A stretch of DNA of 64,000 nt from Egicoccus sp. AB-alg6-2 (GTDB lineage: Bacteria > Actinomycetota > Nitriliruptoria > Nitriliruptorales > Nitriliruptoraceae): NCBI RefSeq assembly GCF_041821025.1, contig NZ_JBGUAY010000001.1, positions 124,001-188,000 on the forward strand, given 5' to 3'. A model generated the notes under the pieces. That model saw only the letters and a list, made by a program, of their open reading frames with translations. It was not told the origin of the DNA and searched no databases. Of the stretch, positions 1 through 64,000 are shown in pieces; the stretch's first letter is position 1; each line of letters opens with the position of its first letter. The position numbers and the translations under genes are program-made.

Positions 1-432
1 TGCGTGCGCACGGCCGAGGTCGTCCCGATCGGTCAGCGAGGGGACCGTGGTCTGTGCGGTGGTGTCGACCACGATTTCGCTGGCACCCGCCAGCGCGGCG
101 ACGGCGTAGACGACGGCGAGGTGGAGTTCACCCACGACCACCGCGATGACCGCGGCGAGCAGTCCGAGCGCCCGGACGACGTTGCCGAGTACGAGTAGGC
201 GCCTTCGATCGAGCCGGTCGGCCAGAACCCCGGCCGGCAGCGCCGTCAACGCCATCGGAAGCTGGATGGCCACCGCGACCCCCGCGACCAGCGCAGGCGA
301 ATCCGTGACCTGCAGCGCCAGGACGGGAAGTCCCGCGAACAGGATCCCGTCGGCGAGGTTCGAGGCGCCGGCGCCCAGCCACAGCCGCCCGAAACCGCTG
401 CGCACCCCCACCCCCGCGGTGGTGGCCGTCAC
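1..432 (-). CDS. MFS transporter, N-terminal part, cut by window edge
   Basis: The minus strand reads open from a GTG at 432 to the window edge (144 codons, no stop). It encodes alternating hydrophobic segments separated by the basic loop ADRLDRRR, the loop expected between TM2 and TM3 of a major facilitator superfamily transporter, and then GASEIVVDTTAQTTVPSL, typical of the drug-export type of MFS. It is probably a 12-14 helix efflux pump of the inner membrane. The GTG overlaps the stop of the small gene upstream (GTGA), so translation is likely coupled. The divergent ArsR-type gene and the three operators at 661-725 suggest substrate-responsive repression. The substrate cannot be told. Family call is firm; the C-terminal part is unseen. 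Confidence 0.8.
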   Translation of the reverse strand, partial: MTATTAGVGVRSGFGRLWLGAGASNLADGILFAGLPVLALQVTDSPALVAGVAVAIQLPMALTALPAGVLADRLDRRRLLVLGNVVRALGLLAAVIAVVVGELHLAVVYAVAALAGASEIVVDTTAQTTVPSLTDRDDLGRAHA

Positions 433-635
433 TGGCGTGCCGGGCGGCGGTCGGCCGGCGCGTGGGGCGCCGGTCCGACGCCCTGGCCCCTCCGGACGCG
501 CCGCGGGGCCGCGGTGGCGCGGCGGCGGGCCGAGGCGGCGCGGCGCAGGCGACGTCGCTGCCGCCGCTGCGCCGCGTCGGCGTGGGCGGCGGCGATCTCG
601 AGTGCCGCCAGGTCGGAGAGCAGACGCGGGTGCAT
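429..635 (-). CDS. small Arg/Ala-rich hypothetical protein coupled to MFS gene
   Basis: This 68-residue protein starts at an ATG preceded by a clear ribosome-binding site (AAAGGGGA about five bases upstream on the minus strand). The first 20 residues (MHPRLLSDLAALEIAAAHAD) look like a short amphipathic helix, and the rest is strongly basic, Arg- and Ala-rich, with no membrane segment. Its stop overlaps the start of the MFS gene as GTGA, so it may act mainly as a leader cistron for translational coupling. It lies immediately downstream of the operator array. I do not recognise a characterised family; short proteins of this type are common beside transporter genes in GC-rich actinobacteria. Function is unknown. 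Confidence 0.55.
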   Translation of the reverse strand: MHPRLLSDLAALEIAAAHADAAQRRQRRRLRRAASARRRATAAPRRVRRGQGVGPAPHAPADRRPARQ

Positions 636-660
636 GGCGTCCCCTTTGGCTAGTCTGACC

Positions 661-725
661 GCAAAGAATCCTTTGCAGTCCTGCCACCGTACACCGCAAA
701 GGGAACTTTGCAAAGACTTCTTTGC
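661..725. promoter_or_regulatory. three-copy palindromic operator GCAAAG-N4-CTTTGC
   Basis: Three perfect copies of GCAAAG-N4-CTTTGC lie at 661-676, 696-711 and 710-725. The last two share two bases and sit 14 bp apart; the first two are 35 bp apart. A further half site GCAAAG begins at 724. The array lies between the divergent starts of the MFS operon (635, minus) and the ArsR-type regulator (760, plus), which is where an autoregulated repressor of this family would bind. The repeats are seen directly; binding by the neighbouring regulator is inferred. Confidence 0.8.
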
Positions 726-759
726 AAAGTTCTCTTGGCGTTCTCCTCTCGAGGCGGCC

Positions 760-1410
760 GTGACCCGAACCGACGACGCAAACCCCGCCCCGACGGCGAG
801 GACCATGCCCGACGACCGCGTCCTCGATGCGGCCGCGCTGAAGGCGCTGGCTCATCCGCTGCGGTTCCAGCTGGTCGAGCTTCTCATCGAGCATGGACCG
901 TCGACGGCCAGCGGGCTGGGTCGCCTCGTCGGCGAGAGCAGCGGCTCGACGAGCTACCACCTCCGACAGCTGGCCGACCAGGGACTGATCGAGGAAGCGG
1001 AGGAACTGGGATCCAGACGCGACCGGTACTGGCAGGTCCCGCGTGGGGGCTGGACGCTGGAGGGTTTCGAACTGCTCCAGCGACCTGACACCCGTGACGA
1101 CGCCCAGATGGTCCTCGACGAGGTCCTGCGCGCGCGGATCGACCGACTGCGCCGCTGGCACCGCGACGGCGCCGCCTGGGGCGAGGACTGGGTGTCGGCC
1201 ACCATGGAGATGACGGCCCGCTTCCGCCTGACCCTCGACGAGACCCGGGCCTTGCGCGACGAGCTGGTCGCGGTCGTCGACCGCTACCGCGAACTCCAGG
1301 TCGAGCGGCGCGAGGCGGGCACGGAACCGGCCGGCGTCGCGCCCCTGATCGTCCAGCTCGACGTGTTCCCCTCCGGCGACGCGCCGACGGACGCGAGGGC
1401 CAGCGGCTGA
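760..1410 (+). CDS. ArsR-family winged-helix transcriptional regulator
   Basis: A 216-residue DNA-binding protein. Residues about 22-95 form an ArsR-type winged helix: LKALAHPLRFQLVELLIEHG, then a recognition helix around STSYHLRQLADQGLIEE, then a wing ending RDRYWQV. The C-terminal half is an alpha-helical region of the kind that dimerises or senses a ligand. The GTG at 760 is preceded by GAGG with five bases of spacing; an in-frame ATG at 805 with GAGG three bases upstream is an alternative giving 201 residues. No ArsR metal-ligand cysteines are visible, so the inducer is probably not a metal. It is divergent from the MFS pump and faces three operator copies, so it likely represses that pump and itself. 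Its 3' end overlaps the convergent EAL gene by 127 bp. Confidence 0.85.
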   Translation: MTRTDDANPAPTARTMPDDRVLDAAALKALAHPLRFQLVELLIEHGPSTASGLGRLVGESSGSTSYHLRQLADQGLIEEAEELGSRRDRYWQVPRGGWTLEGFELLQRPDTRDDAQMVLDEVLRARIDRLRRWHRDGAAWGEDWVSATMEMTARFRLTLDETRALRDELVAVVDRYRELQVERREAGTEPAGVAPLIVQLDVFPSGDAPTDARASG

Positions 1411-2639
1411 TCGCCGAGGTCGGGCCAGATCCGCACCAGCAGCGACCGCGCGAGGTCCTGGACGACGTCGCGGTCGTAGGTGACCAGGTAGTCGAAGCGG
1501 CGCTCCGCTTCGACGCCGGTGTCGCCGCGGTCGACGGCGACGAGTGCACCGGCGAAGTGGGCAGCGATGACCACGACGTCCCACTCTCCCTCGAGCGGGT
1601 CGCCGGCCGCCAGCATGCCCCCACGCACGCCGGCCACCGGCTCGATCGGCATGTCGACGCCGAAGGCGCCCACGAAGGAGCAGACCGAGGCGAGCTCGAC
1701 GTACCGGCGGACGGCGTTGCCGTGGAAGTAGCGCACGTGCTGGAAGGTGCCCAGCACGATCGCCGTCTCGCCCGCCTCACGGGCCTGGCGTTCCAGGTGC
1801 CGGCTGATCTGGATCAGCAGGGGCTTGGTGGCCTCTCGCAGCTCGCGCCGGGGGTGCACCAGTCGGGCCGGCGTCTCGTGCCGTGCCGGGCGGGTGTCGT
1901 CGCGGAGCAGGGAGGTGAGATCCACACGTCCGGGCCGGGGCGCGGGTGGGTCCTCCTCGGGCCGGCCGTGGTACCAGCCTTGCGACAGCGTGGCCCCCAG
2001 CGAGCGGGCAAACTGCAGGTGGGCCGCAGTCTCGACGCCTTCGGCGAGGATGCGCATGCCGGAGCGCTCCGCCTCGGCCTGCACGGCCGTCGCGATCTCG
2101 GCGGTCCGGCGGTCGGGTTGGTCCTGCACCAGTCGCAGGTCGAGTTTCACGAGGTCGGGCTGGACGATCGGGAGCAGCGCCAGACTGCGGGGGTCGGCAC
2201 CGACGTCGTCGAGAGCGATCGCCCAGCCCCGCTGCCGGGCCAGGGCCACGGTGTGGAGCAGGTCAGCCGGCCGGGCGAGCAGGGCACGCTCGGTCAACTC
2301 CACCACGATCAATGCGTCGGGCGCCTCGGCGTCCGCGAACGAATGGCGTGCGTCGAGGGCCTGCGGTTCGACGTTGACGAACAGCCCGGTCCAAGCCCCG
2401 AGGGCCAGCCGGCACGCGTTCGCGAAGGCCGCGTCCAGGCAGGCGCGGTCGAGTTCGGCAAGCAGGCCTTCGTCGTGCGCCGCGGCGAACAGCAGGTCGG
2501 GGCGTTCGAGCAGCGAGCCGCGAGGCCCGCGGGTCAGCGCCTCGAAGGCGACGACTTCGTTGGTGGCGAGGTCGACGATCGGTTGGAAGACCGTGCGCAG
2601 CAGGCCCTCGTCGAGGATCCGCTGCAGCGGGCTGGACAT
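1284..2639 (-). CDS. EAL-domain protein with C-terminal DICT sensory domain
   Basis: A 451-residue soluble signalling protein. Residues 1-228 are an EAL domain of cyclic-di-GMP phosphodiesterases: E33-A34-L35, N89, the LDD motif at D144-D145, K165 and E200 are all in place, so it may hydrolyse c-di-GMP. The loop normally reading DDFGTG is DDVGAD here, a modest deviation that leaves activity uncertain. Residues about 265-405 match the DICT domain (the segment LGTFQHVRYF and later EWDVVVIAAHF), a sensory module often joined to light or second-messenger output domains. There is no GGDEF domain and no membrane segment. The last 40 or so codons are antisense to the end of the ArsR-type gene. Confidence 0.8.
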   Translation of the reverse strand: MSSPLQRILDEGLLRTVFQPIVDLATNEVVAFEALTRGPRGSLLERPDLLFAAAHDEGLLAELDRACLDAAFANACRLALGAWTGLFVNVEPQALDARHSFADAEAPDALIVVELTERALLARPADLLHTVALARQRGWAIALDDVGADPRSLALLPIVQPDLVKLDLRLVQDQPDRRTAEIATAVQAEAERSGMRILAEGVETAAHLQFARSLGATLSQGWYHGRPEEDPPAPRPGRVDLTSLLRDDTRPARHETPARLVHPRRELREATKPLLIQISRHLERQAREAGETAIVLGTFQHVRYFHGNAVRRYVELASVCSFVGAFGVDMPIEPVAGVRGGMLAAGDPLEGEWDVVVIAAHFAGALVAVDRGDTGVEAERRFDYLVTYDRDVVQDLARSLLVRIWPDLGDQPLALASVGASPEGNTSSWTIRGATPAGSVPASRRSTWSSR

Positions 2640-2743
2640 GCCGAGAACTCCGGGTGACGACAGACCGCTCCGGTCGGCGCCCGGATGCGCCGCTCAAGCG
2701 AACGGGCCCGGCGTCGCGGTGCAGCCGCTCGACCTGACGCGAC

Positions 2744-5614
2744 TCACATGGGCGTCGGCATCCCGCCTGCGCCACCGCCGCCGGGAGCGCCGCCCGAACC
2801 GCGGGCGAGGTTGGCGAACTTGGTGAGGTGGTTGAGGAAGGCGAGCTTGACCACGCCGGTTGCGCCGTTTCGGTGCTTGGACACGATCAGTTCGGCAATG
2901 CCCTTGTCCGGGCTGTCCTCGTCGTAGACCTCGTCGCGATAGATGAAGCTGACGATGTCGGCATCTTGTTCGATGCTCCCGCTCTCGCGGAGATCGGCGA
3001 GCTGAGGGCGCTTGTCGGTACGGGACTCGGGCTGGCGCGAAAGCTGCGACAGGGCGATGACCGGGACGTCGAGTTCCTTCGCCAGCATCTTCATGCCTCG
3101 CGAGATTTCGGAGACCTCCTGCTGGCGTGACTCGGTCCGCTTGTGGGACTGCATCAGCTGCAGGTAGTCGACGATCACGAGGTCGAGGCCGTGCTTCTGC
3201 TTCAGGCGACGGCACTTGGCCCGGATCTCCATCAGCGAGATCGACGGGGTGTCATCGATGAACAGCGGCGCCTCGGAGAGCGCACCGAGCGCGTCACCGA
3301 GCTTGCGCCAGTCGGTGTCCTCGAGCCGGCCGGTGCGCAGCTTGGAGGAATCGATGCGGGCTTCGGCCGAGAGCATGCGGTTGACGATCTCGAGCTTGCT
3401 CATCTCGAGGCTGAAGATGATCGCCGGCCGCTTGAGCCTGACCGTCACGAACTGCGCGATCCCGAGGCTGAGCGACGAGTTGTGCAAGATGAAGTCGTCG
3501 CCGACGAAGTTGTGCAGACCCGGGACGGTGAGGTCGAAGACGCGTTCCTCGCCAGCGGGCTCGATCGAGACGATCTCGTCCCAGTAGATGTCGGAGGTTG
3601 CGACGTCGTGCAGCGCCTGGCTGCCGAGCGCGTCGGCGAGCTCGAGCACCAAGCGGCGTGACGGACGCCGCTTGCCGACGTGCCAGTTGTGGTTGCGGGG
3701 CCGGCCGGTTGCCTCGGACACGTCGGCCCAGGACCGCTCGCCCTTCTCCGTCAGGATGAGGTCCCACACCTCGACAGGCAGCAGGTCGGTGTTGGTGTGG
3801 GACACCTCGCGGCGCTCGGCGTACTCGAGCACCTTCGCGCACTGCTCCTCCTTCGAGAAGATTCCGATCTCGGTGAGGAACGTCCGGACGTTGGCCGCGT
3901 CACGGATCTCGAGTTCGAACGCACGATTGTGGCCGTCGAGGTACTTGACCTGACGCTCACGGATGCGCGACAGGATCCCGAAGCGCAGCAGCAGGTGCTG
4001 TACGTCGTGGATGAGCCGCTCGGAGACGGAGCAGTAGCTGATGCCGAAGTAACCGTGCTCCTCGGACACCCAGGCGCTGCCATCCGTGGCGAACAACCGC
4101 GACAGGAACAGCGCGAGCTGTTCACGGGGCAGCGTGAAGATCGGCCCCGGAACGAACTTCGTGTGGCTCGTTCGTCCGGCGAGTCCAAGCTCGATCACCC
4201 GCTGCTGCAGCCAGTTGGCGGGGTGGCGGCCCGTGTAGCCGAGCTCGTCGACTGCGGCCGCGATACGGTCGGTGAGCCCCAGGGACAGGCCCGGTCGACC
4301 CGACAGCGCTTGGCTGACGACCGAGTCGGTCGAGCCCGCGAGTTCGGCGACGTGCGCCCGTGTCACCCGATCGTGCGCGAGGCTGAACCGGATCGTGCGC
4401 GCGGTGGTTCCGCGCTTCGGTTGGACCACCCCGACGGTGCCGAACGCGGCAGCGCAGGCGAGTGCCTCGGCTTCGACTGCGGCCGACTCCGTGGTCAACT
4501 CGGGCGCGTCCTTGGTCAGGCACCCGTCGCCCAGCAGATAGCCGAGCAACTTGACTTCGGCGTCCGCGAACTCCTGCTGCCCCTTGACCGGGAGCACGCG
4601 GGGAGTGGCAACGAGGTCTCCCGGCGCGAGATCCGTCAGTTCGCGCCAGCCGTCCCACGTGAGAAAGGGATGGTTGGCCGTCGCCTGGACCGTGCGGCCC
4701 GAGCGCGTCCGCAATCGGAACGTCTGCCGGATGCCGTTGTCGTGGAACTCGCTGACGCGTGCAGGGATGAGGCGACCGCGGGCATCGCGTGCCAGGACCT
4801 CGAAGCCGTCTGGCTGCTCGTCGATGAGCTCGTCCAGCCGTCGGTATGCTCCACTGCGCGCACAAAGAACTCGGAGTGCGCCAGGCGTACACTTTCCCAT
4901 GGCGGGTCTTGCAGCCAGAATGATCAGGTTCTGGGGCTGCAGGCCGGCGGTGAGGCGGTCGAGGTCGTCGAAACCGGTGGACAGCCCGGTGACTTCGGAT
5001 CCCTGCTCGGCGAGCTTCTCGATCTGCTCGAACGACTCGTTGAGCAGGTCCCCGAGCTTGGCGTAGTCCGACGTGGTCGAGGTCTGGGCGACCTCGTAGA
5101 TGATGGACTCGGCGCGGTCGACGACCGTGTCGGCGTCGTCGGTCGCCTCGTAGCCGAGCTTGGCGACCTCGGTCCCGGCATCGATGAGCCGCCGCATCAG
5201 CGCGCGGTCGCGGACGATGCGGGCGTAGTAGGCCGCGTTGGCCGCCGTCGGCACCGCGACCGTCAGGTCGTGGAGCGCGGCGGGGCCGCCGACCTCGTCG
5301 AGGCGGTCGCGCCGCGCGAGCCACTCGGTCAGGGTGACCGTGTCGATGGGTTCGCCGGCGGCGAGCAGGTCGCGGATCGCCTCGAAGACGGTCCGATGGG
5401 CGTTGCGGTAGAAGTGCTCGGGTTCGAGCACCTCGATCGCTTCGCTGGCCGCGTTGCGCGACAGCAACGCCGCGCCGAGCACCGACACCTCCGCTTCCAA
5501 CGAGTGGGGCGGGACGCGGTCGTAGCCGCGCCCCGCCGACCCGTTGTTGCGGGTGGGTGCCGATGCTGGTGGTGCGTCGAGTGGTCCGCTCGGGGGCGGG
5601 GGGAAGTCACTCAT
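2744..5614 (-). CDS. dnaB: replicative DNA helicase DnaB with in-frame intein
   Basis: The precursor is 956 residues. Residues 1-241 are the DnaB N-terminal domain, linker and the start of the RecA-like domain, ending ILAARPAMGK; residues 713-956 resume with SSLSLGIAQ and carry Walker B (LVIVDYLQL), the sensor segment LSQLSRQ and the arginine-finger region. Between them lies an intein (residues 242-712). Removing it gives a 485-residue helicase of normal length with an intact Walker A, so activity should depend on splicing. DnaB is the hexameric 5'-3' helicase of the fork. The gene is last in rpsF-ssb-rpsR-rplI-dnaB, a common arrangement. The C-terminus is a Gly-rich tail. Confidence 0.97.
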   Translation of the reverse strand: MSDFPPPPSGPLDAPPASAPTRNNGSAGRGYDRVPPHSLEAEVSVLGAALLSRNAASEAIEVLEPEHFYRNAHRTVFEAIRDLLAAGEPIDTVTLTEWLARRDRLDEVGGPAALHDLTVAVPTAANAAYYARIVRDRALMRRLIDAGTEVAKLGYEATDDADTVVDRAESIIYEVAQTSTTSDYAKLGDLLNESFEQIEKLAEQGSEVTGLSTGFDDLDRLTAGLQPQNLIILAARPAMGKCTPGALRVLCARSGAYRRLDELIDEQPDGFEVLARDARGRLIPARVSEFHDNGIRQTFRLRTRSGRTVQATANHPFLTWDGWRELTDLAPGDLVATPRVLPVKGQQEFADAEVKLLGYLLGDGCLTKDAPELTTESAAVEAEALACAAAFGTVGVVQPKRGTTARTIRFSLAHDRVTRAHVAELAGSTDSVVSQALSGRPGLSLGLTDRIAAAVDELGYTGRHPANWLQQRVIELGLAGRTSHTKFVPGPIFTLPREQLALFLSRLFATDGSAWVSEEHGYFGISYCSVSERLIHDVQHLLLRFGILSRIRERQVKYLDGHNRAFELEIRDAANVRTFLTEIGIFSKEEQCAKVLEYAERREVSHTNTDLLPVEVWDLILTEKGERSWADVSEATGRPRNHNWHVGKRRPSRRLVLELADALGSQALHDVATSDIYWDEIVSIEPAGEERVFDLTVPGLHNFVGDDFILHNSSLSLGIAQFVTVRLKRPAIIFSLEMSKLEIVNRMLSAEARIDSSKLRTGRLEDTDWRKLGDALGALSEAPLFIDDTPSISLMEIRAKCRRLKQKHGLDLVIVDYLQLMQSHKRTESRQQEVSEISRGMKMLAKELDVPVIALSQLSRQPESRTDKRPQLADLRESGSIEQDADIVSFIYRDEVYDEDSPDKGIAELIVSKHRNGATGVVKLAFLNHLTKFANLARGSGGAPGGGGAGGMPTPM
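3479..4891 (-). other. DnaB intein with LAGLIDADG endonuclease and LacI-like HTH
   Basis: The intein is 471 residues: Cys1 (first motif CTPG), the block B motif ATANHP near residues 70-74, and a C-terminal block ending FILHN before Ser+1. These are the residues of a standard class 1 splicing element. Two LAGLIDADG-type helices are visible at intein residues about 115-124 (LGYLLGDG) and 260-271 (ALFLSRLFATDG), so the homing endonuclease looks intact. Residues 176-219 between them read like a LacI-family helix-turn-helix (VTRAHVAELAG through VDELGY). Residues about 386-427 could form another helix-turn-helix. The insertion point is inside the Walker A loop, after GK and before Ser. Splicing and nuclease activity are inferred from these motifs. 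Confidence 0.93.
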
Positions 5615-5679
5615 GCGGGTGTGCGTCCGTGGACGAGCTCAGCGCGTCCGTCGACGACGACCACCTCACGTGATCCTCC

Positions 5680-6360
5680 TCACGCCTCCTCGGCGTCCTC
5701 ACCCTCGGTGTCCCCGGCGACGACCGTGGCTGCGCCCTCGGTCTCGTCACCGGCGTCCTCGGCCTGCGTCTGCTGCTCTTCGAACTCCGCGGCTGCCTCG
5801 AGCGCCTGCTCGGTCAGTGCCTCGACGTCCGTGTCGCTGCTGGCTGCGACGTCCGCAGCCGCTTCGGCGACCGCCTCGGCGTCGATGATGGCGCCGTCGC
5901 GCAGGCTGATGCGGCCCTCGGCGTCGACGACCTCGACCTGCACGTTCGCCGTGACCTGGGGGTGCACGCGGACCGGGATCTCGTAGGTCCCGATCGCCTT
6001 GATCGTGCCCTTGAGCTCGATGCGCTTGCGCTCGATCTCGTGGCCACGCTCGCGCAGCACCCGCTGCACGTCGTTGGCGCTGACCGATCCGTAGAGGTTG
6101 CCGCGCTCGTCGACGCGGGCCTCGATCCGCAAGGTGCGGGCCTCCAGGGCGTCACGGGCGGCCTGGGCCGACCCGATCGTCTTGGATTCCTTGGCCTTGC
6201 GGGACCGGGTGAGTGCCTCGGCTTCCTTCATCGCGCCCTTGGTGGCCAGGATGGCCAGCCCGCGGGGCAGCAGGAAGTTGCGGCCGTAGCCGTCGGCGAC
6301 GTCGACGACGTCGCCCGCCAACCCGAGGTTGTCGACCTCGTCTTTCAGGATGACCTTCAT
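5680..6360 (-). CDS. rplI: 50S ribosomal protein L9 with acidic C-terminal extension
   Basis: A 226-residue L9. The N-terminal domain (MKVILKDEVDNLGLAGDVV, then GYGRNFLLPRGLA) binds 23S rRNA, a helical connector follows, and the C-terminal domain includes LYGSVSANDV and the IEARV and IKAIGTYEI segments. The family is normally about 150 residues; here about 75 extra residues follow the folded domain, rich in Ala, Glu, Asp and Thr, with no cysteine. The extension is likely disordered and acidic, which could reflect a salt-adapted lineage (inference). The gene lies between rpsR and dnaB on the minus strand, 10 bp from rpsR. Confidence 0.96.
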   Translation of the reverse strand: MKVILKDEVDNLGLAGDVVDVADGYGRNFLLPRGLAILATKGAMKEAEALTRSRKAKESKTIGSAQAARDALEARTLRIEARVDERGNLYGSVSANDVQRVLRERGHEIERKRIELKGTIKAIGTYEIPVRVHPQVTANVQVEVVDAEGRISLRDGAIIDAEAVAEAAADVAASSDTDVEALTEQALEAAAEFEEQQTQAEDAGDETEGAATVVAGDTEGEDAEEA

Positions 6361-6370
6361 CGGGCGACTC

Positions 6371-6610
6371 CTAGCGGCTCGTGTACGGGATCAACGCCAT
6401 CTCGCGGGCGTTCTTGATCGCCCCGGACAGCTGGGCCTGGTGCTGTGCGCAGACCCCCGACGTACGGCGGGCCTTGATCTTGGCGCGCTCGTTGAGGAAC
6501 GGCTTGAGCAGCGACAGGTCCTTGTAGTCGACGTACTCGATGCCCTGGGTGCACACCGGACAGGGCTTGTCCTTGCGGGGCTTGCGATCCTTCTTGGGCT
6601 TGGGAGGCAT
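6371..6610 (-). CDS. rpsR: 30S ribosomal protein S18, zinc-binding type
   Basis: A 79-residue S18, close to the usual length. The C-terminal two thirds match the family ([19 protein letters not shown], then [15 protein letters not shown]). Residues C17-x2-C20 and C54-x2-H57 form a putative zinc site, so this is a C+ form rather than the zinc-free paralogue that many actinobacteria keep under Zur control. It binds 16S rRNA as a heterodimer with S6, encoded two genes upstream (7174-7476). The upstream gene is ssb and the gap is about 60 bp. Confidence 0.96.
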
Positions 6611-6672
6611 TGGCTACTCCTCGATGGCCCGGCGCGGCGCGCTCGGGCGAAGGTCAGTGGTCGGGTCGTGAA

Positions 6673-7110
6673 TCAGAACGGGACGTCGTCGTCGGAGGGC
6701 GGCGGTGGCGTGAAGTCGTTGCTGCCACCGGCGTTGCCGGAACCGGAGCCGCTGGTACGCGACACCTGCGCCCGGGCCCACCGCAGGCTCGGGGCGATCT
6801 CGTCGGCCTCGATCTCGGTGACCCAGACGGTCTGTCCCTGGGCGTTGTCGTAGCTGCGGACCCGGACCCGGCCGATGACGACGACGCGGTCCCCCTTGTG
6901 CAGGGACTCGGCCGCGTTCTCGGCGAGGTCACGCCAGCAGTTGACGTTGAGGTAGGTGGTCTCCTCCTGCTGCTGGCCCGACCGGTCGGTGAACCGGCGG
7001 TTGGAGGCGACGCGCAACGTGGAGACGGCGGCCCCGCCACCGGTGAAGCGCAGTTCGGGGTCGTCGGTCAGGTTGCCGATGAAGGTGATGAAGTTGCTCT
7101 CGAACGCCAC
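6673..7110 (-). CDS. ssb: single-stranded DNA-binding protein
   Basis: A 145-residue SSB. Residues 1-110 form the OB fold (FITFIGNLTDDPELRFT, then the YLNVNCWRDLAENAAESL segment and VVVIGRVRVRSYD). A short Gly/Ser linker follows and the protein ends DDDVPF, the acidic tip that recruits replication and repair partners. The start is GTG at 7110 with GAGGAG eight bases upstream. It sits between rpsF and rpsR, the usual place of the housekeeping SSB in bacteria. Confidence 0.96.
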   Translation of the reverse strand: MAFESNFITFIGNLTDDPELRFTGGGAAVSTLRVASNRRFTDRSGQQQEETTYLNVNCWRDLAENAAESLHKGDRVVVIGRVRVRSYDNAQGQTVWVTEIEADEIAPSLRWARAQVSRTSGSGSGNAGGSNDFTPPPPSDDDVPF

Positions 7111-7173
7111 AATGGGCTCCTCGCGTCGAGCGGCTGGTCAGTCGGTCGCGTGAGCGGACGCGGGCCGGACGTG

Positions 7174-7476
7174 TCAGGCGCTGCGGACGCGGATCTCGGG
7201 ACGCACCGTCTTGAAGCGCACGATGTCGTCGGAGATCTTGAGCAGACGCTCGAGCTCGTCGACGGCCTCGGTGCTGGCCTCGAAGTCGAGGACACCGTAG
7301 AAGCCGAAGTCGCGCTTGTTGATCTCGTAGGCGAGCTTGCGGCGGCCCCACCAGGCTTCGTCGAGCAGCGTCCCGCCCTGCTGGGCGAGGATGTCCTTGG
7401 CCCGGTCGAAGGCGGCGACGGCTGCCTCTTCCTCGAGCGTGTCGGTGACGATGATCATCATCTCGTAGCGGCGCAT
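7174..7476 (-). CDS. rpsF: 30S ribosomal protein S6
   Basis: A 100-residue S6 that pairs with S18 on the platform of the 30S subunit. The family signature is MRRYEMMIIV at the start and GRRKLAYEINKRDFGFYG near residues 44-61. The ATG at 7476 is chosen because GGGAGGTGC lies seven bases upstream; reading further upstream gives low-complexity sequence unlike S6. It is the first gene of the rpsF-ssb-rpsR-rplI-dnaB run, so the operon promoter should lie in 7477-7879. Confidence 0.97.
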   Translation of the reverse strand: MRRYEMMIIVTDTLEEEAAVAAFDRAKDILAQQGGTLLDEAWWGRRKLAYEINKRDFGFYGVLDFEASTEAVDELERLLKISDDIVRFKTVRPEIRVRSA

Positions 7477-7879
7477 GGTGCACCTCCCGTGGTCTGTTCC
7501 GACTGCGCCGGGTGGCGCGGCCGATGCCGCCTTCGGTGCACCGGAGTGCCCGACGGCGGCGGGGTGGCTCCCACGGACGTGGTCCGCGTGCGCGCACGCT
7601 TCGGGACCACCGATGGGAGCAGGGGTGCTGCCCGGGAACGACGCAACAACGTCGTTCCGCCGACGCACGCACGAAGCGCACGCCGGACGCAGGCTCTGGC
7701 ACGGTACCGGACACCCCGTCCGCTCACAACCGGGACCGTAGGCGCCGACCGTGACACGGCGCCCGTGGAATCCCGACCGACTGTGGAAACCGGACGGCGG
7801 AGCCGGCGCCGGGTGACGGTTCGCGTCCACCACTGCCCGGTACCGGGACGCCGCCCAGCGGGCACCCGGCGCAGACGAA
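7477..7879. other. 403-bp intergenic region between glpK and rpsF
   Basis: No convincing coding sequence is seen here. It must hold the terminator of glpK (which ends at 7880 reading leftward) and the promoter of the rpsF operon. Two inverted repeats are visible: GGAACGACG at 7635-7643 with CGTCGTTCC at 7650-7658 (9-bp stem, 6-base loop), and GGCGCCG with CGGCGCC near 7742-7764 (7-bp stem). Either could end glpK transcription. I could not fix a -35/-10 pair. Confidence 0.6.
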
Positions 7880-9397
7880 TCAGTCGACCTCGACCCAGTC
7901 GAGGGTGCGCTCGACCGCCTTCTTCCACCGGGCGTGTCCCGCCGCGCGGCGGGCGTCGTCCCAGGCCGGCTCGAAGCGTCGATCCTCGCGCCAGTTCGAC
8001 CGCAACTCGTCGGTGTCGCGCCAGAAACCGACCGCGAGCCCGGCGGCGTAGGCGGCGCCCAGCGCCGTCGTCTCGGTCACGGCGGGTCGGCTGACCGCAA
8101 CCCCGAGCACGTCGGCCTGGATCTGCATGCACAGGTCGTTGGCCGTGACGCCGCCGTCGACCTTCAGCACCTCGAGGCCGACGCCCGCGTCCTGGGCCAT
8201 GGCGTCGGCGACGTCCTTGGACTGGTAGCAGATCGCCTCGAGCGTGGCGCGTGCGAGATGGGCGTTGGTGTGGAACCGCGACAGCCCGACGATGACGCCC
8301 CGGGCGTCGGAACGCCAGTAGGGCGCGAACAGGCCCGAGAAGGCCGGGACGAACACCACCCCTGCGGCATCGTCGACCTGGCGGGCCAGCGACTCGGACT
8401 CGGCGGCACCGCTGATGATCCCGAGCTGGTCGCGAAGCCACTGCACCGCCGACCCCGTCACCGCGATCGACCCCTCGAGGGCGTAGACGGGCGGCTGGTC
8501 GGCGAACCGGTACGCCACCGTGGACAGCAGTCCCGACGGCGAGCGGACCAGCTCGGTGCCGGTGTTGAGCAGCAGGAAATTGCCGGTCCCGTAGGTGTTC
8601 TTCGCCTCGCCGGGTGCGAAGCAGACCTGGCCGACCATGGCTGCCTGCTGGTCCCCGAGCGTCGCCGTCAGCGCCACCTCGCCTTCGAGCGGTCCGTCCG
8701 GGCGCGTCACCCCGTAGCCAGCCGGGTCCGACGAGGGCCGGATCTCGGGCAGCATCGAGCGGGGGATGCCGAACAGGGCCAGCAGCTCGTCGTCCCAGTC
8801 GAGGGTCTCGAGGTCCATCAACATCGTGCGGGACGCGTTGGTGACGTCGGTGACGTGGACGCCGCCGTCGACCCCACCCGTCAGGTGCCACAGAAGCCAG
8901 CTGTCGGTGGTGCCGAAGACGGCGTCGCCGCGCTCGGCGTCGTCGCGCAGTCCCTCGACCTCGTCGAGCAGCCACTGGATCTTGCCGCCGGAGAAGTAGG
9001 TCGCCGGCGGCAGTCCGGCCTTGCGGCGGATCAGCTCACCGTGGCCGTCCCGCTCGAGCCGGGACGCGATGCGGTCGGTCCGCGTGTCCTGCCACACGAT
9101 GGCGTTGTGGTACGGCCGCCCGGTCCGGCGGTTCCAGACCACCGTGGTCTCGCGCTGGTTGGTGATGCCGAGCGCCGCCAGGTCGCCGGCGCGCAGCCCG
9201 AGTCGGTGCATGGCCGTGCGCAGGACCGACGAGGTGCGTTCCCAGATCTCGACCGGGTTGTGCTCGACCCAGCCCGCCCGCGGCAGGATCTGCTCGTGCT
9301 CGAGCTGGTGGCGGCCGACCTCGTTGCCGGCGTGGTCGAAGACCATGAACCGCGTACTGGTCGTGCCCTGGTCGACCGCGCCGATGAACTCCGCCAT
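7880..9397 (-). CDS. glpK: glycerol kinase
   Basis: A 505-residue FGGY-family kinase, the normal length for GlpK, which phosphorylates glycerol to sn-glycerol 3-phosphate with ATP in the cytoplasm. Signatures include the N-terminal phosphate-binding [16 protein letters not shown], the substrate segment [14 protein letters not shown] with WQDTRT, and ATPase motifs [10 protein letters not shown] and [11 protein letters not shown]. The start at 9397 has AGGAGA six to eight bases upstream. No glpF or glpD is adjacent; the gene upstream, 26 bp away, encodes a GGDEF-EAL protein. Confidence 0.97.
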
Positions 9398-9423
9398 GCC
9401 GTCTCCTGGTCCGGCAACGGATC

Positions 9424-11250
9424 TCAGCCGCTGGCGGCGACCGCCGCAACCCCGGCCGACGAGGTGTCGAGCAGGCGTTGCGTGAGGCACGCCGCTGCGA
9501 CCGGTCGCCCGATGCCGAAGCCCTGCGCCCAGGTGCAGCCACTGTGGCGCACGACCTCGAACTGCTCGGCCGTCTCGATGCCCTCGGCGACCGTGCGCAT
9601 GCCGAGGCTCTCGGCCAGGGCGACGATGGCGGCGAGGACCGCGCCACTGGCGTCGCCGGTACCGAGTCCTGCGACGAAGGACCGGTCGATCTTGAGCACG
9701 TCGAACGGCATGGTCTGCAGCCGTGCGAGCGACGAGTGCCCCGTGCCGAAGTCGTCCATGGCGAGGCAGACGCCCAGGCGTCGCAGCGCCTCGAGCGCGT
9801 CGAGGAGGCGTTGCGGTTCGCCCTCGAAGGCGCCCTCGGTGATCTCGATCGTCAGCGCGCCGGGGCGGAGACGGTGCCGCGCCAGCGCGGCGGCGACGTC
9901 CCCGACGAACTCGGCCCGCTGCAGCTGGGTCGTGCTCACGTTGATCGCGGCGACGAGATGACGGGCGGCGGGGACGCCGGTGCGCCACGCGTGCAACTGC
10001 CGGCACGTCTCGTCGAGGACCCACCGGCCGAGCGCGTGGATGGCGCCGCTGCGCTCGGCGACGGGCAGGAACTGCACGGGCCCGAGCAGACCTTCGACCG
10101 GATGCTGCCACCGGATCAGGGCCTCGACGCCGATCGTCTGGCCCGTCGCCAGCGACACCACCGGCTGGAAGTGCAGGAGCAGCTCCCCCTCCTCCAGCGC
10201 ACGCCAGAGCTCGGCGGCGCGCGCGGACTCGTCGCCCACGACATGGGTCTGGTCCCGCCCGCTCTCCTTCGCCCCGTAGAGCGCCGTGTCGGCACGGCCG
10301 AGGATCAACGACTGCGTGTCACCGGGTCGCCACGCCGCAACGCCGGCCGAACAGCGCACCGGTAGGGGAACCGCACGCCGCAGCCGGTCGACGAGCCGCC
10401 GCGCCGCGCTCAACTTCAGCTCCGGGAGCACCACCACGAACTCGTCCCCGCCGAGGCGGGCGATGGTCGCGCTGGTCGGCAGCAGCGCCTGCCATGCGCG
10501 CACGCAGGCGATCAGCGTCCGGTCGCCCTGCTCGTGGCCGTGCAGGTCGTTGTGCCGCTTGAAGTCGTCGAGGTCGAGCAGCGCGACCGCGAGCGGACGG
10601 GCGTCGGCGTCGGCGCGCTCGGCCTCGTCGCGAAGTACGCGTTCGAGCCCGCGGCGGTTGAACACACCGGTGAGCGGATCGACCTCGCTGCGGCTGCGCA
10701 CGTGCGCGAGCCCGTTGCTGAAACCCGCGATCGTGCCCGCGACGCCGGCGAGCAGCACGACCTCGAGGTGGTAGGGCTGGTCGAGGCGGTGCAGGACCAG
10801 GCCCAGCAAGGCGAGGGCGTAGGCGCCGTGTGCGGCGGCTGCGGCGAGCGAGAAGCAGAACCCGACGTACACGGCGACGAAGAACAACAGGTTCGCGAAC
10901 GCCATGCCGGCCGTCCCGGCGCCGGCGAGGTAGACCGCGCCGCACACCGCCGACGTCGACAGCGCCAGGGCCGGCTGGAAGCCCCAGGGCGGGATGCGCT
11001 CCCACCACCGTGCCAGCGCGAGACCGAGCAGGACCGCCCCGACACCGATGGCCGACATCGCGCCGGCCGGGAGCGAGCGGTCGCCCGAGAACGTCAGCGC
11101 GGCCAGGCCGATGACGCCCCCGAGCACGAGCAGGCTCGCCAGCGCCAGGCCGCGGACGCGCTGGCCGTTCACGGGTGCGGGACGCAGCAGCACGTCAGCC
11201 GCACGGCGCAGCAGCGCGCGGCGGCGCGAACTGGTCGAGTCGGACGTCAT
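9424..11250 (-). CDS. membrane GGDEF-EAL c-di-GMP signalling protein
   Basis: A 608-residue protein. Residues 35-180 hold about six hydrophobic helices without a recognised sensor domain. A GGDEF domain follows (motif at 267-271, intact, with the metal-binding [10 protein letters not shown] near 226-235), then an EAL domain (EAL at 376-378, with [10 protein letters not shown] and an EGIET segment). Both catalytic signatures are canonical, so it could make and degrade cyclic di-GMP, though such proteins are often dominated by one activity. The ATG at 11250 is used because upstream sequence looks non-coding; no strong ribosome-binding site was found, so the start is uncertain. It follows the NarL-type regulator by about 90 bp. 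Confidence 0.88.
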
Positions 11251-11342
11251 CGCCGGGCCGAATATGGGGGTCAGTCGACCATCGGCGTCCTGCGCCACAG
11301 GTGGAGTGGCCGAGCCGCGCCCGTGCGGCGGCCGCCCAACCC

Positions 11343-11990
11343 TCACTCCAACCCGTGCTCGATCGCGTAGCGCACCAGTTCCTGCCGGCGGGAGAGCTGC
11401 AGCTTGTCGAGGATGTTGCGCACGTGGTTCTCCACCGTCTTGGGCGAGATGTGCAGCCGTTCACCGACCTCGCGGTAGGGATAGCCGCGCGCGACGTGCT
11501 GGAGCACCTCACGCTCGCGCTCGGTGAGCGGGTTGGTGCCGGTCGCCTGCTTGGCGAGGCGCCGGAACTCCCCGAGCACGAGCATCGCCAGCGAGGGTGA
11601 GAAGACCGGCTCACCCGCCGCCGCACGCCGCAGTTCTGCACGCAACTGCTCGCCGGGCGTGGCCTTGGTGAGGTAGCCGACGGCGCCCGCGGCCACCGCG
11701 TCCAGCAGGTCGCGTTCCTGCTCGCTCACCGTCAGCATGACGATGCGCGTCCGTCGGGCGCAGGCCCGGACCACGGCGAGCCCACCACCGCCGGGCATCT
11801 GCACGTCGCAGACGGCCAGGTCGGGTGAGGTGGCGCCGATGACGGCGATCGCCTCGTCGGCGTCGGAGGCCTCACCGACCACCTCGAAGCCGCTGCCGAG
11901 GTCGGCACGCACCCCGTCCCGCCACACCGGATGGTCGTCGGCCAGCACGACCCGGATCGGTGGCCGCCGTACGCGTGCCTGCTGTTCCAC
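11343..11990 (-). CDS. NarL/LuxR-type response regulator
   Basis: A 215-residue regulator. The receiver domain (residues 12-125) has the acidic pair in LADDH, phosphoacceptor D62 (CDVQMPGGGG), T87 and K109. A LuxR-type helix-turn-helix spans about 152-215 (LTEREREVLQHVARG through VENHVRNIL). The GTG start at 11990 has AGGA ten bases upstream and gives the normal family length. Its partner is almost certainly the histidine kinase at 12365-13540, which has the matching HisKA_3-type architecture. The two genes are separated by 374 bp that contain a decayed gene on the opposite strand, unusual for a pair that is normally adjacent. Confidence 0.92.
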   Translation of the reverse strand: MEQQARVRRPPIRVVLADDHPVWRDGVRADLGSGFEVVGEASDADEAIAVIGATSPDLAVCDVQMPGGGGLAVVRACARRTRIVMLTVSEQERDLLDAVAAGAVGYLTKATPGEQLRAELRRAAAGEPVFSPSLAMLVLGEFRRLAKQATGTNPLTEREREVLQHVARGYPYREVGERLHISPKTVENHVRNILDKLQLSRRQELVRYAIEHGLE

Positions 11991-12021
11991 CCGCCGTCCT
12001 GTCCTCGAGGCTGCGAGCGTA

Positions 12022-12384
12022 GGATGCGCGACCGCACCGGGAGACGAGGGCCTCGACCTTGTCTGGGCTCGGGCCGACACCATCGTGTGGCTCGACCTGC
12101 CCCGACGGACGGTCACGCCCCGCGTGGTGCGACGCACCGTGGCGCGCGTCGCGACCCGGCGCGAGCTGTGGAACGGCAACCGCGAGCAGTGGCGCAACCT
12201 GGTCACCCTCGATCCAGCGCGCAACATCGTGATGTGGTCGGTGACCCAGCACGCCGCGCACCGGACGAAGTACCGCGAACGGTTGCTGGACGATCCGCCG
12301 GCCGGGGCATCGGTGGTGCGGCTACGGACGGCTGGGGAGGTGCGTCGCTGGCGTCGCCGCGTGCTCAGCCGACCGGACGGCTGA
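12022..12384 (+). pseudogene. remnant of a P-loop kinase-like ATPase, 5' end missing
   Basis: The plus strand encodes, from about 12043 to the stop at 12384, the C-terminal half of the adenylate-kinase-like P-loop ATPases common in actinobacteria: DLVWARADTIVWLDLPRRTV, then a VVRRTVARVATRRELWNGN segment and REQWRNLVTLDP, ending with an RLRTAGEVRRW segment. The Walker A half expected upstream is absent, because 11990 and below is the coding region of the response regulator on the other strand, and no ATG or GTG in frame precedes the conserved part between there and 12060. It is best read as a truncated remnant. The last 20 bp overlap the end of the histidine kinase. A short product from a non-standard start cannot be excluded. 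Confidence 0.75.
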
Positions 12385-13540
12385 ACGGGGGCGCGCCGGA
12401 CGGTGGACGCGCCGGCACCCGCAACCGGATCTCGGTGCCGTGGCCGGGGATGGCGTCGACCTCCACGCGCCCTCCGACCTCGTCGATCCGGCCGCGCACG
12501 GATCGGGTCAGGCCGACTCCTTCGTCGACCTGCGCCGGGTCGAAGCCGGTCCCGTCGTCGCGCACCGAGCAGAACACCCCGTCGCCGTCGGGTTCGAGGT
12601 AGACGACGACCCGTTCGGCACGGCCGTGCTTGCCGGCGTTGGTCAGTGCCTCGCCGACCGCGCCGACCAGCGCCGCGTGGACCTGGTCGGGGACGGCAGG
12701 AAGGTCGTCGGGGACCAGCACCTCCACCCGGCCGTCGAAGGTCTGCTCGAACCGGAGGGCCGCCGCACGCAGGTCCTGCTCCAGCGTGGCGGTCGCGCTC
12801 ACGTCGGGCAGGCCGAACAGGAAGCGCCGCAGGTCGTGGTCCTGCTCGCGGGCGAGGGCCACCAGGCGCGGATCGTCGCTGCGGCGCTCCACCAGGGCCA
12901 AGGTCTGCAGGACGCCGTCGTGCAGCCGGCGGGCGACGTCCTCGCGCGCCCGCGACTCGGCCAGCTGACGCTCGGCGGTGGTCATACGGAGCTCGCTGGC
13001 GCGGATCAGGCGCATCGCGTGACCGCCGGCACCACCGGCCAGGGCGTACATGACGGTCGTGGTCAGCAGGGACAGCAGCTGCACCGGCTCGAGACCGAGC
13101 AGCACCACCTCCGTGGCGGGGGCGGGCGCGTGCAGGAGGGAGGAGACGGCACGGCCGGCGCCCATCACCACTCCGGTGACCGCGCCGGTGACCGGTCCGA
13201 AGGCGACGCCTGCGGCCAACACGCTCGCGATGGGCCAGGCCACCCCCAGCGGCTGTTCGCCGGAGAACACGTGCGATGCCCGGTACACGAACCCGTCGGC
13301 CAGCTGCAGGGCCAGCGCGACCCCCACCTCGCTGCCGACCACGGCCGGCGCACACAGCCGGCCCGGGTCACGGCGAAGCAGCCGCGTGACCCAGATCGTG
13401 ATGCCGAGCGCCGCGCCGACGAGCAGGACCGCGGCGACGGGGTGGTCCAGCGCACGCCGGGCCAGCACCAGCACGATCGCCATCCAGCACCACGCGGCCC
13501 AACGGAACCCCGCCAGGCCGCGCAGGACCGTCTGTTCCAC
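12365..13540 (-). CDS. sensor histidine kinase, NarX/DesK-like
   Basis: A 391-residue membrane kinase. Residues 10-175 hold about six hydrophobic helices in place of a separate periplasmic sensor domain. A HisKA_3-type dimerisation helix follows with H207 (ARRLHDGVLQTLALV) and a HATPase domain with the N box GEALTNAGKHG, the G1 box DDGTGFDP and a GHGTEIRLRVP ending. It should phosphorylate the regulator at 11343-11990. The start (GTG, 13540) lies 3 bp beyond the tyrS stop, so it may be co-transcribed with tyrS. The stimulus is unknown. Confidence 0.92.
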   Translation of the reverse strand: MEQTVLRGLAGFRWAAWCWMAIVLVLARRALDHPVAAVLLVGAALGITIWVTRLLRRDPGRLCAPAVVGSEVGVALALQLADGFVYRASHVFSGEQPLGVAWPIASVLAAGVAFGPVTGAVTGVVMGAGRAVSSLLHAPAPATEVVLLGLEPVQLLSLLTTTVMYALAGGAGGHAMRLIRASELRMTTAERQLAESRAREDVARRLHDGVLQTLALVERRSDDPRLVALAREQDHDLRRFLFGLPDVSATATLEQDLRAAALRFEQTFDGRVEVLVPDDLPAVPDQVHAALVGAVGEALTNAGKHGRAERVVVYLEPDGDGVFCSVRDDGTGFDPAQVDEGVGLTRSVRGRIDEVGGRVEVDAIPGHGTEIRLRVPARPPSGAPPFSRPVG

Positions 13541-13543
13541 GGT

Positions 13544-14899
13544 TCAGTGGAACCGGGCCAGGAAGTACCGCTTCTTGCCGACCCGGATGACCAGCGTGCG
13601 CTCGCTGGCGAGGTGGTCGGGCCCGATCCGCGCGCGGGAGTCGTCGATGGGCGCGTTGTTGATCCGTACGGCGCCCTGGTCGACGAGGCGACGCGCCTCG
13701 GCGTTGGACGTCGTCGCGCCGACCTCGGTCAGCAGTTCGAGCACCCCCAGCCCGTCGTCGAGCCGACTCCGCGTGAGCACGACGGACGGCGCCTCCTCGA
13801 AGGCCGCCGCCAGGGTGGCGTCGTCGAGGCCGGAGAACGGCTGGTCCCCGAACAGCACGCCCGTGGCGCGCTCGGCGGATTCGACCCCGGCGTCGCCGTG
13901 GACCACCCGGGTCGCCTCGCGCGCCAACACCCGATGGGCTTCGCGTGCGGCCGGGTCGGCCGCGTGGCGCTGCTCGAGTTCGGCGATCTCGTCGAGGTCG
14001 ACGAACGTGAAGAGCTTGAGGAAGCGCACCACGTCCGCGTCCGGGACGTTGAGGAACCACTGGTAGTACGCGTACGGCGAGGTCAGATCCGGGTCGAGCC
14101 AGATCGCGGTCCCGTCGGACTTGGAGAACTTGCGGCCGTCCGAGCGGGTGATGAGCGGCCAGACCATGCCGTAGACGGTGGTGCCGTGCAGCCGGCGGGT
14201 GAGGTCCACCCCGGCCGTGATGTTGCCCCACTGGTCGGAGCCGCCACCCTGCAGCCGGCAGTCGTAGCGGTCGGCGAGCACGGCGAAGTCGTAGGCCTGC
14301 AGGAGCTGGTAGCTGAACTCGGTGTAGCTGATGCCCTGTTCACGCTCGGTGAGGCGCTTCTTGACCGACTCGCGCGCGATCATCTGGTTGACCGAGAAGA
14401 ACTTGCCGACGTCGCGCAGGAACGCGAGCGCCGAGAGGTCCTTGGTCCAGGTGTAGTTGTCGACGAGCTCCCCGACCCCGTCGTCGAACCCGATCGCGCG
14501 GTCGAGCTGGGCACGGATGCCGGCCAGGTTGCGGTCGAGCGCGTCGTCGTCGAGGAGTTCGCGTTCGGTGTCACGGAACGAGGGATCCCCGATGCGGCCC
14601 GTGGCTCCGCCGGCCAACGCCAGCGGCCGGTGGCCGAGGCGCTTGAGGTGCGCCATCGCCATGATCCCGACGAGATGGCCGATGTGCAGTGAGGCCGCGG
14701 TCGGGTCGAAGCCGACGTAGAACGTCACGGGCCCGGCGTCGAAGAGCTCGCGCAGGCCGGTCTCGTCGGTGACGTCCTGGACGAAGCCGCGGGCACGCAG
14801 CACGTCGAGGGCGTTGGCGTCCGCCGATGGTGTCGCGACGGGCGTCGCCGGCGGGTCGAGGTCGGGTGCGGGGCTCGGATGTGGGTTCTGGTCGCTCAT
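13544..14899 (-). CDS. tyrS: tyrosine--tRNA ligase
   Basis: A 451-residue class I synthetase that charges tRNA-Tyr. HIGH is at residues 72-75 (SLHIGHLVG), the tyrosine pocket at YVGFDPTA, the KMSKS-equivalent KFSKS at 257-261 and an S4 RNA-binding domain occupies the last 65 or so residues (ARRLVDQGAVRINN). About 30 Pro/Asp-rich residues precede the family start; the ATG at 14899 is chosen over an in-frame TTG three codons upstream. The HK/RR pair follows on the same strand. Confidence 0.97.
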   Translation of the reverse strand: MSDQNPHPSPAPDLDPPATPVATPSADANALDVLRARGFVQDVTDETGLRELFDAGPVTFYVGFDPTAASLHIGHLVGIMAMAHLKRLGHRPLALAGGATGRIGDPSFRDTERELLDDDALDRNLAGIRAQLDRAIGFDDGVGELVDNYTWTKDLSALAFLRDVGKFFSVNQMIARESVKKRLTEREQGISYTEFSYQLLQAYDFAVLADRYDCRLQGGGSDQWGNITAGVDLTRRLHGTTVYGMVWPLITRSDGRKFSKSDGTAIWLDPDLTSPYAYYQWFLNVPDADVVRFLKLFTFVDLDEIAELEQRHAADPAAREAHRVLAREATRVVHGDAGVESAERATGVLFGDQPFSGLDDATLAAAFEEAPSVVLTRSRLDDGLGVLELLTEVGATTSNAEARRLVDQGAVRINNAPIDDSRARIGPDHLASERTLVIRVGKKRYFLARFH

Positions 14900-14982
14900 G
14901 CCCGCCAACGTAGCGCCGGGGTCGCACCGGGCCGACGTTCAGACGCTGCCGCCGGCGCACGAGGCCCCCGGATTCGACGTCG

Positions 14983-15195
14983 TCAGCGCCAGTGCTCGAG
15001 CTGTTCGCGGACCTCGGGCGGGGGCGTCACGGCCGGTACCTCGCGAGCGGGCAACCAGTCGGGCATGCCGTCGGCCCAGACGTAGGTGTCGGGAACCACG
15101 GTTCCGTGCAGCACGAGCCGGCGCATGGTGTCGAGGTCCAACGGCCCGTGCTGGTCCTCGCCCTGCAGGTGGTACCACCGGGCCGGCTCGTTCAC
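14983..15195 (-). CDS. small GYF_2-domain protein
   Basis: A 70-residue protein resembling the GYF_2 (DUF4339) domain: RWYHLQGEDQHGPLDLD, where the W-Y and G-P-L pattern binds proline-rich partners in related proteins, followed by TYVWADGMPDWLPA. No membrane helix is joined to it, unlike many larger GYF_2 proteins. The GTG start at 15195 is preceded by GAGGAG about six bases upstream. It lies between the terminator of the repeat protein and tyrS. Its partner is unknown. Confidence 0.7.
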   Translation of the reverse strand: MNEPARWYHLQGEDQHGPLDLDTMRRLVLHGTVVPDTYVWADGMPDWLPAREVPAVTPPPEVREQLEHWR

Positions 15196-15268
15196 GACTC
15201 GCTCCTCGGTGCACGTCTCGGTGCGCCCGAAACTATCCGCTCGCCGTCGACCGCACGGACGGGGAGCA

Positions 15269-15308
15269 CGTCGAGGGGGCGGGACCTGATGGTCCCGCCC
15301 CCTCGACG
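15269..15308 (-). terminator. 18-bp perfect hairpin after the repeat-protein gene
   Basis: An 18-bp perfect stem (15269-15286 with 15291-15308) and a TGAT loop lie 15 bp beyond the stop of the gene ending at 15323. There is no long T run, as is usual for terminators in GC-rich actinobacteria. It should end transcription of the two-gene membrane operon from 18231. Confidence 0.85.
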
Positions 15309-15322
15309 GCGTGCGACGGACG

Positions 15323-17701
15323 TCAGGCCAGCCGTCGACGCATGGCCAGCCCGAGCACCCCTGCGGCGAGGAAGGCCCCCGCCGCGATGGCGGCACGAAC
15401 GGCGGCGGTGGCGGCCCCGTCGTCGGAGCTCCCGACGCCGGCGATCTCGAACTTGTAGACCGCGCTCGCGTCGGCGCCATCCACGGTGCCGTACGCGAGG
15501 CCGTCCCCGTTGCTGCCACGGGCGTCGATCGCCTTGATGGTGTTGTACAGCAGCGACGATCCGGCGGAGGCGTCGCTGACACCCTCGATCAGCTTCTGCA
15601 TGCCGGCCTCGGACAGACGCACCGTGCCGTCGGCGATCTGCTGACCGCCGTCCTCGGCTGCCGTCAGGCCCTCGGCCAGCTGTGAGGCGCCGTCACCGGC
15701 ATCGCCGAGACCGTCCGCCAACTGGTTGGCGCCGTCGTCGATCTGCACGAGGCCGTCGGCGAGACGGGTGGCCCCGTCGACCGCCTTCCCCGCGCCCGCA
15801 GCGAGCTGCTGGGTGCCGTCGTCGAACTTGCCGAGTCCGTCGGAGAGGTCCGAGGCGCCCTTGCTCGCCGCCTGCGCCCCCGCCGCCAGGGCGGGAAGGC
15901 CCTGGGCGAGCTGGCTGCTGCCCGCGACCAGCGGCGCCATCGCGTCGGACTGGAACTGCTTCAGACCGGCATCGAGCTGCGCAGCACCCGCGGAGAGATC
16001 GCGGACGCCCTTGAGCAGCGGGCCCGGGGCGTCGGCCGTGCCGAAGTTGGTGGCGTACGCCTCCAGCAGTGGCACCAGGCCCTTGAGGGCCGCGGCGCCG
16101 GCGACGAGCTGGTCCGCAGCCGGCTTGCCGGCCGTCAGCTTCGTCGTCGAGCCGCCCACGATCTGCTGCGCGCCACCGACCGCCTGGCAGGCAGGCGCGA
16201 GCGCCGGGTTGGCGGTGCAGGCCTGGGTCAGGCCGGGGAGTGCCTGCTGCAGCAGCGCGTTGGCGACCTGCAGCGAGCCGAGCAGGCCGCACTGGCCGGC
16301 CTGGACCTTGGCGAGGTCGCAGGCGTCCGCGCCGGCGTAGATCGAGCCGGCGAAGGTCCCGACCCCGTCGGCGATCTGCGGCAGGCCGGCGACCGCGGGG
16401 GCCGCCTGTGCCGTGCCGGCGCCGAGCTGTTCCATCCCGGCACCGATCTGTGCCAGGCCGCCGTTGATCGCGGCCGCACCGGGCAGGATGCGGGCCTCGA
16501 AGGCCGCATTCGCGTCGGCGAGCCCGCCCGCGATGCGGTCGGCACCGTCCTTCGCCGTCCCGGCGCCGGCGGCGAGCTCGGTGAGCCCACCGGCGAGCTT
16601 CGAGCCACCGGCCCGCAGCTGCGTGGAACCGTCCGCGAGCTGCCCGGCACCGGCACCGAGGGCGCTCAGACCGTTGGCGAGCTCACGGCTGCCGTCCCGG
16701 GCGGTCGTGGTGCCGTCGGCGAGCTGACGCGCACCGGGCGCCGCCGTCTCGTTCAGGCCGTCGGCGAGCTGGGTCGCACCGTCGGCGAGCTGGCCGAGGC
16801 CGTCCAGCAGCTTGGCGGCCCCGTCGGCGAGCAACTGCACGTTGCCGTCGATGAGTACACCGTTGATCGTCAGGGTGCGGGTCGACTCGACGGCACCCTT
16901 GTAGGAGGCTGCGGTCGAGCGCAGTGAACCGAACGACTTGGAGTCCACCGGCAGGATCTGCGCGACGGCCTCGGGCACCAGCGCGTCACTGACGTGGGCG
17001 GTGTAGCTGACCGACTGTTCCTCGGAACCGAGCGGCGAGAACAGCAGCAGGGACCACTGCACGACCGTCGAACCCCGGCCGTCACCGGCGATCGAGGCCC
17101 CTGGCGCCTTGATGTCGACGAACCGGGGGTCCAGCGTCGTCGACAGCGAGCCGACCATCGGTACGGCGACGTCGACGGTCTCGAAGCGCTCGCGCTGACG
17201 ACCGTCGAAGTAGCGGATCTCGGTGGGCTCGGCGGTGTTGTTGCGGACGGTGTAGGTCACCGTCACGGTCCCGGTCTTCCCGACGAGGTCACGCGGCTCG
17301 ATCGGCGCACCGTCGAGTTCGTAGGCGATCTCGAGGCTGACGGGCAGCTCCGCGGTGTTGTCGGCGACGCTGCGCTCGGAGGCGCCGTCGCGCGTGGCGG
17401 CGAGGCGGTAGACCACCTGGTCGCCGTCGACACGCGGCTTGCCGAAGCCGTCGAGGTTGCGCAGTCCACGGGTCGCCTGTGCCGGCAGCGCCACCTCGAC
17501 GTCGCCGTCACCGGCGACGGTGAGCTGGGTGAAGACCCGCGAGGACTTCACGGCGCCGGTCGGCGAGACCTCGGTGAGCACCGACTGGCGGTGCGTGACG
17601 TCGGCGGCACGGCCCGTCTGGGCGAGTGCGGGGAGGCTGGCGGGGATCACGACCATGCCGGCCACGATCCCGAGGGTGAGGACGCGTCGGAACATGCGCA
17701 T
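15323..17701 (-). CDS. secreted, membrane-anchored repeat protein (YhgE/Pip-like)
   Basis: A 792-residue exported protein. Residues 1-28 are a signal peptide (basic start, hydrophobic core, cleavage near ALAQ). Residues about 40-290 look like a beta-rich extracellular domain. From about 290 to 740 the sequence is dominated by short repeats built on LADG and GAxxLxxG units, such as QLADGATQLADGL, the tape-measure-like pattern of YhgE/Pip proteins. A single C-terminal helix ends in RRRLA. It probably sits on the outer face of the membrane. Its start overlaps the stop of the membrane gene before it (TGATG). It lacks the multi-helix ABC-2-like half of true YhgE; the small membrane protein encoded just upstream might supply a partner (inference). 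Confidence 0.75.
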   Translation of the reverse strand: MRMFRRVLTLGIVAGMVVIPASLPALAQTGRAADVTHRQSVLTEVSPTGAVKSSRVFTQLTVAGDGDVEVALPAQATRGLRNLDGFGKPRVDGDQVVYRLAATRDGASERSVADNTAELPVSLEIAYELDGAPIEPRDLVGKTGTVTVTYTVRNNTAEPTEIRYFDGRQRERFETVDVAVPMVGSLSTTLDPRFVDIKAPGASIAGDGRGSTVVQWSLLLFSPLGSEEQSVSYTAHVSDALVPEAVAQILPVDSKSFGSLRSTAASYKGAVESTRTLTINGVLIDGNVQLLADGAAKLLDGLGQLADGATQLADGLNETAAPGARQLADGTTTARDGSRELANGLSALGAGAGQLADGSTQLRAGGSKLAGGLTELAAGAGTAKDGADRIAGGLADANAAFEARILPGAAAINGGLAQIGAGMEQLGAGTAQAAPAVAGLPQIADGVGTFAGSIYAGADACDLAKVQAGQCGLLGSLQVANALLQQALPGLTQACTANPALAPACQAVGGAQQIVGGSTTKLTAGKPAADQLVAGAAALKGLVPLLEAYATNFGTADAPGPLLKGVRDLSAGAAQLDAGLKQFQSDAMAPLVAGSSQLAQGLPALAAGAQAASKGASDLSDGLGKFDDGTQQLAAGAGKAVDGATRLADGLVQIDDGANQLADGLGDAGDGASQLAEGLTAAEDGGQQIADGTVRLSEAGMQKLIEGVSDASAGSSLLYNTIKAIDARGSNGDGLAYGTVDGADASAVYKFEIAGVGSSDDGAATAAVRAAIAAGAFLAAGVLGLAMRRRLA

Positions 17702-18231
17702 CAGACGACCTTTCCGTCGGCGAGGTCGTCGGCGACGACGCGGTCGTCCGAGACGTTGGAGGTGAGCAGGTCGACCAGCATGGTCGCCATCGCGCCGAGC
17801 GCGGTCGCGAGCAGGACGGTGACGAGCGCCACCGGCGCTTCGGCGAGGAAGGCGGTGGGACGAGCCGCGAAGAGCGGCTCGTAGAAGGCGGCGAAGGCGG
17901 CGTACCCGGCCAGACCGGCCCACAGCGGCACCCGGTCGCCCGTCACCGCGGCGATCGCGGTCAGCACCAGGATGGCCACCACCACCACGACGGCCGTGGC
18001 TGCGGGCAGCGCCGGCAGCACGCCGGCGGTGACGGCCATCGCGACGAACGAGGCGGCGGCGCCGGTGACGTAGGCGACCACGCGGCCCGCCGTCGTCCGA
18101 CCGCCGGCCAGGCCGATCGCCACGGCCAGCAGGACCGGCCAGAGCGTGGTGATGCCGAGCGCGCCCCCGACGACGGCCAGTCCGGCCGCCAGCAACGCGA
18201 TCACGGCACCGGTGAGTACGGTGCGTGCCAA
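17701..18231 (-). CDS. integral membrane protein coupled to the repeat protein
   Basis: A 176-residue hydrophobic protein with about five membrane helices (for example LTGAVIALLAAGLAVVGGAL). The start is TTG at 18231, supported by AGAGGAA five bases upstream; no ATG or GTG gives a sensible N-terminus. The stop overlaps the start of the repeat-protein gene, so the two products are probably made together and may form one complex. No known domain is recognised. The short acidic C-terminal tail is likely cytoplasmic. Confidence 0.75.
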   Translation of the reverse strand: MARTVLTGAVIALLAAGLAVVGGALGITTLWPVLLAVAIGLAGGRTTAGRVVAYVTGAAASFVAMAVTAGVLPALPAATAVVVVVAILVLTAIAAVTGDRVPLWAGLAGYAAFAAFYEPLFAARPTAFLAEAPVALVTVLLATALGAMATMLVDLLTSNVSDDRVVADDLADGKVV

Positions 18232-18486
18232 TCGAGTTCCTCTGCATGAAGGGCCCGCCGCGAGTGCTCGCGACGGGCTCGTCCACCGGCACACTCCCTG
18301 GCGCACCGGGTCGCCGGCTCTCGCCGGTCGACGCGCATGATCCGGGCAGACCCGGACCAGACGCCATGCGGTTTCAGAGCTATCTTCGGCGGCCACCTGG
18401 ACGCGCCTCTGACGTTGACAGCGACCCCCCCATCGGCCGATTGCCGGCTCTGACGCCCGTTTCGGCCTCGGGAAGGAACGAATTCG

Positions 18487-18693
18487 ATGGAATCGTGTCG
18501 TTGCGAGGTCCTCAACGTCCTCAGTGGTCGGGTGGCACAGGACTATCTGCGGGGCCACCTGGCGGCCGGTCGGACGGACGGCCTCGGTCGCCAGGTCCAC
18601 CGGTGTCCGGTGACGGAGTTGGAGTGGGTCGCCGACCGCAGTCCCGGCGGCTACGCCGACGACGTGCTGGTGCTGCGACGCGTCCTGCGTTGA
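18487..18693 (+). CDS. small hypothetical protein
   Basis: A 68-residue protein with an ATG preceded at about ten bases by GGAAGG. Third codon positions are mostly G or C, as in neighbouring genes, which supports real coding. It contains three cysteines (C4 and C6 near the start, C41) and ends in a short DDVLVLRRVLR segment. No family is recognised and no membrane segment is seen. It is divergent from the membrane operon at 18231 and 35 bp upstream of the zinc-ribbon gene, with which it may share a transcript. Confidence 0.5.
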   Translation: MESCRCEVLNVLSGRVAQDYLRGHLAAGRTDGLGRQVHRCPVTELEWVADRSPGGYADDVLVLRRVLR

Positions 18694-18728
18694 CGGCCCC
18701 GTCCGGACCACCCGGGAAGGAGTCCTGG

Positions 18729-18950
18729 ATGCCATTCCTCGATCCGAAGAAGCAGGACGACGAGGACGACGCCCTGCCTGGTGCGCCCGGCCTGCACCTC
18801 GACCTCGACGTCCGGGTGTGCCCGGACTGCCGCCGGCAGGCCCGCCCCTGGGAATCGCGCTGTCCCGACTGCGACACGGCGACGGTCGCGCCGCAGGAAC
18901 TTCCCGCCGACCGGTTCGTGCTGCCCGACCTCGGCGACGAGGAGGAGTAG
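18729..18950 (+). CDS. small zinc-ribbon protein
   Basis: A 73-residue protein with two CPDC knuckles (VCPDCRRQARPWESRCPDC), the arrangement of a four-cysteine zinc ribbon. The N-terminus is acidic and the C-terminus (LPDLGDEEE) strongly so. A GGAAGGAG element lies upstream of the ATG. Such single-ribbon proteins may bind nucleic acid or protein. Function unknown; it converges with the AlaX-type gene. Confidence 0.65.
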   Translation: MPFLDPKKQDDEDDALPGAPGLHLDLDVRVCPDCRRQARPWESRCPDCDTATVAPQELPADRFVLPDLGDEEE

Positions 18951-18963
18951 CCGAGCGCTCGGG

Positions 18964-19689
18964 TCACGCGTCGTCGAGACGCAGGCGGATGCGGCGGAAA
19001 CCCTTGCCCTTCGACTCCACCTTCACGATCCGGATCCGGCCGACCTCGGTGGTGTCGGCCACGTGGGTCCCGCCGTCGGCCTGACGGTCCAGACCGACGA
19101 TGTCGACCACCCGCACCTGCCGCAGCGAGGACGGCAGCAGCGACACCTTCGTCCGGATCAGCGACGGATCCCGGTCCGCGTCGTCCCGCGGAAGGAACGA
19201 CACCTCGACCGGTCGCGCGGCGAGGAGCTGGCGGTTGAGTTCGTCCTCGAGCGGGTCGCGGTCCTCGGGATCCCAGGCGGGCAGCTCGAAGTCGAGGCGT
19301 CCCTCCCCCGGCTCCATGTTGCCGCCGGTCACCGGGCTGGCGAACCGGCTCCAGACCACGCCGCACAGCGCGTGCATGGCGGTGTGGGTGCGCATCAGGC
19401 GGTACCGACGGTCCCAGTCCACCCGCGCGGACAGTTGCTGGCCCGCTCCCGGCAGTCCGTCCCCCGGATCGAGCCAGTGCCAGACGCCCCGTCCGTCGTC
19501 GCCGACCCGGACGACCCGCAGCCGGTCGTCGCCGATCCACAGGTCACCGACGTCGTGCGGCTGGCCACCGCCACCCGGGTAGAAGACGGTGCGGTCGAGC
19601 AGGACGCGGCCGTCGTCGCGGTCGACGTCCACGACCGTCGCGGTCGTCTCGCGCTCGTACTGCCGCGTGCTGTAGATGCGCTCGGTCAC
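18964..19689 (-). CDS. AlaX-type alanyl-tRNA editing protein
   Basis: A 241-residue free-standing editing domain related to the second half of AlaRS, which deacylates Ser- or Gly-tRNA(Ala). Residues H102 and H106 in THTAMH and H209 in DGGTHVADT are metal ligands of this fold. The position that is Cys in the usual CGGTH motif is Asp205 here. The N-terminal FYPGGGGQPHD glycine-rich segment is typical. The GTG start at 19689 has GAGGGAGC upstream. It is divergent from the zinc-ribbon membrane gene at 19734. Confidence 0.85.
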   Translation of the reverse strand: MTERIYSTRQYERETTATVVDVDRDDGRVLLDRTVFYPGGGGQPHDVGDLWIGDDRLRVVRVGDDGRGVWHWLDPGDGLPGAGQQLSARVDWDRRYRLMRTHTAMHALCGVVWSRFASPVTGGNMEPGEGRLDFELPAWDPEDRDPLEDELNRQLLAARPVEVSFLPRDDADRDPSLIRTKVSLLPSSLRQVRVVDIVGLDRQADGGTHVADTTEVGRIRIVKVESKGKGFRRIRLRLDDA

Positions 19690-19733
19690 GGCCGGTGCTC
19701 CCTCGAGGTCGCCGGGGTCGTAGCCTTGCACCG

Positions 19734-20312
19734 ATGCACTGTCCCCGCTGCCGAGACGAGTACGAACCCCACGCACGCCGCTGCGCCGCGTGTGGGGTCG
19801 ACCTCGTCGCGGATCCAGAGGCCGTCCTCGTCGCCGAACCGGTGGGTCCGACCGCGCCGCTCGGCACCTTCCACGCCGCCATGGCCGCGAAGATCGAGGC
19901 CATGCTCACCCAACGCAGGATCGCCTTCGAGACGCGCACCGAACCCGGCGGGGTCCGTGTCCTCGTGGCTCCCGACTGGCGCGACGAGTTGCGGGCGGAG
20001 CTGACCCTGGCGTGGGGCGATCTCGTGCGAGGGCTGCCCGAGGACGTGATGCTCGAGGTCCTCGCCTCGGGCGGGACGGCGCCCGGCTGGTACGACGCAC
20101 CGCGCGGCGGGCACGTCGACCGGGCCGGCCGGCTGGTGGTCGGCGGCAGCGAGGACGAGGAGGCCGCCGCGGACGCGGCCCGGATCGCCGGCCCCGCACT
20201 GCTGACCGCCGGCGCCATCCTGGTGGTGAGCGGCTGGTACGTGTTCGACACGTCGGCGGTCGTGCTGGTCGGGCTCGCGCTGGTCGTTCTCGGCCTGTTC
20301 AGCCCGAGGTAG
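19734..20312 (+). CDS. zinc-ribbon membrane protein of unknown function
   Basis: A 192-residue protein. The N-terminus is a zinc ribbon (CPRCRDEYEPHARRCAACG, the CxxC...CxxC pattern). A soluble middle region (residues 40-130, including FETRTEPGGVRVLVAP) resembles the small DUF2007-like domain that often follows such ribbons. Two hydrophobic helices end the protein (residues about 151-190). The ribbon would face the cytoplasm if the last helices form a hairpin. The 3' end overlaps the convergent DUF5318 gene by 14 bp. Confidence 0.65.
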   Translation: MHCPRCRDEYEPHARRCAACGVDLVADPEAVLVAEPVGPTAPLGTFHAAMAAKIEAMLTQRRIAFETRTEPGGVRVLVAPDWRDELRAELTLAWGDLVRGLPEDVMLEVLASGGTAPGWYDAPRGGHVDRAGRLVVGGSEDEEAAADAARIAGPALLTAGAILVVSGWYVFDTSAVVLVGLALVVLGLFSPR

Positions 20313-20682
20313 CGGAGTCCGGGTCTCGGGCGAGCAGCAGGAACGACTCGACGAGATGGTGCCAGTGGCAGGCGATGCACACCTCGACGGTGTAGACGTC
20401 GAGGTCGCCGTAGCGTTCCTGTTGCCGGGCCAGCGCCTCGCGGGGCACGGCCCGCCCGCCCTGCGACTTCGGCGTCCGGCCGTCGAAGACGTAGTGCACG
20501 TGCCGCAGCTCGGTCGCGTCACAGACGGGGCAGGCGTCGTCCAGCGGCGTGCCGATGTGGGTGCCGGCACGCAACAGGTCGGGGTGCGCGTCGCAGACGT
20601 CCTCACGGGAGCGCGTGCCCGCGGCGACGGCCCGCAGCGCCGAACGGCGCTGCATGCGGTAGTCGATCCGGCCCTTGCGCAC
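20299..20682 (-). CDS. DUF5318 family protein
   Basis: A 127-residue protein similar to the actinobacterial DUF5318 family: an N-terminal RKGRIDY, then SREDVCDAHPDLLRAGTHIG with a CPVC knuckle, and a second pair in VEVCIACHWHH. The cysteines and histidines (DAHPD, CPVCD, CIACHWHH) could make a zinc site. The GTG start at 20682 has AGGAG about nine bases upstream. Function is not established for this family. It is divergent from the prolyl oligopeptidase gene. Confidence 0.8.
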   Translation of the reverse strand: MRKGRIDYRMQRRSALRAVAAGTRSREDVCDAHPDLLRAGTHIGTPLDDACPVCDATELRHVHYVFDGRTPKSQGGRAVPREALARQQERYGDLDVYTVEVCIACHWHHLVESFLLLARDPDSATSG

Positions 20683-20807
20683 CGGTGGCTGGCTCCTGCC
20701 CGGGCCGCGGCACCACGCCGCGGCACGATCCGCGAAGCGTACGGCCAGGGGGTGCGGCGCGCTCGCTAGCGTCCCCGGTCCGTCGACGGACCACACGAGG
20801 ACCCGCC

Positions 20808-23012
20808 GTGCCGAGCAGCCCACCGCCCCCCACCCACCGCGACGACGTCGTCGAGGACCTGCACGGCCGTGCCGTCGCCGACCCGTACCGCTGGCTCGAG
20901 GCGTCCGCGTCGCACGAGGTGGCCGCATGGGTCGAGGCCCAGAACCGGGCCACCTTCGCCCACCTCGAGCAGCTTCCGGCGCGCGCCGCGTTCCGGTCCC
21001 GACTCGGCGAGCTCTGGGACCACCCCCGTCGGGGCGCTCCCTGGCGCCGCGGAACCACCTGGTTCCAGCTGCGCAACGACGGCCTGCAGGACCAGGACGT
21101 GCTGTGGTGTGCGCCCGGGGCCGGCGGCGAGGCCCCGCCCACCGAGGGGTGGCAGGTGCTGGTCGACCCCAACGACTGGACCGAGGACGGCACCGCCTCG
21201 TTGAGCGACCTCGCCGTCTCCGACGACGGCGAGCGGCTCGCGTTCGCGCGCTCCGACGCCGGGTCCGACTGGCTGACGTGGCGGGTGGCCGACACGGCGA
21301 GCGGCCGCGTGCACGACGATGTCGTCGAGTGGGCCAAGTTCTCGACGGCGGCCTGGCTGCCCGACGGCTCCGGCTTCCTCTACGGCGCGTTCGTGCCGCC
21401 CGCCGCCGGCGAGGAGCACGCGGCGGCCAACCGCGACCAGCAGTTGCGCCTGCACCGCCTCGGCGAGGACGCGGCGTCGGACGTCGTCCTGCACCGCCGT
21501 CCCGACCAGCCCGAGTGGATGTTCCATCCGCAGGTGTCGCACGACGGCCGCTGGCTGCTGCTGACCGTCAGCCACGGGACCAACCCCGAGACGCGCATCC
21601 ACGTCGCCGCGATCGACGGCACCGCGATCGGCGAGGTCCGACCGGTGCTCGACCGCGGCGACGCCGCCTACCACGTCCTCGGGGTGCTCGACGACCGGTT
21701 GCTGCTGAGCACGGATCACGACGCACCGCTCGGGCGCATCGTCGCCGTCCCGTTGGCATCCCACCGCGACGACGCCGCCGGTCCCACGACCGACGACGCA
21801 CCGGTGTTCGAGGAGGTGGTGGCGGAGGGCGTCGAGCGGCTCGAGGGCGCGGAGCTGGTCGGCGGTGCCACGCCCGACGACGACGCCTGGCTCGTGTGCC
21901 GCCGCCTGCGGCATGCGACCGCCCGTGTGGCGGTCCACGACGCCCGCACCGGGGAACACCTCCACGACGTCGACCTTCCCGGCCCCGGCACGGTCATGCA
22001 GGTCGCCGGCGGCCGGCGTCGTACGAGCATCGATCTCACCTACGAGACCTTCGACGCACCGGCGCGGGTGCTGTACCACGACCTCACCACCGGTGCCATG
22101 ACCCAGACCCCCGAGCCCGTCGGAACCCCGGCGACCATCCATCCCGTTCCGATCGTCACGGAGCAACTGCAGATCCTGCACGACGGGGTGGCCGTCCCGC
22201 TGTTCCTGGTCCACCGGGAAGACGTCGCGCCCACCGGCACGGTCCCCACGGTGCTGTGGGGCTACGGCGGCTTCGACATCTCGGTCACGCCGATGCACCG
22301 GCCGGGATGGCGGGCGTGGGTCGAGGCGGGTGGGCTGCTCGCCGTCGCCTGTCTACGCGGCGGTGGCGAGTACGGCCGCAGCTGGCACGACGACGGTCGG
22401 CGCGAGCACAAGCAGCACGTCTTCGACGACGCCCTGGCGTGTGCGGCCTGGTTGACCGGGCGCCGGCGGGACGAGGTGGCCGCCGTCGCGCTGACCGAGG
22501 ACACCGATCCCGCTGCGGTCTGGTCGGCTCCCGACCACCTCGGCATCGAGGGGCGCTCCAACGGCGGGCTGCTCGTGGGCGCGTGTATCACCCAGGAGCC
22601 CGACGCGTTCGGCAGCGCGGTGCCGGAGGTCGGCGTGCTCGACCTGACGCGGTTCCACCGCTTCACGATCGGGTGGGCCTGGATCTCCGACTACGGCGAC
22701 CCCGACGACCCCCACGACCTCGAGGTGGTGCTGCGTTACTCGCCCTACCACAACATCGAGGAGGGCCGGGCCTATCCGCCGACGCTGATCACCACCGGCG
22801 ACACCGACGACCGGGTGGTTCCGCTGCACTCGTACAAGTTCGCCGCTGCCCTGCAGCACGCCGACGGCGGTGGCGCGCCCATCCTGTTGCGGGTCGACAC
22901 CTCGGCTGGACACGGCGCCGGCAAGCCGGTCGGCAAGCTGCTCGACGAGCGTGCCGACGTGCTGGCCTTCCACGCCCACCACCTCGGCCTGGACGTGTCC
23001 GCGCCGGCCTGA
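20808..23012 (+). CDS. prolyl oligopeptidase family serine peptidase
   Basis: A 734-residue S9 peptidase. The N-terminal region starts with the family tag DPYRWLE (HGRAVADPYRWLEASASHE); a seven-bladed beta-propeller spans about residues 75-430; the alpha/beta hydrolase domain holds the nucleophile in EGRSNGGLLVGA, the acid in TGDTDDRV and the base histidine in GHGAGKP. It cleaves short peptides after proline and is probably cytoplasmic, since no signal peptide is seen. The GTG at 20808 has GAGG seven bases upstream. A strong hairpin follows the stop. Confidence 0.95.
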   Translation: MPSSPPPPTHRDDVVEDLHGRAVADPYRWLEASASHEVAAWVEAQNRATFAHLEQLPARAAFRSRLGELWDHPRRGAPWRRGTTWFQLRNDGLQDQDVLWCAPGAGGEAPPTEGWQVLVDPNDWTEDGTASLSDLAVSDDGERLAFARSDAGSDWLTWRVADTASGRVHDDVVEWAKFSTAAWLPDGSGFLYGAFVPPAAGEEHAAANRDQQLRLHRLGEDAASDVVLHRRPDQPEWMFHPQVSHDGRWLLLTVSHGTNPETRIHVAAIDGTAIGEVRPVLDRGDAAYHVLGVLDDRLLLSTDHDAPLGRIVAVPLASHRDDAAGPTTDDAPVFEEVVAEGVERLEGAELVGGATPDDDAWLVCRRLRHATARVAVHDARTGEHLHDVDLPGPGTVMQVAGGRRRTSIDLTYETFDAPARVLYHDLTTGAMTQTPEPVGTPATIHPVPIVTEQLQILHDGVAVPLFLVHREDVAPTGTVPTVLWGYGGFDISVTPMHRPGWRAWVEAGGLLAVACLRGGGEYGRSWHDDGRREHKQHVFDDALACAAWLTGRRRDEVAAVALTEDTDPAAVWSAPDHLGIEGRSNGGLLVGACITQEPDAFGSAVPEVGVLDLTRFHRFTIGWAWISDYGDPDDPHDLEVVLRYSPYHNIEEGRAYPPTLITTGDTDDRVVPLHSYKFAAALQHADGGGAPILLRVDTSAGHGAGKPVGKLLDERADVLAFHAHHLGLDVSAPA

Positions 23013-23031
23013 GCGCCACCGGGCGAAACGG

Positions 23032-23061
23032 CGACGGGACCCCGCTCGCGGGGTCCCGTCG
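23032..23061. terminator. bidirectional terminator between peptidase and sodN
   Basis: A 13-bp perfect stem (23032-23044 with 23049-23061) and a CTCG loop stand between two convergent genes, one ending at 23012 and one at 23086, so it can serve both. Confidence 0.85.
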
Positions 23062-23085
23062 GTGTGTCGGTGGTACGTCAGCGGG

Positions 23086-23520
23086 TCAGCTGGTCATCCA
23101 GTCGGGCTTTCCCCCCTTGGTGGCCCAGAAGATGTCCGCGATCTGGTCGATCTTTGCCAGCAGGTCGGCGCCGGCCTGCGGGTCCATGGTCTTCTTCGCG
23201 TCGCCGGCGGCCTTGGTGGCCTCCCAGAACAGCTGGTGCAGCTGGGGATACTCCTCGACGTGGTTGGGCTTGAAATAGTCCGTCCACAGCACCCACAGGT
23301 GGTGCTTCACGAGGTCGGCGCGCTCCTCCTTGATGAGCACGCAGCGCTGCCGGAAGACCTCGTCGTCGGAGTCCTGGTACTTCTTGGCGATCTCATGGAC
23401 CGATTCGGCCTCGATGCGCGCCTGCGCCGGGTTGTACACGCCGCACATCAGATCGCAGTGGGCGTCGACCGTCCGCAGGTCGCGGACGGGGTTGAGTGCA
23501 TGGAGCAACGTCGTCAGCAT
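23086..23520 (-). CDS. sodN: nickel superoxide dismutase precursor
   Basis: A 144-residue Ni-SOD precursor. Cleavage before His21 would expose the nickel hook HCDLMCGVY; ligands His1, Cys2 and Cys6 and the second-sphere Tyr9 of the mature protein are present. Position 5 of the hook, Pro in the canonical HCDLPCG, is Met here. The rest of the four-helix hexamer subunit is typical (KKYQDSDDEVFRQRCV, then HLWVLWTDYFKP). It removes superoxide in the cytoplasm or after export. The ATG at 23520 has AGGAG seven bases upstream. Its maturation peptidase is encoded divergently 104 bp away. Confidence 0.95.
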   Translation of the reverse strand: MLTTLLHALNPVRDLRTVDAHCDLMCGVYNPAQARIEAESVHEIAKKYQDSDDEVFRQRCVLIKEERADLVKHHLWVLWTDYFKPNHVEEYPQLHQLFWEATKAAGDAKKTMDPQAGADLLAKIDQIADIFWATKGGKPDWMTS

Positions 23521-23624
23521 GCGGGCTCCTGGCGTCGGGTCGGGGTTGACGTGTCGGTGTGCAGCAGCGTAGTCCTGTGTCCTGCCGGCCCGTGCCGGCG
23601 ATCGAGACGGACGGACGAGGCAAC

Positions 23625-24035
23625 ATGGCCGCCAAACGCCCCACAACGCCACAATTGCGACTCTTTCGCAACAGGCCGACGGCGGCCGCCACCATCGTGG
23701 CCACCGCCACCTACCTCGCGGTCCTGGCCGCGAACCGGTCCGTCCTGGTCGTGCGTGGGCCCTCCATGCTGCCGGCGCTGTGGCCGGGTGATCGCGTCGT
23801 CACCCTGCCCGCCCTCGCTCCGGTCCGTCCCGGACACGTGGTCGTCGTCCGCGATCCCGACGAGCGCGGCCACCTCGTCGTGAAGCGGGTCCACGCGGTG
23901 GAGGCCGGCGGCGTCGACGTCCGTGGTGACCACCCCCGTGCCTCGACCGACAGCCGGACCTGGGGGCCACTGCCACGCTCGGCCGTGCGCCGGCGCGTCG
24001 TCCGGCGGTGGCCCGATCTGCGCACGCGTCTGTGA
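23625..24035 (+). CDS. sodX: Ni-SOD maturation protease, S26 signal-peptidase type
   Basis: A 137-residue S26 peptidase that should cut the 20-residue propeptide of SodN to free the nickel-binding His1. Residues 19-36 form one membrane helix; S47 (GPSMLPALWPGD) and K87 (VKRVHA) are the catalytic pair. The ATG at 23625 has GAGG five bases upstream. Codons 4-17 have unusually low GC at the third position and contain a perfect palindrome, so the start could instead lie further downstream (for example GTG at 23697). Pairing with sodN supports the function. Confidence 0.88.
   Translation: MAAKRPTTPQLRLFRNRPTAAATIVATATYLAVLAANRSVLVVRGPSMLPALWPGDRVVTLPALAPVRPGHVVVVRDPDERGHLVVKRVHAVEAGGVDVRGDHPRASTDSRTWGPLPRSAVRRRVVRRWPDLRTRL
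23655..23671. promoter_or_regulatory. Nur-box-like palindrome TTGCGA-N5-TCGCAA
   Basis: A perfect 6+5+6 inverted repeat lies just inside the annotated start of sodX, 135 bp from the sodN start. Its layout matches the published Nur (nickel Fur) box TTGCaa-N5-ttGCAA of Streptomyces. The surrounding codons are unusually AT-rich for this genome. Recognition by a Nur protein is inferred; no fur-family gene lies in this window. Confidence 0.55.
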
Positions 24036-24054
24036 CACGGCTCGGACCCGACGG

Positions 24055-24891
24055 TCACGCGCTCGCGTCGACGCCCCGCGTCGCGGGTCCGCGACGACCG
24101 ACGACGAGCAGCTCGGGGTCGTCGAGCCCCACCTCACCGGGCCTCCGCCGCCCGTAGGCGCCGGGCTCGACCCCACGGACCTCGACGACGGCGAGGCCCG
24201 CGGCGGCGAACAACCGGACCACGTCGCGCACCGTATAGCTGACCGTCCACAGCGGGAACGTGGCACGGGCGTGGTCGGGGCCGCGGACCTCGGCGCGCTG
24301 GTGGTGCACGAGGTGGACCGGGTCGAAGGCGTCGCCCGGCGCGAGATGGCGTGCCGCGAACAGCGCCGAGAAGAAGGTCGCGACCACCAGCCCGCCCGCA
24401 CGCACCATCGCCGCGAGCCCCCGCAGCACCTCGGGATCGGTGACCGGCGACGTTCCCAGGCCCCCCTGACACAGCGACCAGGCGACGTCGTAGCCACCAC
24501 GCCGATCACCGAGGGCAGCGTCGAGGCGGCGGGCGTCACCGACCAGCCACTCCAGCGCGTCCCCCGGCGTGGCCGCGCGGGCGGCGTCGATCAGCGCGGG
24601 CGAGACGTCGACCCCCGTGCCGACGATGCCCCGGGACGCGAGCGCGCGCAGGTGCCGACCGTCACCGCACCCGACGTCGAGGACCCGATGACCGGGCGTC
24701 AGCGCGGCCAGGCGCCACAGCGCCTCGACCTCCTCGGCGGTGCCGGCGGCGAAGGCGTTGCGGCGGTACTCGCCGCCCTGGAACTCGCCGATCGGAAGAT
24801 AGAACGCCTCGGCGTCGCTCCCGGGCACGTCGGGGACGGCGGCTGGCCGGTCGTCGACGTCGCGCCAGCTCGGCGGCAGGGGCGCCGTCAT
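24055..24891 (-). CDS. SAM-dependent methyltransferase
   Basis: A 278-residue class I methyltransferase. Motif I is VLDVGCGDGRH at about residues 70-80, followed by GVDVSPALIDAAR (motif post I) and GDARRL. Around residue 165 the segment YDVAWSLCQGGLG marks the motif II to III region. The substrate is not evident. The start overlaps the stop of the CCA-enzyme gene (ATGA), so the two are translationally coupled. Confidence 0.85.
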   Translation of the reverse strand: MTAPLPPSWRDVDDRPAAVPDVPGSDAEAFYLPIGEFQGGEYRRNAFAAGTAEEVEALWRLAALTPGHRVLDVGCGDGRHLRALASRGIVGTGVDVSPALIDAARAATPGDALEWLVGDARRLDAALGDRRGGYDVAWSLCQGGLGTSPVTDPEVLRGLAAMVRAGGLVVATFFSALFAARHLAPGDAFDPVHLVHHQRAEVRGPDHARATFPLWTVSYTVRDVVRLFAAAGLAVVEVRGVEPGAYGRRRPGEVGLDDPELLVVGRRGPATRGVDASA

Positions 24892-26363
24892 CCGCCGTCG
24901 ACGTCGGGACGATCCGGATGCGCCGTCCACCACGCGTCGAGCACGGCGAGCGCCTCGTCCTCGGTCATCGGCCCCCGTTCGAGCCGTTCCTCGAGCAGCA
25001 TCGCCCACGCCTGGCCGACGACGGGGCCGGGCCGGATGCCGAGGTGCTGCATGATCCGGTTGCCGTCGACCGGCGGCCGCATCGCGTCGAGTTCCTCCTG
25101 CTCGCGCAACTCGACGATGCGTTCCTCGAGGTCGTCCACCCGCCGTTGGATGCGGGCCGCCTTCTTCGGGTTGCCCGTCGTGACGTCGGCCCGGGTCAGC
25201 GCATTGAGTCGGTCGAGCAGGTCGCCGGCGTCACGCACGTAGCGCCGCACCGCCGCGTCGGTCCACCCCATCTTGTAGGTGTGGAACCGCAGGTGCATCC
25301 GCACCAGCTCGCTGACGGCCTTCGTGGTGTCCTTGTCGAACCGCAACTCGCGCATGCGGTGTCGCGTCATGCGGGCGCCGACGACGTCGTGGTGGTGGAA
25401 GCTCACGGTGCCGTCGCCGTGCAGCTCCTTGGTGTCGGGCTTGCCGATGTCGTGCAGCAACGCGGCGAACCTCAGCACGAAGTCGGGCCCGGACCGCTCG
25501 AGCGCCATCGCGTTCTCCACGACCGCGAGGGTGTGCGCATAGACGTCCTTGTGGCGATGCTGCGGGTCGTGGCACGCCTCGAGGAGCTCCAACTCGGGCA
25601 GTACGTGCCGCGCGAGCCCGGTCCGCACCAGCAGCTCGATGCCGGCGCGGGGCGCCGCGCCGGTCATCAGCTTCACGAGCTCGTCCCGGACGCGCTCGGC
25701 CGAGACGGTGGCGAGCTCGTCGGCCATCCGCGTCGCGGCCTCCACCGCCTCGGGCGCGGCCTCCGCGTCGAGCACCGCGGCGAAACGTGCCAGACGCACC
25801 ATCCGCAGCGGGTCGTCACCGAACGAGGTCGCGGGCTCGACGGGGGTGCGCAGCAGCCGACGGCGCAGGTCCCGCAGACCCCCGTGGGGATCCACGAACG
25901 CGAAGTCGGGTACCCGCACCGCCATCGCGTTGACGGTCAGGTCACGCCGCGCCAGGTCGGCCTCGATGTCGTCGCCGAACCGCACCTGCGGGTGACGCGA
26001 CCCCCGCCGGTAGGCATCACTGCGGTAGGTCGTGATCTCGATCTTGCGGGTCGGGCGGTCGTCCTGCTCACGCTGGCACGACACGGTGCCGAACTCCGCC
26101 CCGGTGAGCCAGACCGCCGTCGCCCACGGCCGCACGATGGCTTCGGTGGTGGCCGGTGGTGCCGAGGTGGCGAAGTCGAGGTCGACCTCGGCGAGCGCGC
26201 CGGGATCGCCACCGGCCAGGAGCGTGTCGCGCACCGTGCCACCGACGAGGTGCAGCTCGTGGCCCGCTGCGGCGAACCGTTCGCCGAGCTCGCGGGCCTC
26301 GGGGTGCACGTCGACGAGGCGCCCCAGTTGGGCCGCCTGCTCGCGGGTGAGATCATCGGACAC
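24888..26363 (-). CDS. CCA tRNA nucleotidyltransferase with HD domain
   Basis: A 491-residue class II enzyme that builds or repairs the 3' CCA of tRNA. The catalytic head has GGTVRD (residues 41-46) and the metal-binding pair in EVDLDF (D61, D63); the RRDLTVNAMA segment and the neck follow, then an HD domain (ALLHDIGKPDTK). Actinobacterial genomes usually carry such an enzyme near the origin beside a Nudix gene, as here (30532-31020). The closely related poly(A) polymerase cannot be fully separated by sequence alone, but CCA addition is the expected role. GTG start. Confidence 0.9.
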   Translation of the reverse strand: MSDDLTREQAAQLGRLVDVHPEARELGERFAAAGHELHLVGGTVRDTLLAGGDPGALAEVDLDFATSAPPATTEAIVRPWATAVWLTGAEFGTVSCQREQDDRPTRKIEITTYRSDAYRRGSRHPQVRFGDDIEADLARRDLTVNAMAVRVPDFAFVDPHGGLRDLRRRLLRTPVEPATSFGDDPLRMVRLARFAAVLDAEAAPEAVEAATRMADELATVSAERVRDELVKLMTGAAPRAGIELLVRTGLARHVLPELELLEACHDPQHRHKDVYAHTLAVVENAMALERSGPDFVLRFAALLHDIGKPDTKELHGDGTVSFHHHDVVGARMTRHRMRELRFDKDTTKAVSELVRMHLRFHTYKMGWTDAAVRRYVRDAGDLLDRLNALTRADVTTGNPKKAARIQRRVDDLEERIVELREQEELDAMRPPVDGNRIMQHLGIRPGPVVGQAWAMLLEERLERGPMTEDEALAVLDAWWTAHPDRPDVDGG

Positions 26364-26531
26364 GGTGGGAACGGCTCGTCGGCGGGGAACACGGGGTTGC
26401 GCAGGCTACGCGGCCCGGCGGCGGGCGACCCAGCCTGCGTCGCCGCATCGCATCGTGGCGAGGGCTGTCAGGCGGACCGACCAGTACGGTGCGGCCGCCA
26501 GGTCGCGACCTCGCCTGCCGACGGAGCACGC

Positions 26532-27125
26532 GTGCCGCACGAAGACGTCACCCCGCCCGGGAGCCCACGGCCGCCCGTCGACCCGCCGCGCCCGTCTCCC
26601 ACGCCGCACGCCGGTCCGGCCCCACGCGTCCCCATGGACGAGCGGGAACGTGCGCTCGACCCCCGCGTGGTGCAGGTGTGGCGTGCCGGCAACGGGCTCG
26701 CGGTACTGCTGCCGCTCGGCATCCCTGCGGTCGTCGCCCCGCTCGTCGTCGGACGCTGGGGGTTGGTGGCCACGGGCGTCGCCGTGCTCCTGTTCCTGCT
26801 GGCGGTCGCCTGGTGGCCCCGCGCCAAGTACCGGCGGTGGCGCTGGCGACTGACCGACCTCGCCCTCGAGCTGCACCACGGCGTCGTGGTGCACCGCCAC
26901 CAGGCCGTGCCCTACTTCCGGATCCAGCAGATCGACGTCATCCAGGGTCCTCTCGACCGCCTGCTCGGACTGGCCAGCCTGCAGGTCACGACCGCCTCGG
27001 CCTCCGGCAGCGCCGGCCTCCCCGGCATCGCGGCGGCCGACGCTCCCAAGGTCCGCATCGAGCTGCTCGCGCGGGCGGCGGCGGCGGTCGGCGAGCACGA
27101 AGGCGAGCTGCGCGATGCCGTCTGA
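26532..27125 (+). CDS. bPH2-domain membrane protein, YdbS-like
   Basis: A 197-residue protein. A Pro-rich N-terminus is followed by two membrane helices (residues about 53-95) and a bacterial PH-like domain (RWRWRLTDLALELHHGVV, then VPYFRIQQIDVIQGPLDR). The GTG at 26532 is preferred because GGAG lies six bases upstream; the in-frame ATG at 26634 lacks such a site. It overlaps the next gene by 11 bp and forms a YdbS-YdbT-like pair with it, inner-membrane proteins of poorly known role in envelope stress. It is divergent from the CCA gene. Confidence 0.8.
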   Translation: MPHEDVTPPGSPRPPVDPPRPSPTPHAGPAPRVPMDERERALDPRVVQVWRAGNGLAVLLPLGIPAVVAPLVVGRWGLVATGVAVLLFLLAVAWWPRAKYRRWRWRLTDLALELHHGVVVHRHQAVPYFRIQQIDVIQGPLDRLLGLASLQVTTASASGSAGLPGIAAADAPKVRIELLARAAAAVGEHEGELRDAV

Positions 27126-28812
27126 TCCGCCGTCACCGCCACCACCGCCTCCTGCAGTCCCCCCACCTCCACCGGCGGTACCCCCACCTCCACCGGGCGC
27201 GGCGTCGACGCGGGGTCACGCGACCGGCGACCGACCCGGCACGGACGTCGGCCGGTGGGTCCGGCCCAGGCGGCTGCATCCGGCGTCGGTTCTGCTCGGG
27301 GTGAACCTGCGCCAGTTGCTCCAGGTACTCGCCTTCCCCGTCATCGCCACCCTCGGCGCCGGCCGCCTGGTGAGCATCGGCGTGCTCGGCACCGCCGGGC
27401 TCGTCGGGCTCGGCTACCGCTATCTCGCGTGGCAGCGGTTCAGCTTCTCCTTCGACGGGGAGGTCCTGCGCGTGGAGGAGGGGGTGCTCAGCCGAAGCGC
27501 ACGGTCGCTGGACGTCGCCCGCGTCCAGCAGGTCGAGATCGACCGCGGCCCGGTGCAGCGCCTGCTCGGGCTCGCGGCCCTGCGGGTCGAGACGGCCGGG
27601 AGTTCCGCGGAGGTCGAGGTGGACCTGCGGGTGATCGAGGACGACGAAGCCGTCGCGCTGCGCGACGCCATCCGCGAGGGCAAGGCGCGCGTCAGCGGCA
27701 CGACCCGGGGCGCCGGATCGGACGACGTCGCGGGCGACGAGCCGGCCGTCCCCACGCAGCACGAGGTCCTGGCCGTTCCCTTGACGCACGTCGCTCTGGC
27801 CGCCGTGACGGGCGGGCGGCTGCTGTTCTTCCCGGCGGTCATCGCCGGTGCCCTGCAGTTCGCCGGCGAGGTGTTCAGCCAGTTCCTCGACGACGTGTTC
27901 GAGCGGCTCGTGGAGAACGGTGTCGGGGGCCGGCCCGGATGGGCGGACCTGACGCTGCAGGCCGGCCTGCTGCTGGCGGCGGCCGTCCTCGTGCTGGCGG
28001 TCGTCGCCGCCGTCGTGGTCGGCGTGTTGCAGGATGCCAACTTCCGCGTCACCCGTGTCGGTGACGACCTCCACATCAGCCGAGGACTGTTGGCGACGCG
28101 CGACTCGGTCGTGCCCCTGCGCCGCGTGCAACTGATCGAGATCCAGCGCAACTGGCTCCGGCGCCTGCTCGGCTACGCGACCGTCCGGATCCACTCGGCC
28201 GGTGGGTCCGGTGACGCCGACCGCCGCGTCACGGTGCCACTGCTCGCCGACGCTGCGGTCGACGCCTTCGTCGGCGCGGTCCTCCCCGGCGTACCGCGGG
28301 TCCCCGATCTGGTCGCGCATCCCTCGCAGGCGCGCCGCCGGGTCGTGTTCCGGTGGCTGCGCCCGCCGCTGGTGCTCGTCGCCCTGGTGTGGACGTGGAA
28401 CGAGGTCCCGTTCGTGCCGTTCGTGGCGCCGGGCTGGGCGCGTGTCGGCGTCGTGGTACTGCTCCCGCTCGCGGCGCTGCTCGGCATCGTCGAGCACCGA
28501 CACCTCGGCCATGCACTCACCGACCGGATCGTCGCCTCACGGCGGGGTGCGCTGTCGATCACGACCGGCATCGCTCCGGTGGTGAAGGTCCAGGCCGCGA
28601 GCCGCACCGCGAACTGGTTCCAGCGACGCCTGCGGCTGACGACCGTGCACGCCCACGTGGCCGGTCCCGGCGGGGACCTCGAGGTGCTCGACGCCGGCGA
28701 GGAGGCCGGGCGGAACCTGCACGTCGCGCTCGTCGCCCACGCGGCGGACCCGGTCCCGGTGGGCCCGACCGCCGAACGCGGGTCAGGCGGTGGCGAGGCC
28801 GAGCCCGCGTAG
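27115..28812 (+). CDS. multi-bPH2-domain membrane protein, YdbT-like
   Basis: A 565-residue protein with three bPH2 units, recognisable near residues 110-190 (FDGEVLRVEEGVL with ARVQQVEI), 310-380 (RVGDDLHISRG with LRRVQLIEIQ) and 470-545, separated by membrane-helix pairs. Residues 4-28 are almost pure proline in two repeated runs, an unusual cytoplasmic tail. Translation is coupled to the YdbS-like gene. The last 30 bp are antisense to the end of pilT. Function in the family is not settled. Confidence 0.8.
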   Translation: MPSDPPSPPPPPPAVPPPPPAVPPPPPGAASTRGHATGDRPGTDVGRWVRPRRLHPASVLLGVNLRQLLQVLAFPVIATLGAGRLVSIGVLGTAGLVGLGYRYLAWQRFSFSFDGEVLRVEEGVLSRSARSLDVARVQQVEIDRGPVQRLLGLAALRVETAGSSAEVEVDLRVIEDDEAVALRDAIREGKARVSGTTRGAGSDDVAGDEPAVPTQHEVLAVPLTHVALAAVTGGRLLFFPAVIAGALQFAGEVFSQFLDDVFERLVENGVGGRPGWADLTLQAGLLLAAAVLVLAVVAAVVVGVLQDANFRVTRVGDDLHISRGLLATRDSVVPLRRVQLIEIQRNWLRRLLGYATVRIHSAGGSGDADRRVTVPLLADAAVDAFVGAVLPGVPRVPDLVAHPSQARRRVVFRWLRPPLVLVALVWTWNEVPFVPFVAPGWARVGVVVLLPLAALLGIVEHRHLGHALTDRIVASRRGALSITTGIAPVVKVQAASRTANWFQRRLRLTTVHAHVAGPGGDLEVLDAGEEAGRNLHVALVAHAADPVPVGPTAERGSGGGEAEPA

Positions 28813-29865
28813 GGAGACGCGGAAGTCGTGCGGGTTCGTGGCGGCGGCCAACGCGTCCCGCAGCGACACCTCGCCGTCGGCGAACAGCTGCAGCAGGTGC
28901 TGGTCGAAGGTCTGCATGCCGTAGTACGCGCCCTCGGCGATCGCCTCCTCGAGGCGCGGCAGCTGGGCGGGATCCGTGACGAACTCGAAGATGCGCGAGG
29001 TCATCACCATCGTCTCGACCACCGCGATGCGCCCGCTCCCGCTGGCCCGCGGGACCAGCCGCTGGCAGACGATGCCCTTGAGCGAGTTGCCGAGCGACAG
29101 CCTCGCCTGGTGCTGCTGCTCCTTCGGGAACAGGTCGACGACGCGGTTGATGGTCTCGCGCGCATCGGTGGTGTGGAGGGTCGAGATCACGAGGTGGCCG
29201 GTCTCGGCGGCCTGCAGCGCCGCCGTGACCGTCTCGAGGTCGCGCATCTCGCCGATGAAGATGACGTCGGGGTCCTGGCGGGATACGGCCTTCATGCCGG
29301 TGACGAAGTCGGTCGTGTCCACGCCGATCTCGCGCTGATCGATGATCGCCAGCCGGTCCGCGTGGACCACCTCGATCGGGTCCTCCAGCGTCACGACGTG
29401 GCAGCGACGGTTGGCGTTGATGTGCCCGAGCATGGCGGCCGTCGTGGTCGTCTTGCCCGACCCGGTCGGGCCCGTGACCAGCACCAGTCCGCGATGCTCC
29501 TCGGCCAGCTTCCGCACCGCCGCCGGCAACCCGAGCGCGGAGAAGTCCGCCGAACCCGGCAGCACGCGCCGGCACACCAGGCCGACCGACCCCCGCTGCC
29601 GGAAGGCGTTGACGCGGAAGCGACCGAGCCCGGGGATGGCGTAGGCGAAGTCGGCCTCGCGCTCCTGGTCGAACACGGCGCGGACGCGGGCGTCCATCAT
29701 GTGCGCCGCCATCTGCAGGGTGTCGTCCGGCGACAGCTTCGGGAGCTGCGCGACGGGATGCAGCTCGCCGTCGACCCGGATGAAGGCGGGGCCGCCGGCC
29801 TTGAGGTGCAGGTCGGAGCCGCCTGCTTCGACCAGCAGACGCAGGTAGTCGTCGACGGTTGGCAC
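28783..29865 (-). CDS. pilT: PilT-type twitching-motility ATPase
   Basis: A 360-residue hexameric ATPase. The PAS-like N-terminal domain (MPTVDDYLRLLVEAGGSDLH) is followed by Walker A GPTGSGKT (132-139), the Asp box LEDPIEVVH, Walker B DVIFIGEMRD and the His box STLHTTDA. In type IV pili it powers pilus retraction. The C-terminal AIREGG-like motif of true PilT is represented by EAIAEGAYYGMQTFDQHLL. No other pilus gene is nearby in this window, so its partners must lie elsewhere. GTG start at 29865. Confidence 0.9.
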   Translation of the reverse strand: MPTVDDYLRLLVEAGGSDLHLKAGGPAFIRVDGELHPVAQLPKLSPDDTLQMAAHMMDARVRAVFDQEREADFAYAIPGLGRFRVNAFRQRGSVGLVCRRVLPGSADFSALGLPAAVRKLAEEHRGLVLVTGPTGSGKTTTTAAMLGHINANRRCHVVTLEDPIEVVHADRLAIIDQREIGVDTTDFVTGMKAVSRQDPDVIFIGEMRDLETVTAALQAAETGHLVISTLHTTDARETINRVVDLFPKEQQHQARLSLGNSLKGIVCQRLVPRASGSGRIAVVETMVMTSRIFEFVTDPAQLPRLEEAIAEGAYYGMQTFDQHLLQLFADGEVSLRDALAAATNPHDFRVSLRGLGLATA

Positions 29866-30014
29866 GACGGGTCGCCTTCGAGCGCGTGGACACGGGACGG
29901 GCGGCAGACGAGTGCCTCGCCGGATGATCGACCACCGCCGCGCCCGCCTTGAGCGTTGGGAGCCGGACGTGGCCGGTCATGCGCCCCGCGGACGCTACGA
30001 CGGGAGGTCGCGGG

Positions 30015-30470
30015 TCAGATCTCGACCAAAAGCGTCACGGGGCCGTCGTTGACGAGACCGACCTGCATGGCGGTCCGGAACCGGCCGGTGGCGACGTCCG
30101 CGCCGAGCTCACGCAGTCGATCGACGACGGTGTCGACCATCGGCTCGGCGTGCTCGGGTCGCGCCGCGGCCACGAACGAGGGGCGGCGGCCCTTGCGTGC
30201 ATCGCCGTACAGGGTGAACTGGCTCACCACGAGCACCCCCGCCCCGGTCTCGGCGGCACTGCGGTTCATGGCCCCGTCGGCGTCCTCGAAGATCCGCAGG
30301 TGCCACAGCTTGTCCGCGAGCCGGCGGGCCGTGTCGGCGTCGTCGTCGTGCGTGACGCCGAGCAGCACCAGCAGGCCCGCACCGATGCGGCCCACCTCCT
30401 CGACCGGTCCGCCCCGATCGGCGGCCGACGTCACCCACGCCTCGCTGACGCGCTGGACCAACGCCCGCAT
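30015..30470 (-). CDS. dtd: D-aminoacyl-tRNA deacylase
   Basis: A 151-residue Dtd that removes D-amino acids and glycine from mischarged tRNAs. Family signatures are MRALVQRVSEAWV, LLVLLGV, SQFTLYGDARKGRRPSF and the NDGPVT segment near the end, which lines the chiral-proofreading pocket. Length is normal. It is divergent from the Nudix gene, 61 bp away. Confidence 0.95.
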   Translation of the reverse strand: MRALVQRVSEAWVTSAADRGGPVEEVGRIGAGLLVLLGVTHDDDADTARRLADKLWHLRIFEDADGAMNRSAAETGAGVLVVSQFTLYGDARKGRRPSFVAAARPEHAEPMVDTVVDRLRELGADVATGRFRTAMQVGLVNDGPVTLLVEI

Positions 30471-30531
30471 GCTGTCTCCTGTGCCGTGCTGGAGCCGGCC
30501 GGCCCGAGTCGTTGCTCGCTACCCTCGATCC

Positions 30532-31020
30532 ATGCCCAGGTATCCGACGCGACACGCCACCTCGGCGGGTGGCGTGGTCTGCGACGACCGGCCAGACGGC
30601 CGGCGTTGGGTTCTGCTCATCGCAAGACGCAACGCGGCCGGCAAGCCGCAGTGGACGCTACCCAAGGGCGGCATCGAAGCGGGCGAGACCGACGAGGAGG
30701 CCGCGCTCCGCGAGGTGCGCGAGGAGACCGGGCACGGCGCCATCATCGGCCCACTGCTCGGCACCATCGACTACTGGTTCGTCTGGCGACCCGACCAGGT
30801 CCGCTACCACAAGTTCGTCCACTACTTCTTCATGTGGTGGGATGGTCAGGCCGCAGGTGCCCGCGACGACGAGGCGGAACACGTGGAATGGGTCCCGGCC
30901 GACATCGCCATCGTGCGTCTGGCCCACCGCAACGAGCGCAAGCTGGTCGAGAAGGCCGCCGCGACCACGCCGGCGCTGGTCCAGCCGGTCCGTTCGTTCG
31001 ATCTCGGGGCCGACCGGTGA
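30532..31020 (+). CDS. Nudix hydrolase
   Basis: A 162-residue Nudix protein. The Nudix box (GX5EX7REUXEEXGU) runs from GGIEAGE to REVREETG, with all metal-binding glutamates. Actinobacterial homologues at this position, between the CCA enzyme and DUF6049, hydrolyse nucleoside diphosphate derivatives; MutT1-like or Ap4A hydrolase activity is plausible but the substrate is not set by sequence. Its stop overlaps the start of the DUF6049 gene (GTGA). Confidence 0.88.
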   Translation: MPRYPTRHATSAGGVVCDDRPDGRRWVLLIARRNAAGKPQWTLPKGGIEAGETDEEAALREVREETGHGAIIGPLLGTIDYWFVWRPDQVRYHKFVHYFFMWWDGQAAGARDDEAEHVEWVPADIAIVRLAHRNERKLVEKAAATTPALVQPVRSFDLGADR

Positions 31021-33251
31021 GATTCCGGGAGGGCCGCGGCCGGCGCCCGCGGCCCCGTGTCGGTCGTTCACGGGCCGGTGCCCGGCGTACCGGTGCCGTG
31101 CTGGCCGTGGTCGGGTTGTGCCTCGCCGTCGCCGTTCCCGCGCCGGCCCAGACCGAGGAACCGACCGACGACCCGGTGTCCGAGACCGCGTCCGGGGCCG
31201 TGCGTCTCGTCATCTCGGAGCTGGTCGGCGTCCTGGGGCCGGGCACGGCGGTCGTGGACACCAGCGAGCTCGACCCGCGCATGCAGCCCCAGGCGGTCGA
31301 GGACCTCACGATCCGCGTCCTCGTCGAGAACGCCGCCCGGACCCCACTGGACCGGCTGCGGCTGGTGATCCAGCTGCACGCACCCGTCACCTCGCGCGCC
31401 GCGCTGCAGCGCGCCCTCGACGGCCGTCCCGACACCGACCCCCAGCAGGTCCTGTACGACGGGCTCCTGCGCGAGGGTGACGCCGTCGCCCCCGGCTCGA
31501 TCGCGGGGGTGTCGGCCCGGTTCGGGCCCGACGACGTCACGTGGGGCGGTGGCGGGGTCCACCCGCTGACCGTCGCCGTCCTGCGGGGGACCGAGGTGCT
31601 GGCGCAGGCGGACACCGCCGTGGTGTGGCTCGACCGGCCCGTCACCGAACCGCTGCTGACCAGTTTCGTGTGGCCCGTCGACGACCGCCCCTGGCGCGGC
31701 GCCAAGGGCAACTACCCGCTCAACGTCGATCAGCCCGTCGAACCGGGTGGCCGGCTCGACGTCCTGATGCGCACCCTCGAGCGCAATCCCGATGCCCCGG
31801 TCGTCCTCGCGCCGGCCGTGCACCTGCTGGAGGACCTGCGCGACCGCGCCGACGGCTTCACGGCGGTGGGGCGCCAGTCCGACGGTTCGGCCGAGACGCG
31901 CCAGGTCGATCCGGAGGACCCGCCCGCGGAACTGGCACGTGCCACGCTGCAGCGGTTGCGGGCGCTGGGCCGCGACGTGACCTTCGCGCCGGTGACCGGC
32001 ACCTACGCCGACGCCGACATCACGGGACTGACCCGGCACGGCGGTGAGCTGCGGAGCCTGGGCGCCGAGGCCGCCGTGGAGGGTCGCCGGCGCCTGGCCT
32101 CGCTGCTCGACCGGGCGCCGGACGCCGCCACCCACCTCGCGGGTGGTCCCCTGGCCCCCGAGGTGCTCGATCTGGTCCCCGGCGAGCAGATCCTGCTCCC
32201 GCCGAACGCGGTCGACACCGGGGCCGCGGACCCGTTCACGGCCCTCAACCAGCTGCGGTCAGCGTCGGGACGGCTGTTCACCGGCATCGTGGCCGACGGC
32301 CGGATCAGCGCCACGCTGGCGGCCCCGCCGTCGGGGAACGGGCCGGTCGCCGACGTGCAACGCATCGTCGCCGAGACCGCGCAACTGTGGTTCCAGAACC
32401 CCACGATCAGCGGGCGCAGCCTGCTCCTGCTGCCGCCCGACACGTGGGCACCGAGCGCCGAGTACGCCGACCGGCTCCTGCACCACCTCGACGACGCGTC
32501 CTGGCTGCTGCTGACCACGCCGAGCCAGCAGGCGGCGCTCGGACGCCGCAACGTCGACCCGCTGCAACTGGCCGAGACACCCACCGCGATGCTCGACCCC
32601 GTGTTCGCCGGCGGCCTCGAGGCCGCCGCCGTCGAGCTCGGTGCCGTCGGCAGCGCACTGCCAGAAGGCGCGAACACGATCGGCGGCCGACGACCGGCGG
32701 AACTGCGGGACGCGCTGCTGCGTGCCACGTCGAGGTGGTACCTCGACGGTGCCCGGGGCGAGGCCGAGGCCCTGGTCCGCGACGTGCACCGGACGGTCGA
32801 GGAGACCTTCGGTGACGTGGTCGTCGCCAGTGGCTCGCGGGTCACGCTGACCTCGGACACGGGGCAGATCCCGGTCACGTTGCAACGCACCCGCGGTGGA
32901 CCGATCGCCGTCCGGGTGGAAGTCGCTTCGCAGGGACGACTGCTGTGGCCGGACGGGCAGCGCTCGGAGACGATCGTGCTCAGTGAAGGCGCGGCGCAGA
33001 CGGTGTCGTTCCGGACGCAGGCGCTGTCGACGGGAACGTTCAGCGTCGCCGTCCGCGTCACCGACCCGACCGGCACCCACACGCTCGAACGGACCACCCT
33101 GTCCGTGCGGTCGGCGGCCATCTCGGGTCCGGCGCTGGCCGCCACGGGTGCGGCGGTGCTGCTGTTGCTGCTCGCCGGCGCCGTGCGGCGGCGGCGGCCA
33201 CCCCGGCCCCGGCTCGAGGTCGTCGATCCGGTGGACGCCCACCGCCGGTGA
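31017..33251 (+). CDS. DUF6049 family exported membrane protein
   Basis: A 744-residue protein. A basic start and a hydrophobic stretch (VLAVVGLCLAVAVPAPAQT) form a signal peptide; about 650 extracytoplasmic residues follow; and one helix near residues 705-725 anchors a short basic tail. This layout and position, after the Nudix gene, match the DUF6049 family of actinobacterial cell-envelope clusters. The GTG at 31017 overlaps the Nudix stop. Normally murJ (mviN) follows; here the kinase gene follows directly. Function unknown, with an envelope role likely. Confidence 0.82.
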   Translation: MRFREGRGRRPRPRVGRSRAGARRTGAVLAVVGLCLAVAVPAPAQTEEPTDDPVSETASGAVRLVISELVGVLGPGTAVVDTSELDPRMQPQAVEDLTIRVLVENAARTPLDRLRLVIQLHAPVTSRAALQRALDGRPDTDPQQVLYDGLLREGDAVAPGSIAGVSARFGPDDVTWGGGGVHPLTVAVLRGTEVLAQADTAVVWLDRPVTEPLLTSFVWPVDDRPWRGAKGNYPLNVDQPVEPGGRLDVLMRTLERNPDAPVVLAPAVHLLEDLRDRADGFTAVGRQSDGSAETRQVDPEDPPAELARATLQRLRALGRDVTFAPVTGTYADADITGLTRHGGELRSLGAEAAVEGRRRLASLLDRAPDAATHLAGGPLAPEVLDLVPGEQILLPPNAVDTGAADPFTALNQLRSASGRLFTGIVADGRISATLAAPPSGNGPVADVQRIVAETAQLWFQNPTISGRSLLLLPPDTWAPSAEYADRLLHHLDDASWLLLTTPSQQAALGRRNVDPLQLAETPTAMLDPVFAGGLEAAAVELGAVGSALPEGANTIGGRRPAELRDALLRATSRWYLDGARGEAEALVRDVHRTVEETFGDVVVASGSRVTLTSDTGQIPVTLQRTRGGPIAVRVEVASQGRLLWPDGQRSETIVLSEGAAQTVSFRTQALSTGTFSVAVRVTDPTGTHTLERTTLSVRSAAISGPALAATGAAVLLLLLAGAVRRRRPPRPRLEVVDPVDAHRR

Positions 33252-33269
33252 CGTGCGGATACCGCACGT
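33251..33269. terminator. palindrome ACGTGCGG-ATA-CCGCACGT after DUF6049
   Basis: An 8-bp perfect inverted repeat with a 3-base centre starts on the last base of the DUF6049 stop. A TTGACA hexamer follows at 33322-33327 without a clear -10 partner. The repeat could end transcription weakly or be a protein-binding site. Confidence 0.4.
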
Positions 33270-33419
33270 TACGGCCCACCTGTACGGGGTCATCGAGCGG
33301 CGACGCAATCGCAGCCGACGGTTGACACGGTGGCGCGTACAGTCCGGTCCCCACCAGTACGCGGTCGGCGACCGGTATCGACCCCGGCTGCCCTGGAACA
33401 GGTCCGTGGAGAAGGGTTC

Positions 33420-35066
33420 TTGGTAGAGGAGTTCCCGGAACGCGCCGGCCCGGCGACGTCCGACGACGACGCGCCCACGTTGATGGGTGCCGAGTCGTTC
33501 GACGACGTGTCGACCGCGATCCCCCCGAACGCCGTCGCCGACGGCGAGCACCGCCCGTGGCCCGACCGCTCCCACGTGGGCGGCCGCTACCACCTCGAGG
33601 AACCCATCGCCTCGGGCGGCGCGGCGATCGTGTGGCGCGCCTTCGACGAGAACCTGTCGCGTTCGGTCGCGGTCAAGCTGCTGCACCCCCACCACGCGAC
33701 CGACCCGACCGTCGTGGAGCGGTTCGAGCGCGAGTCCCGCGCCGCCGCCCAGCTCAACCACCCCAACGCCGTGCGGATCTACGACACGGGGCGCGACGAC
33801 GAGTTGGTCTACCTCGTCATGGAGCACGTGGACGGGCCGAGCCTGCGTGACGTGCTGCGAGAACACGGACAGCTCGAGCCCATGGTCGTCGCCGCCATCG
33901 GCGAGCAGGTCGCCGCCGCGCTCGGCGAGGCGCACGCCCACGGTCTCGTGCACCGCGACGTGAAACCGGCCAACATCCTGCTCGCGTCCGACGGCACCGT
34001 GAAGGTGACCGACTTCGGCATCGCCAAGGCGTTGTCGGGGGCCGACGCGACGCTCACCAGCCCCGGCACGGTGGTCGGGACCGCCGCCTACGTCGCCCCC
34101 GAGCAGCTCGAGGACGCCAACGTCGACGCCCGGGCAGACATCTACGCCCTCGGCGTCGTCCTGTACGAGTGCCTCACGGGCCGCCCCGCGTTCAGCGGCG
34201 ACACGCCGACGGCCACCGCGGCGATGCGGCTGAGCTACGAGCTGATGCCGCCACGCCAGCTGGTCAGCGACATCCCCCGCGGACTCGACGACGTGGTGGT
34301 CCGCGCGACCCGGCGTGACCGCGGCGAGCGGTTCGACGACGGCACCACCATGGCCGCCGTCCTGGGCGAGCTCGTGACGGTCAAACCCAGCGAGCTGACG
34401 GCGTCGCTGGTCGACGCCACCCGCGAGCGGGGGCATCCCGACGGCTCGGGCGACGAGGCCCGCTTCTCCGGTCCCGTACCGACCACCCGGCGCGAGTACA
34501 CCACCCGCCTGGTCGCCGCCGTGGTCGGCAGCGTCGTGATCACGCTGGTCACCGTCTTCGCCGTGCTGGCGATGCGCTCACCCGAGCCGCGGACGTCGTC
34601 CGCGGCGGTGGAGTGGCGGGCCGCGAGCGCGGTGGTGTTCGATCCCAGCGAGCCCGGCCTCGGCGACAACGCCGCCGAGGCGTCCCTGGCGGTCGACGGC
34701 GACCTGCAGACCTCCTGGGGGACCGAGAGCTACGCCGACGCGCACTTCGAGGGGCGCAAGGACGGCGTCGGCCTGGTCATCGACCTCGGTGAGCCGGTCG
34801 AGGTACGCACGGTCGTCGTGCAGTTGGTCCGCGGCGGCGTCGACGTCGAGATCTACGCCGCCGATCAGCTTCCCGACGCGGCGCAGGGACTCGACGGCTG
34901 GGGTCAGCACCGGGTCGCGCAGACGGACATCCGTGCGTCGCAGCCGTTCGAGCTCGCCCCGACCACCCATCGCTACTGGATGCTGTGGATCTCGGGCCTG
35001 TCCCCGGACGCGAGCGGTCTCTTCACCGCCGAGGTCGCCGAGATCCAGCTGCTCGGTCCGTCGTGA
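33420..35066 (+). CDS. transmembrane Ser/Thr kinase with lectin-like ectodomain
   Basis: A 548-residue Hanks-type kinase. The catalytic lysine is in VAVKLL (K86), the catalytic loop HRDVKPAN at 178-185 and DFG at 198-200; the activation segment [17 protein letters not shown] is complete, so it should be active. A single helix at about 364-385 is followed by a C-terminal discoidin-like (F5/8-type) ectodomain with the [13 protein letters not shown] motif, the kind found at the end of mycobacterial MviN. The TTG at 33420 is chosen for GGAGAAGGG just upstream; GTG at 33330 and ATG at 33483 are alternatives. It heads a kinase-sigma-anti-sigma run. Confidence 0.87.
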
Positions 35067-35079
35067 GCCCGGGTAGGCG

Positions 35080-35751
35080 ATGACGAACCACGACGCCGAC
35101 GAGGCCGACGAGGCCGTTCTCGCGCGATTCACCGACGCGAGCCTGCCCGACGGCCAACGGCAGGCCGCGTTCCACGAACTCGTGCACCGCTACCAGCGCC
35201 GCGTGTACGCGGTGTGCGTGCGCGTGCTCGGTTCGCCCGCCGATGCGGAGGACGCGGTCCAGGAGACGTTCGTACGCCTGGCACGCGGAGCCGCCACCTT
35301 CCGTGGCGACGCCAAGCTGTCCACCTGGCTCTACCGCGTCGCGCGCAACGTCTGCACCGACCACGTGCGCTACGACGCCCGACGTCCCTCGACCCCGGTC
35401 GAGGACATCACCGCCGTCGGCGACCAGCCGCGTGCCGACGATGTCATCGCCGCACGCGAGACGGCGATGACCGTCGAGGCCGCGCTCGCCCAGCTCGACG
35501 AGCAGTCACGCCTGCTGCTGCTGCTGGTGGCGGTCGAGGGCCTGTCGTACGCCGAGGCGGCCGCCGCGGTCGACCTGCCCGTCGGCACCGTCAAGAGCCG
35601 GGTCTCCCGCGCCCGGGTCCGTCTCGGCGAGCTCCTGCGCGACGCCGACGCGCCCGGCGGCGATGCGCCGCGGTTCCGCCCCCGCGACGACGCGGACGGG
35701 CGGCCCGCACCCTCCGACCTGCAGACCAGGGGCCCACCCACCGGGGCGTGA
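35080..35751 (+). CDS. ECF-type RNA polymerase sigma factor (SigM-like position)
   Basis: A 223-residue ECF sigma factor. Region 2 (AFHELVHRYQRRVYAVCVRV, then DAEDAVQETFVRLARG and the LSTWLYRVARNVCTDHVR segment) recognises the -10 element; region 4 (LLVAVEGLSYAEAAAAVDLP with GTVKSRVSRARVRL) the -35. A Pro/Asp-rich tail follows. It lies 13 bp after the kinase and 104 bp before the membrane anti-sigma factor, the place of sigM in related genomes. Its own target promoters are not known. Confidence 0.92.
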   Translation: MTNHDADEADEAVLARFTDASLPDGQRQAAFHELVHRYQRRVYAVCVRVLGSPADAEDAVQETFVRLARGAATFRGDAKLSTWLYRVARNVCTDHVRYDARRPSTPVEDITAVGDQPRADDVIAARETAMTVEAALAQLDEQSRLLLLLVAVEGLSYAEAAAAVDLPVGTVKSRVSRARVRLGELLRDADAPGGDAPRFRPRDDADGRPAPSDLQTRGPPTGA

Positions 35752-35855
35752 CCGTGCGCGACGCAACCACTGCCGCCACGCTGACGTCCCACCACCACGA
35801 GCCGGCCCACCGGCACCCCTGACCACCCCGTACGCATCCGAGGAAGCCACCCCCC

Positions 35856-36899
35856 GTGGACGCCGCCGAGCGCATCGCCGACTACCTGTCCGGCGACCTT
35901 CCCCCGGACGAGCGCGCCGCCTTCGAGGCGGACCTCGACCGGGACGCTGCCCTGCGCGCCCAGCTCGCGTCCGCCCGTCGCGCCGACGTCGCCCTCGACG
36001 GCATCGCCGCGACCACCCTTCCCGAGGGCTTCACCGACCGGCTCCGCACCGCGGTCGACGCCGAGTTGCAGGACCTGTTCACCCCGGCGACCGTCGAGGT
36101 GGCCGCCGATCCCCGGGTGGCCGCGGCCGCCGAGCTCGGCCGCAACGACGACCTCGCGGCGCGACGTGCGGCCCGCCAGGCGCCGCGTTGGACCGGGCTG
36201 GCAGGTGCGGCCGCCGCCGCGGTCGTGGCCGTGGCCGCCGTCGTCGGGGTCTCCACCCTGGGGGGCGCGGGCGACCAGGGCGCCGACATGGCGTCACCCG
36301 CGGAGGACACCGCCGGCGGCGCCGAGACCTTCGAGAGCGCCGAGGACGGCGAAGCGGGCACGATGATGGCGCCCGAGTCCGACGCCGACGACGCCGGCGA
36401 CGAGGCCACCGAGGAGCAGGCCAGCGACGCCGCGCTCGGAGACGCACCCGCCGCAGACGGCGCCGTCGCGGACGGACCCACCATCTTCGCCGACGACCGG
36501 GACCTCGACGAGGCCGACCTCGACGAGATCCTGCTGGCGGTCGAACTGCAGGAGGTCGGTGCCCGTCGGCTCGACGAGACCACCGGCGCCGCGCTGGCCC
36601 GCGACTGGACCCAGGTGATCCGCGACTCGCCGTTCGCCGCCGCCACGGGCGACGAGCGCTTCCGCGTCGCCGGCGAGGTCACCGCCGACGACCGGACCGC
36701 CGCCGCGAGCTGCACCGAGGCCCATCTCGACGGACGCGCCGACGCGATCCCGGCCTACGTGGAACTGGCCTCCGTCTCGGGCCGGTCCGCCGTCGTGCTC
36801 GGCCTGGTCACGCTCGACGAGGCCACCGGCACGTACACGCGCCCGCAGGTCGTCGCGCTCGACCGCGACACCTGCGAGGTGCTCGCGACCCGCCCCTGA
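35856..36899 (+). CDS. membrane anti-sigma factor-like protein
   Basis: A 347-residue protein. Residues 1-70 start IADYLSGDLPPDERAAFEADL, the short N-terminal helix pattern of anti-sigma factors. A single helix spans about 112-135. The rest is extracytoplasmic, first an Ala/Asp/Glu-rich linker and then a folded domain with two cysteines (SCTEAH and DTCEVL) that could form a disulfide. There is no HX3CX2C zinc motif, so it is not an RsrA-type redox switch. It likely restrains the ECF sigma factor encoded just upstream. GTG start. Confidence 0.75.
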   Translation: MDAAERIADYLSGDLPPDERAAFEADLDRDAALRAQLASARRADVALDGIAATTLPEGFTDRLRTAVDAELQDLFTPATVEVAADPRVAAAAELGRNDDLAARRAARQAPRWTGLAGAAAAAVVAVAAVVGVSTLGGAGDQGADMASPAEDTAGGAETFESAEDGEAGTMMAPESDADDAGDEATEEQASDAALGDAPAADGAVADGPTIFADDRDLDEADLDEILLAVELQEVGARRLDETTGAALARDWTQVIRDSPFAAATGDERFRVAGEVTADDRTAAASCTEAHLDGRADAIPAYVELASVSGRSAVVLGLVTLDEATGTYTRPQVVALDRDTCEVLATRP

Positions 36900-36925
36900 G
36901 CGAGCGCGGCGACACCCCACGGCCG

Positions 36926-36952
36926 GGGAATGCCGCCGACGGCAGCGCCGTT
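36926..36952 (+). promoter_or_regulatory. SigR-type promoter of trxB (GGGAAT-N18-GTT)
   Basis: GGGAAT at 36926-36931 and GTT at 36950-36952 are separated by 18 bp, the consensus of the disulfide-stress sigma factor SigR of Streptomyces, which drives trxBA there. The +1 would fall near 36960, about 70 bp before the trxB start. A matching element precedes trxA. Confidence 0.7.
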
Positions 36953-37028
36953 TAGGCTCGGGAACGGTCGGACGGCATGCACGTCCGCCGTGACCCACCT
37001 CCCGCCCGCTCGAGCACAGGTTGTCCGC

Positions 37029-38006
37029 ATGTCCGTCTCCGACCGTGTCCACGACGTCGTCATCATCGGCTCCGGGCCCGCCGGTCTCACCGCGGCGCTC
37101 TACACCGCCCGTGCCGCCCTCGAGCCGCTGTTGATTGAAGGCGTCATCGACGGCGGCCCCACCGGCGGGCAGCTGACCCTGACCACCGACGTCGAGAACT
37201 TTCCCGGCTTCCCCGACGGGATCATGGGCCCGGAACTGATCCTGCAGATGCGGGCGCAGGCGGAGCGGTTCGGGACCCGCTTCGTCACCGAGGACGTCAC
37301 CTCCGTCGACCTGGCCGGTCCACTCAAGACGCTGACCACCGCGTCGGGTGCCACCATCACGACCCGCTCGCTGATCGTCGCCACCGGTGCGAAGCCACGC
37401 CGTCTCGACGTCCCCGGCGAGACCGAGCTGTGGGGATCGGGCGTGTCGGCGTGCGCCACCTGCGACGGCTTCTTCTTCAAGGACCGGCACGTCGTCATCG
37501 TCGGTGGTGGGGACTCCGCCATGGAGGAGGCCATCTTCCTCACCAAGTTCGCCGCCAAGGTCTCCGTCGTCCACCGCCGCGGTGAGCTGCGCGCCTCGAA
37601 GATCATGCAGGAGCGTGCCTTCAAGAACGACAAGATCGAGTTCGTCTGGAACGCCGAGATCGCCGAGGTCCGGGGCGCCGACGGACAGGTCTCCTCGGTG
37701 CTGATGCGCGACACGACCAGCGGCGACACCCGCGACTTCCCGTGCGAGGGGCTGTTCCTCGCCATCGGGCACATCCCCAACACCTGGCTGTTCGACGGGG
37801 TGCTCGACCGCGACGAGGAGGGTTACCTGCTCGTCGACCAGCCGTCGACGGCGACCAACGTCCCGGGCGTGTTCGCCTGCGGCGACGTGATGGACCAGGT
37901 CTACCGTCAGGCCATCACGGCGGCGGGCACCGGCTGCCGCGCCGCGATCGACGCCGAACGGTTCCTGGCCGAGCACACCGCGGTTGCCCCCCAGGACCCG
38001 CGCTGA
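37029..38006 (+). CDS. trxB: thioredoxin reductase
   Basis: A 325-residue flavoenzyme that passes electrons from NADPH to thioredoxin. FAD-binding GSGPAGLTAALY (about 14-25), the redox pair C142-A-T-C145, the NADPH-binding GGGDSAMEEA and the C-terminal FACGDVMDQVYRQ are all standard. ATG at 37029. It is followed by trxA, but a second promoter lies between them. Confidence 0.97.
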   Translation: MSVSDRVHDVVIIGSGPAGLTAALYTARAALEPLLIEGVIDGGPTGGQLTLTTDVENFPGFPDGIMGPELILQMRAQAERFGTRFVTEDVTSVDLAGPLKTLTTASGATITTRSLIVATGAKPRRLDVPGETELWGSGVSACATCDGFFFKDRHVVIVGGGDSAMEEAIFLTKFAAKVSVVHRRGELRASKIMQERAFKNDKIEFVWNAEIAEVRGADGQVSSVLMRDTTSGDTRDFPCEGLFLAIGHIPNTWLFDGVLDRDEEGYLLVDQPSTATNVPGVFACGDVMDQVYRQAITAAGTGCRAAIDAERFLAEHTAVAPQDPR

Positions 38007-38020
38007 CGGACCCCACGGCC

Positions 38021-38046
38021 GGAATAGCGTCGGGACCGCACACGTT
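38021..38046 (+). promoter_or_regulatory. SigR-type promoter of trxA (GGAAT-N18-GTT)
   Basis: GGAAT at 38021-38025 and GTT at 38044-38046 with an 18-bp spacer, the same geometry as the element before trxB. It would let trxA be induced on its own. The trxA ATG is 46 bp beyond the GTT. Confidence 0.65.
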
Positions 38047-38091
38047 CGTCCTGACGACACCCACCTCCCACACCGAACAAGGATGCAGCAC

Positions 38092-38415
38092 ATGGGCGCG
38101 ACCCCCGTCACCGACGGCGAGTGGCAGAACGAGGTTCTCGACGCCGACGCTCCGGTCCTCGTCGACTTCTGGGCCGAGTGGTGCGGCCCGTGCCGCATGG
38201 TCGGTCCGATCGTCGACGAGATCGCCGACGAGCACGGCGAGAAGCTGAAGGTCCTCAAGCTCAACGTCGACGAGAACCCCGGCACCGCGCGCGAGTACGG
38301 CGTGATGTCCATCCCGACGCTGATGGTCTTCAAGGGCGGCCAGCCCGACAAGCGCATCGTGGGCGCCAAGCCGAAGTCCGCGCTCCTCGCCGATCTCGCC
38401 GACTACGTCGGCTAG
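38092..38415 (+). CDS. trxA: thioredoxin
   Basis: A 107-residue thioredoxin. The active site WCGPC is at residues 30-34 (VDFWAEWCGPCRM), the conserved cis-proline in SIPTLMVFKGG. It reduces protein disulfides with electrons from TrxB. ATG at 38092 is preferred over the ATG at 38083 because AAGGA then has proper spacing. A hairpin terminator follows. Confidence 0.97.
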   Translation: MGATPVTDGEWQNEVLDADAPVLVDFWAEWCGPCRMVGPIVDEIADEHGEKLKVLKLNVDENPGTAREYGVMSIPTLMVFKGGQPDKRIVGAKPKSALLADLADYVG

Positions 38416-38451
38416 AACGGCCCACCCCCGCTCCGCACCGAATGCATCCCC

Positions 38452-38479
38452 GCTGCCCCGTGCCCGCGCACGGGGCAGC
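38452..38479 (+). terminator. hairpin terminator after trxA
   Basis: A 12-bp perfect stem (38452-38463 with 38468-38479) and a CCGC loop lie 37 bp after the trxA stop and 38 bp before the next start. Confidence 0.8.
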
Positions 38480-38516
38480 CGCCGTGCTCGCCCTCTGCTG
38501 CTGAACAGGACCGTCC

Positions 38517-39131
38517 GTGCCAGACGTCGTGGAACTGATCGGCTACCTGGCGTCGGCGCTGATCGTCGTCAGCCTGCTCATGGCCTCGGTGCTGCGGCTG
38601 CGCGTGGTGAACCTCGTCGGTTCGCTGGTGTTCACCACCTACGGCGTACTCATCGATTCACCACCGGTCGTGATCGCCAACGCCGCGATCGTGTGCATCA
38701 ACGTCTACTACCTGACGCGCCTGTTGCGCGATCGCGCCGGGGCGGCCTACTTCGAGGTGGTCGGCGTGGCGCCTCGCGCGGCGTTCCTGCAGCGGTTTTT
38801 GGCCTTCCACCACGACGACATCCTCGAGTCCCAGCCCCACTTCGCCGGCGTCGGCGACGACCACCTGGCGTGGCTCGTCCTGCGCGACGCCACGCCGGTG
38901 GGTGTCGTGCTCGCACGGCCCGCCGGTGACGTCGGACACCTCGACCTCGACTACGTCACGCCCGAGCACCGGGACTTCACGGCCGGACAGGTGCTGTACG
39001 GCGAATCGGGCGCGCTGCGCGAGGCCGGCTTCCGCGAGGTCACCGCGGTCGGCGCGACGGGACTGCACCGCCGCTATCTCGCCCGCATGGGGTTCGTCGA
39101 GCACGAGGACCGCTGGGTCCGGCCGGTGTGA
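38517..39131 (+). CDS. YgjV-like membrane domain fused to a GNAT-like domain
   Basis: A 204-residue protein. Residues 1-70 hold three membrane helices (LIGYLASALIVVSLLMASVL, a second near VFTTYGVL, and IANAAIVCINVYYL) as in the small YgjV inner-membrane family. Residues 80-204 look like a compact acetyltransferase-type fold (GVGDDHLAWLVLRDATPVGVVL, then GFREVTAVGATGLHRRYLARMGF). The same joined layout is known for some YgjV-family members, but the role is not established. GTG start. It lies between trxA and the amidase. Confidence 0.65.
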   Translation: MPDVVELIGYLASALIVVSLLMASVLRLRVVNLVGSLVFTTYGVLIDSPPVVIANAAIVCINVYYLTRLLRDRAGAAYFEVVGVAPRAAFLQRFLAFHHDDILESQPHFAGVGDDHLAWLVLRDATPVGVVLARPAGDVGHLDLDYVTPEHRDFTAGQVLYGESGALREAGFREVTAVGATGLHRRYLARMGFVEHEDRWVRPV

Positions 39132-39184
39132 GGCGAGTGGACGTGGCCGCGCCCACCACCCGACGCCCTACGCTCTGCCCGCGT

Positions 39185-40273
39185 ATGGAACTCATCCAGG
39201 TCGGATCCGCCGGTGTCGAGGTCGAGGACGTGCAGCGACGTCTCGGCGACCTCGGCCTGCCCTGCGACGGCGACAGCGGCGTCTTCGCGTCGCGGACGCT
39301 CGCGGCGGTGCGCGCCTTCCAGCAGCAGCGCGGGCTTCCCGCGGACGGCATCGTCGGCCCGGACACCTGGCACGCCCTGGTCGGTGCGTCCTTCCGGCTC
39401 GGCGACCGCATGCTCTACGTCACGCGACCCATCCTGCAGGGCGACGACGTCCGGGACCTGCAACGGCGTCTGAACCAACTCGGCTTCGACGCCGGCTACG
39501 AGGACGGGTTGTACGGCTCGCAGACCTTCGAGGCGGTGCGCGACTTCCAGCTCAACGTCGGGCTCACCAGCGACGGCATCGCCGGTCCCGACACGATCGA
39601 CCTGCTGCGCCGGCTGTACCGCCAACACCAGGAGGCGCCGGCGTACGCCGTCCGCGAGCGTGAATGGCTGCGTTCGGCACCGCGCCTCTCGGTCGCCGGG
39701 GTGCGGATCATGATCGATCCCGGCCACAGTCCCGAACTCCCGGGGTTCGTGAACCCCGACGGGATCGAGGAACAGCAGGTCACGTGGGAGATCGCCGCGC
39801 TGCTCGAGGGCCGCCTGGCCGCCCTGGGGGCGCACGTCATCCTGGCCCGTGGTCCCGCGACCTCACCGACGCCGTCCGAGCGGGCCCAGCACGCCAACGA
39901 GGAGGGCGTCGAGGCGATCCTGTCGATCCACTGCAACGGCATGCCCTCGCCGGCGGCGCATGGTGCGGCCGCCTACTACTTCGGGCACGAGGGTGCCGTG
40001 TCGGAGCGTGGCCGGCTGCTGGCCCAGCTCGCCCTCGACCACGTCGTCGCCGGGACGGGGACACTCAACTGCCGCACGCACCCGTCGACGACGGCGCTGC
40101 TGCGCGAGTCTCGTGCGCCGGCGGTGCTGGTCGAGCCCGGTTTCCTGACCCATCCCGAGGAAGGCCGCGCCCTGGCCGATCCGGCCCACCAGCGCGCCAT
40201 CGCGGCGGCGCTGGCCGACGGCCTGGTCGGGTTCCTGACCGGCGCGCGCGTGCCTGTCGGCGCCACGGCCTGA
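39185..40273 (+). CDS. CwlM-like N-acetylmuramoyl-L-alanine amidase family protein
   Basis: A 362-residue protein: two peptidoglycan-binding (PG_binding_1) domains, residues 1-68 and 76-145 (each with the FASRTLAAVRAFQ or YGSQTFEAVRDFQ helix), then Amidase_3 from about 173, with zinc ligand H181 in IDPGHSPE, SIHCNG, and the catalytic glutamate in VEPGFL. No signal peptide is seen, as in mycobacterial CwlM, a cytoplasmic regulator of MurA controlled by Ser/Thr phosphorylation; the neighbouring kinase makes that parallel attractive. The ATG at 39185 is used; a GTG at 39128 would overlap the previous stop. Confidence 0.87.
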   Translation: MELIQVGSAGVEVEDVQRRLGDLGLPCDGDSGVFASRTLAAVRAFQQQRGLPADGIVGPDTWHALVGASFRLGDRMLYVTRPILQGDDVRDLQRRLNQLGFDAGYEDGLYGSQTFEAVRDFQLNVGLTSDGIAGPDTIDLLRRLYRQHQEAPAYAVREREWLRSAPRLSVAGVRIMIDPGHSPELPGFVNPDGIEEQQVTWEIAALLEGRLAALGAHVILARGPATSPTPSERAQHANEEGVEAILSIHCNGMPSPAAHGAAAYYFGHEGAVSERGRLLAQLALDHVVAGTGTLNCRTHPSTTALLRESRAPAVLVEPGFLTHPEEGRALADPAHQRAIAAALADGLVGFLTGARVPVGATA

Positions 40274-40276
40274 TCG

Positions 40277-41470
40277 CTACCGCACCGCGACGGGTGGGCG
40301 CAGCAGTCCGGCGCGTGCGTTGATGACGACCGCGCCGAGCGCGACGCAGCCGGCACCCGCGAGCAGCGCCAGCGCGGGCCCCTGGACGTCCACGGCGGCG
40401 CCCGAGAGCGCGGCTCCGGCGGCGACCCCGAACACGACCGCGGACTGGGTCCACGACTGCGCCTCGGTCTGCGTCCCGGCCAGGGCCAGGTCGTCGATCA
40501 GTTGGAAGGCACAGATCGTGGTGGGGGCGAGGAAGACGCCGCCGAGGAACAGTGCGACCGCGAACGACCTCGTCGAGCCGAGCGCCAGGGGCAGCAACGC
40601 CAACCCGCTGGCCAGGACGACCACGAGCACCCGCAACCGCAGCTCGAGCGTCCCCGGCCACGACCTGGCCCCGTAGACGAGCCCGCCGAGCAGGCTGCCG
40701 CCCGCGATGGCGGCGAGCAGACCGCCGGCCGTCTCGGGGCTTCCTGCGAGTTCCGCGACGGCGGGCACGACGATGTCGATGACCCCGAACACCACCGCCA
40801 TGCACCCGAACGCCACCACCATCACCCGGACACCGGGCGAGCGCAGGGCACCGCCGACCCCGACGGCATGGGCACGCGGCGGCAGGGAGCGGACGGTCTC
40901 GGTGCCGGCGTACGACAAGCCCCCGAGCATCGCGATGGCGCCCGCGACGACCACCGCCGCGCCGCCACCGACCCGCGTGTCGATGGCGGCGGCCGCCAGC
41001 GGGCCCAGCACGAAACCGAGCTCGACCCCGATCGACGACACGGCGAACGCGGCTTCCCGCATCCTGCCGGTCGGGAACAACGTCGAGAGCAGGACCCGTG
41101 AGCAGGCGGTGACCGGCGGCAGGAACAGGCCGGTCACCACGGTCACGGCCACCAGCCCCCCGACCGGCGCCCCTCGCCCGACCAGCAGCGCCAGTGCGAG
41201 GGTCCCGGCGGCGTAGAGCACCGCATCGGGCACCAGCAGCCGGGTCTGACCGATGCGGTCGGCGAGGCGCCCCTGTACCGGGGCGCCGATGCCCACGCCG
41301 ATCTGGTGTCCGGAGGTGACGAGGCCGGCGGCCACGAAGCTGTACCCGCTGCCGCGCAGCATCAGCACGATCGCCAGCGCCATCATGCCCGGCGTGAGCC
41401 GGGAGACGGTCGCGGCGATCAGCGGCCAGCGGGCCTCGGGATGGGCGAACAGGTCGCGATAGGCGCGCAC
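40277..41470 (-). CDS. MFS transporter
   Basis: A 397-residue major facilitator with about 12 helices. The loop QGRLADRIGQTRLLVPDA is the signature between helices 2 and 3. It resembles permease-type efflux pumps with no recognised substrate. GTG start at 41470, 58 bp from the GNAT gene on the same strand. It converges with the amidase gene, with only 3 bp between their stops. Confidence 0.87.
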   Translation of the reverse strand: MRAYRDLFAHPEARWPLIAATVSRLTPGMMALAIVLMLRGSGYSFVAAGLVTSGHQIGVGIGAPVQGRLADRIGQTRLLVPDAVLYAAGTLALALLVGRGAPVGGLVAVTVVTGLFLPPVTACSRVLLSTLFPTGRMREAAFAVSSIGVELGFVLGPLAAAAIDTRVGGGAAVVVAGAIAMLGGLSYAGTETVRSLPPRAHAVGVGGALRSPGVRVMVVAFGCMAVVFGVIDIVVPAVAELAGSPETAGGLLAAIAGGSLLGGLVYGARSWPGTLELRLRVLVVVLASGLALLPLALGSTRSFAVALFLGGVFLAPTTICAFQLIDDLALAGTQTEAQSWTQSAVVFGVAAGAALSGAAVDVQGPALALLAGAGCVALGAVVINARAGLLRPPVAVR

Positions 41471-41528
41471 GCAACACCGGTGGTGGGACAGGGCGACGTC
41501 GAGGAGTCGGCGCGCCGGAAGCGGCCGC

Positions 41529-42218
41529 TCAGCGTACCCCCGTCGGATCGTCGTCCCGGGCCGCCGGATGGGCCGCCGGTGACGGCACGGGGACGGGTGC
41601 CCGCACGCGTCGGGGCAGGTGCGCGAGCATCTCCTCGAGCGCGTGTTCGAGCGACTCGGCCCACCGGAGGGTGCGGCGGGCGTCGATGCGCAGCAAGGGG
41701 ATCCGAGGATGTTCGCCGTGGACCTCGAAGCCTTCGTGGAGCAGCCACGTCGCCGGCAGATAGCAGGCCCGTTCGCGCCAGCGCCGGTCGCCGTAGGCCT
41801 CGACGGCCCCGATGTCGAGGCGGATGGCCTCCTTCAGCGCCGCCTGCACCAGCAGGCGTCCCAGACCCAGACCCCGCCACTGCGGCTGCACCCACACCGT
41901 CGCCAACAGCAACGAACCCGGCGACACCCTCGGGAGCAGCGCGGGACGGGGCGCGAACGCGTCGGCCGGACCGAACACGGCGTGTGCCACCACCTCGTCG
42001 TCGACCTTCACGACCCGCCCCGGGTTGCGCCCCTCCTGGACCAGCGACGACGCCCAGGCCTGTTTTCGCGTCAGCGGCTGGGTCCAGTCCGCCGCGCCGT
42101 CGCCCGAGCGGCCGTCGGCGGGACAACGCCCACCCAACTCCCAGAACAGGCATTCGCGGCAGTGCGCCGGCAGCTCCTCGACGACGTCGCCGTGCAGACT
42201 GACCAGGCGGCGGGACAC
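41529..42218 (-). CDS. GNAT family N-acetyltransferase
   Basis: A 229-residue GNAT enzyme. The acetyl-CoA-binding motif A is VQPQWRGLGLGRLLVQAAL (about 115-133). The N-terminal third is a Cys-containing extension (LPAHCRECLFWELGGRC) that could bind metal. This actinobacterial subfamily often sits near parAB; its acceptor is unknown. The tail is Pro- and Arg-rich. GTG start at 42218, in front of a small membrane protein on the same strand. Confidence 0.83.
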   Translation of the reverse strand: MSRRLVSLHGDVVEELPAHCRECLFWELGGRCPADGRSGDGAADWTQPLTRKQAWASSLVQEGRNPGRVVKVDDEVVAHAVFGPADAFAPRPALLPRVSPGSLLLATVWVQPQWRGLGLGRLLVQAALKEAIRLDIGAVEAYGDRRWRERACYLPATWLLHEGFEVHGEHPRIPLLRIDARRTLRWAESLEHALEEMLAHLPRRVRAPVPVPSPAAHPAARDDDPTGVR

Positions 42219-42224
42219 CTCGAA

Positions 42225-42380
42225 TCAGCTCCGGTGCGGATGCGACCAGGGATCGCGTGGGACGACCCGCAGTGCCAGGGCCCCGGCGAGCCCACCCACG
42301 AGGAGACCGACGACGGCGCGTCGCCAGCCACCGGCGGCCACGTGGCGGGTGGCCGGTGGAGCCAGTTGCACCTCGGTCAT
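42225..42380 (-). CDS. small single-helix membrane protein
   Basis: A 51-residue protein with one membrane helix (RRAVVGLLVGGLAGALALRVV, residues about 20-40) between basic flanks. The ATG at 42380 has only a weak AGGC site. It ends 6 bp before the start of the GNAT gene, so co-transcription is likely. No family recognised. Confidence 0.5.
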   Translation of the reverse strand: MTEVQLAPPATRHVAAGGWRRAVVGLLVGGLAGALALRVVPRDPWSHPHRS

Positions 42381-42479
42381 GGCCGCTGCCTGTTCGTTCC
42401 GCCTGCTCGCTACGCTCGATGCTACCGGCGATGCGGTCACGCACCCCCCGAGCGTGGGTGCACGATCCGAAAGAGGCGT

Positions 42480-43769
42480 GTGCGGCTCGACACCGACCCC
42501 TACCTGGCGCGCTACGCGAGCCGTGTCCAGGGCATGAGCGCGTCGGCGATCCGGGCCCTGTTCGCCCTGACCGCGCGGCCGGAGATCGTCTCGTTCGCCG
42601 GCGGCAACCCGGCCGTCGAGGCGCTCGACCTCGAGGCTGCCGAGGCCGTGGCGGCGGCGGTCATCCGCGAGAGCGGTGCGATCGCGCTGCAATACGGCAT
42701 CGGCCAGGGTCGTCCCGAACTGCGCGAGCAGCTGGTCGCGGTGATGGCGCACGAGAACGTGCCCGGCCACGTCGACGACCTGGTCGTCACCGCCGGAGGC
42801 CAGCAGGCCCTTGAACTGATCGCCAAGTGCTTCGTCGATCCCGGCGACATCGTGATCGCCGAGGGCCCGACCTACGTCGGCGGGATCGGGGCGCTCAGCA
42901 GCCACCAGGCCGACGTGCGCCACGTGCCGATGGACGCCGAGGGCATGCAGGTCGACGCCCTCGAGGACCTGCTGCGGCAGCTGTCGGCCCAGGGGCGGCG
43001 GGCGAAGTTCGTCTACACCATCCCCAACCACCAGAATCCCGCCGGGGTGTCGTTGTCGATCGATCGCCGTCATCGGCTGGCCGAGCTCGCTGAGCAGTAC
43101 GACCTGCTGGTGCTCGAGGACAACCCCTACGGCCTGCTCGATTTCGCCGGCCGCCTCCAGCCCTCGATCCGCCAGCTGGTCCCCGACCGCGTCGTCTACG
43201 TGGGCACCGTCTCCAAGACGTTCGCACCCGGCGTGCGCACCGGCTGGATCGCCGCGCCGCACCCCGTGCGCGACAAGCTGGTGCTGCTGCGCGAGGCCGC
43301 CGACCTGTGTCCGGCCACCCTGACGCAGATGGTCGTCGAACGCTGGCTGGCGACCCAGCCATGGCGGGAGCAGGTCAAGCGGTTCCGCGGGGTCTACCAG
43401 GACAAGGCCGAGGCGATGCTCGGCGCCCTCGACGAGCACATGCCCGGCGGGGTCACCTGGACCCGTCCATCCGGCGCGTTCTACATCTGGATGACCGTGC
43501 CGGCGGGCATCGACACCTCGGACCTGCTCGCGAAGGCGATCAACCACCGGGTCGCCTACGTGCCGGGACGGGGCTTCTACGCCGACGGCTCGGGCGGCGA
43601 CCAACTGCGGCTGTGCTTCTCGCAGCCCTCCCCCGAACGGATCGTCGAGGGCGTCGAGCGTTTCGGTGCGCTGTTGCACGAGGAGCTCGAACTGGTGCGC
43701 GCCGTCTACGGTGCGCATGCCCCCGCAGCCGCGTCGCGCCCCAACGAGGGCCGCGGCGCCGTCGGCTGA
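42480..43769 (+). CDS. PLP-dependent aminotransferase, LysN/MocR-like fold
   Basis: A 429-residue fold-type I aminotransferase. Key segments: GGNPAVEALDLEAA, the cofactor-binding GGQQALELIAK, IPNHQNPAG, ENDPYG-like EDNPYGLL and the Schiff-base lysine in VGTVSKTFAPG. It resembles 2-aminoadipate (LysN) or valine-pyruvate-type transaminases; the substrate cannot be fixed. There is no GntR helix-turn-helix domain, so it is an enzyme and not a MocR regulator. GTG at 42480 with AAGAGG five bases upstream. Confidence 0.9.
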   Translation: MRLDTDPYLARYASRVQGMSASAIRALFALTARPEIVSFAGGNPAVEALDLEAAEAVAAAVIRESGAIALQYGIGQGRPELREQLVAVMAHENVPGHVDDLVVTAGGQQALELIAKCFVDPGDIVIAEGPTYVGGIGALSSHQADVRHVPMDAEGMQVDALEDLLRQLSAQGRRAKFVYTIPNHQNPAGVSLSIDRRHRLAELAEQYDLLVLEDNPYGLLDFAGRLQPSIRQLVPDRVVYVGTVSKTFAPGVRTGWIAAPHPVRDKLVLLREAADLCPATLTQMVVERWLATQPWREQVKRFRGVYQDKAEAMLGALDEHMPGGVTWTRPSGAFYIWMTVPAGIDTSDLLAKAINHRVAYVPGRGFYADGSGGDQLRLCFSQPSPERIVEGVERFGALLHEELELVRAVYGAHAPAAASRPNEGRGAVG

Positions 43770-43788
43770 ACCCGCCAGGAGGTCGCCC

Positions 43789-44745
43789 GTGCCGTCGAAC
43801 GTCGCCGTCCTGTCGGGCGGCATCTCGCTCGAACGCGAGGTCAGCCTGCGCTCGGGGAGCCGGGTCGCCGACGCGCTCGCCGACCGCGGCCACGAGGTGA
43901 CCCGCCTGGACGTCGACGGCGAGCTGGTGCGGGTGCTCGAGCGCGGCGGGTTCGACGCCGCCGTGCTCACGCTCCACGGCTCCGCCGGCGAGGACGGCAC
44001 GGTCCAGGCGCTGCTCGAACTCGTCGGGCTGCCCTACACCGGTCCCGACGTGCTCGCCAGCTCGCTGGCATGGAACAAGCCGATCGCCCAGGGGCTGTAC
44101 CGCCGCGCCGGTCTCCAGGTCCCCCGCGGCGTGACCCTGACCCAGCAGGCGTTCCGCGAGATGGGCGCCGTCGCCGTCGTCGATCGGGTCGCCGACGCAC
44201 TGGGGTTGCCGGTCGTGGTCAAGCCGGCCACCGGTGGCTCCTCGCTCGGCCTCACCATCGTGCACGACGCCGCAGCACTGCCGCAGGCCATCGTCGGGGC
44301 GTTCAGCTACGCGGACGCGGTTCTCCTCGAGCAGTTCATCGCGGGAACCGAGGTCGCCGTCGCCGTCCTCGACGGGCGTGCGCTCCCCGCGGTCGAGATC
44401 CAGCCCAAGGAGGGCGCCTACGACTTCGCGGCCCGCTACACCGCGGGCGCGACCGAGTTCCACGCACCGGCCCGGCTCGACGACGCAGCCGCGCGTGCCT
44501 GCGCCGAGGCCGCGGTCGGTGCCTACGCGGCCATCGGCGCCCGCCACATCTCCCGGGCCGACCTGATCGTCGACGACCGGGGTACGCCGTGGGTGCTCGA
44601 GCTCGACACCTGCCCCGGCTTGACCGACACCTCCCTGGTGCCGTTGGCCGCCGAAGCGGACGGGATCGCGTTCGGCGAGCTCTGCGAGACCCTGCTCGGC
44701 CTCGCCCTGGCCAGCGGCCGGCACCACACGAGCACGACCGGATGA
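43789..44745 (+). CDS. ddl: D-alanine--D-alanine ligase
   Basis: A 318-residue ATP-grasp ligase that makes D-Ala-D-Ala for peptidoglycan. Signatures: LSGGISLEREVSLRSG, LHGSAGEDGTVQ, the ATP-grasp segment PVVVKPATGGSSLGL, and ELDTCPGLTDTSL, where TCPGL is close to the usual N-T-x-PG (with D-T-C here). GTG start with a perfect AGGAGGT upstream. It overlaps the HAD gene by ATGA. Confidence 0.95.
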   Translation: MPSNVAVLSGGISLEREVSLRSGSRVADALADRGHEVTRLDVDGELVRVLERGGFDAAVLTLHGSAGEDGTVQALLELVGLPYTGPDVLASSLAWNKPIAQGLYRRAGLQVPRGVTLTQQAFREMGAVAVVDRVADALGLPVVVKPATGGSSLGLTIVHDAAALPQAIVGAFSYADAVLLEQFIAGTEVAVAVLDGRALPAVEIQPKEGAYDFAARYTAGATEFHAPARLDDAAARACAEAAVGAYAAIGARHISRADLIVDDRGTPWVLELDTCPGLTDTSLVPLAAEADGIAFGELCETLLGLALASGRHHTSTTG

Positions 44746-45500
44746 CGACCTCCGAGATCCCGATCGACCCCAAGGCCGTGCCCCCGCCGGATGCCGTCGA
44801 CGAGCATCTGCGCGAACTCGACTTCGATCCCGAGGCCATCCCCGACCCCGAGGGTCCGGCGCCACGCACGATCGTGTTCGACATCGGCGAGGTGCTGGTG
44901 GACGAGACGCGGGTGTGGTCGATCTGGGCCGACCTGCTCGGCGTGTCCCCGCTGACGTTCGGGGCGGTGCTCGGCGCCGCGATCGCACAGGGCGAGGACC
45001 ACCACGTGGTCTTCCCGCACCTGGCACCCAACATCCAGTGGGAGGAGTTCCTCGACGAGCACGAGCGCCGGTTCGGTGGCCTGCAGGAGCAGGACCTGTA
45101 CCCCGACGTGCGTCCCTGCCTCGAGGAGTTGCGCGCCCTGGGGTTCGCCGTCGCCCTGGCCGGCAACCAGCCCGCCATGCGCACCGAGCAGTTGCGGCGG
45201 CTCGCGCTGCCGACCGAGCTGCTCGCCACGTCCGAGGAACTGGGCGCCGAGAAGCCCGATCCGGCCTTCTTCGCCGCGGTCCTGCGGGCGCTCGACACCG
45301 ACGACGCGGGTGACGTGCTCTACGTCGGAGACCGCGTCGACAACGACATCGCGCCCGCGACCGAGTTCGGGATGCGCACCTGCTGGCTGCGTCGGGGACC
45401 GTGGGGTCACCTGCAGGAGCCGGACGACGACCTCGAGATCGACCTGGTGCTCGAGGGTCTCGGCGAGTTGCCGCTGTTGCTCAACGACTGGCGCGGCTGA
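44742..45500 (+). CDS. HAD superfamily hydrolase
   Basis: A 252-residue HAD phosphatase-like protein. Motif I is VFDIGEVL (first Asp nucleophile present, second position Gly rather than Asp, as in a common HAD subgroup). Motif II is ALAGN, motif III KPDPAFF and motif IV VGDRVDNDI. A 40-residue Pro/Asp-rich leader precedes the fold. Translation is coupled to ddl. The substrate is unknown. Confidence 0.85.
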   Translation: MTTSEIPIDPKAVPPPDAVDEHLRELDFDPEAIPDPEGPAPRTIVFDIGEVLVDETRVWSIWADLLGVSPLTFGAVLGAAIAQGEDHHVVFPHLAPNIQWEEFLDEHERRFGGLQEQDLYPDVRPCLEELRALGFAVALAGNQPAMRTEQLRRLALPTELLATSEELGAEKPDPAFFAAVLRALDTDDAGDVLYVGDRVDNDIAPATEFGMRTCWLRRGPWGHLQEPDDDLEIDLVLEGLGELPLLLNDWRG

Positions 45501-45560
45501 GCGCCGGCGGCACCGACGGCACCGACGGCACGGTCGTCATCGAGGTTCGAGGAGTTCACA

Positions 45561-46250
45561 TTGAGTGCTGCCAAACGCGCCGCGGGGCGCGCCGCCGCCG
45601 AGGTCGTCGAGGACGGGATGCGCCTCGGCCTCGGCACCGGCTCCACGGTCGCCTTCTTCCTCGACGCGCTCGCCGAGCGGCGCCTCGACGTGGCGGGAGT
45701 GCCCACCTCCGAGGCCACGGCGGCCCGCTGCCGGGAGTTGGGCATCCGCCTGCTCGACGTGGCGACGACCACCGAGCTCGACCTCGCCGTCGACGGCGCC
45801 GACGAGCTCGACCATGACCTGCACCTGATCAAGGGCGGCGGAGGCGCGTTGCTGCGCGAGAAGGTGGTCGCGTCCCTGGCGTCGCGCTTCGTGGTCATCG
45901 CCACCTCGGACAAGCTCGTCGACCGCCTCGGGGATGCCTTTCCCCTGCCCGTGGAAGTGGTGCCGTTCGCCCTGGGACCGGTCCGCCACGGGCTCGAGCG
46001 ACGTGGCTTCGAGGTGCGGACGCGGGAGGAGGCACCGGGCACGGCGTACACCACCGACAACGGCAACTTCGTCCTCGACGCCCGCCTGCCCGGCGGGATC
46101 GAGGACCCGGCCGTCATGGACGTGGAACTGGCGCTGGTGCCGGGTGTGGCCGAGCACGGCCTGTTCGTCGACCTGGCCACCGAGGCACTGCTCGGATCCG
46201 ACGACGGTGACGTCCTGCGCCTCGAGCTCGGGGCCGGGGATCAGCGCTAG
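45561..46250 (+). CDS. rpiA: ribose-5-phosphate isomerase A
   Basis: A 229-residue RpiA that interconverts ribose 5-phosphate and ribulose 5-phosphate. Signatures GLGTGSTVAFFL, AVDGADELD, IKGGGGALLREK and TSDKLVDRLG are complete. TTG at 45561 is used because AGGAG lies seven bases upstream. The 3' end overlaps the end of parB by 4 bp. The 60 bp upstream contain a small direct repeat of CACCGACGG. Confidence 0.95.
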   Translation: MSAAKRAAGRAAAEVVEDGMRLGLGTGSTVAFFLDALAERRLDVAGVPTSEATAARCRELGIRLLDVATTTELDLAVDGADELDHDLHLIKGGGGALLREKVVASLASRFVVIATSDKLVDRLGDAFPLPVEVVPFALGPVRHGLERRGFEVRTREEAPGTAYTTDNGNFVLDARLPGGIEDPAVMDVELALVPGVAEHGLFVDLATEALLGSDDGDVLRLELGAGDQR

Positions 46251-47266
46251 GCGTCACCCGGGGCGCGTTCCGCCGGCTCGGTGTCGACGTCGTCGATGCG
46301 GTCGAGCACGGCGTCGAGTTCGGCGTCGCCGCGGGCGGATTGCGCCTTGGTGACGGCGGCCGCCGTGGCGGGCAACCCGCTGCCGTCGCCCTCGAGCCCG
46401 CGGGCGATCACCGCGACCACCCGCTCCAGGTCGTCCACCGAGCCGAACTCGATCTGCAACCGGCCACTGCGGGGGCCCATCGAGATCTTCACGCGGGTGC
46501 GCAACGCGTCCGAGAGGTCGTCCTGCAGTTCGACCAGCCCCGGGGCCACCACCCGACGGCTCCGACGGCGGGTGTCGCGCGACTCGACGTCCTCGTCGAG
46601 GAAGCGCAGGCGGACCAGTTCCTCGGTGGCGCGCACCGACAGGCCCTCGGCGACGACGCGATCGGCCACGCGGGCCATCTCGGTCGGGTCGTCGATCGAC
46701 AGCAGTGCCTTCGCGTGCCCAGCGCTGAGGACGCCCGCGGCGACGCGACGCTGCACCTGCGCCGGCAGGGTCAGCAGCCGCAACGCGTTGCTGACCGCCG
46801 GCCGTGACCTGCCGAGGCGCTCGGCCAGCTCTTCCTGGGTGAACCCGAAGTCTTCGAGCAGCTGCTGATAGGCGGCGGCTTCCTCCAACGGGTTGAGCTG
46901 CACCCGGTGGATGTTCTCGACCAGGGCTTCCTTGAGCAGGTCGGCGTCCTCGGTGTGCCGGACCACCGCCGGGACCCGCTCCAGTCCGGCGAGACGGGAC
47001 GCGCGCAGGCGGCGTTCACCCGCGACGAGTTCGTACCGTCCATCACTTCTTGGTCGCACGACCAACGGCTGCAGCACGCCCATGTCGGCGATCGAGGTCG
47101 CCAGGCCAGCGAGCTCGTCCTCGTCGAACACGTCACGCGGCTGACGTGGGTTGGGGACGATGTGGTCGAGCGCGAGCTCGGCCAGAGTCGCGCGGGACTC
47201 GGCGTCTCCCTCACCCGGCGGAATGAGGGCCGCCAGCCCGCGGCCGAGACCACCACGTCGTGACAT
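46247..47266 (-). CDS. parB: chromosome partitioning protein ParB
   Basis: A 339-residue ParB. The CTPase/loading domain holds NPRQPR and GERRLRAS (the arginine patch), followed by the parS-reading helix-turn-helix (EELAERLGRSRPAVSNALRL) and a C-terminal dimer domain. It binds parS, spreads and works with ParA to separate origins. Its ATG overlaps the parA stop (TGATG). Confidence 0.97.
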   Translation of the reverse strand: MSRRGGLGRGLAALIPPGEGDAESRATLAELALDHIVPNPRQPRDVFDEDELAGLATSIADMGVLQPLVVRPRSDGRYELVAGERRLRASRLAGLERVPAVVRHTEDADLLKEALVENIHRVQLNPLEEAAAYQQLLEDFGFTQEELAERLGRSRPAVSNALRLLTLPAQVQRRVAAGVLSAGHAKALLSIDDPTEMARVADRVVAEGLSVRATEELVRLRFLDEDVESRDTRRRSRRVVAPGLVELQDDLSDALRTRVKISMGPRSGRLQIEFGSVDDLERVVAVIARGLEGDGSGLPATAAAVTKAQSARGDAELDAVLDRIDDVDTEPAERAPGDA

Positions 47267-48276
47267 CACACTTCCTCCTGGGCCGTCGAACGCACGGGCG
47301 CGGCGCCCCCGAGCAGTCGGTCGAGCGGCGAGTCCTCCACCGGAGCGATCGGCAGTCCCAGTCGCTCCCCGACCTCGCGGGCCAGCCGCTGGTAGGCGCG
47401 CGAACCCCTGCTGTGCGGATCGAAGACCGTGATCGGCTGACCGAAGCTCGGCGCCTCGGACAGACGCACCGTGCGCGGGATGACGGTGGCGTAGGCGCGC
47501 GTTCCGAAGTAGCCGCGGACCTCCTCGACGACCTGCTGGGACAGGTTGGTGCGCCCGTCGAACATCGTCAGCACCACACCACCGAGCTCGAGGTCCCGGT
47601 TGAGGTTGTCCCCCACCAACTGCACCGTCCGCATGAGCTGTCCCAGGCCCTCGAGGGCGTAGTACTCGCACTGGATCGGCACCAGCACCTGGTCGGCGGC
47701 CACCAGGGCATTGATGGTCAACAGCCCCAGGGAAGGGGGACAGTCGACGAACACGACGTCGTACGAGGAACGCGCATCTTCGAGCGCTCTGCGCATACGA
47801 AGCTCGCGGGAGAAGGCCGGCACGAGCTCGACCTCGGCGCCAGCGAGATCGAGCGAGGAGGGGAGCACCGCCAGCCCGGGCACGTCGGTGGCCTGGACGG
47901 CGTCGCGGACCGCCATTCCGTCGACGAGCACCTGGTACGTGCTGGGCTCGCCCTCGGCCACGCGCAGCCCGAACCCCGTCGTGGCGTTGCCCTGGGGGTC
48001 GAGATCGACCACGAGGACCGACGCACCGAGTTGCGCGAGGGCGGCGGCCAGGGACACCGTGGTCGTCGTCTTGCCGACGCCGCCCTTTTGATTGGCGACA
48101 CAGATCACCGTCGCCCGCCCGGCCTGCTCGCCGGGTTCCGGCGCGCGGGGTGTGGTGACCGCGTCGACGAGGTCGCGCGGGGGCGGTGGAAGGACACGCC
48201 CCGGTGGGGGTGTCGCCGTCGACGGCGTCTCCGATGCACGCTGCTGCACGGGGCTTCTTCCCAACTTCCAGGCCAC
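47266..48276 (-). CDS. parA: chromosome partitioning ATPase ParA
   Basis: A 336-residue Walker-type ATPase with the deviant Walker A KGGVGKTTT, Walker A' VVDLDPQGNATTG and VDCPPSLGLLT. About 50 Pro-rich residues precede the domain. The GTG at 48276 is favoured by AGAGGT seven bases upstream; a GTG at 48249 is possible. The start is 17 bp from the rsmG stop. Confidence 0.97.
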   Translation of the reverse strand: MAWKLGRSPVQQRASETPSTATPPPGRVLPPPPRDLVDAVTTPRAPEPGEQAGRATVICVANQKGGVGKTTTTVSLAAALAQLGASVLVVDLDPQGNATTGFGLRVAEGEPSTYQVLVDGMAVRDAVQATDVPGLAVLPSSLDLAGAEVELVPAFSRELRMRRALEDARSSYDVVFVDCPPSLGLLTINALVAADQVLVPIQCEYYALEGLGQLMRTVQLVGDNLNRDLELGGVVLTMFDGRTNLSQQVVEEVRGYFGTRAYATVIPRTVRLSEAPSFGQPITVFDPHSRGSRAYQRLAREVGERLGLPIAPVEDSPLDRLLGGAAPVRSTAQEEV

Positions 48277-48292
48277 CGACGTCACCTCTGGT

Positions 48293-48901
48293 CTACGAGC
48301 GCACGAGCGTAACAACGCGGGGCGACGGGCCGATCCCGGCGCCGTCGTTCTCCGCGGGGGTGGCGAGCACCCGGCCACCCAGGCGTCGCAGAACGGGTTC
48401 CGCCTCGCGGAGTTCCTGGGCCCAGCGCTCGCCCTTGATGGCGTGCAGTTGCCCACCAGCGCGCAGAAACGGGAACGCCCACGGAACGAGGCGCTCCAGC
48501 GGTGCGACCGCACGCGCGGTCACGAGGTCGAAGGTGGCTCGCAGGGCCCCCCCGCCGAGGTCCTCGGCACGCCCGTGGTGCACCTCGACGTCGAGCTCGA
48601 GCTCGGCGACGACGCCACGGAGGAACTCGACCTTCTTCGTGGTGCTGTCGAGCAGCGCAACGCGAAGATCCTGGCGAACGATCGCCACGACCACGCCCGG
48701 AAATCCGCCCCCTGACCCGAGATCCAGGACACGTGCCGGACCCGAGGGAAGGCCCCGCGCGAATGCCATCGACTCGGCCAGATGTCGCGCGCGCAGTTCC
48801 TGACGCGCCTGACGCGACACGAGGTTGTGCGGTGACGCCTCGACGGCAGCCACGAAGGCCTCGAGCGCGGTTGCCTGCATGGCTGGGGTGGAATCGACCA
48901 T
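48293..48901 (-). CDS. rsmG: 16S rRNA (guanine527-N7)-methyltransferase RsmG
   Basis: A 202-residue enzyme that methylates G527 of 16S rRNA. SAM motif VLDLGSGGGFPGV and VTARAVAPLERL, the usual RsmG landmarks, are present. The ATG at 48901 gives the family length; upstream sequence belongs to the parS region. It heads the rsmG-parA-parB run. Confidence 0.95.
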   Translation of the reverse strand: MVDSTPAMQATALEAFVAAVEASPHNLVSRQARQELRARHLAESMAFARGLPSGPARVLDLGSGGGFPGVVVAIVRQDLRVALLDSTTKKVEFLRGVVAELELDVEVHHGRAEDLGGGALRATFDLVTARAVAPLERLVPWAFPFLRAGGQLHAIKGERWAQELREAEPVLRRLGGRVLATPAENDGAGIGPSPRVVTLVRS

Positions 48902-48935
48902 GTGCGGAACCCTACCCAAGCGCGTGACCACCGTC

Positions 48936-48949
48936 GTTCCCGGTGGAAC
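48936..48949. promoter_or_regulatory. degenerate parS-like palindrome
   Basis: GTTCCCGGTGGAAC differs from the perfect sites at two central positions (CG replacing AC). It is 14 bp before the next perfect copy and may be a weak ParB site or a decayed one. Confidence 0.4.
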
Positions 48950-48963
48950 GGCGATGGCGTGTG

Positions 48964-48977
48964 GTTCCACGTGGAAC
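48964..48977. promoter_or_regulatory. parS: parS site 1
   Basis: The perfect 14-bp palindrome GTTCCACGTGGAAC, a variant of the bacterial parS consensus (GTTTCACGTGAAAC), lies upstream of rsmG-parA-parB and within 4 kb of dnaA. Confidence 0.9.
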
Positions 48978-49020
48978 ATCGCGGTAATGAAGATCCTCTG
49001 TACCCGCACCGAGAGACCTC

Positions 49021-49034
49021 GTTCCACGTGGAAC
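49021..49034. promoter_or_regulatory. parS: parS site 2
   Basis: A second identical copy, GTTCCACGTGGAAC, 57 bp beyond site 1. Confidence 0.9.
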
Positions 49035-49437
49035 ATGGCCTCCACGCGGGGTGAGCCCAGCCTCTACCGGGCGCACGTGGCGGTGGGGGCGCGGTGGAGA
49101 GTGGCTCGATGGGGCATCCGGGGCGGGAAAAATGGTCCCCTGCAGGGCCGATCGCGAGCCGGAGCAGAAAGCCGGGCGGGACTCGGCGAGAGCACACAGC
49201 GACAGACCGTCGCAACCCTCGGACCTTGTACCGCCGACTCTGCGTTGATTTGTCGATAAATCGATGCGGGATCCGCCTCGTACATCTACCGCACGACCCC
49301 CTCCCCTGGCTCAGCTGCGTCCGAACCGCCTTTCCGGCCCACGCTTCGGGGTGCCCGGGCCTTCGGCGAGGCCGCATCGCCCCGTTGGCGCCATCCTGTT
49401 GCATTTGCGCTGGTCAGCAGGCGAAGAGCGACCTCAC
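49035..49437. other. 403-bp non-coding stretch between parS sites
   Basis: No gene is supported on either strand. The only distinct feature is an AT-richer island around 49240-49265 (TTGATTTGTCGATAAATCGA), which contains a small inverted repeat TCGATAAATCGA. The stretch probably carries the promoter of rsmG-parA-parB. Confidence 0.5.
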
Positions 49438-49451
49438 GTTCCACGTGGAAC
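49438..49451. promoter_or_regulatory. parS: parS site 3
   Basis: A third copy of GTTCCACGTGGAAC, touching the hairpin that follows jag. Confidence 0.9.
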
Positions 49452-49480
49452 GACGACCCGGGCTGCGCCCGGGTCGTCGT
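49450..49480 (-). terminator. hairpin terminator after jag
   Basis: A 14-bp perfect stem (49450-49463 with 49467-49480) and a TGC loop lie 17 bp past the jag stop. It should end the rpmH-to-jag transcript. Its outer base pair shares sequence with parS site 3. Confidence 0.85.
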
Positions 49481-49496
49481 GTCGCTCGCCATCGGC

Positions 49497-50198
49497 CTAC
49501 TCGTCCAGTTCGATGATCACCCGGCGGGCCGGCTCGCGGCCCTGGGAGCGGCTGGCGACGCCCTCGCGTTCCGCCACCAGGTGGTGGACGGCCTTGCGCT
49601 CGAAAACATCCATCGGCTCGAGTCGCACCGGCTCCCCCGTGTCGAGCACCTCGTCGATCGCCTCCTCGGCCTTCTCGATGAGCTTCTCCAGCCGGCGGGA
49701 GCGGTAGCCCTCGGCGTCGATCTTGACGCGGGAGCGACGCTGGAACTCGCGCTGCAGGGCGCAGCGCACCAACTCCTGGATGGCCTCGAGGGTCTGACCC
49801 CGACGTCCGATCAGGGCCCCACTCCCGATCTCGACGACCTCGACCTCGGCGTGGTCGCCATGGACGCGGATGCGGAGGTCGCCGGGCAGCTCGAGGGCGT
49901 CGAGCAGCCCCTCGAGGAAGTCCGCCGCGGCGTCGGCCTCCTCGTCGAGTTGCTCGGGGGTGAGCAACTCCGGCTCGTCACCCGACCCGTCCTCGACGTC
50001 ACCACGGTCGTCGCGGCTGTCGACGTGACGCGGCGCATCGATGCGCAGGTCGAGTCGCACCTGGCCCCGGACATCGTCGACGCCAGGCGCGTCGACCCGC
50101 AGCACGACCTTGTCCTCAGGACAGTCGAGCAGCTCCGCGACGGCGCCGGTCAGCGCCAGTTCGAGGGTTTCGGCCTGGAAATCGATACGGCGGCTCAT
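49497..50198 (-). CDS. jag: Jag/SpoIIIJ-associated RNA-binding protein (KH-R3H)
   Basis: A 233-residue protein. The N-terminal half is a Jag-N-like segment and an acidic linker; a KH domain (VEIGSGALIGRRGQTLEAIQ) and an R3H domain (MDVFERKAVHHLVAEREGVA with GREPARRVII) follow. Jag binds RNA and functions beside YidC. The ATG at 50198 has GGAG nine bases upstream; GTG at 50207 is possible. The gene lies 14 bp after yidC. Confidence 0.92.
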   Translation of the reverse strand: MSRRIDFQAETLELALTGAVAELLDCPEDKVVLRVDAPGVDDVRGQVRLDLRIDAPRHVDSRDDRGDVEDGSGDEPELLTPEQLDEEADAAADFLEGLLDALELPGDLRIRVHGDHAEVEVVEIGSGALIGRRGQTLEAIQELVRCALQREFQRRSRVKIDAEGYRSRRLEKLIEKAEEAIDEVLDTGEPVRLEPMDVFERKAVHHLVAEREGVASRSQGREPARRVIIELDE

Positions 50199-50212
50199 TC
50201 GACACACTCCAA

Positions 50213-51337
50213 TCAGCGTTCGCGCTGGTCACCGCGACGTGGCAGGTGATCGCGCTTCTTCGGCGGACGCGGGTCCTTGTCGCTCGAGGCCGCTGCATCT
50301 GCGCCCGAACCGTCGGAGCGCGATGATCCGGGCCGATTCGACGTCTCGTGGTCAGGGCGGGCGTCGCCCGACGGCTTGCCGTTGCTCGACGGCGAGGGCC
50401 CGCCCTTCGGCGCGGATCGGCCCTTGGCCGTCGATCCGCCCTTCGGGGAAGACCCACCCTTCGGGGACGACCCGCCCTTGGGCGACGACGTACCGCCCTT
50501 GGGCTTGGAGGCCTTGGGCGACCGCTTCGCCGCCTCGCCACCCGGGTGGTCGCCCAGCGTGCCGGTCTCGGCCTCGTGCTTGACCTCACGCAGGATGATC
50601 GCCTGCTGTGCCACCTGCCAGAAGTTGGTCGTGACCCAGTACAGCAGGATCCCGAGCGGGAAGTTGAAGGAGATGAAGGCCAGGAACAGCGGCATGATGT
50701 AGAGCAGCAGCTTCTGCTGCTGGGCCATCGGGTTGTCGGCCATCTGGGCCGCATTGCGGGCCATCATCTGCTTCTGCGACCAGAACATCGTGCCCGACAT
50801 CAGCACGATCAACAGCCAGCCGGGCCAGCCCGCGTCCCGGACGATCATCTCCAGGCCGCCCTCACCGACGGTCGTGAAGAAGTAGAACTCGGCCCCCCGC
50901 AGCGTGCCGCCGACCTCGCCGGCATGGCGAAGGGTCCAGAACAGCGCCAGGAAGATCGGCGCCTGCAGCAGCAACGGCAGACAGCTCGCGGCGGGGTTGA
51001 CGCCCTCGCGCTGGTAGAGCGCCATCTGCTCCTCGTTGAGCTTCTGGCGCTTCGCCTTGTACTGCTCAGGGTCCTTCCGCATCAGCTCGCGGTCGACCTT
51101 GTACTTCTTCTGGATCTCCTTGAGCTGTGGCGCAAGCGCCTGCATCGCCCGCATGCTCCGCGTCTGCTTGATGGCCAGCGGCAGCAGGAACACGCGAACG
51201 AGGACCGTGAGCGCGATGATGGCCCAACCCCACGCGTGGATGCCGAAGACCGGTTCCACGAGATCGTGGAGCAGAGTCAGCAGCGCGTCGAGCGCCCCGA
51301 TGGTGCCATCGCGGACGGTTTGCCAGAGCGAGCCCAC
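50213..51337 (-). CDS. yidC: membrane protein insertase YidC
   Basis: A 374-residue Oxa1-family insertase of the Gram-positive type. Five membrane helices are visible, with the conserved NPAASCLPLLLQAPIFLALF and FPLGILLYWVTTNFW segments. The C-terminal 120 residues form a basic, disordered tail with five SPKGGS-like repeats (residues about 280-313). It inserts proteins into the inner membrane with or without SecYEG. GTG start. Confidence 0.96.
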   Translation of the reverse strand: MGSLWQTVRDGTIGALDALLTLLHDLVEPVFGIHAWGWAIIALTVLVRVFLLPLAIKQTRSMRAMQALAPQLKEIQKKYKVDRELMRKDPEQYKAKRQKLNEEQMALYQREGVNPAASCLPLLLQAPIFLALFWTLRHAGEVGGTLRGAEFYFFTTVGEGGLEMIVRDAGWPGWLLIVLMSGTMFWSQKQMMARNAAQMADNPMAQQQKLLLYIMPLFLAFISFNFPLGILLYWVTTNFWQVAQQAIILREVKHEAETGTLGDHPGGEAAKRSPKASKPKGGTSSPKGGSSPKGGSSPKGGSTAKGRSAPKGGPSPSSNGKPSGDARPDHETSNRPGSSRSDGSGADAAASSDKDPRPPKKRDHLPRRGDQRER

Positions 51338-51343
51338 AGCCTT

Positions 51344-51604
51344 CTACTTCCTCGCGGGTACGGGGTCGATCCCGCCCACGTTCCAGGGATGACAACGACC
51401 CAGGCGCCGAACGGCCAGCCAGCCACCTCGCAGGGCGCCGTGACGACCGATCGCCTGCACCGCGTAGGTCGAGCACGAGGGGGAGAATCGGCAGCGCGGC
51501 TGCCGGAAGGCGGCCGTCGCCCGCCACAGGCCCACCACGGCCAGCAGCACCACGGCCAGCGGCGAACGCCGCCCAGAACCCGTCGGTGCCGACGCGGCGG
51601 TCAT
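51344..51604 (-). CDS. yidD: membrane protein insertion efficiency factor YidD
   Basis: An 86-residue YidD with one amphipathic N-terminal helix and the motif [10 protein letters not shown], then [20 protein letters not shown]. It helps YidC. Its ATG overlaps the rnpA stop (ATGA). Confidence 0.93.
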
Positions 51605-51948
51605 GCCGACGCGTCCAGGGCGTCGAGGTTGCGCGCGAGCTGTTCGAGTTCCGCGCGCACGTCGGCGAGCCTGCTGACCGCGCACGTCGAACGTGCGACG
51701 AGGACGACATCCACGCCCGGCCGCCAGACGAGGTGGCGCGACGCCTCGCGCAACAGCCGCTTGGCCCGGTTGCGCGCAACGGCCGTGCCCACGCGTCGTG
51801 AGGCCACGACCGCGATACGCGGGGGGCCGGAGGAGCGCTCGGTACGGACGTGGACCACGGCGAGGCGGCCGGCACGCTGGCGCCGGCCGCGGAGGACCGC
51901 TGCGATGTCTCGTCCCTCGCGCAGCCGGTCGACTGCGAGCGGGACCAC
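51601..51948 (-). CDS. rnpA: ribonuclease P protein component
   Basis: A 115-residue protein partner of RNase P RNA, which trims the 5' leader of tRNAs. The family signature RNR motif is in [17 protein letters not shown]. The start is probably the GTG at 51948, 5 bp after the rpmH stop. A GC-rich genome explains the many arginines. Confidence 0.92.
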
Positions 51949-51953
51949 GACGA

Positions 51954-52088
51954 TCAGGCGCTCAGCGACGCGCGACCACGACGCCGACGGTTCTTGACGA
52001 TCGCACGTCCGGCGCGCGTGGACATGCGCGCTCGGAAGCCATGCTTCTTCGAGCGTCGGCGGTTGTTGGGCTGAAAGGTGCGCTTCAC
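51954..52088 (-). CDS. rpmH: 50S ribosomal protein L34
   Basis: A 44-residue L34 ([20 protein letters not shown] followed by MSTRAGRAI), full length. GTG at 52088. It is the first gene of the leftward origin operon rpmH-rnpA-yidD-yidC-jag, divergent from dnaA. Confidence 0.97.
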
Positions 52089-52362
52089 GGACCGGCCCCC
52101 CTGGGGTGCGGTGATGGGTGCACGCGGGGACTCGGGTCCGGTCCGAAAAGAGGAGAGAATGGACCGCGAGCCGCATCGGTGCAGGCAGGACGTCGGAGCA
52201 GCGTACCGGGCCGCCCGGGACACGGGCAACCGTCGGGCCGACGCCCGCGCCCCGGCACCCCGCGATCTGGTGCGCCAGCCGCGTGGGGGCCGGGTCCGGT
52301 GGGCCACGCGACGGCGCCGAACGACCACGTCGTGCGCGCGCGTGGCGTGCGTCGTGAACTCG

Positions 52363-52371
52363 TGTGGATAA
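52363..52371 (-). promoter_or_regulatory. perfect DnaA box
   Basis: TTATCCACA on the minus strand matches the consensus exactly. It ends five bases before the likely -35 of dnaA, so DnaA bound here could repress its own gene. Confidence 0.8.
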
Positions 52372-52375
52372 CTCC

Positions 52376-52405
52376 TTGCGGGGGTTCGGTCCATCGGTGT
52401 ACGGT
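52376..52405 (+). promoter_or_regulatory. dnaA: possible dnaA promoter
   Basis: TTGCGG (52376-52381) and TACGGT (52400-52405) with an 18-bp spacer form the best housekeeping-type pair in the region. The leader to the GTG at 52650 would be about 240 bases. Confidence 0.35.
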
Positions 52406-52649
52406 CCCGAGCCGTTCGCCTTGTCGAGGCGACGACCACGTGGGGATCTCTCGCGCCGGCCGTCGTCGAAGCCGAGACGAACCTTCCCCCCGCGGCTGCT
52501 TCACGTCGACCGGCGAGCTGCGCTTTCCACACCTGTGGACGCTGTTGTGGACAGCGTCCTGCGGGGGGTGTAGCGCCGCTGACGGAGACGGGTGGTCGCT
52601 CTCGGATCGCCGATCCCGGCGGTCTGCCACCCGATCGGCAGGAGCAGGC

Positions 52650-54242
52650 GTGTCACGACCCTCGACGCTCGACCTCGAGACGCTCTGGGGGCAGAGTCTC
52701 GACGCCGTGATGGGGACGGTCTCCTCGCCCGCGCAGCGGCAGTGGCTCGCCGCGACGCAACCGGTCGGGTTCAGCGACGACACCGTCGTGCTCGCCAGCC
52801 CGCATTCGTTCGCGCGCGAGTGGCTCGACACCCGCTGCGGCGACCGGATCCGTCAGGCGTTGTCGGCTGCCGCCGGGCGCCCGCTCCACGTCGTGATCAC
52901 CGTGCAGCCGCGGCCCGAACCGATCGACCACCTCGGGACCGGCGACGGAGATCGCTCGCCGACCGGCGCCTCGGAGCAGACGCCCCCGGCGGCCTCCGAG
53001 CAGTTCGACGGGCCGGCCTATGCGTCGGTGACCACCGTCGACGACCCCAGGCCCTCGCTCGATCCGATGCGTGAGCGGCCCCAGGCCGAGCCGCCGGCGC
53101 CGACCGCCGGCGACGAGCAGCGCCCCCTGCAGGCGCCCGGCCGCCCCGCTGGACCGATCGTCTCGGTCCCCGAGCGCGCCCCCCGCGCCGACGACGTCGA
53201 GCCCGAGACCCAGCTCAACCCCAAGTACTCGTTCGACGACTTCGTCATCGGCTCGTCCAACCGGTTCGCCCACGCCGCGGCGAACGCGGTGGCCGAGGCT
53301 CCGGCCAAGTCGTACAACCCGCTGTTCATCTACGGGGGGGCGGGCCTCGGCAAGACCCACCTGCTGCACGCGATCGGCCACTACGTCCGCAACCTGTACC
53401 CGCGGTTGCGCGTGCGCTACATCACCACCGAACAGTTCACCAACGAGTTCATCAACGCCATCCGCGACGACCGGATCACGACCTTCCAGCGGACCTACCG
53501 GCAGGCGGACGTCCTGCTCATCGACGACATCCAGTTCCTCGAGCAGAAGGAACGGACCCAGGAAGAGTTCTTCCACACCTTCAACGCGTTGCACAACGCC
53601 GAGAAGCAGATCGTCATCTCCAGCGACCGGCCACCGAAGCAGATCCCCCACCTCGAGGACCGGCTGCGCAGCCGGTTCGAGTGGGGACTCATGACCGACG
53701 TGCAGCCGCCGGATCTCGAGACCCGCATCGCGATCCTGCGCAAGAAGGCGGAGTCGGACCGTCTCGGTGTGCCGCCCGAGGTGCTCGAGCTGATCGCCTC
53801 CAAGGTCGAGTCCAACATCCGCGAGCTCGAGGGCGCCCTGATCCGGGTCAGCGCCTTCGCCAGCCTGCAGCGCTCCTCGGCGGACTCGGCCATGGCCGAG
53901 ATGGTCCTCAAGGACCTGTTCCCCGACGACCGTGAGCAGGAGGTCTCGGTCCAACTGATCATGGACGAGGTCGCGGACTACTTCACGCTCACCGTCGAGG
54001 ACCTGTGCTCGCCCTCCCGGAGCCGCCAGCTCGTCACCGCGCGACAGATCGCGATGTACCTCACCCGTGAGCTCACCGATCTGTCGCTGCCACGGATCGG
54101 CAAGGCGTTCGGGGGGCGCGACCACACCACGGTCATGCACGCGAAGTCCAAGATCGCCGGGCTCATGAAGGAGCGTCGCGCGATCTACGACCAGGTGCAG
54201 GAGCTCACCAACCGCATCAAGACGCGGGCACGGCGTCCGTGA
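52650..54242 (+). CDS. dnaA: chromosomal replication initiator DnaA
   Basis: A 530-residue DnaA. Domain I is at residues 1-90; a Pro/Glu-rich domain II follows; domain III (AAA+) has Walker [12 protein letters not shown], Walker B LIDDIQFL and sensor II; domain IV carries the box-binding signature [14 protein letters not shown] at 52650 with AGGAG upstream. It is divergent from rpmH and precedes dnaN. Confidence 0.98.
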
Positions 54243-54618
54243 GCCATCCACAGTTTCCACAGGTAGCTGTGGACATCCCGTGGACGACCCTCGGGACGGT
54301 ATGTGGGCGGGTCGTGGACGCGACGCCCATCGCGGTGGACGAGCTGGGGACGCGGTCGGTCGCCTCCTGGTGGACGAGTCGTGGACACGTGGTGGACAAT
54401 GACGTGCGTCGGTGGAAGCACCACGATGTGATTCGCCCGCCTGGGGACGGACGTCGTCGTCGTCCCCAGTCCGGCCACAGCCAGCAAACCTGCTCTGACC
54501 AGCACCGACGACCCCCCATCCACACGATCCACACCCCCTATTACGAAGACGGATCTGAGATGTTCTCTTCCGTCTTTCATAAGCGGTGTGCACAACTGCA
54601 CTCGAGAGAGGAAGCCGC
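54243..54618. other. oriC: dnaA-dnaN intergenic region, probable oriC
   Basis: A 376-bp non-coding stretch. Seven GTGGAC motifs, the core of DnaA boxes in the TGTGGA-(T/C)AA orientation, lie on the plus strand at 54269, 54280, 54314, 54335, 54370, 54381 and 54392. Further TCCACA cores on the opposite strand occur near 54246, 54254, 54519 and 54529. The region 54535-54585 is visibly AT-richer (CTATTACGAAG to TTTCATAAG) and could be the unwinding element. The dnaN ribosome-binding site closes it. Confidence 0.8.
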
Positions 54619-55731
54619 GTGAAGCTGCGTGCCGAGCGAGCCGAGTTCGCCGAAGCCGTTTCGTGGGCGACACGTACGGTGGGGGCCCGGGTGACCTTGC
54701 CCGCGCTGTCGGGCGTGCTGCTCGAGGCCGCCGACGGACGGTTGACCTGTCGTGCCACCGATCTCGAGGTCGCCGCGGAGATCTCCATCCCGGTGCAGAT
54801 CGACCAGCCCGGCCGCGTCCTGCTCCCGGGCCGGCTGCTGGCGCAACTGGTCGCCCGCTTCCCCGACGCGCCGGTGCAGGTGACCGGCGAACCCGACCGG
54901 GTCGAGATCACCTGCGGCCGGGCCACCTTCCACGTCCGCGGCATGCAGGCCGACGACTTCCCGGTGCTGGCCCAGCCGGCCGAGGACGCCCCGCAGGGCA
55001 TCGTCAAGGCGGACGCCTTCGCCCGCCTGGTGTCCCAGGTCGCTCGGGCCGCCTCCTCCGACGAGGGTCGGCCCGTCCTGACCGGCGTCCACCTCGAGGC
55101 AGCCGGCGAGACCCTCACCGCGGCCGCCACCGACAGCTACCGGCTCGCGGTGCGTTCGCTGACCTGGGACCAGGCGGTCGAGGGCACGGCGCTGGTCCCG
55201 GCACGCTCGCTCCAGGAGGCGGCGAAGGCCGCCAGCGAGGTCGGCGGCGCCGTCACCGTGGTGCTCGAGGCCGGCCAGGTGTCGTTCCTGTTCGGCGATC
55301 GGCGCCTGACCACGAAGTTGATCGAGGGCACCTTCCCGAACTACCGGGCACTGCTTCCCGACGCGCACGAGACCGCGGTCGTGGTGGAACGCGCCGCGCT
55401 GGTCGAGGCGCTGCAGCGGGTCTCGATCGTGGCCATGGGTCAGGCGAACACCCCGGTGAGCCTGACGTTCGGCGACGGCAGCGTGGACCTGCAGGCCAGC
55501 AACCAGGAGATGGGCGACGCCGCCGAGGCGCTGCCGGCCGAGATCGACGGCGACGGCCTGACCATCGCCTTCAACCCCGGTTTCCTGCTGTCGGGCCTCG
55601 AGGCGACCGGCACCGAACGCATCCGCGTCGAACTCCGTGACGGCCTCAAACCCGCCGTGCTGCGGCCCCATGCCGACGACGGTCAGGTCGACGACCTGAC
55701 CTACCTGCTCATGCCGATGCGGGTCAGCTGA
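54619..55731 (+). CDS. dnaN: DNA polymerase III sliding clamp (beta subunit)
   Basis: A 370-residue clamp with three repeats of the beta fold (for example FHVRGMQADDFPVL and TDSYRLAVRS) and the C-terminal YLLMPMRV. It rings DNA and tethers polymerase III. GTG at 54619 with AGAGGAAG upstream. Confidence 0.98.
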   Translation: MKLRAERAEFAEAVSWATRTVGARVTLPALSGVLLEAADGRLTCRATDLEVAAEISIPVQIDQPGRVLLPGRLLAQLVARFPDAPVQVTGEPDRVEITCGRATFHVRGMQADDFPVLAQPAEDAPQGIVKADAFARLVSQVARAASSDEGRPVLTGVHLEAAGETLTAAATDSYRLAVRSLTWDQAVEGTALVPARSLQEAAKAASEVGGAVTVVLEAGQVSFLFGDRRLTTKLIEGTFPNYRALLPDAHETAVVVERAALVEALQRVSIVAMGQANTPVSLTFGDGSVDLQASNQEMGDAAEALPAEIDGDGLTIAFNPGFLLSGLEATGTERIRVELRDGLKPAVLRPHADDGQVDDLTYLLMPMRVS

Positions 55732-55742
55732 GCGCTCCCTCC

Positions 55743-56912
55743 GTGCATCTCCGCCGCCTCGAACTGCGCGACATACGGTCCTACGCCGAGGTGGCGTTGG
55801 AGCTCGACGCCGGCGTCACCGTGCTCGTCGGGCCCAACGCCCAGGGCAAGACCAACCTGGTCGAGGCCGTCCACCGCGCCGCCACGGGCGCCTCGCACCG
55901 GGTCGCCGGTGACGGGCCCCTGGTGCGCGCCGGTGCCGACCTCGGCGTCGTGCGTCTCGAGGTCCACACCGACGAGGGACGTCGCCGCACGCTCGAGCTC
56001 GAACTCGGCGCCGGGAGGCGCACACGCACCAAGGTGGACGGCCACGACGTGCGCCGCGCGGCCGAGGCACTCGGCGTGCTGCGGGTCGTGCTGTTCGCCC
56101 CCGAGGACGTCGCCATCATCCGCGGCGACCCGGCCGAGCGGCGGCGTTTCCTCGACGAGCTGCTGGCGCAGCGGCGGCCGGCGTTCGCGGCGGCCCGCAG
56201 CGAGTACGACCGCGCCCTGCGGCAACGCAACCAGCTGTTGAAGCAGGCACGCAGCCTGCCACCATCCGCGCGTCAGGCCGCGACCGCGACGCTGGACGTG
56301 TGGACCGAGCAACTGGTGCAGCACGGCACGCAGATCGTCGCGGCGCGACTTGCGGCGGTACGCACGCTGGCGGGACCGGTGGACCACTTCTACCGGGACC
56401 TCGCCGACCGTCCGGAGCCCATCCGGCTCACGTACCGGTCGTCCGCCGGGGACCTCGACCGCGACCCCGGCAGTGATGACGTGGTCCCCGACCCCGGACC
56501 GATCGCGATCGCCATGCGCGCTGCGTTGGAACGCGTCGCCGGCGACGAGTTGGCGCGTGGTGTCAGCCTCGTCGGACCCCACCGCGACGACCTCGAGTTG
56601 CACATCGGTGATCTGCCCGCGCGCGGCTACTCGAGCCACGGCGAGGCGTGGTCGTTGGCGCTTGCCCTCAAGTTGGCGACGTTCGAGGTGCTCGCCGACG
56701 TCGGTGACCGGCCCATCGTCCTGCTCGACGACGTCTTCGCCGAACTCGACACCACGCGCCGCAAGCGCCTGGCAGCGGCATGCGAACGATTCGACCAGGT
56801 CCTGGTCACGGCTGCGGTCGAGGAGGACGTGCCCCTCGAGGGGGCCAAGATCGACGTCCGGCTCGAGGGCGGCCGCTCGACGGCGCGACGGCGCCCGGTG
56901 GGGACCCCGTGA
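55743..56912 (+). CDS. recF: DNA replication and repair protein RecF
   Basis: A 389-residue SMC-like ATPase of gap repair. Walker A VGPNAQGKTNLVEAV, the signature YSSHGEAWSLALALKLA and Walker B IVLLDDVFAELD are complete. GTG at 55743, 11 bp after dnaN. Its stop overlaps the DUF721 start (GTGA). Confidence 0.97.
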   Translation: MHLRRLELRDIRSYAEVALELDAGVTVLVGPNAQGKTNLVEAVHRAATGASHRVAGDGPLVRAGADLGVVRLEVHTDEGRRRTLELELGAGRRTRTKVDGHDVRRAAEALGVLRVVLFAPEDVAIIRGDPAERRRFLDELLAQRRPAFAAARSEYDRALRQRNQLLKQARSLPPSARQAATATLDVWTEQLVQHGTQIVAARLAAVRTLAGPVDHFYRDLADRPEPIRLTYRSSAGDLDRDPGSDDVVPDPGPIAIAMRAALERVAGDELARGVSLVGPHRDDLELHIGDLPARGYSSHGEAWSLALALKLATFEVLADVGDRPIVLLDDVFAELDTTRRKRLAAACERFDQVLVTAAVEEDVPLEGAKIDVRLEGGRSTARRRPVGTP

Positions 56913-57457
56913 GCTCCCGCGGGAACCGTCCGCGAAAGCCCGCCAGCGGACGACAGGACCCGATGGCGGTCGATCGCCGTGCCGGCTGGCAGGACCGTGA
57001 CGCGACCGTGTACGCCCGCAAGCGCGCCCGACAGGCCCGGGAGCGCGCACAACAGGAACGGCGGGCGTTCGACCCGGCGCCGCCGACGGACGACGAGTGG
57101 ACCGTCGCGGAGCCCGACACCGACGGGATCCGGCGAATCAGCGCCCCGACCCCGATCGGCGAGAGCCTGCAGGCCTTCGTGTCGCGCCGCGGCTGGGACG
57201 AGCGCCTGCGGGGCGCCAACGCCTGGACACGCTGGGACGAGATCGTGGGGCCGGAACTGCTCGGCCGCTGCGAACCGGTCCGGCTGGCGGGTGGCACCCT
57301 CGTGATCCGCGCCGAGAGCCAGGTGTGGGCCACGCAACTGCGCTACCTGACGCCCCAACTGCTCACGAATGCCCGCAGGATCCTCGGGGAGCAGGCGATC
57401 CGCGAACTGCGGTTGACGGTCGGCCCGCTGGAGGGCCGCACCACTCCCGAGTCCTGA
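56909..57457 (+). CDS. DUF721 family (DciA-like) protein
   Basis: A 182-residue protein with a basic N-terminal region and the conserved C-terminal domain (WTRWDEIVGPELLGRCEPVR, then the VWATQLRYLTPQLL segment). DUF721 members include DciA, the helicase-loading factor of bacteria without DnaC or DnaI. The long, basic N-terminal region fits a nucleic-acid role. It is translationally coupled to recF. Confidence 0.85.
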   Translation: MSSRGNRPRKPASGRQDPMAVDRRAGWQDRDATVYARKRARQARERAQQERRAFDPAPPTDDEWTVAEPDTDGIRRISAPTPIGESLQAFVSRRGWDERLRGANAWTRWDEIVGPELLGRCEPVRLAGGTLVIRAESQVWATQLRYLTPQLLTNARRILGEQAIRELRLTVGPLEGRTTPES

Positions 57458-57574
57458 CCCCGCGAGACGCCGACCAAAGGTCCCGGCGACGCAGACCCTT
57501 GTGCCCTCGCGGCGTACCGCGCCGGTCCGGCACCCTGTCCGTCGCCCGCTCCTCGCTCGCCTGCCACCTCGAAC

Positions 57575-58102
57575 GTGACGCCCTTGCTGACCGCCGTCGT
57601 CGAACGAACCCTGGCGCTGCTCGCCCTGGTTGCCATCGGCGTGTCGCTGTCCTGTCTCGTCGCGCTCGTCCGCGGCCGTGTACCCGAGCTGCTCCGCGAG
57701 TTGGCCCTGCCACTGGCGACCGCCGTCGCGGTGGTCGCAACCGGCGGTTCGCTGTACCTGTCTGAGGTGGCCGGCTACCTGCCCTGCGCCCTGTGCTGGT
57801 ACCAGCGCATCGCGATGTACCCCCTCGTGGTCGTCCTCGGGGTCGCGACGCTCCGTCGCGACCAGGCGGCGTGGACCACGGTCGCGCCGCTGACGGTCAT
57901 CGGCGCCGGTATCGCCGCCTGGCACGTCGCCGTCGAGCGCATGCCGGCGCTCGGTTCGGGCGTGTGCGACCCCAGCGCCCCGTGCGCGATCCGTTGGGTC
58001 GAGGAGTTCGGGTTCCTGACCATCCCCACGATGGCCCTCATCGGCTTCGTGACCATCACCCTGCTCGTCCTGATCGCCCGCTCCGGCGATCCGCGGGCCT
58101 GA
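57575..58102 (+). CDS. DsbB/BdbC-like disulfide oxidoreductase
   Basis: A 175-residue membrane protein with about four to five helices. The first redox pair is CALCWYQR, the second is CDPSAPC. These are the two cysteine pairs of DsbB-type proteins, which reoxidise a DsbA-like partner with quinone. An N-terminal extra helix is present. The partner is probably the thioredoxin-fold protein encoded 22 bp downstream. GTG start. Confidence 0.85.
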   Translation: MTPLLTAVVERTLALLALVAIGVSLSCLVALVRGRVPELLRELALPLATAVAVVATGGSLYLSEVAGYLPCALCWYQRIAMYPLVVVLGVATLRRDQAAWTTVAPLTVIGAGIAAWHVAVERMPALGSGVCDPSAPCAIRWVEEFGFLTIPTMALIGFVTITLLVLIARSGDPRA

Positions 58103-58124
58103 CCTCGTCCTGGGAGGTTTCCAG

Positions 58125-58781
58125 ATGTCCGCCACGAAGAAGCCGACGCGCGCCCGGAGCAAGGCCGCACCCTCGCGGATGCCGCTCCTCCTCGGTGGTC
58201 TCGCCGTGCTCGCCCTCGCCGTCCTGATCGCGGTCATGACCGCATCGGGCACCGGCTCGGCGGTCTCGGTGGAGGAACTCGCCGGCAGCCCGCAGGTCGC
58301 CTCGGATCCGCTGCCCGACTTCGCGGGCGACCCGGCCAACGACCCGGCCCTGGGACAGCCGGCACCGGTCGTCGAGGGCGAAGGGGTCGCCGGCGACGAG
58401 GTGACCATCGGCGGCAGCGGTGCGCCGCAGTTGCTGGTCTTCCTCGCCTCGTGGTGCCCTGCCTGCCAGGCCGAGCTCCCGGAACTGGTCGAGTGGCTCG
58501 AGGGTGGCAACCTCCCCGACGAGGTGGAGCTCACGGCGGTGATCACCGGCCTCGATGCCACCCGGCCGAACTGGCCACCCACCGACTGGCTCGACGACGA
58601 GGGCTACACCGGCGCGACCATCCTCGACGACGCCGAGAGCACCATCGCGGACGTCTACGGCATGTCGGGCACACCGTTCTGGGTCGCGATCGACCGCGAC
58701 GGCTCCGTCGTGGGCCGGGCGTCGGGTCGGCTGGAGATGCGCCAGGTGCAGGTGATGGCGGACTCGCTCGCCCAGCGCTGA
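58125..58781 (+). CDS. membrane-anchored thioredoxin-like protein (TlpA/DsbA-like)
   Basis: A 218-residue protein with one N-terminal helix (residues about 20-42) and an extracytoplasmic thioredoxin fold. The active site is WCPAC (FLASWCPACQAELPEL) and the cis-Pro loop GTPFWVAID. With the BdbC-like protein it likely forms a disulfide-making or -breaking pair for exported proteins. Confidence 0.87.
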   Translation: MSATKKPTRARSKAAPSRMPLLLGGLAVLALAVLIAVMTASGTGSAVSVEELAGSPQVASDPLPDFAGDPANDPALGQPAPVVEGEGVAGDEVTIGGSGAPQLLVFLASWCPACQAELPELVEWLEGGNLPDEVELTAVITGLDATRPNWPPTDWLDDEGYTGATILDDAESTIADVYGMSGTPFWVAIDRDGSVVGRASGRLEMRQVQVMADSLAQR

Positions 58782-58822
58782 CGGGCGTTGCGTCCGGCGC
58801 GCCGGCCGGACAGGATGCGCCC

Positions 58823-59767
58823 ATGCCCGAACTGCCCGACATCGAGGACTACCTCGCCGCGCTGCGGCCGCGGGTGGTCGGGGCGCGCCTCGAGCGGCTC
58901 CGCATCACCGGGTTCTCCCTGCTCAAGACCTTCGACCCACCCGTGTCCGCCGTCGAGGGGCGTCGGGTCATCGGCCTGCGGCGGCTCGGAAAGCGCATCG
59001 TGTTCGCCTTCGAGGACGACGCTGCGCCGTCGGACGCCGTCGCGGACGCCGATGCCGGGTTGTTCGCCGTCCTGCACCTGATGATCGCCGGACGGCTGCG
59101 GTGGCGGGAGCCGGGAGCCAAGGTGCCGGGCAAGGTCGGGATGGCGGCGTTCGACTTCACCGGCGGTGAACTCGGCGACGGCACGCTGGTGCTGACCGAG
59201 GCCGGAACCAAGAAGCGGGCGTCGCTGCACCTCGTGCGCGGCGAGTCGGCGTTGCAGGAGCACGACCGCGGGGGCGTGGACCCCATCACCGTCGACCTGG
59301 CAGGATTCGCCGAGCAGCTGCGGCTCGAGAACCGCACGCTCAAGCGCGCGCTGACCGATCCGCGCCGCTTCTCGGGCATCGGCAACGCCTTCAGCGACGA
59401 GATCCTGCACGCCGCCCACCTCTCGCCGGTCAAGCGCACCCACCAACTCACCGAGGAGGAGTTGGCACGGCTGCACGCGACGACCAGCGAGATCCTGCAG
59501 CGATGGGTCGCTCGCCTGCGCGAGGCGACCGGCGACGGCTTCCCCGACCACGTCACCGCGTTCCGGCCCGACTTCGCCGTCCACGGGCGGTACGGCGAGC
59601 CGTGCCCGGTGTGCGCGACCCCGGTCCAGCGGATCCGCTACGCCGACAACGAGACCAACTACTGTCCCCGCTGTCAGACCGAGGGCAAGCTGCTGGCTGA
59701 CCGCGGCCTGTCCCGCATCCTCAAGGACGACTGGCCGAAGACCGTCGACCAACTCGAAGGCGCATGA
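58823..59767 (+). CDS. Fpg/Nei family DNA glycosylase
   Basis: A 314-residue base-excision enzyme. The mature N-terminus PELPDIE carries the catalytic Pro and Glu; the H2TH motif is near LTDPRRFSGIGNAFSDE; and the zinc finger is CPVC...CPRC. It should excise oxidised bases. The segment FKVGM... is poorly conserved, so Fpg versus Nei specificity is open. ATG at 58823 with AGGA upstream. It follows the disulfide pair by 41 bp. Confidence 0.9.
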   Translation: MPELPDIEDYLAALRPRVVGARLERLRITGFSLLKTFDPPVSAVEGRRVIGLRRLGKRIVFAFEDDAAPSDAVADADAGLFAVLHLMIAGRLRWREPGAKVPGKVGMAAFDFTGGELGDGTLVLTEAGTKKRASLHLVRGESALQEHDRGGVDPITVDLAGFAEQLRLENRTLKRALTDPRRFSGIGNAFSDEILHAAHLSPVKRTHQLTEEELARLHATTSEILQRWVARLREATGDGFPDHVTAFRPDFAVHGRYGEPCPVCATPVQRIRYADNETNYCPRCQTEGKLLADRGLSRILKDDWPKTVDQLEGA

Positions 59768-59794
59768 CCCGGCAGCTGACCGATCGCAGCCTGA

Positions 59795-61996
<2,202 letters not shown>

Positions 61997-62227
61997 ATGG
62001 GGCGTGCGCTGTCCTGGTTGGGTGCCGGCGTGTTCGCGCTGGCGCTGCTGGTCGTGGCGACGGCACCGGAACTGGTGGGTGGGGACCCGGCCGGGGTCTC
62101 CGGGCTGCTGCTGGTGGTGCTGCTGGCGGGCGTCCCCGGGCTGGCCGTCATCGCGGTGGCGGCGCTGCGACGTCGCGGCAGCGCGCCCGACGACGCGGGC
62201 GTCGGCGCCGACGGAGGGAACCGCTGA
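61997..62227 (+). CDS. small two-helix membrane protein
   Basis: A 76-residue protein with two hydrophobic helices (WLGAGVFALALLVVATAP and SGLLLVVLLAGVPGLAVIAV) and a short acidic tail. It begins on the base after the gyrB stop and shares one base with the next start. No family recognised. Confidence 0.65.
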   Translation: MGRALSWLGAGVFALALLVVATAPELVGGDPAGVSGLLLVVLLAGVPGLAVIAVAALRRRGSAPDDAGVGADGGNR

Positions 62228-62508
62228 TGGACCGCACCGTGCGCGCCGCGCTGCTGGCGGCCTTCATCGGCTTCGCGACGGTGGCCGGCCTCGGCATGTT
62301 CCTCGGCTTCGACGCGAGCGGATCGCTGCTCGCCGGCGCCGCCGTGGCCGCGATCGCCGGACTGCTGATCCTGGCTGCCGCCCGCCGCTCCGAAACCTTC
62401 CACGACACCGCCACGCCGCCCTCACCCGGGTTCCCCGGTCCTCCCGACCGGCCCGACGGGACCCCGGCGGACCCCGACGATCCCGCGTTCGGCGACGACG
62501 AGCGGTGA
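62227..62508 (+). CDS. small membrane protein with Pro/Asp-rich tail
   Basis: A 93-residue protein with two hydrophobic helices ([20 protein letters not shown] and [20 protein letters not shown]) and a disordered C-terminus. Overlap with the previous stop (TGATG) indicates translational coupling. The pair separates gyrB from gyrA. Confidence 0.65.
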
Positions 62509-62575
62509 CCGCGACAACGGCCGCCACCGCCCGCACCGCCCCGACGACGTCCACGACCCCGACGGAGGACCACCG

Positions 62576-64000
62576 TGTCCGACGGACCCACGCTCCCGCC
62601 CGGTGACCACCCCGGCGACCACCCCCGCCCCGAGGACGAGGCGGCCGAGGTCACGCCCATCGGCACCCCGGGCCCGACCCCCGGGGACCCCGTCGCCCGG
62701 GCCGCGGACGGCACCCCGCTCGACGAGTCCGGCAGCATCCTGGCCGCGCGGGTCGAGCCGGTGGTCATCGAGGACGAGATGCGCTCGTCCTACCTCGACT
62801 ACGCCATGTCGGTCATCGTCGGACGTGCCCTGCCCGACGCCCGTGACGGGCTCAAGCCGGTGCACCGGCGCATCCTGCACTCCATGGACGAGACCGGGCT
62901 GCGCCCGGACCGGCCCTACCGCAAGTGCGCGTCCGCCGTCGGCGACGTGATGAAGAAGTACCACCCCCACGGCGACTCGGCGATCTACGACGCGCTGGTC
63001 CGCATGGGGCAGGACTTCTCCATCCGCTACGAGCTCATCGACGGGCACGGCAACTTCGGTTCGGTCGACGGCGATCCCGCGGCGGCCATGCGCTACACCG
63101 AGTCGCGGCTGTCACGGCTCGCGATGGAGCTGCTGCGCGACATCGACGAGGACACCGTCGACTTCGTGCCCAACTACGACGGCTACGAACAGGAACCGGT
63201 CGTCCTGCCGGCCCGCTTCCCCAACCTGCTCGTCAACGGGTCCACCGGCATCGCCGTCGGCATGGCGACCAACATCCCACCCCACAACCTCGGCGAGGTG
63301 ATCGACGCCACCATCGCGCTGATCGACGACCCGACGCTGACGGCCGTCGACCTGATGCAGTACGTGCCGGCCCCCGACTTCCCGACCGGCGGGCTGATCC
63401 TCGGCAACCAGGGCGCCTACGACGCCTACACCACCGGCAAGGGCTCGATCCGGGTCCGGGCCGTGTGCACCATCGAGGAACCCGAGCGCGGACGTGACCG
63501 TGAGCGCATCGTGGTCACCGAGATCCCCTACATGGTGAACAAGGCCAAGCTGCTCGAGAAGATCGCCCAGCTGGTCAACGCCAAGGTCCTGACCGGCATC
63601 GCCGACCTGCGCGACGAGTCCTCGCGCGAGGGCATGCGCATGGTCATCGACCTCAAGCGGGACGCCAACGCGCAGGTCGTGCTCAACCAGCTCTACAAGC
63701 ACACCCAGCTGCAGGACACCTTCGGGGCCAACATCCTCGCCCTCGTCGACGGGATCCCGCGCACGATCACGCTCGACCAGGCGCTGAGCCACTACATCAG
63801 CCACCAGGTCGACGTGATCACGCGCCGGACCCGCTACCGGCTGCGCAAGGCCGAGGACCGGGCCCACGTCCTCGAGGGGCTGCTCGTCGCGCTCGACCAC
63901 ATCGACGAGATCATCGCGCTGATCCGTGGCAGTGCGTCCGCCGACGCGGCCAAGGCCGAGTTGCAGACCCGCTTCGAGTTGTCCGAGATCCAGGCCCAGG
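62576..64000 (+). CDS. gyrA: DNA gyrase subunit A, cut by window edge
   Basis: 475 codons are visible from a GTG at 62576 (GGAGGA upstream) to the right edge, without a stop. About 62 Pro-rich residues precede the family core ([20 protein letters not shown]). The catalytic tyrosine is in [11 protein letters not shown] and the quinolone-determining region reads [17 protein letters not shown], with the Ser and Asp that go with sensitivity. The C-terminal DNA-wrapping domain lies outside. Confidence 0.97.

Follow-up and report, generated by a model that had tools for sequence, protein, structure and literature searches.

The nickel superoxide dismutase (NiSOD) gene of Egicoccus sp. AB-alg6-2, sodN, and the maturation protease gene sodX lie divergently in the window, the 64,000-nucleotide stretch of DNA that was analysed, with 104 bp between them (sodN start at 23520, minus strand). 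Both genes score above the curated cut-offs of their NCBIfam models. The sodX start was taken as the ATG at 23625, as read from the sequence, and is putative. The features of importance are as follows.

Positions 23625 to 24035, plus strand: sodX, nickel-SOD maturation protease, 136 aa (TIGR02754, 72.2 bits with a cut-off of 63.25; Peptidase_S26)
Positions 23086 to 23520, minus strand: sodN, nickel superoxide dismutase, 144 aa (TIGR02753, 150.5 bits; PF09055, 147.7 bits)
Positions 23566 to 23571, minus strand: putative sodN -10 element TACGCT; TAnnnT occurs at the same place in the family loci compared
Positions 23655 to 23671, no strand assigned: predicted Nur-like operator TTGCGA-N5-TCGCAA, at sodX codons 11-16
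Positions 257141-257497 of contig C1 in the same genome (G000), outside the window: L002, candidate Nur-like Fur-family regulator

At 23655-23671 the sequence reads TTGCGACTCTTTCGCAA; this perfect 6-N5-6 palindrome (referred to below as the box) is in frame with sodX and covers codons 11-16. An earlier, sequence-only reading of this locus had reported this palindrome, had likened it to a Nur box and had remarked on AT-rich third codon positions around it. All three points were confirmed: the palindrome can be read directly from the sequence; both the TTGC/GCAA ends and the N5 spacer of the Nur-box consensus are kept, with differences at the lower-case positions 5 and 13; and A or T occupies the third position in 6 of 11 sodX codons from 4 to 14 versus 15 of 126 elsewhere in the gene. 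Across the 3.74-Mb genome, TTGCGACTCTTTCGCAA has a single perfect copy, and further copies, which the same reading had thought worth seeking, were found at three places with one mismatch each, giving four places versus two for a reversed control pattern. A relaxed pattern, TGCRA-N5-TYGCA, occurs at five genome places versus eight for its control, and a genome-wide excess is therefore not claimed.

Nickel SOD is present in 65 of the 101 genomes searched, and all 65 loci were retrieved. The scan took in the 300 bp preceding sodN at 64 of them, including 27 of the 28 loci from the family Nitriliruptoraceae; the omitted locus (L039 in G018) was too short, its contig ending before the intergenic region. 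The scoring matrix was derived from 22 boxes of metal-uptake genes and contained no sod site, and significance was determined by 300 shuffles per locus with a threshold of p ≤ 0.01. The sodX start sites that were assumed are guesses. A strong box was present at 15 of the 27 family loci (score at least 13.5, p 0.003-0.007), spread over eight genera, and the family scores were bimodal, the lowest match scoring 13.5 and the next locus 5.7. The sequence-only reading had made its case depend on such conservation in relatives, and because the palindrome is conserved there, it counts as more than chance. The peptides encoded by the box vary (e.g. LRLFRN, TANSLQ, DANDSH and VANRSQ), or the box precedes sodX altogether; therefore selection acts on the DNA, as had been suspected from the third positions.

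Outside the family, p ≤ 0.01 was also reached at 9 of 37 scanned loci. In seven class relatives, comprising six of these nine loci plus L069 (p 0.013), the box lies 18-21 bp from the sodN start, in the leader immediately ahead of the Shine-Dalgarno sequence. The class loci L010, L013 and L014 were excluded as instances of the family site, their box-like codons falling in the conserved end of a SodX helix; they may be real. In a second set, 79 of whose 80 loci could be scanned, every score of at least 12 (11 loci) fell in records labelled Nitriliruptoraceae, Nitriliruptorales or Salsipaludibacter, and for this reason the sod box looks like a trait of that lineage. One named relative with a box is Salsipaludibacter albus AS10 (L174). 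It is not universal in the family: 12 of the 27 loci have no box, though relatives of the regulator are widespread, and two genomes (G008 and G020) have no sod box yet carry one at cbiM.

The same box is found at metal-uptake genes. A search of 35 genomes detected the nickel/cobalt importer gene cbiM in 14, and 12 of these have a box with at most two mismatches, 33-102 bp upstream of the first conserved codon. Egicoccus sp. AB-alg6-2 is among the 12; its cbiM box is TTGCGAGATATTCGCAG, beginning 45 bp upstream of that codon. The two genomes with cbiM and no box are G014, in which no sodN was found and the single Fur protein is Zur-like, and G036, which has two divergent Fur proteins. In five family genomes (G002, G003, G010, G012 and G018), where cbiM was not found in the search of 35 genomes, a box stands in a metal ABC operon at the gene for the ZnuA-type substrate-binding protein (Pfam ZnuA), and G003 and G018 have a further box at the ATPase gene. 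These boxed ABC transporters (L143, L238, L145, L149 and L241) are candidate nickel importers. G010 also carries a perfect box at each of two genes for NikA-like substrate-binding proteins (L239 and L155; scores below the NCBIfam cut-offs). In the Egicoccus genome, a one-mismatch box precedes a FecCD permease gene (L247:1690, G000:C3:462689-462705). The best NCBIfam match of this permease is the F420-0 permease model, below cut-off, followed by BtuC, and the regulon may include this protein as another importer of a metal or cofactor.

Over 13 genomes there are ten perfect copies, nine of which are at sod or metal-uptake genes as judged by reading; with up to one mismatch there are 37 places versus 31 for the reversed control, no clear overall excess. 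One matrix member, L243 (G007), was included on gene order judged by eye, and the stretch after its box has no Pfam match. Another box, L240:1939 (G022), was kept out of the matrix; it precedes a gene for a small protein with a signal-peptide-like start, a His/Asp-rich stretch and no Pfam match. Eight further boxes (L141, L148, L152, L156, L242, L244, L245 and L246) with no recognised metal gene nearby were not counted in the regulon. Because the box at sodN-sodX also precedes nickel-uptake genes, superoxide defence appears, from these shared sites, to be wired directly to nickel sensing.

Three Fur proteins are encoded in the Egicoccus genome. The gene for L001 adjoins katG; that for L003, which is Zur-like, adjoins a metal ABC permease gene (neighbours recognised by eye); and L002 has S. 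coelicolor Nur (3eyy) as its top PDB match, with an E value of 5.8e-16. In six relatives a Fur gene lies directly upstream of the gene for this cbiM-type ECF nickel/cobalt importer, on the same strand, with a box either between the two genes or where the Fur gene ends, whereas here L002 and cbiM are unlinked, on separate contigs. In a tree of 59 Fur domains from the retrieved loci, a subset of the Fur matches found, L002 groups with the six cbiM-linked Fur proteins in a clade of 29 rows (support 100/98); S. coelicolor Nur comes out close to this clade with weak support.

The residues at His70, His72 and His126, which we take to be the Ni-site of S. coelicolor Nur, are V, R and E in L002, and no member of its clade has all three histidines together; the protein is therefore named Nur-like, not Nur. 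At His33, His86, His88 and His90, presumably the M-site of Nur, L002 has H, D, H and H. Across the clade, W-E-x-x-H ahead of the metal-binding HxH is kept and one M-site histidine varies, possibly marking an altered metal site. The Ni-site of Nur was itself described with a warning of a possible crystal artefact (PMC7055735). Thus, the search for Nur in this genome, which the sequence-only reading had proposed, succeeded in part: the best PDB match of L002 is indeed S. coelicolor Nur, but the Ni-site histidines are absent. Neither of the two outcomes that would have refuted that reading, a genome with no Nur homologue or relatives lacking the palindrome, was observed, and its Nur-box interpretation is largely upheld. 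One genome, G006 (88% complete), has a sod box and yielded no member of the L002 clade, which speaks against the regulator assignment, unless the assembly lacks the gene. Nevertheless, given that the box is shared with cbiM and other importers and that the cbiM-linked Fur genes form a clade that includes L002, the box very probably serves a Nur-like Fur-family regulator as its operator. We infer, in addition, binding by L002, nickel as the metal and the sign of the regulation.

The position of the box relative to promoters bears on this sign. A TAnnnT lies within 8 nt of 21 of the 23 uptake boxes, a placement that, as far as predicted promoters can tell, is the geometry of a repressor. For the 15 sod boxes, the corresponding counts are zero in the sodX sense and two in the sodN sense. 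At the Egicoccus locus, the box centre is 92 bp upstream of the putative sodN -10 (TACGCT), and a recognisable -35 is absent; the family's sodN promoters likewise combine a clear -10 with the lack of a good -35. The distances from box to sodN -10 fall at 46-47, 81-82, 92, 96, 102-104 and 164-166 bp. These are phased near 10.5 bp with p=0.023 (10 values), or 0.0033 without the 46 class, and with p 0.084 when one value per genus is taken and 0.068 when the period is searched; since the choices in this test were made after the data were seen, helical phasing of the box with the sodN -10 is suggestive only. Overall, of the two actions that the sequence-only reading had offered, activation of sodN or a limiting of the protease, this geometry leans towards the one on sodN. 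Direct activation of sodN by the metal-bound regulator is accordingly proposed with reserve, its chances being slightly short of even. For the seven class relatives with a leader box before the sodN Shine-Dalgarno sequence, repression of sodN would suit the arrangement better than activation. In 7 of the 27 family loci, in the region corresponding to 23545-23575 of the window, an exact TTGAC occurs 18-19 bp before a TAG that overlaps the sodN -10; this would make a promoter directed at sodX, an arrangement resembling an overlapping two-way promoter common to sodX and sodN.

The main rival, to which we give a minor though real share of the probability, keeps the same operator and regulator and reverses the sign: the metal-bound form would act as a roadblock in the transcribed leader or first codons and so repress sodX, together with sodN in the class relatives. 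Nickel shortage would then raise importers and NiSOD maturation together, the reverse of the Streptomyces logic, though sensible where NiSOD is the only SOD found. In most family loci the box does lie around the start of sodX, and in L034, L052 and L055 immediately before a Shine-Dalgarno-like GGAG; the leader boxes of the seven class relatives point the same way, and all other targets of the box look repressed. However, none of the 15 loci has a -10 in the sodX sense touching the box; the position relative to sodX varies widely, the box of genus g5 lying well inside the gene; and a lowering of NiSOD maturation when nickel is plentiful contradicts the known output. Rather less likely is a regulator that responds not to nickel but to iron, manganese, cobalt or peroxide, and that governs NiSOD and metal import jointly. 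ZnuA-type transporters, which carry zinc or manganese in other bacteria, are among the targets, and the H, D, H, H of the L002 M-site together with the missing H70, H72 and H126 would fit such a signal; but the targets also include cbiM, NikA-like genes and the NiSOD locus, and L002 is distinct from its katG-linked and zinc-type Fur paralogues.

Two further readings are very unlikely. The palindrome could be a chance product of sodX codons, seeing that perfect 6-N5-6 palindromes of any sequence occur at 62 places in the window, which makes the layout by itself common, and that the box-like codons of L010, L013 and L014 in the SodX helix end may be coincidence. Yet the probability of obtaining a perfect box from the peptide LRLFRN under local codon usage is only about 6.5e-5, and neither the bimodal scores, with 15 of 27 family loci boxed, nor the differing peptides and partly non-coding placements suit an accident of coding; as far as sequence can do so, these data refute the chance reading. 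Almost as improbable is translational control by an RNA hairpin in the leader of sodX or sodN. The box is self-complementary and adjoins Shine-Dalgarno sequences in some loci, but its letters are conserved, not pairing alone, and at uptake genes its place, upstream of the -10 or right behind it, is incompatible with a hairpin transcribed as a whole.

We return to the reading that we prefer, a Nur-like operator shared with nickel-type importers together with direct activation of sodN, and give it a probability of roughly 0.58. In this proposal, L002 would control the nickel-type importers through the same operator, the metal-bound regulator sitting on the core promoter of the importer genes and repressing them. 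The sod box, by contrast, would serve the sodN promoter from upstream and merely happen to fall in the first sodX codons; from there the metal-bound regulator may activate sodN directly, as Streptomyces Zur does at zitB. Nickel would thus lead to more NiSOD, the known output, in a lineage without a detected Fe-SOD and hence without the s-SodF small RNA.

In S. coelicolor, this output is described as indirect: nickel-bound Nur represses sodF, and the s-SodF RNA acts against sodN mRNA, so that sodN is raised; in the same account Nur does not bind to sodN (PMC3919588). The Nur box given there is the 17-bp tTGCaa-N5-ttGCAA. The present box resembles that of the Nur regulon described there (sodF, nikABCDE) in its 17-bp 6-N5-6 form, its TTGC...GCAA ends, its occurrence at nickel-type importers and its link to a SOD gene, and differs in that positions 5 and 13 are mostly G/C (TTGCGA-N5-TCGCAA) and in that it lies within the sodN-sodX region itself. 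The regulator differs too, as L002 lacks H70, H72 and H126 of the Ni-site, and so do the SODs found. The search for Fe/Mn-SOD (PF02777) gave no match in any of the 35 genomes, with 12 of 14 control genomes giving one; Cu/Zn-SOD was detected in four of the 35, Egicoccus sp. AB-alg6-2 not being one of them. Because no Fe/Mn-SOD was found in these 35 genomes, the Streptomyces sodF/small-RNA route cannot operate here, and the direct route is the simplest way to the same output.

A precedent for such a dual role is Zur, described as an actinobacterial Fur-family import repressor able to activate from upstream: at zitB of S. coelicolor, its box lies 8 nt upstream of the -35, with a footprint from -78 to -40 (PMC5472717). 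What we propose is alike in that a Fur-family import repressor would activate another gene from an upstream box. Unlike the zitB case as described, which involves zinc and a 7-1-7 box, the box here mostly lies at a greater distance (46-166 bp upstream of the -10), in many cases within a divergent coding sequence. Our search, which covered listings of the open-access literature, showed no report of a Nur box at sodN or sodX.

A more far-reaching idea, which we put forward tentatively and at well under even odds, is that in the Nitriliruptorales, for which no Fe-SOD was found, NiSOD came under the direct control of a Nur-like Fur protein whose metal site had changed. The operator would have settled at differing places in the divergent sodN-sodX region, often in sodX codons, and the indirect small-RNA switch of Streptomyces would have become one of direct activation. 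In cbiM-less genomes, this box would also identify a ZnuA-type ABC transporter as a nickel importer. If true, these results would mean: that metal-responsive control of superoxide dismutase was rewired when the alternative enzyme was missing; that NiSOD has a direct site of Nur-type control, as opposed to the purely indirect control in the model organism; and that the regulon, defined by the box together with the regulator clade, predicts nickel importers of unexpected families.
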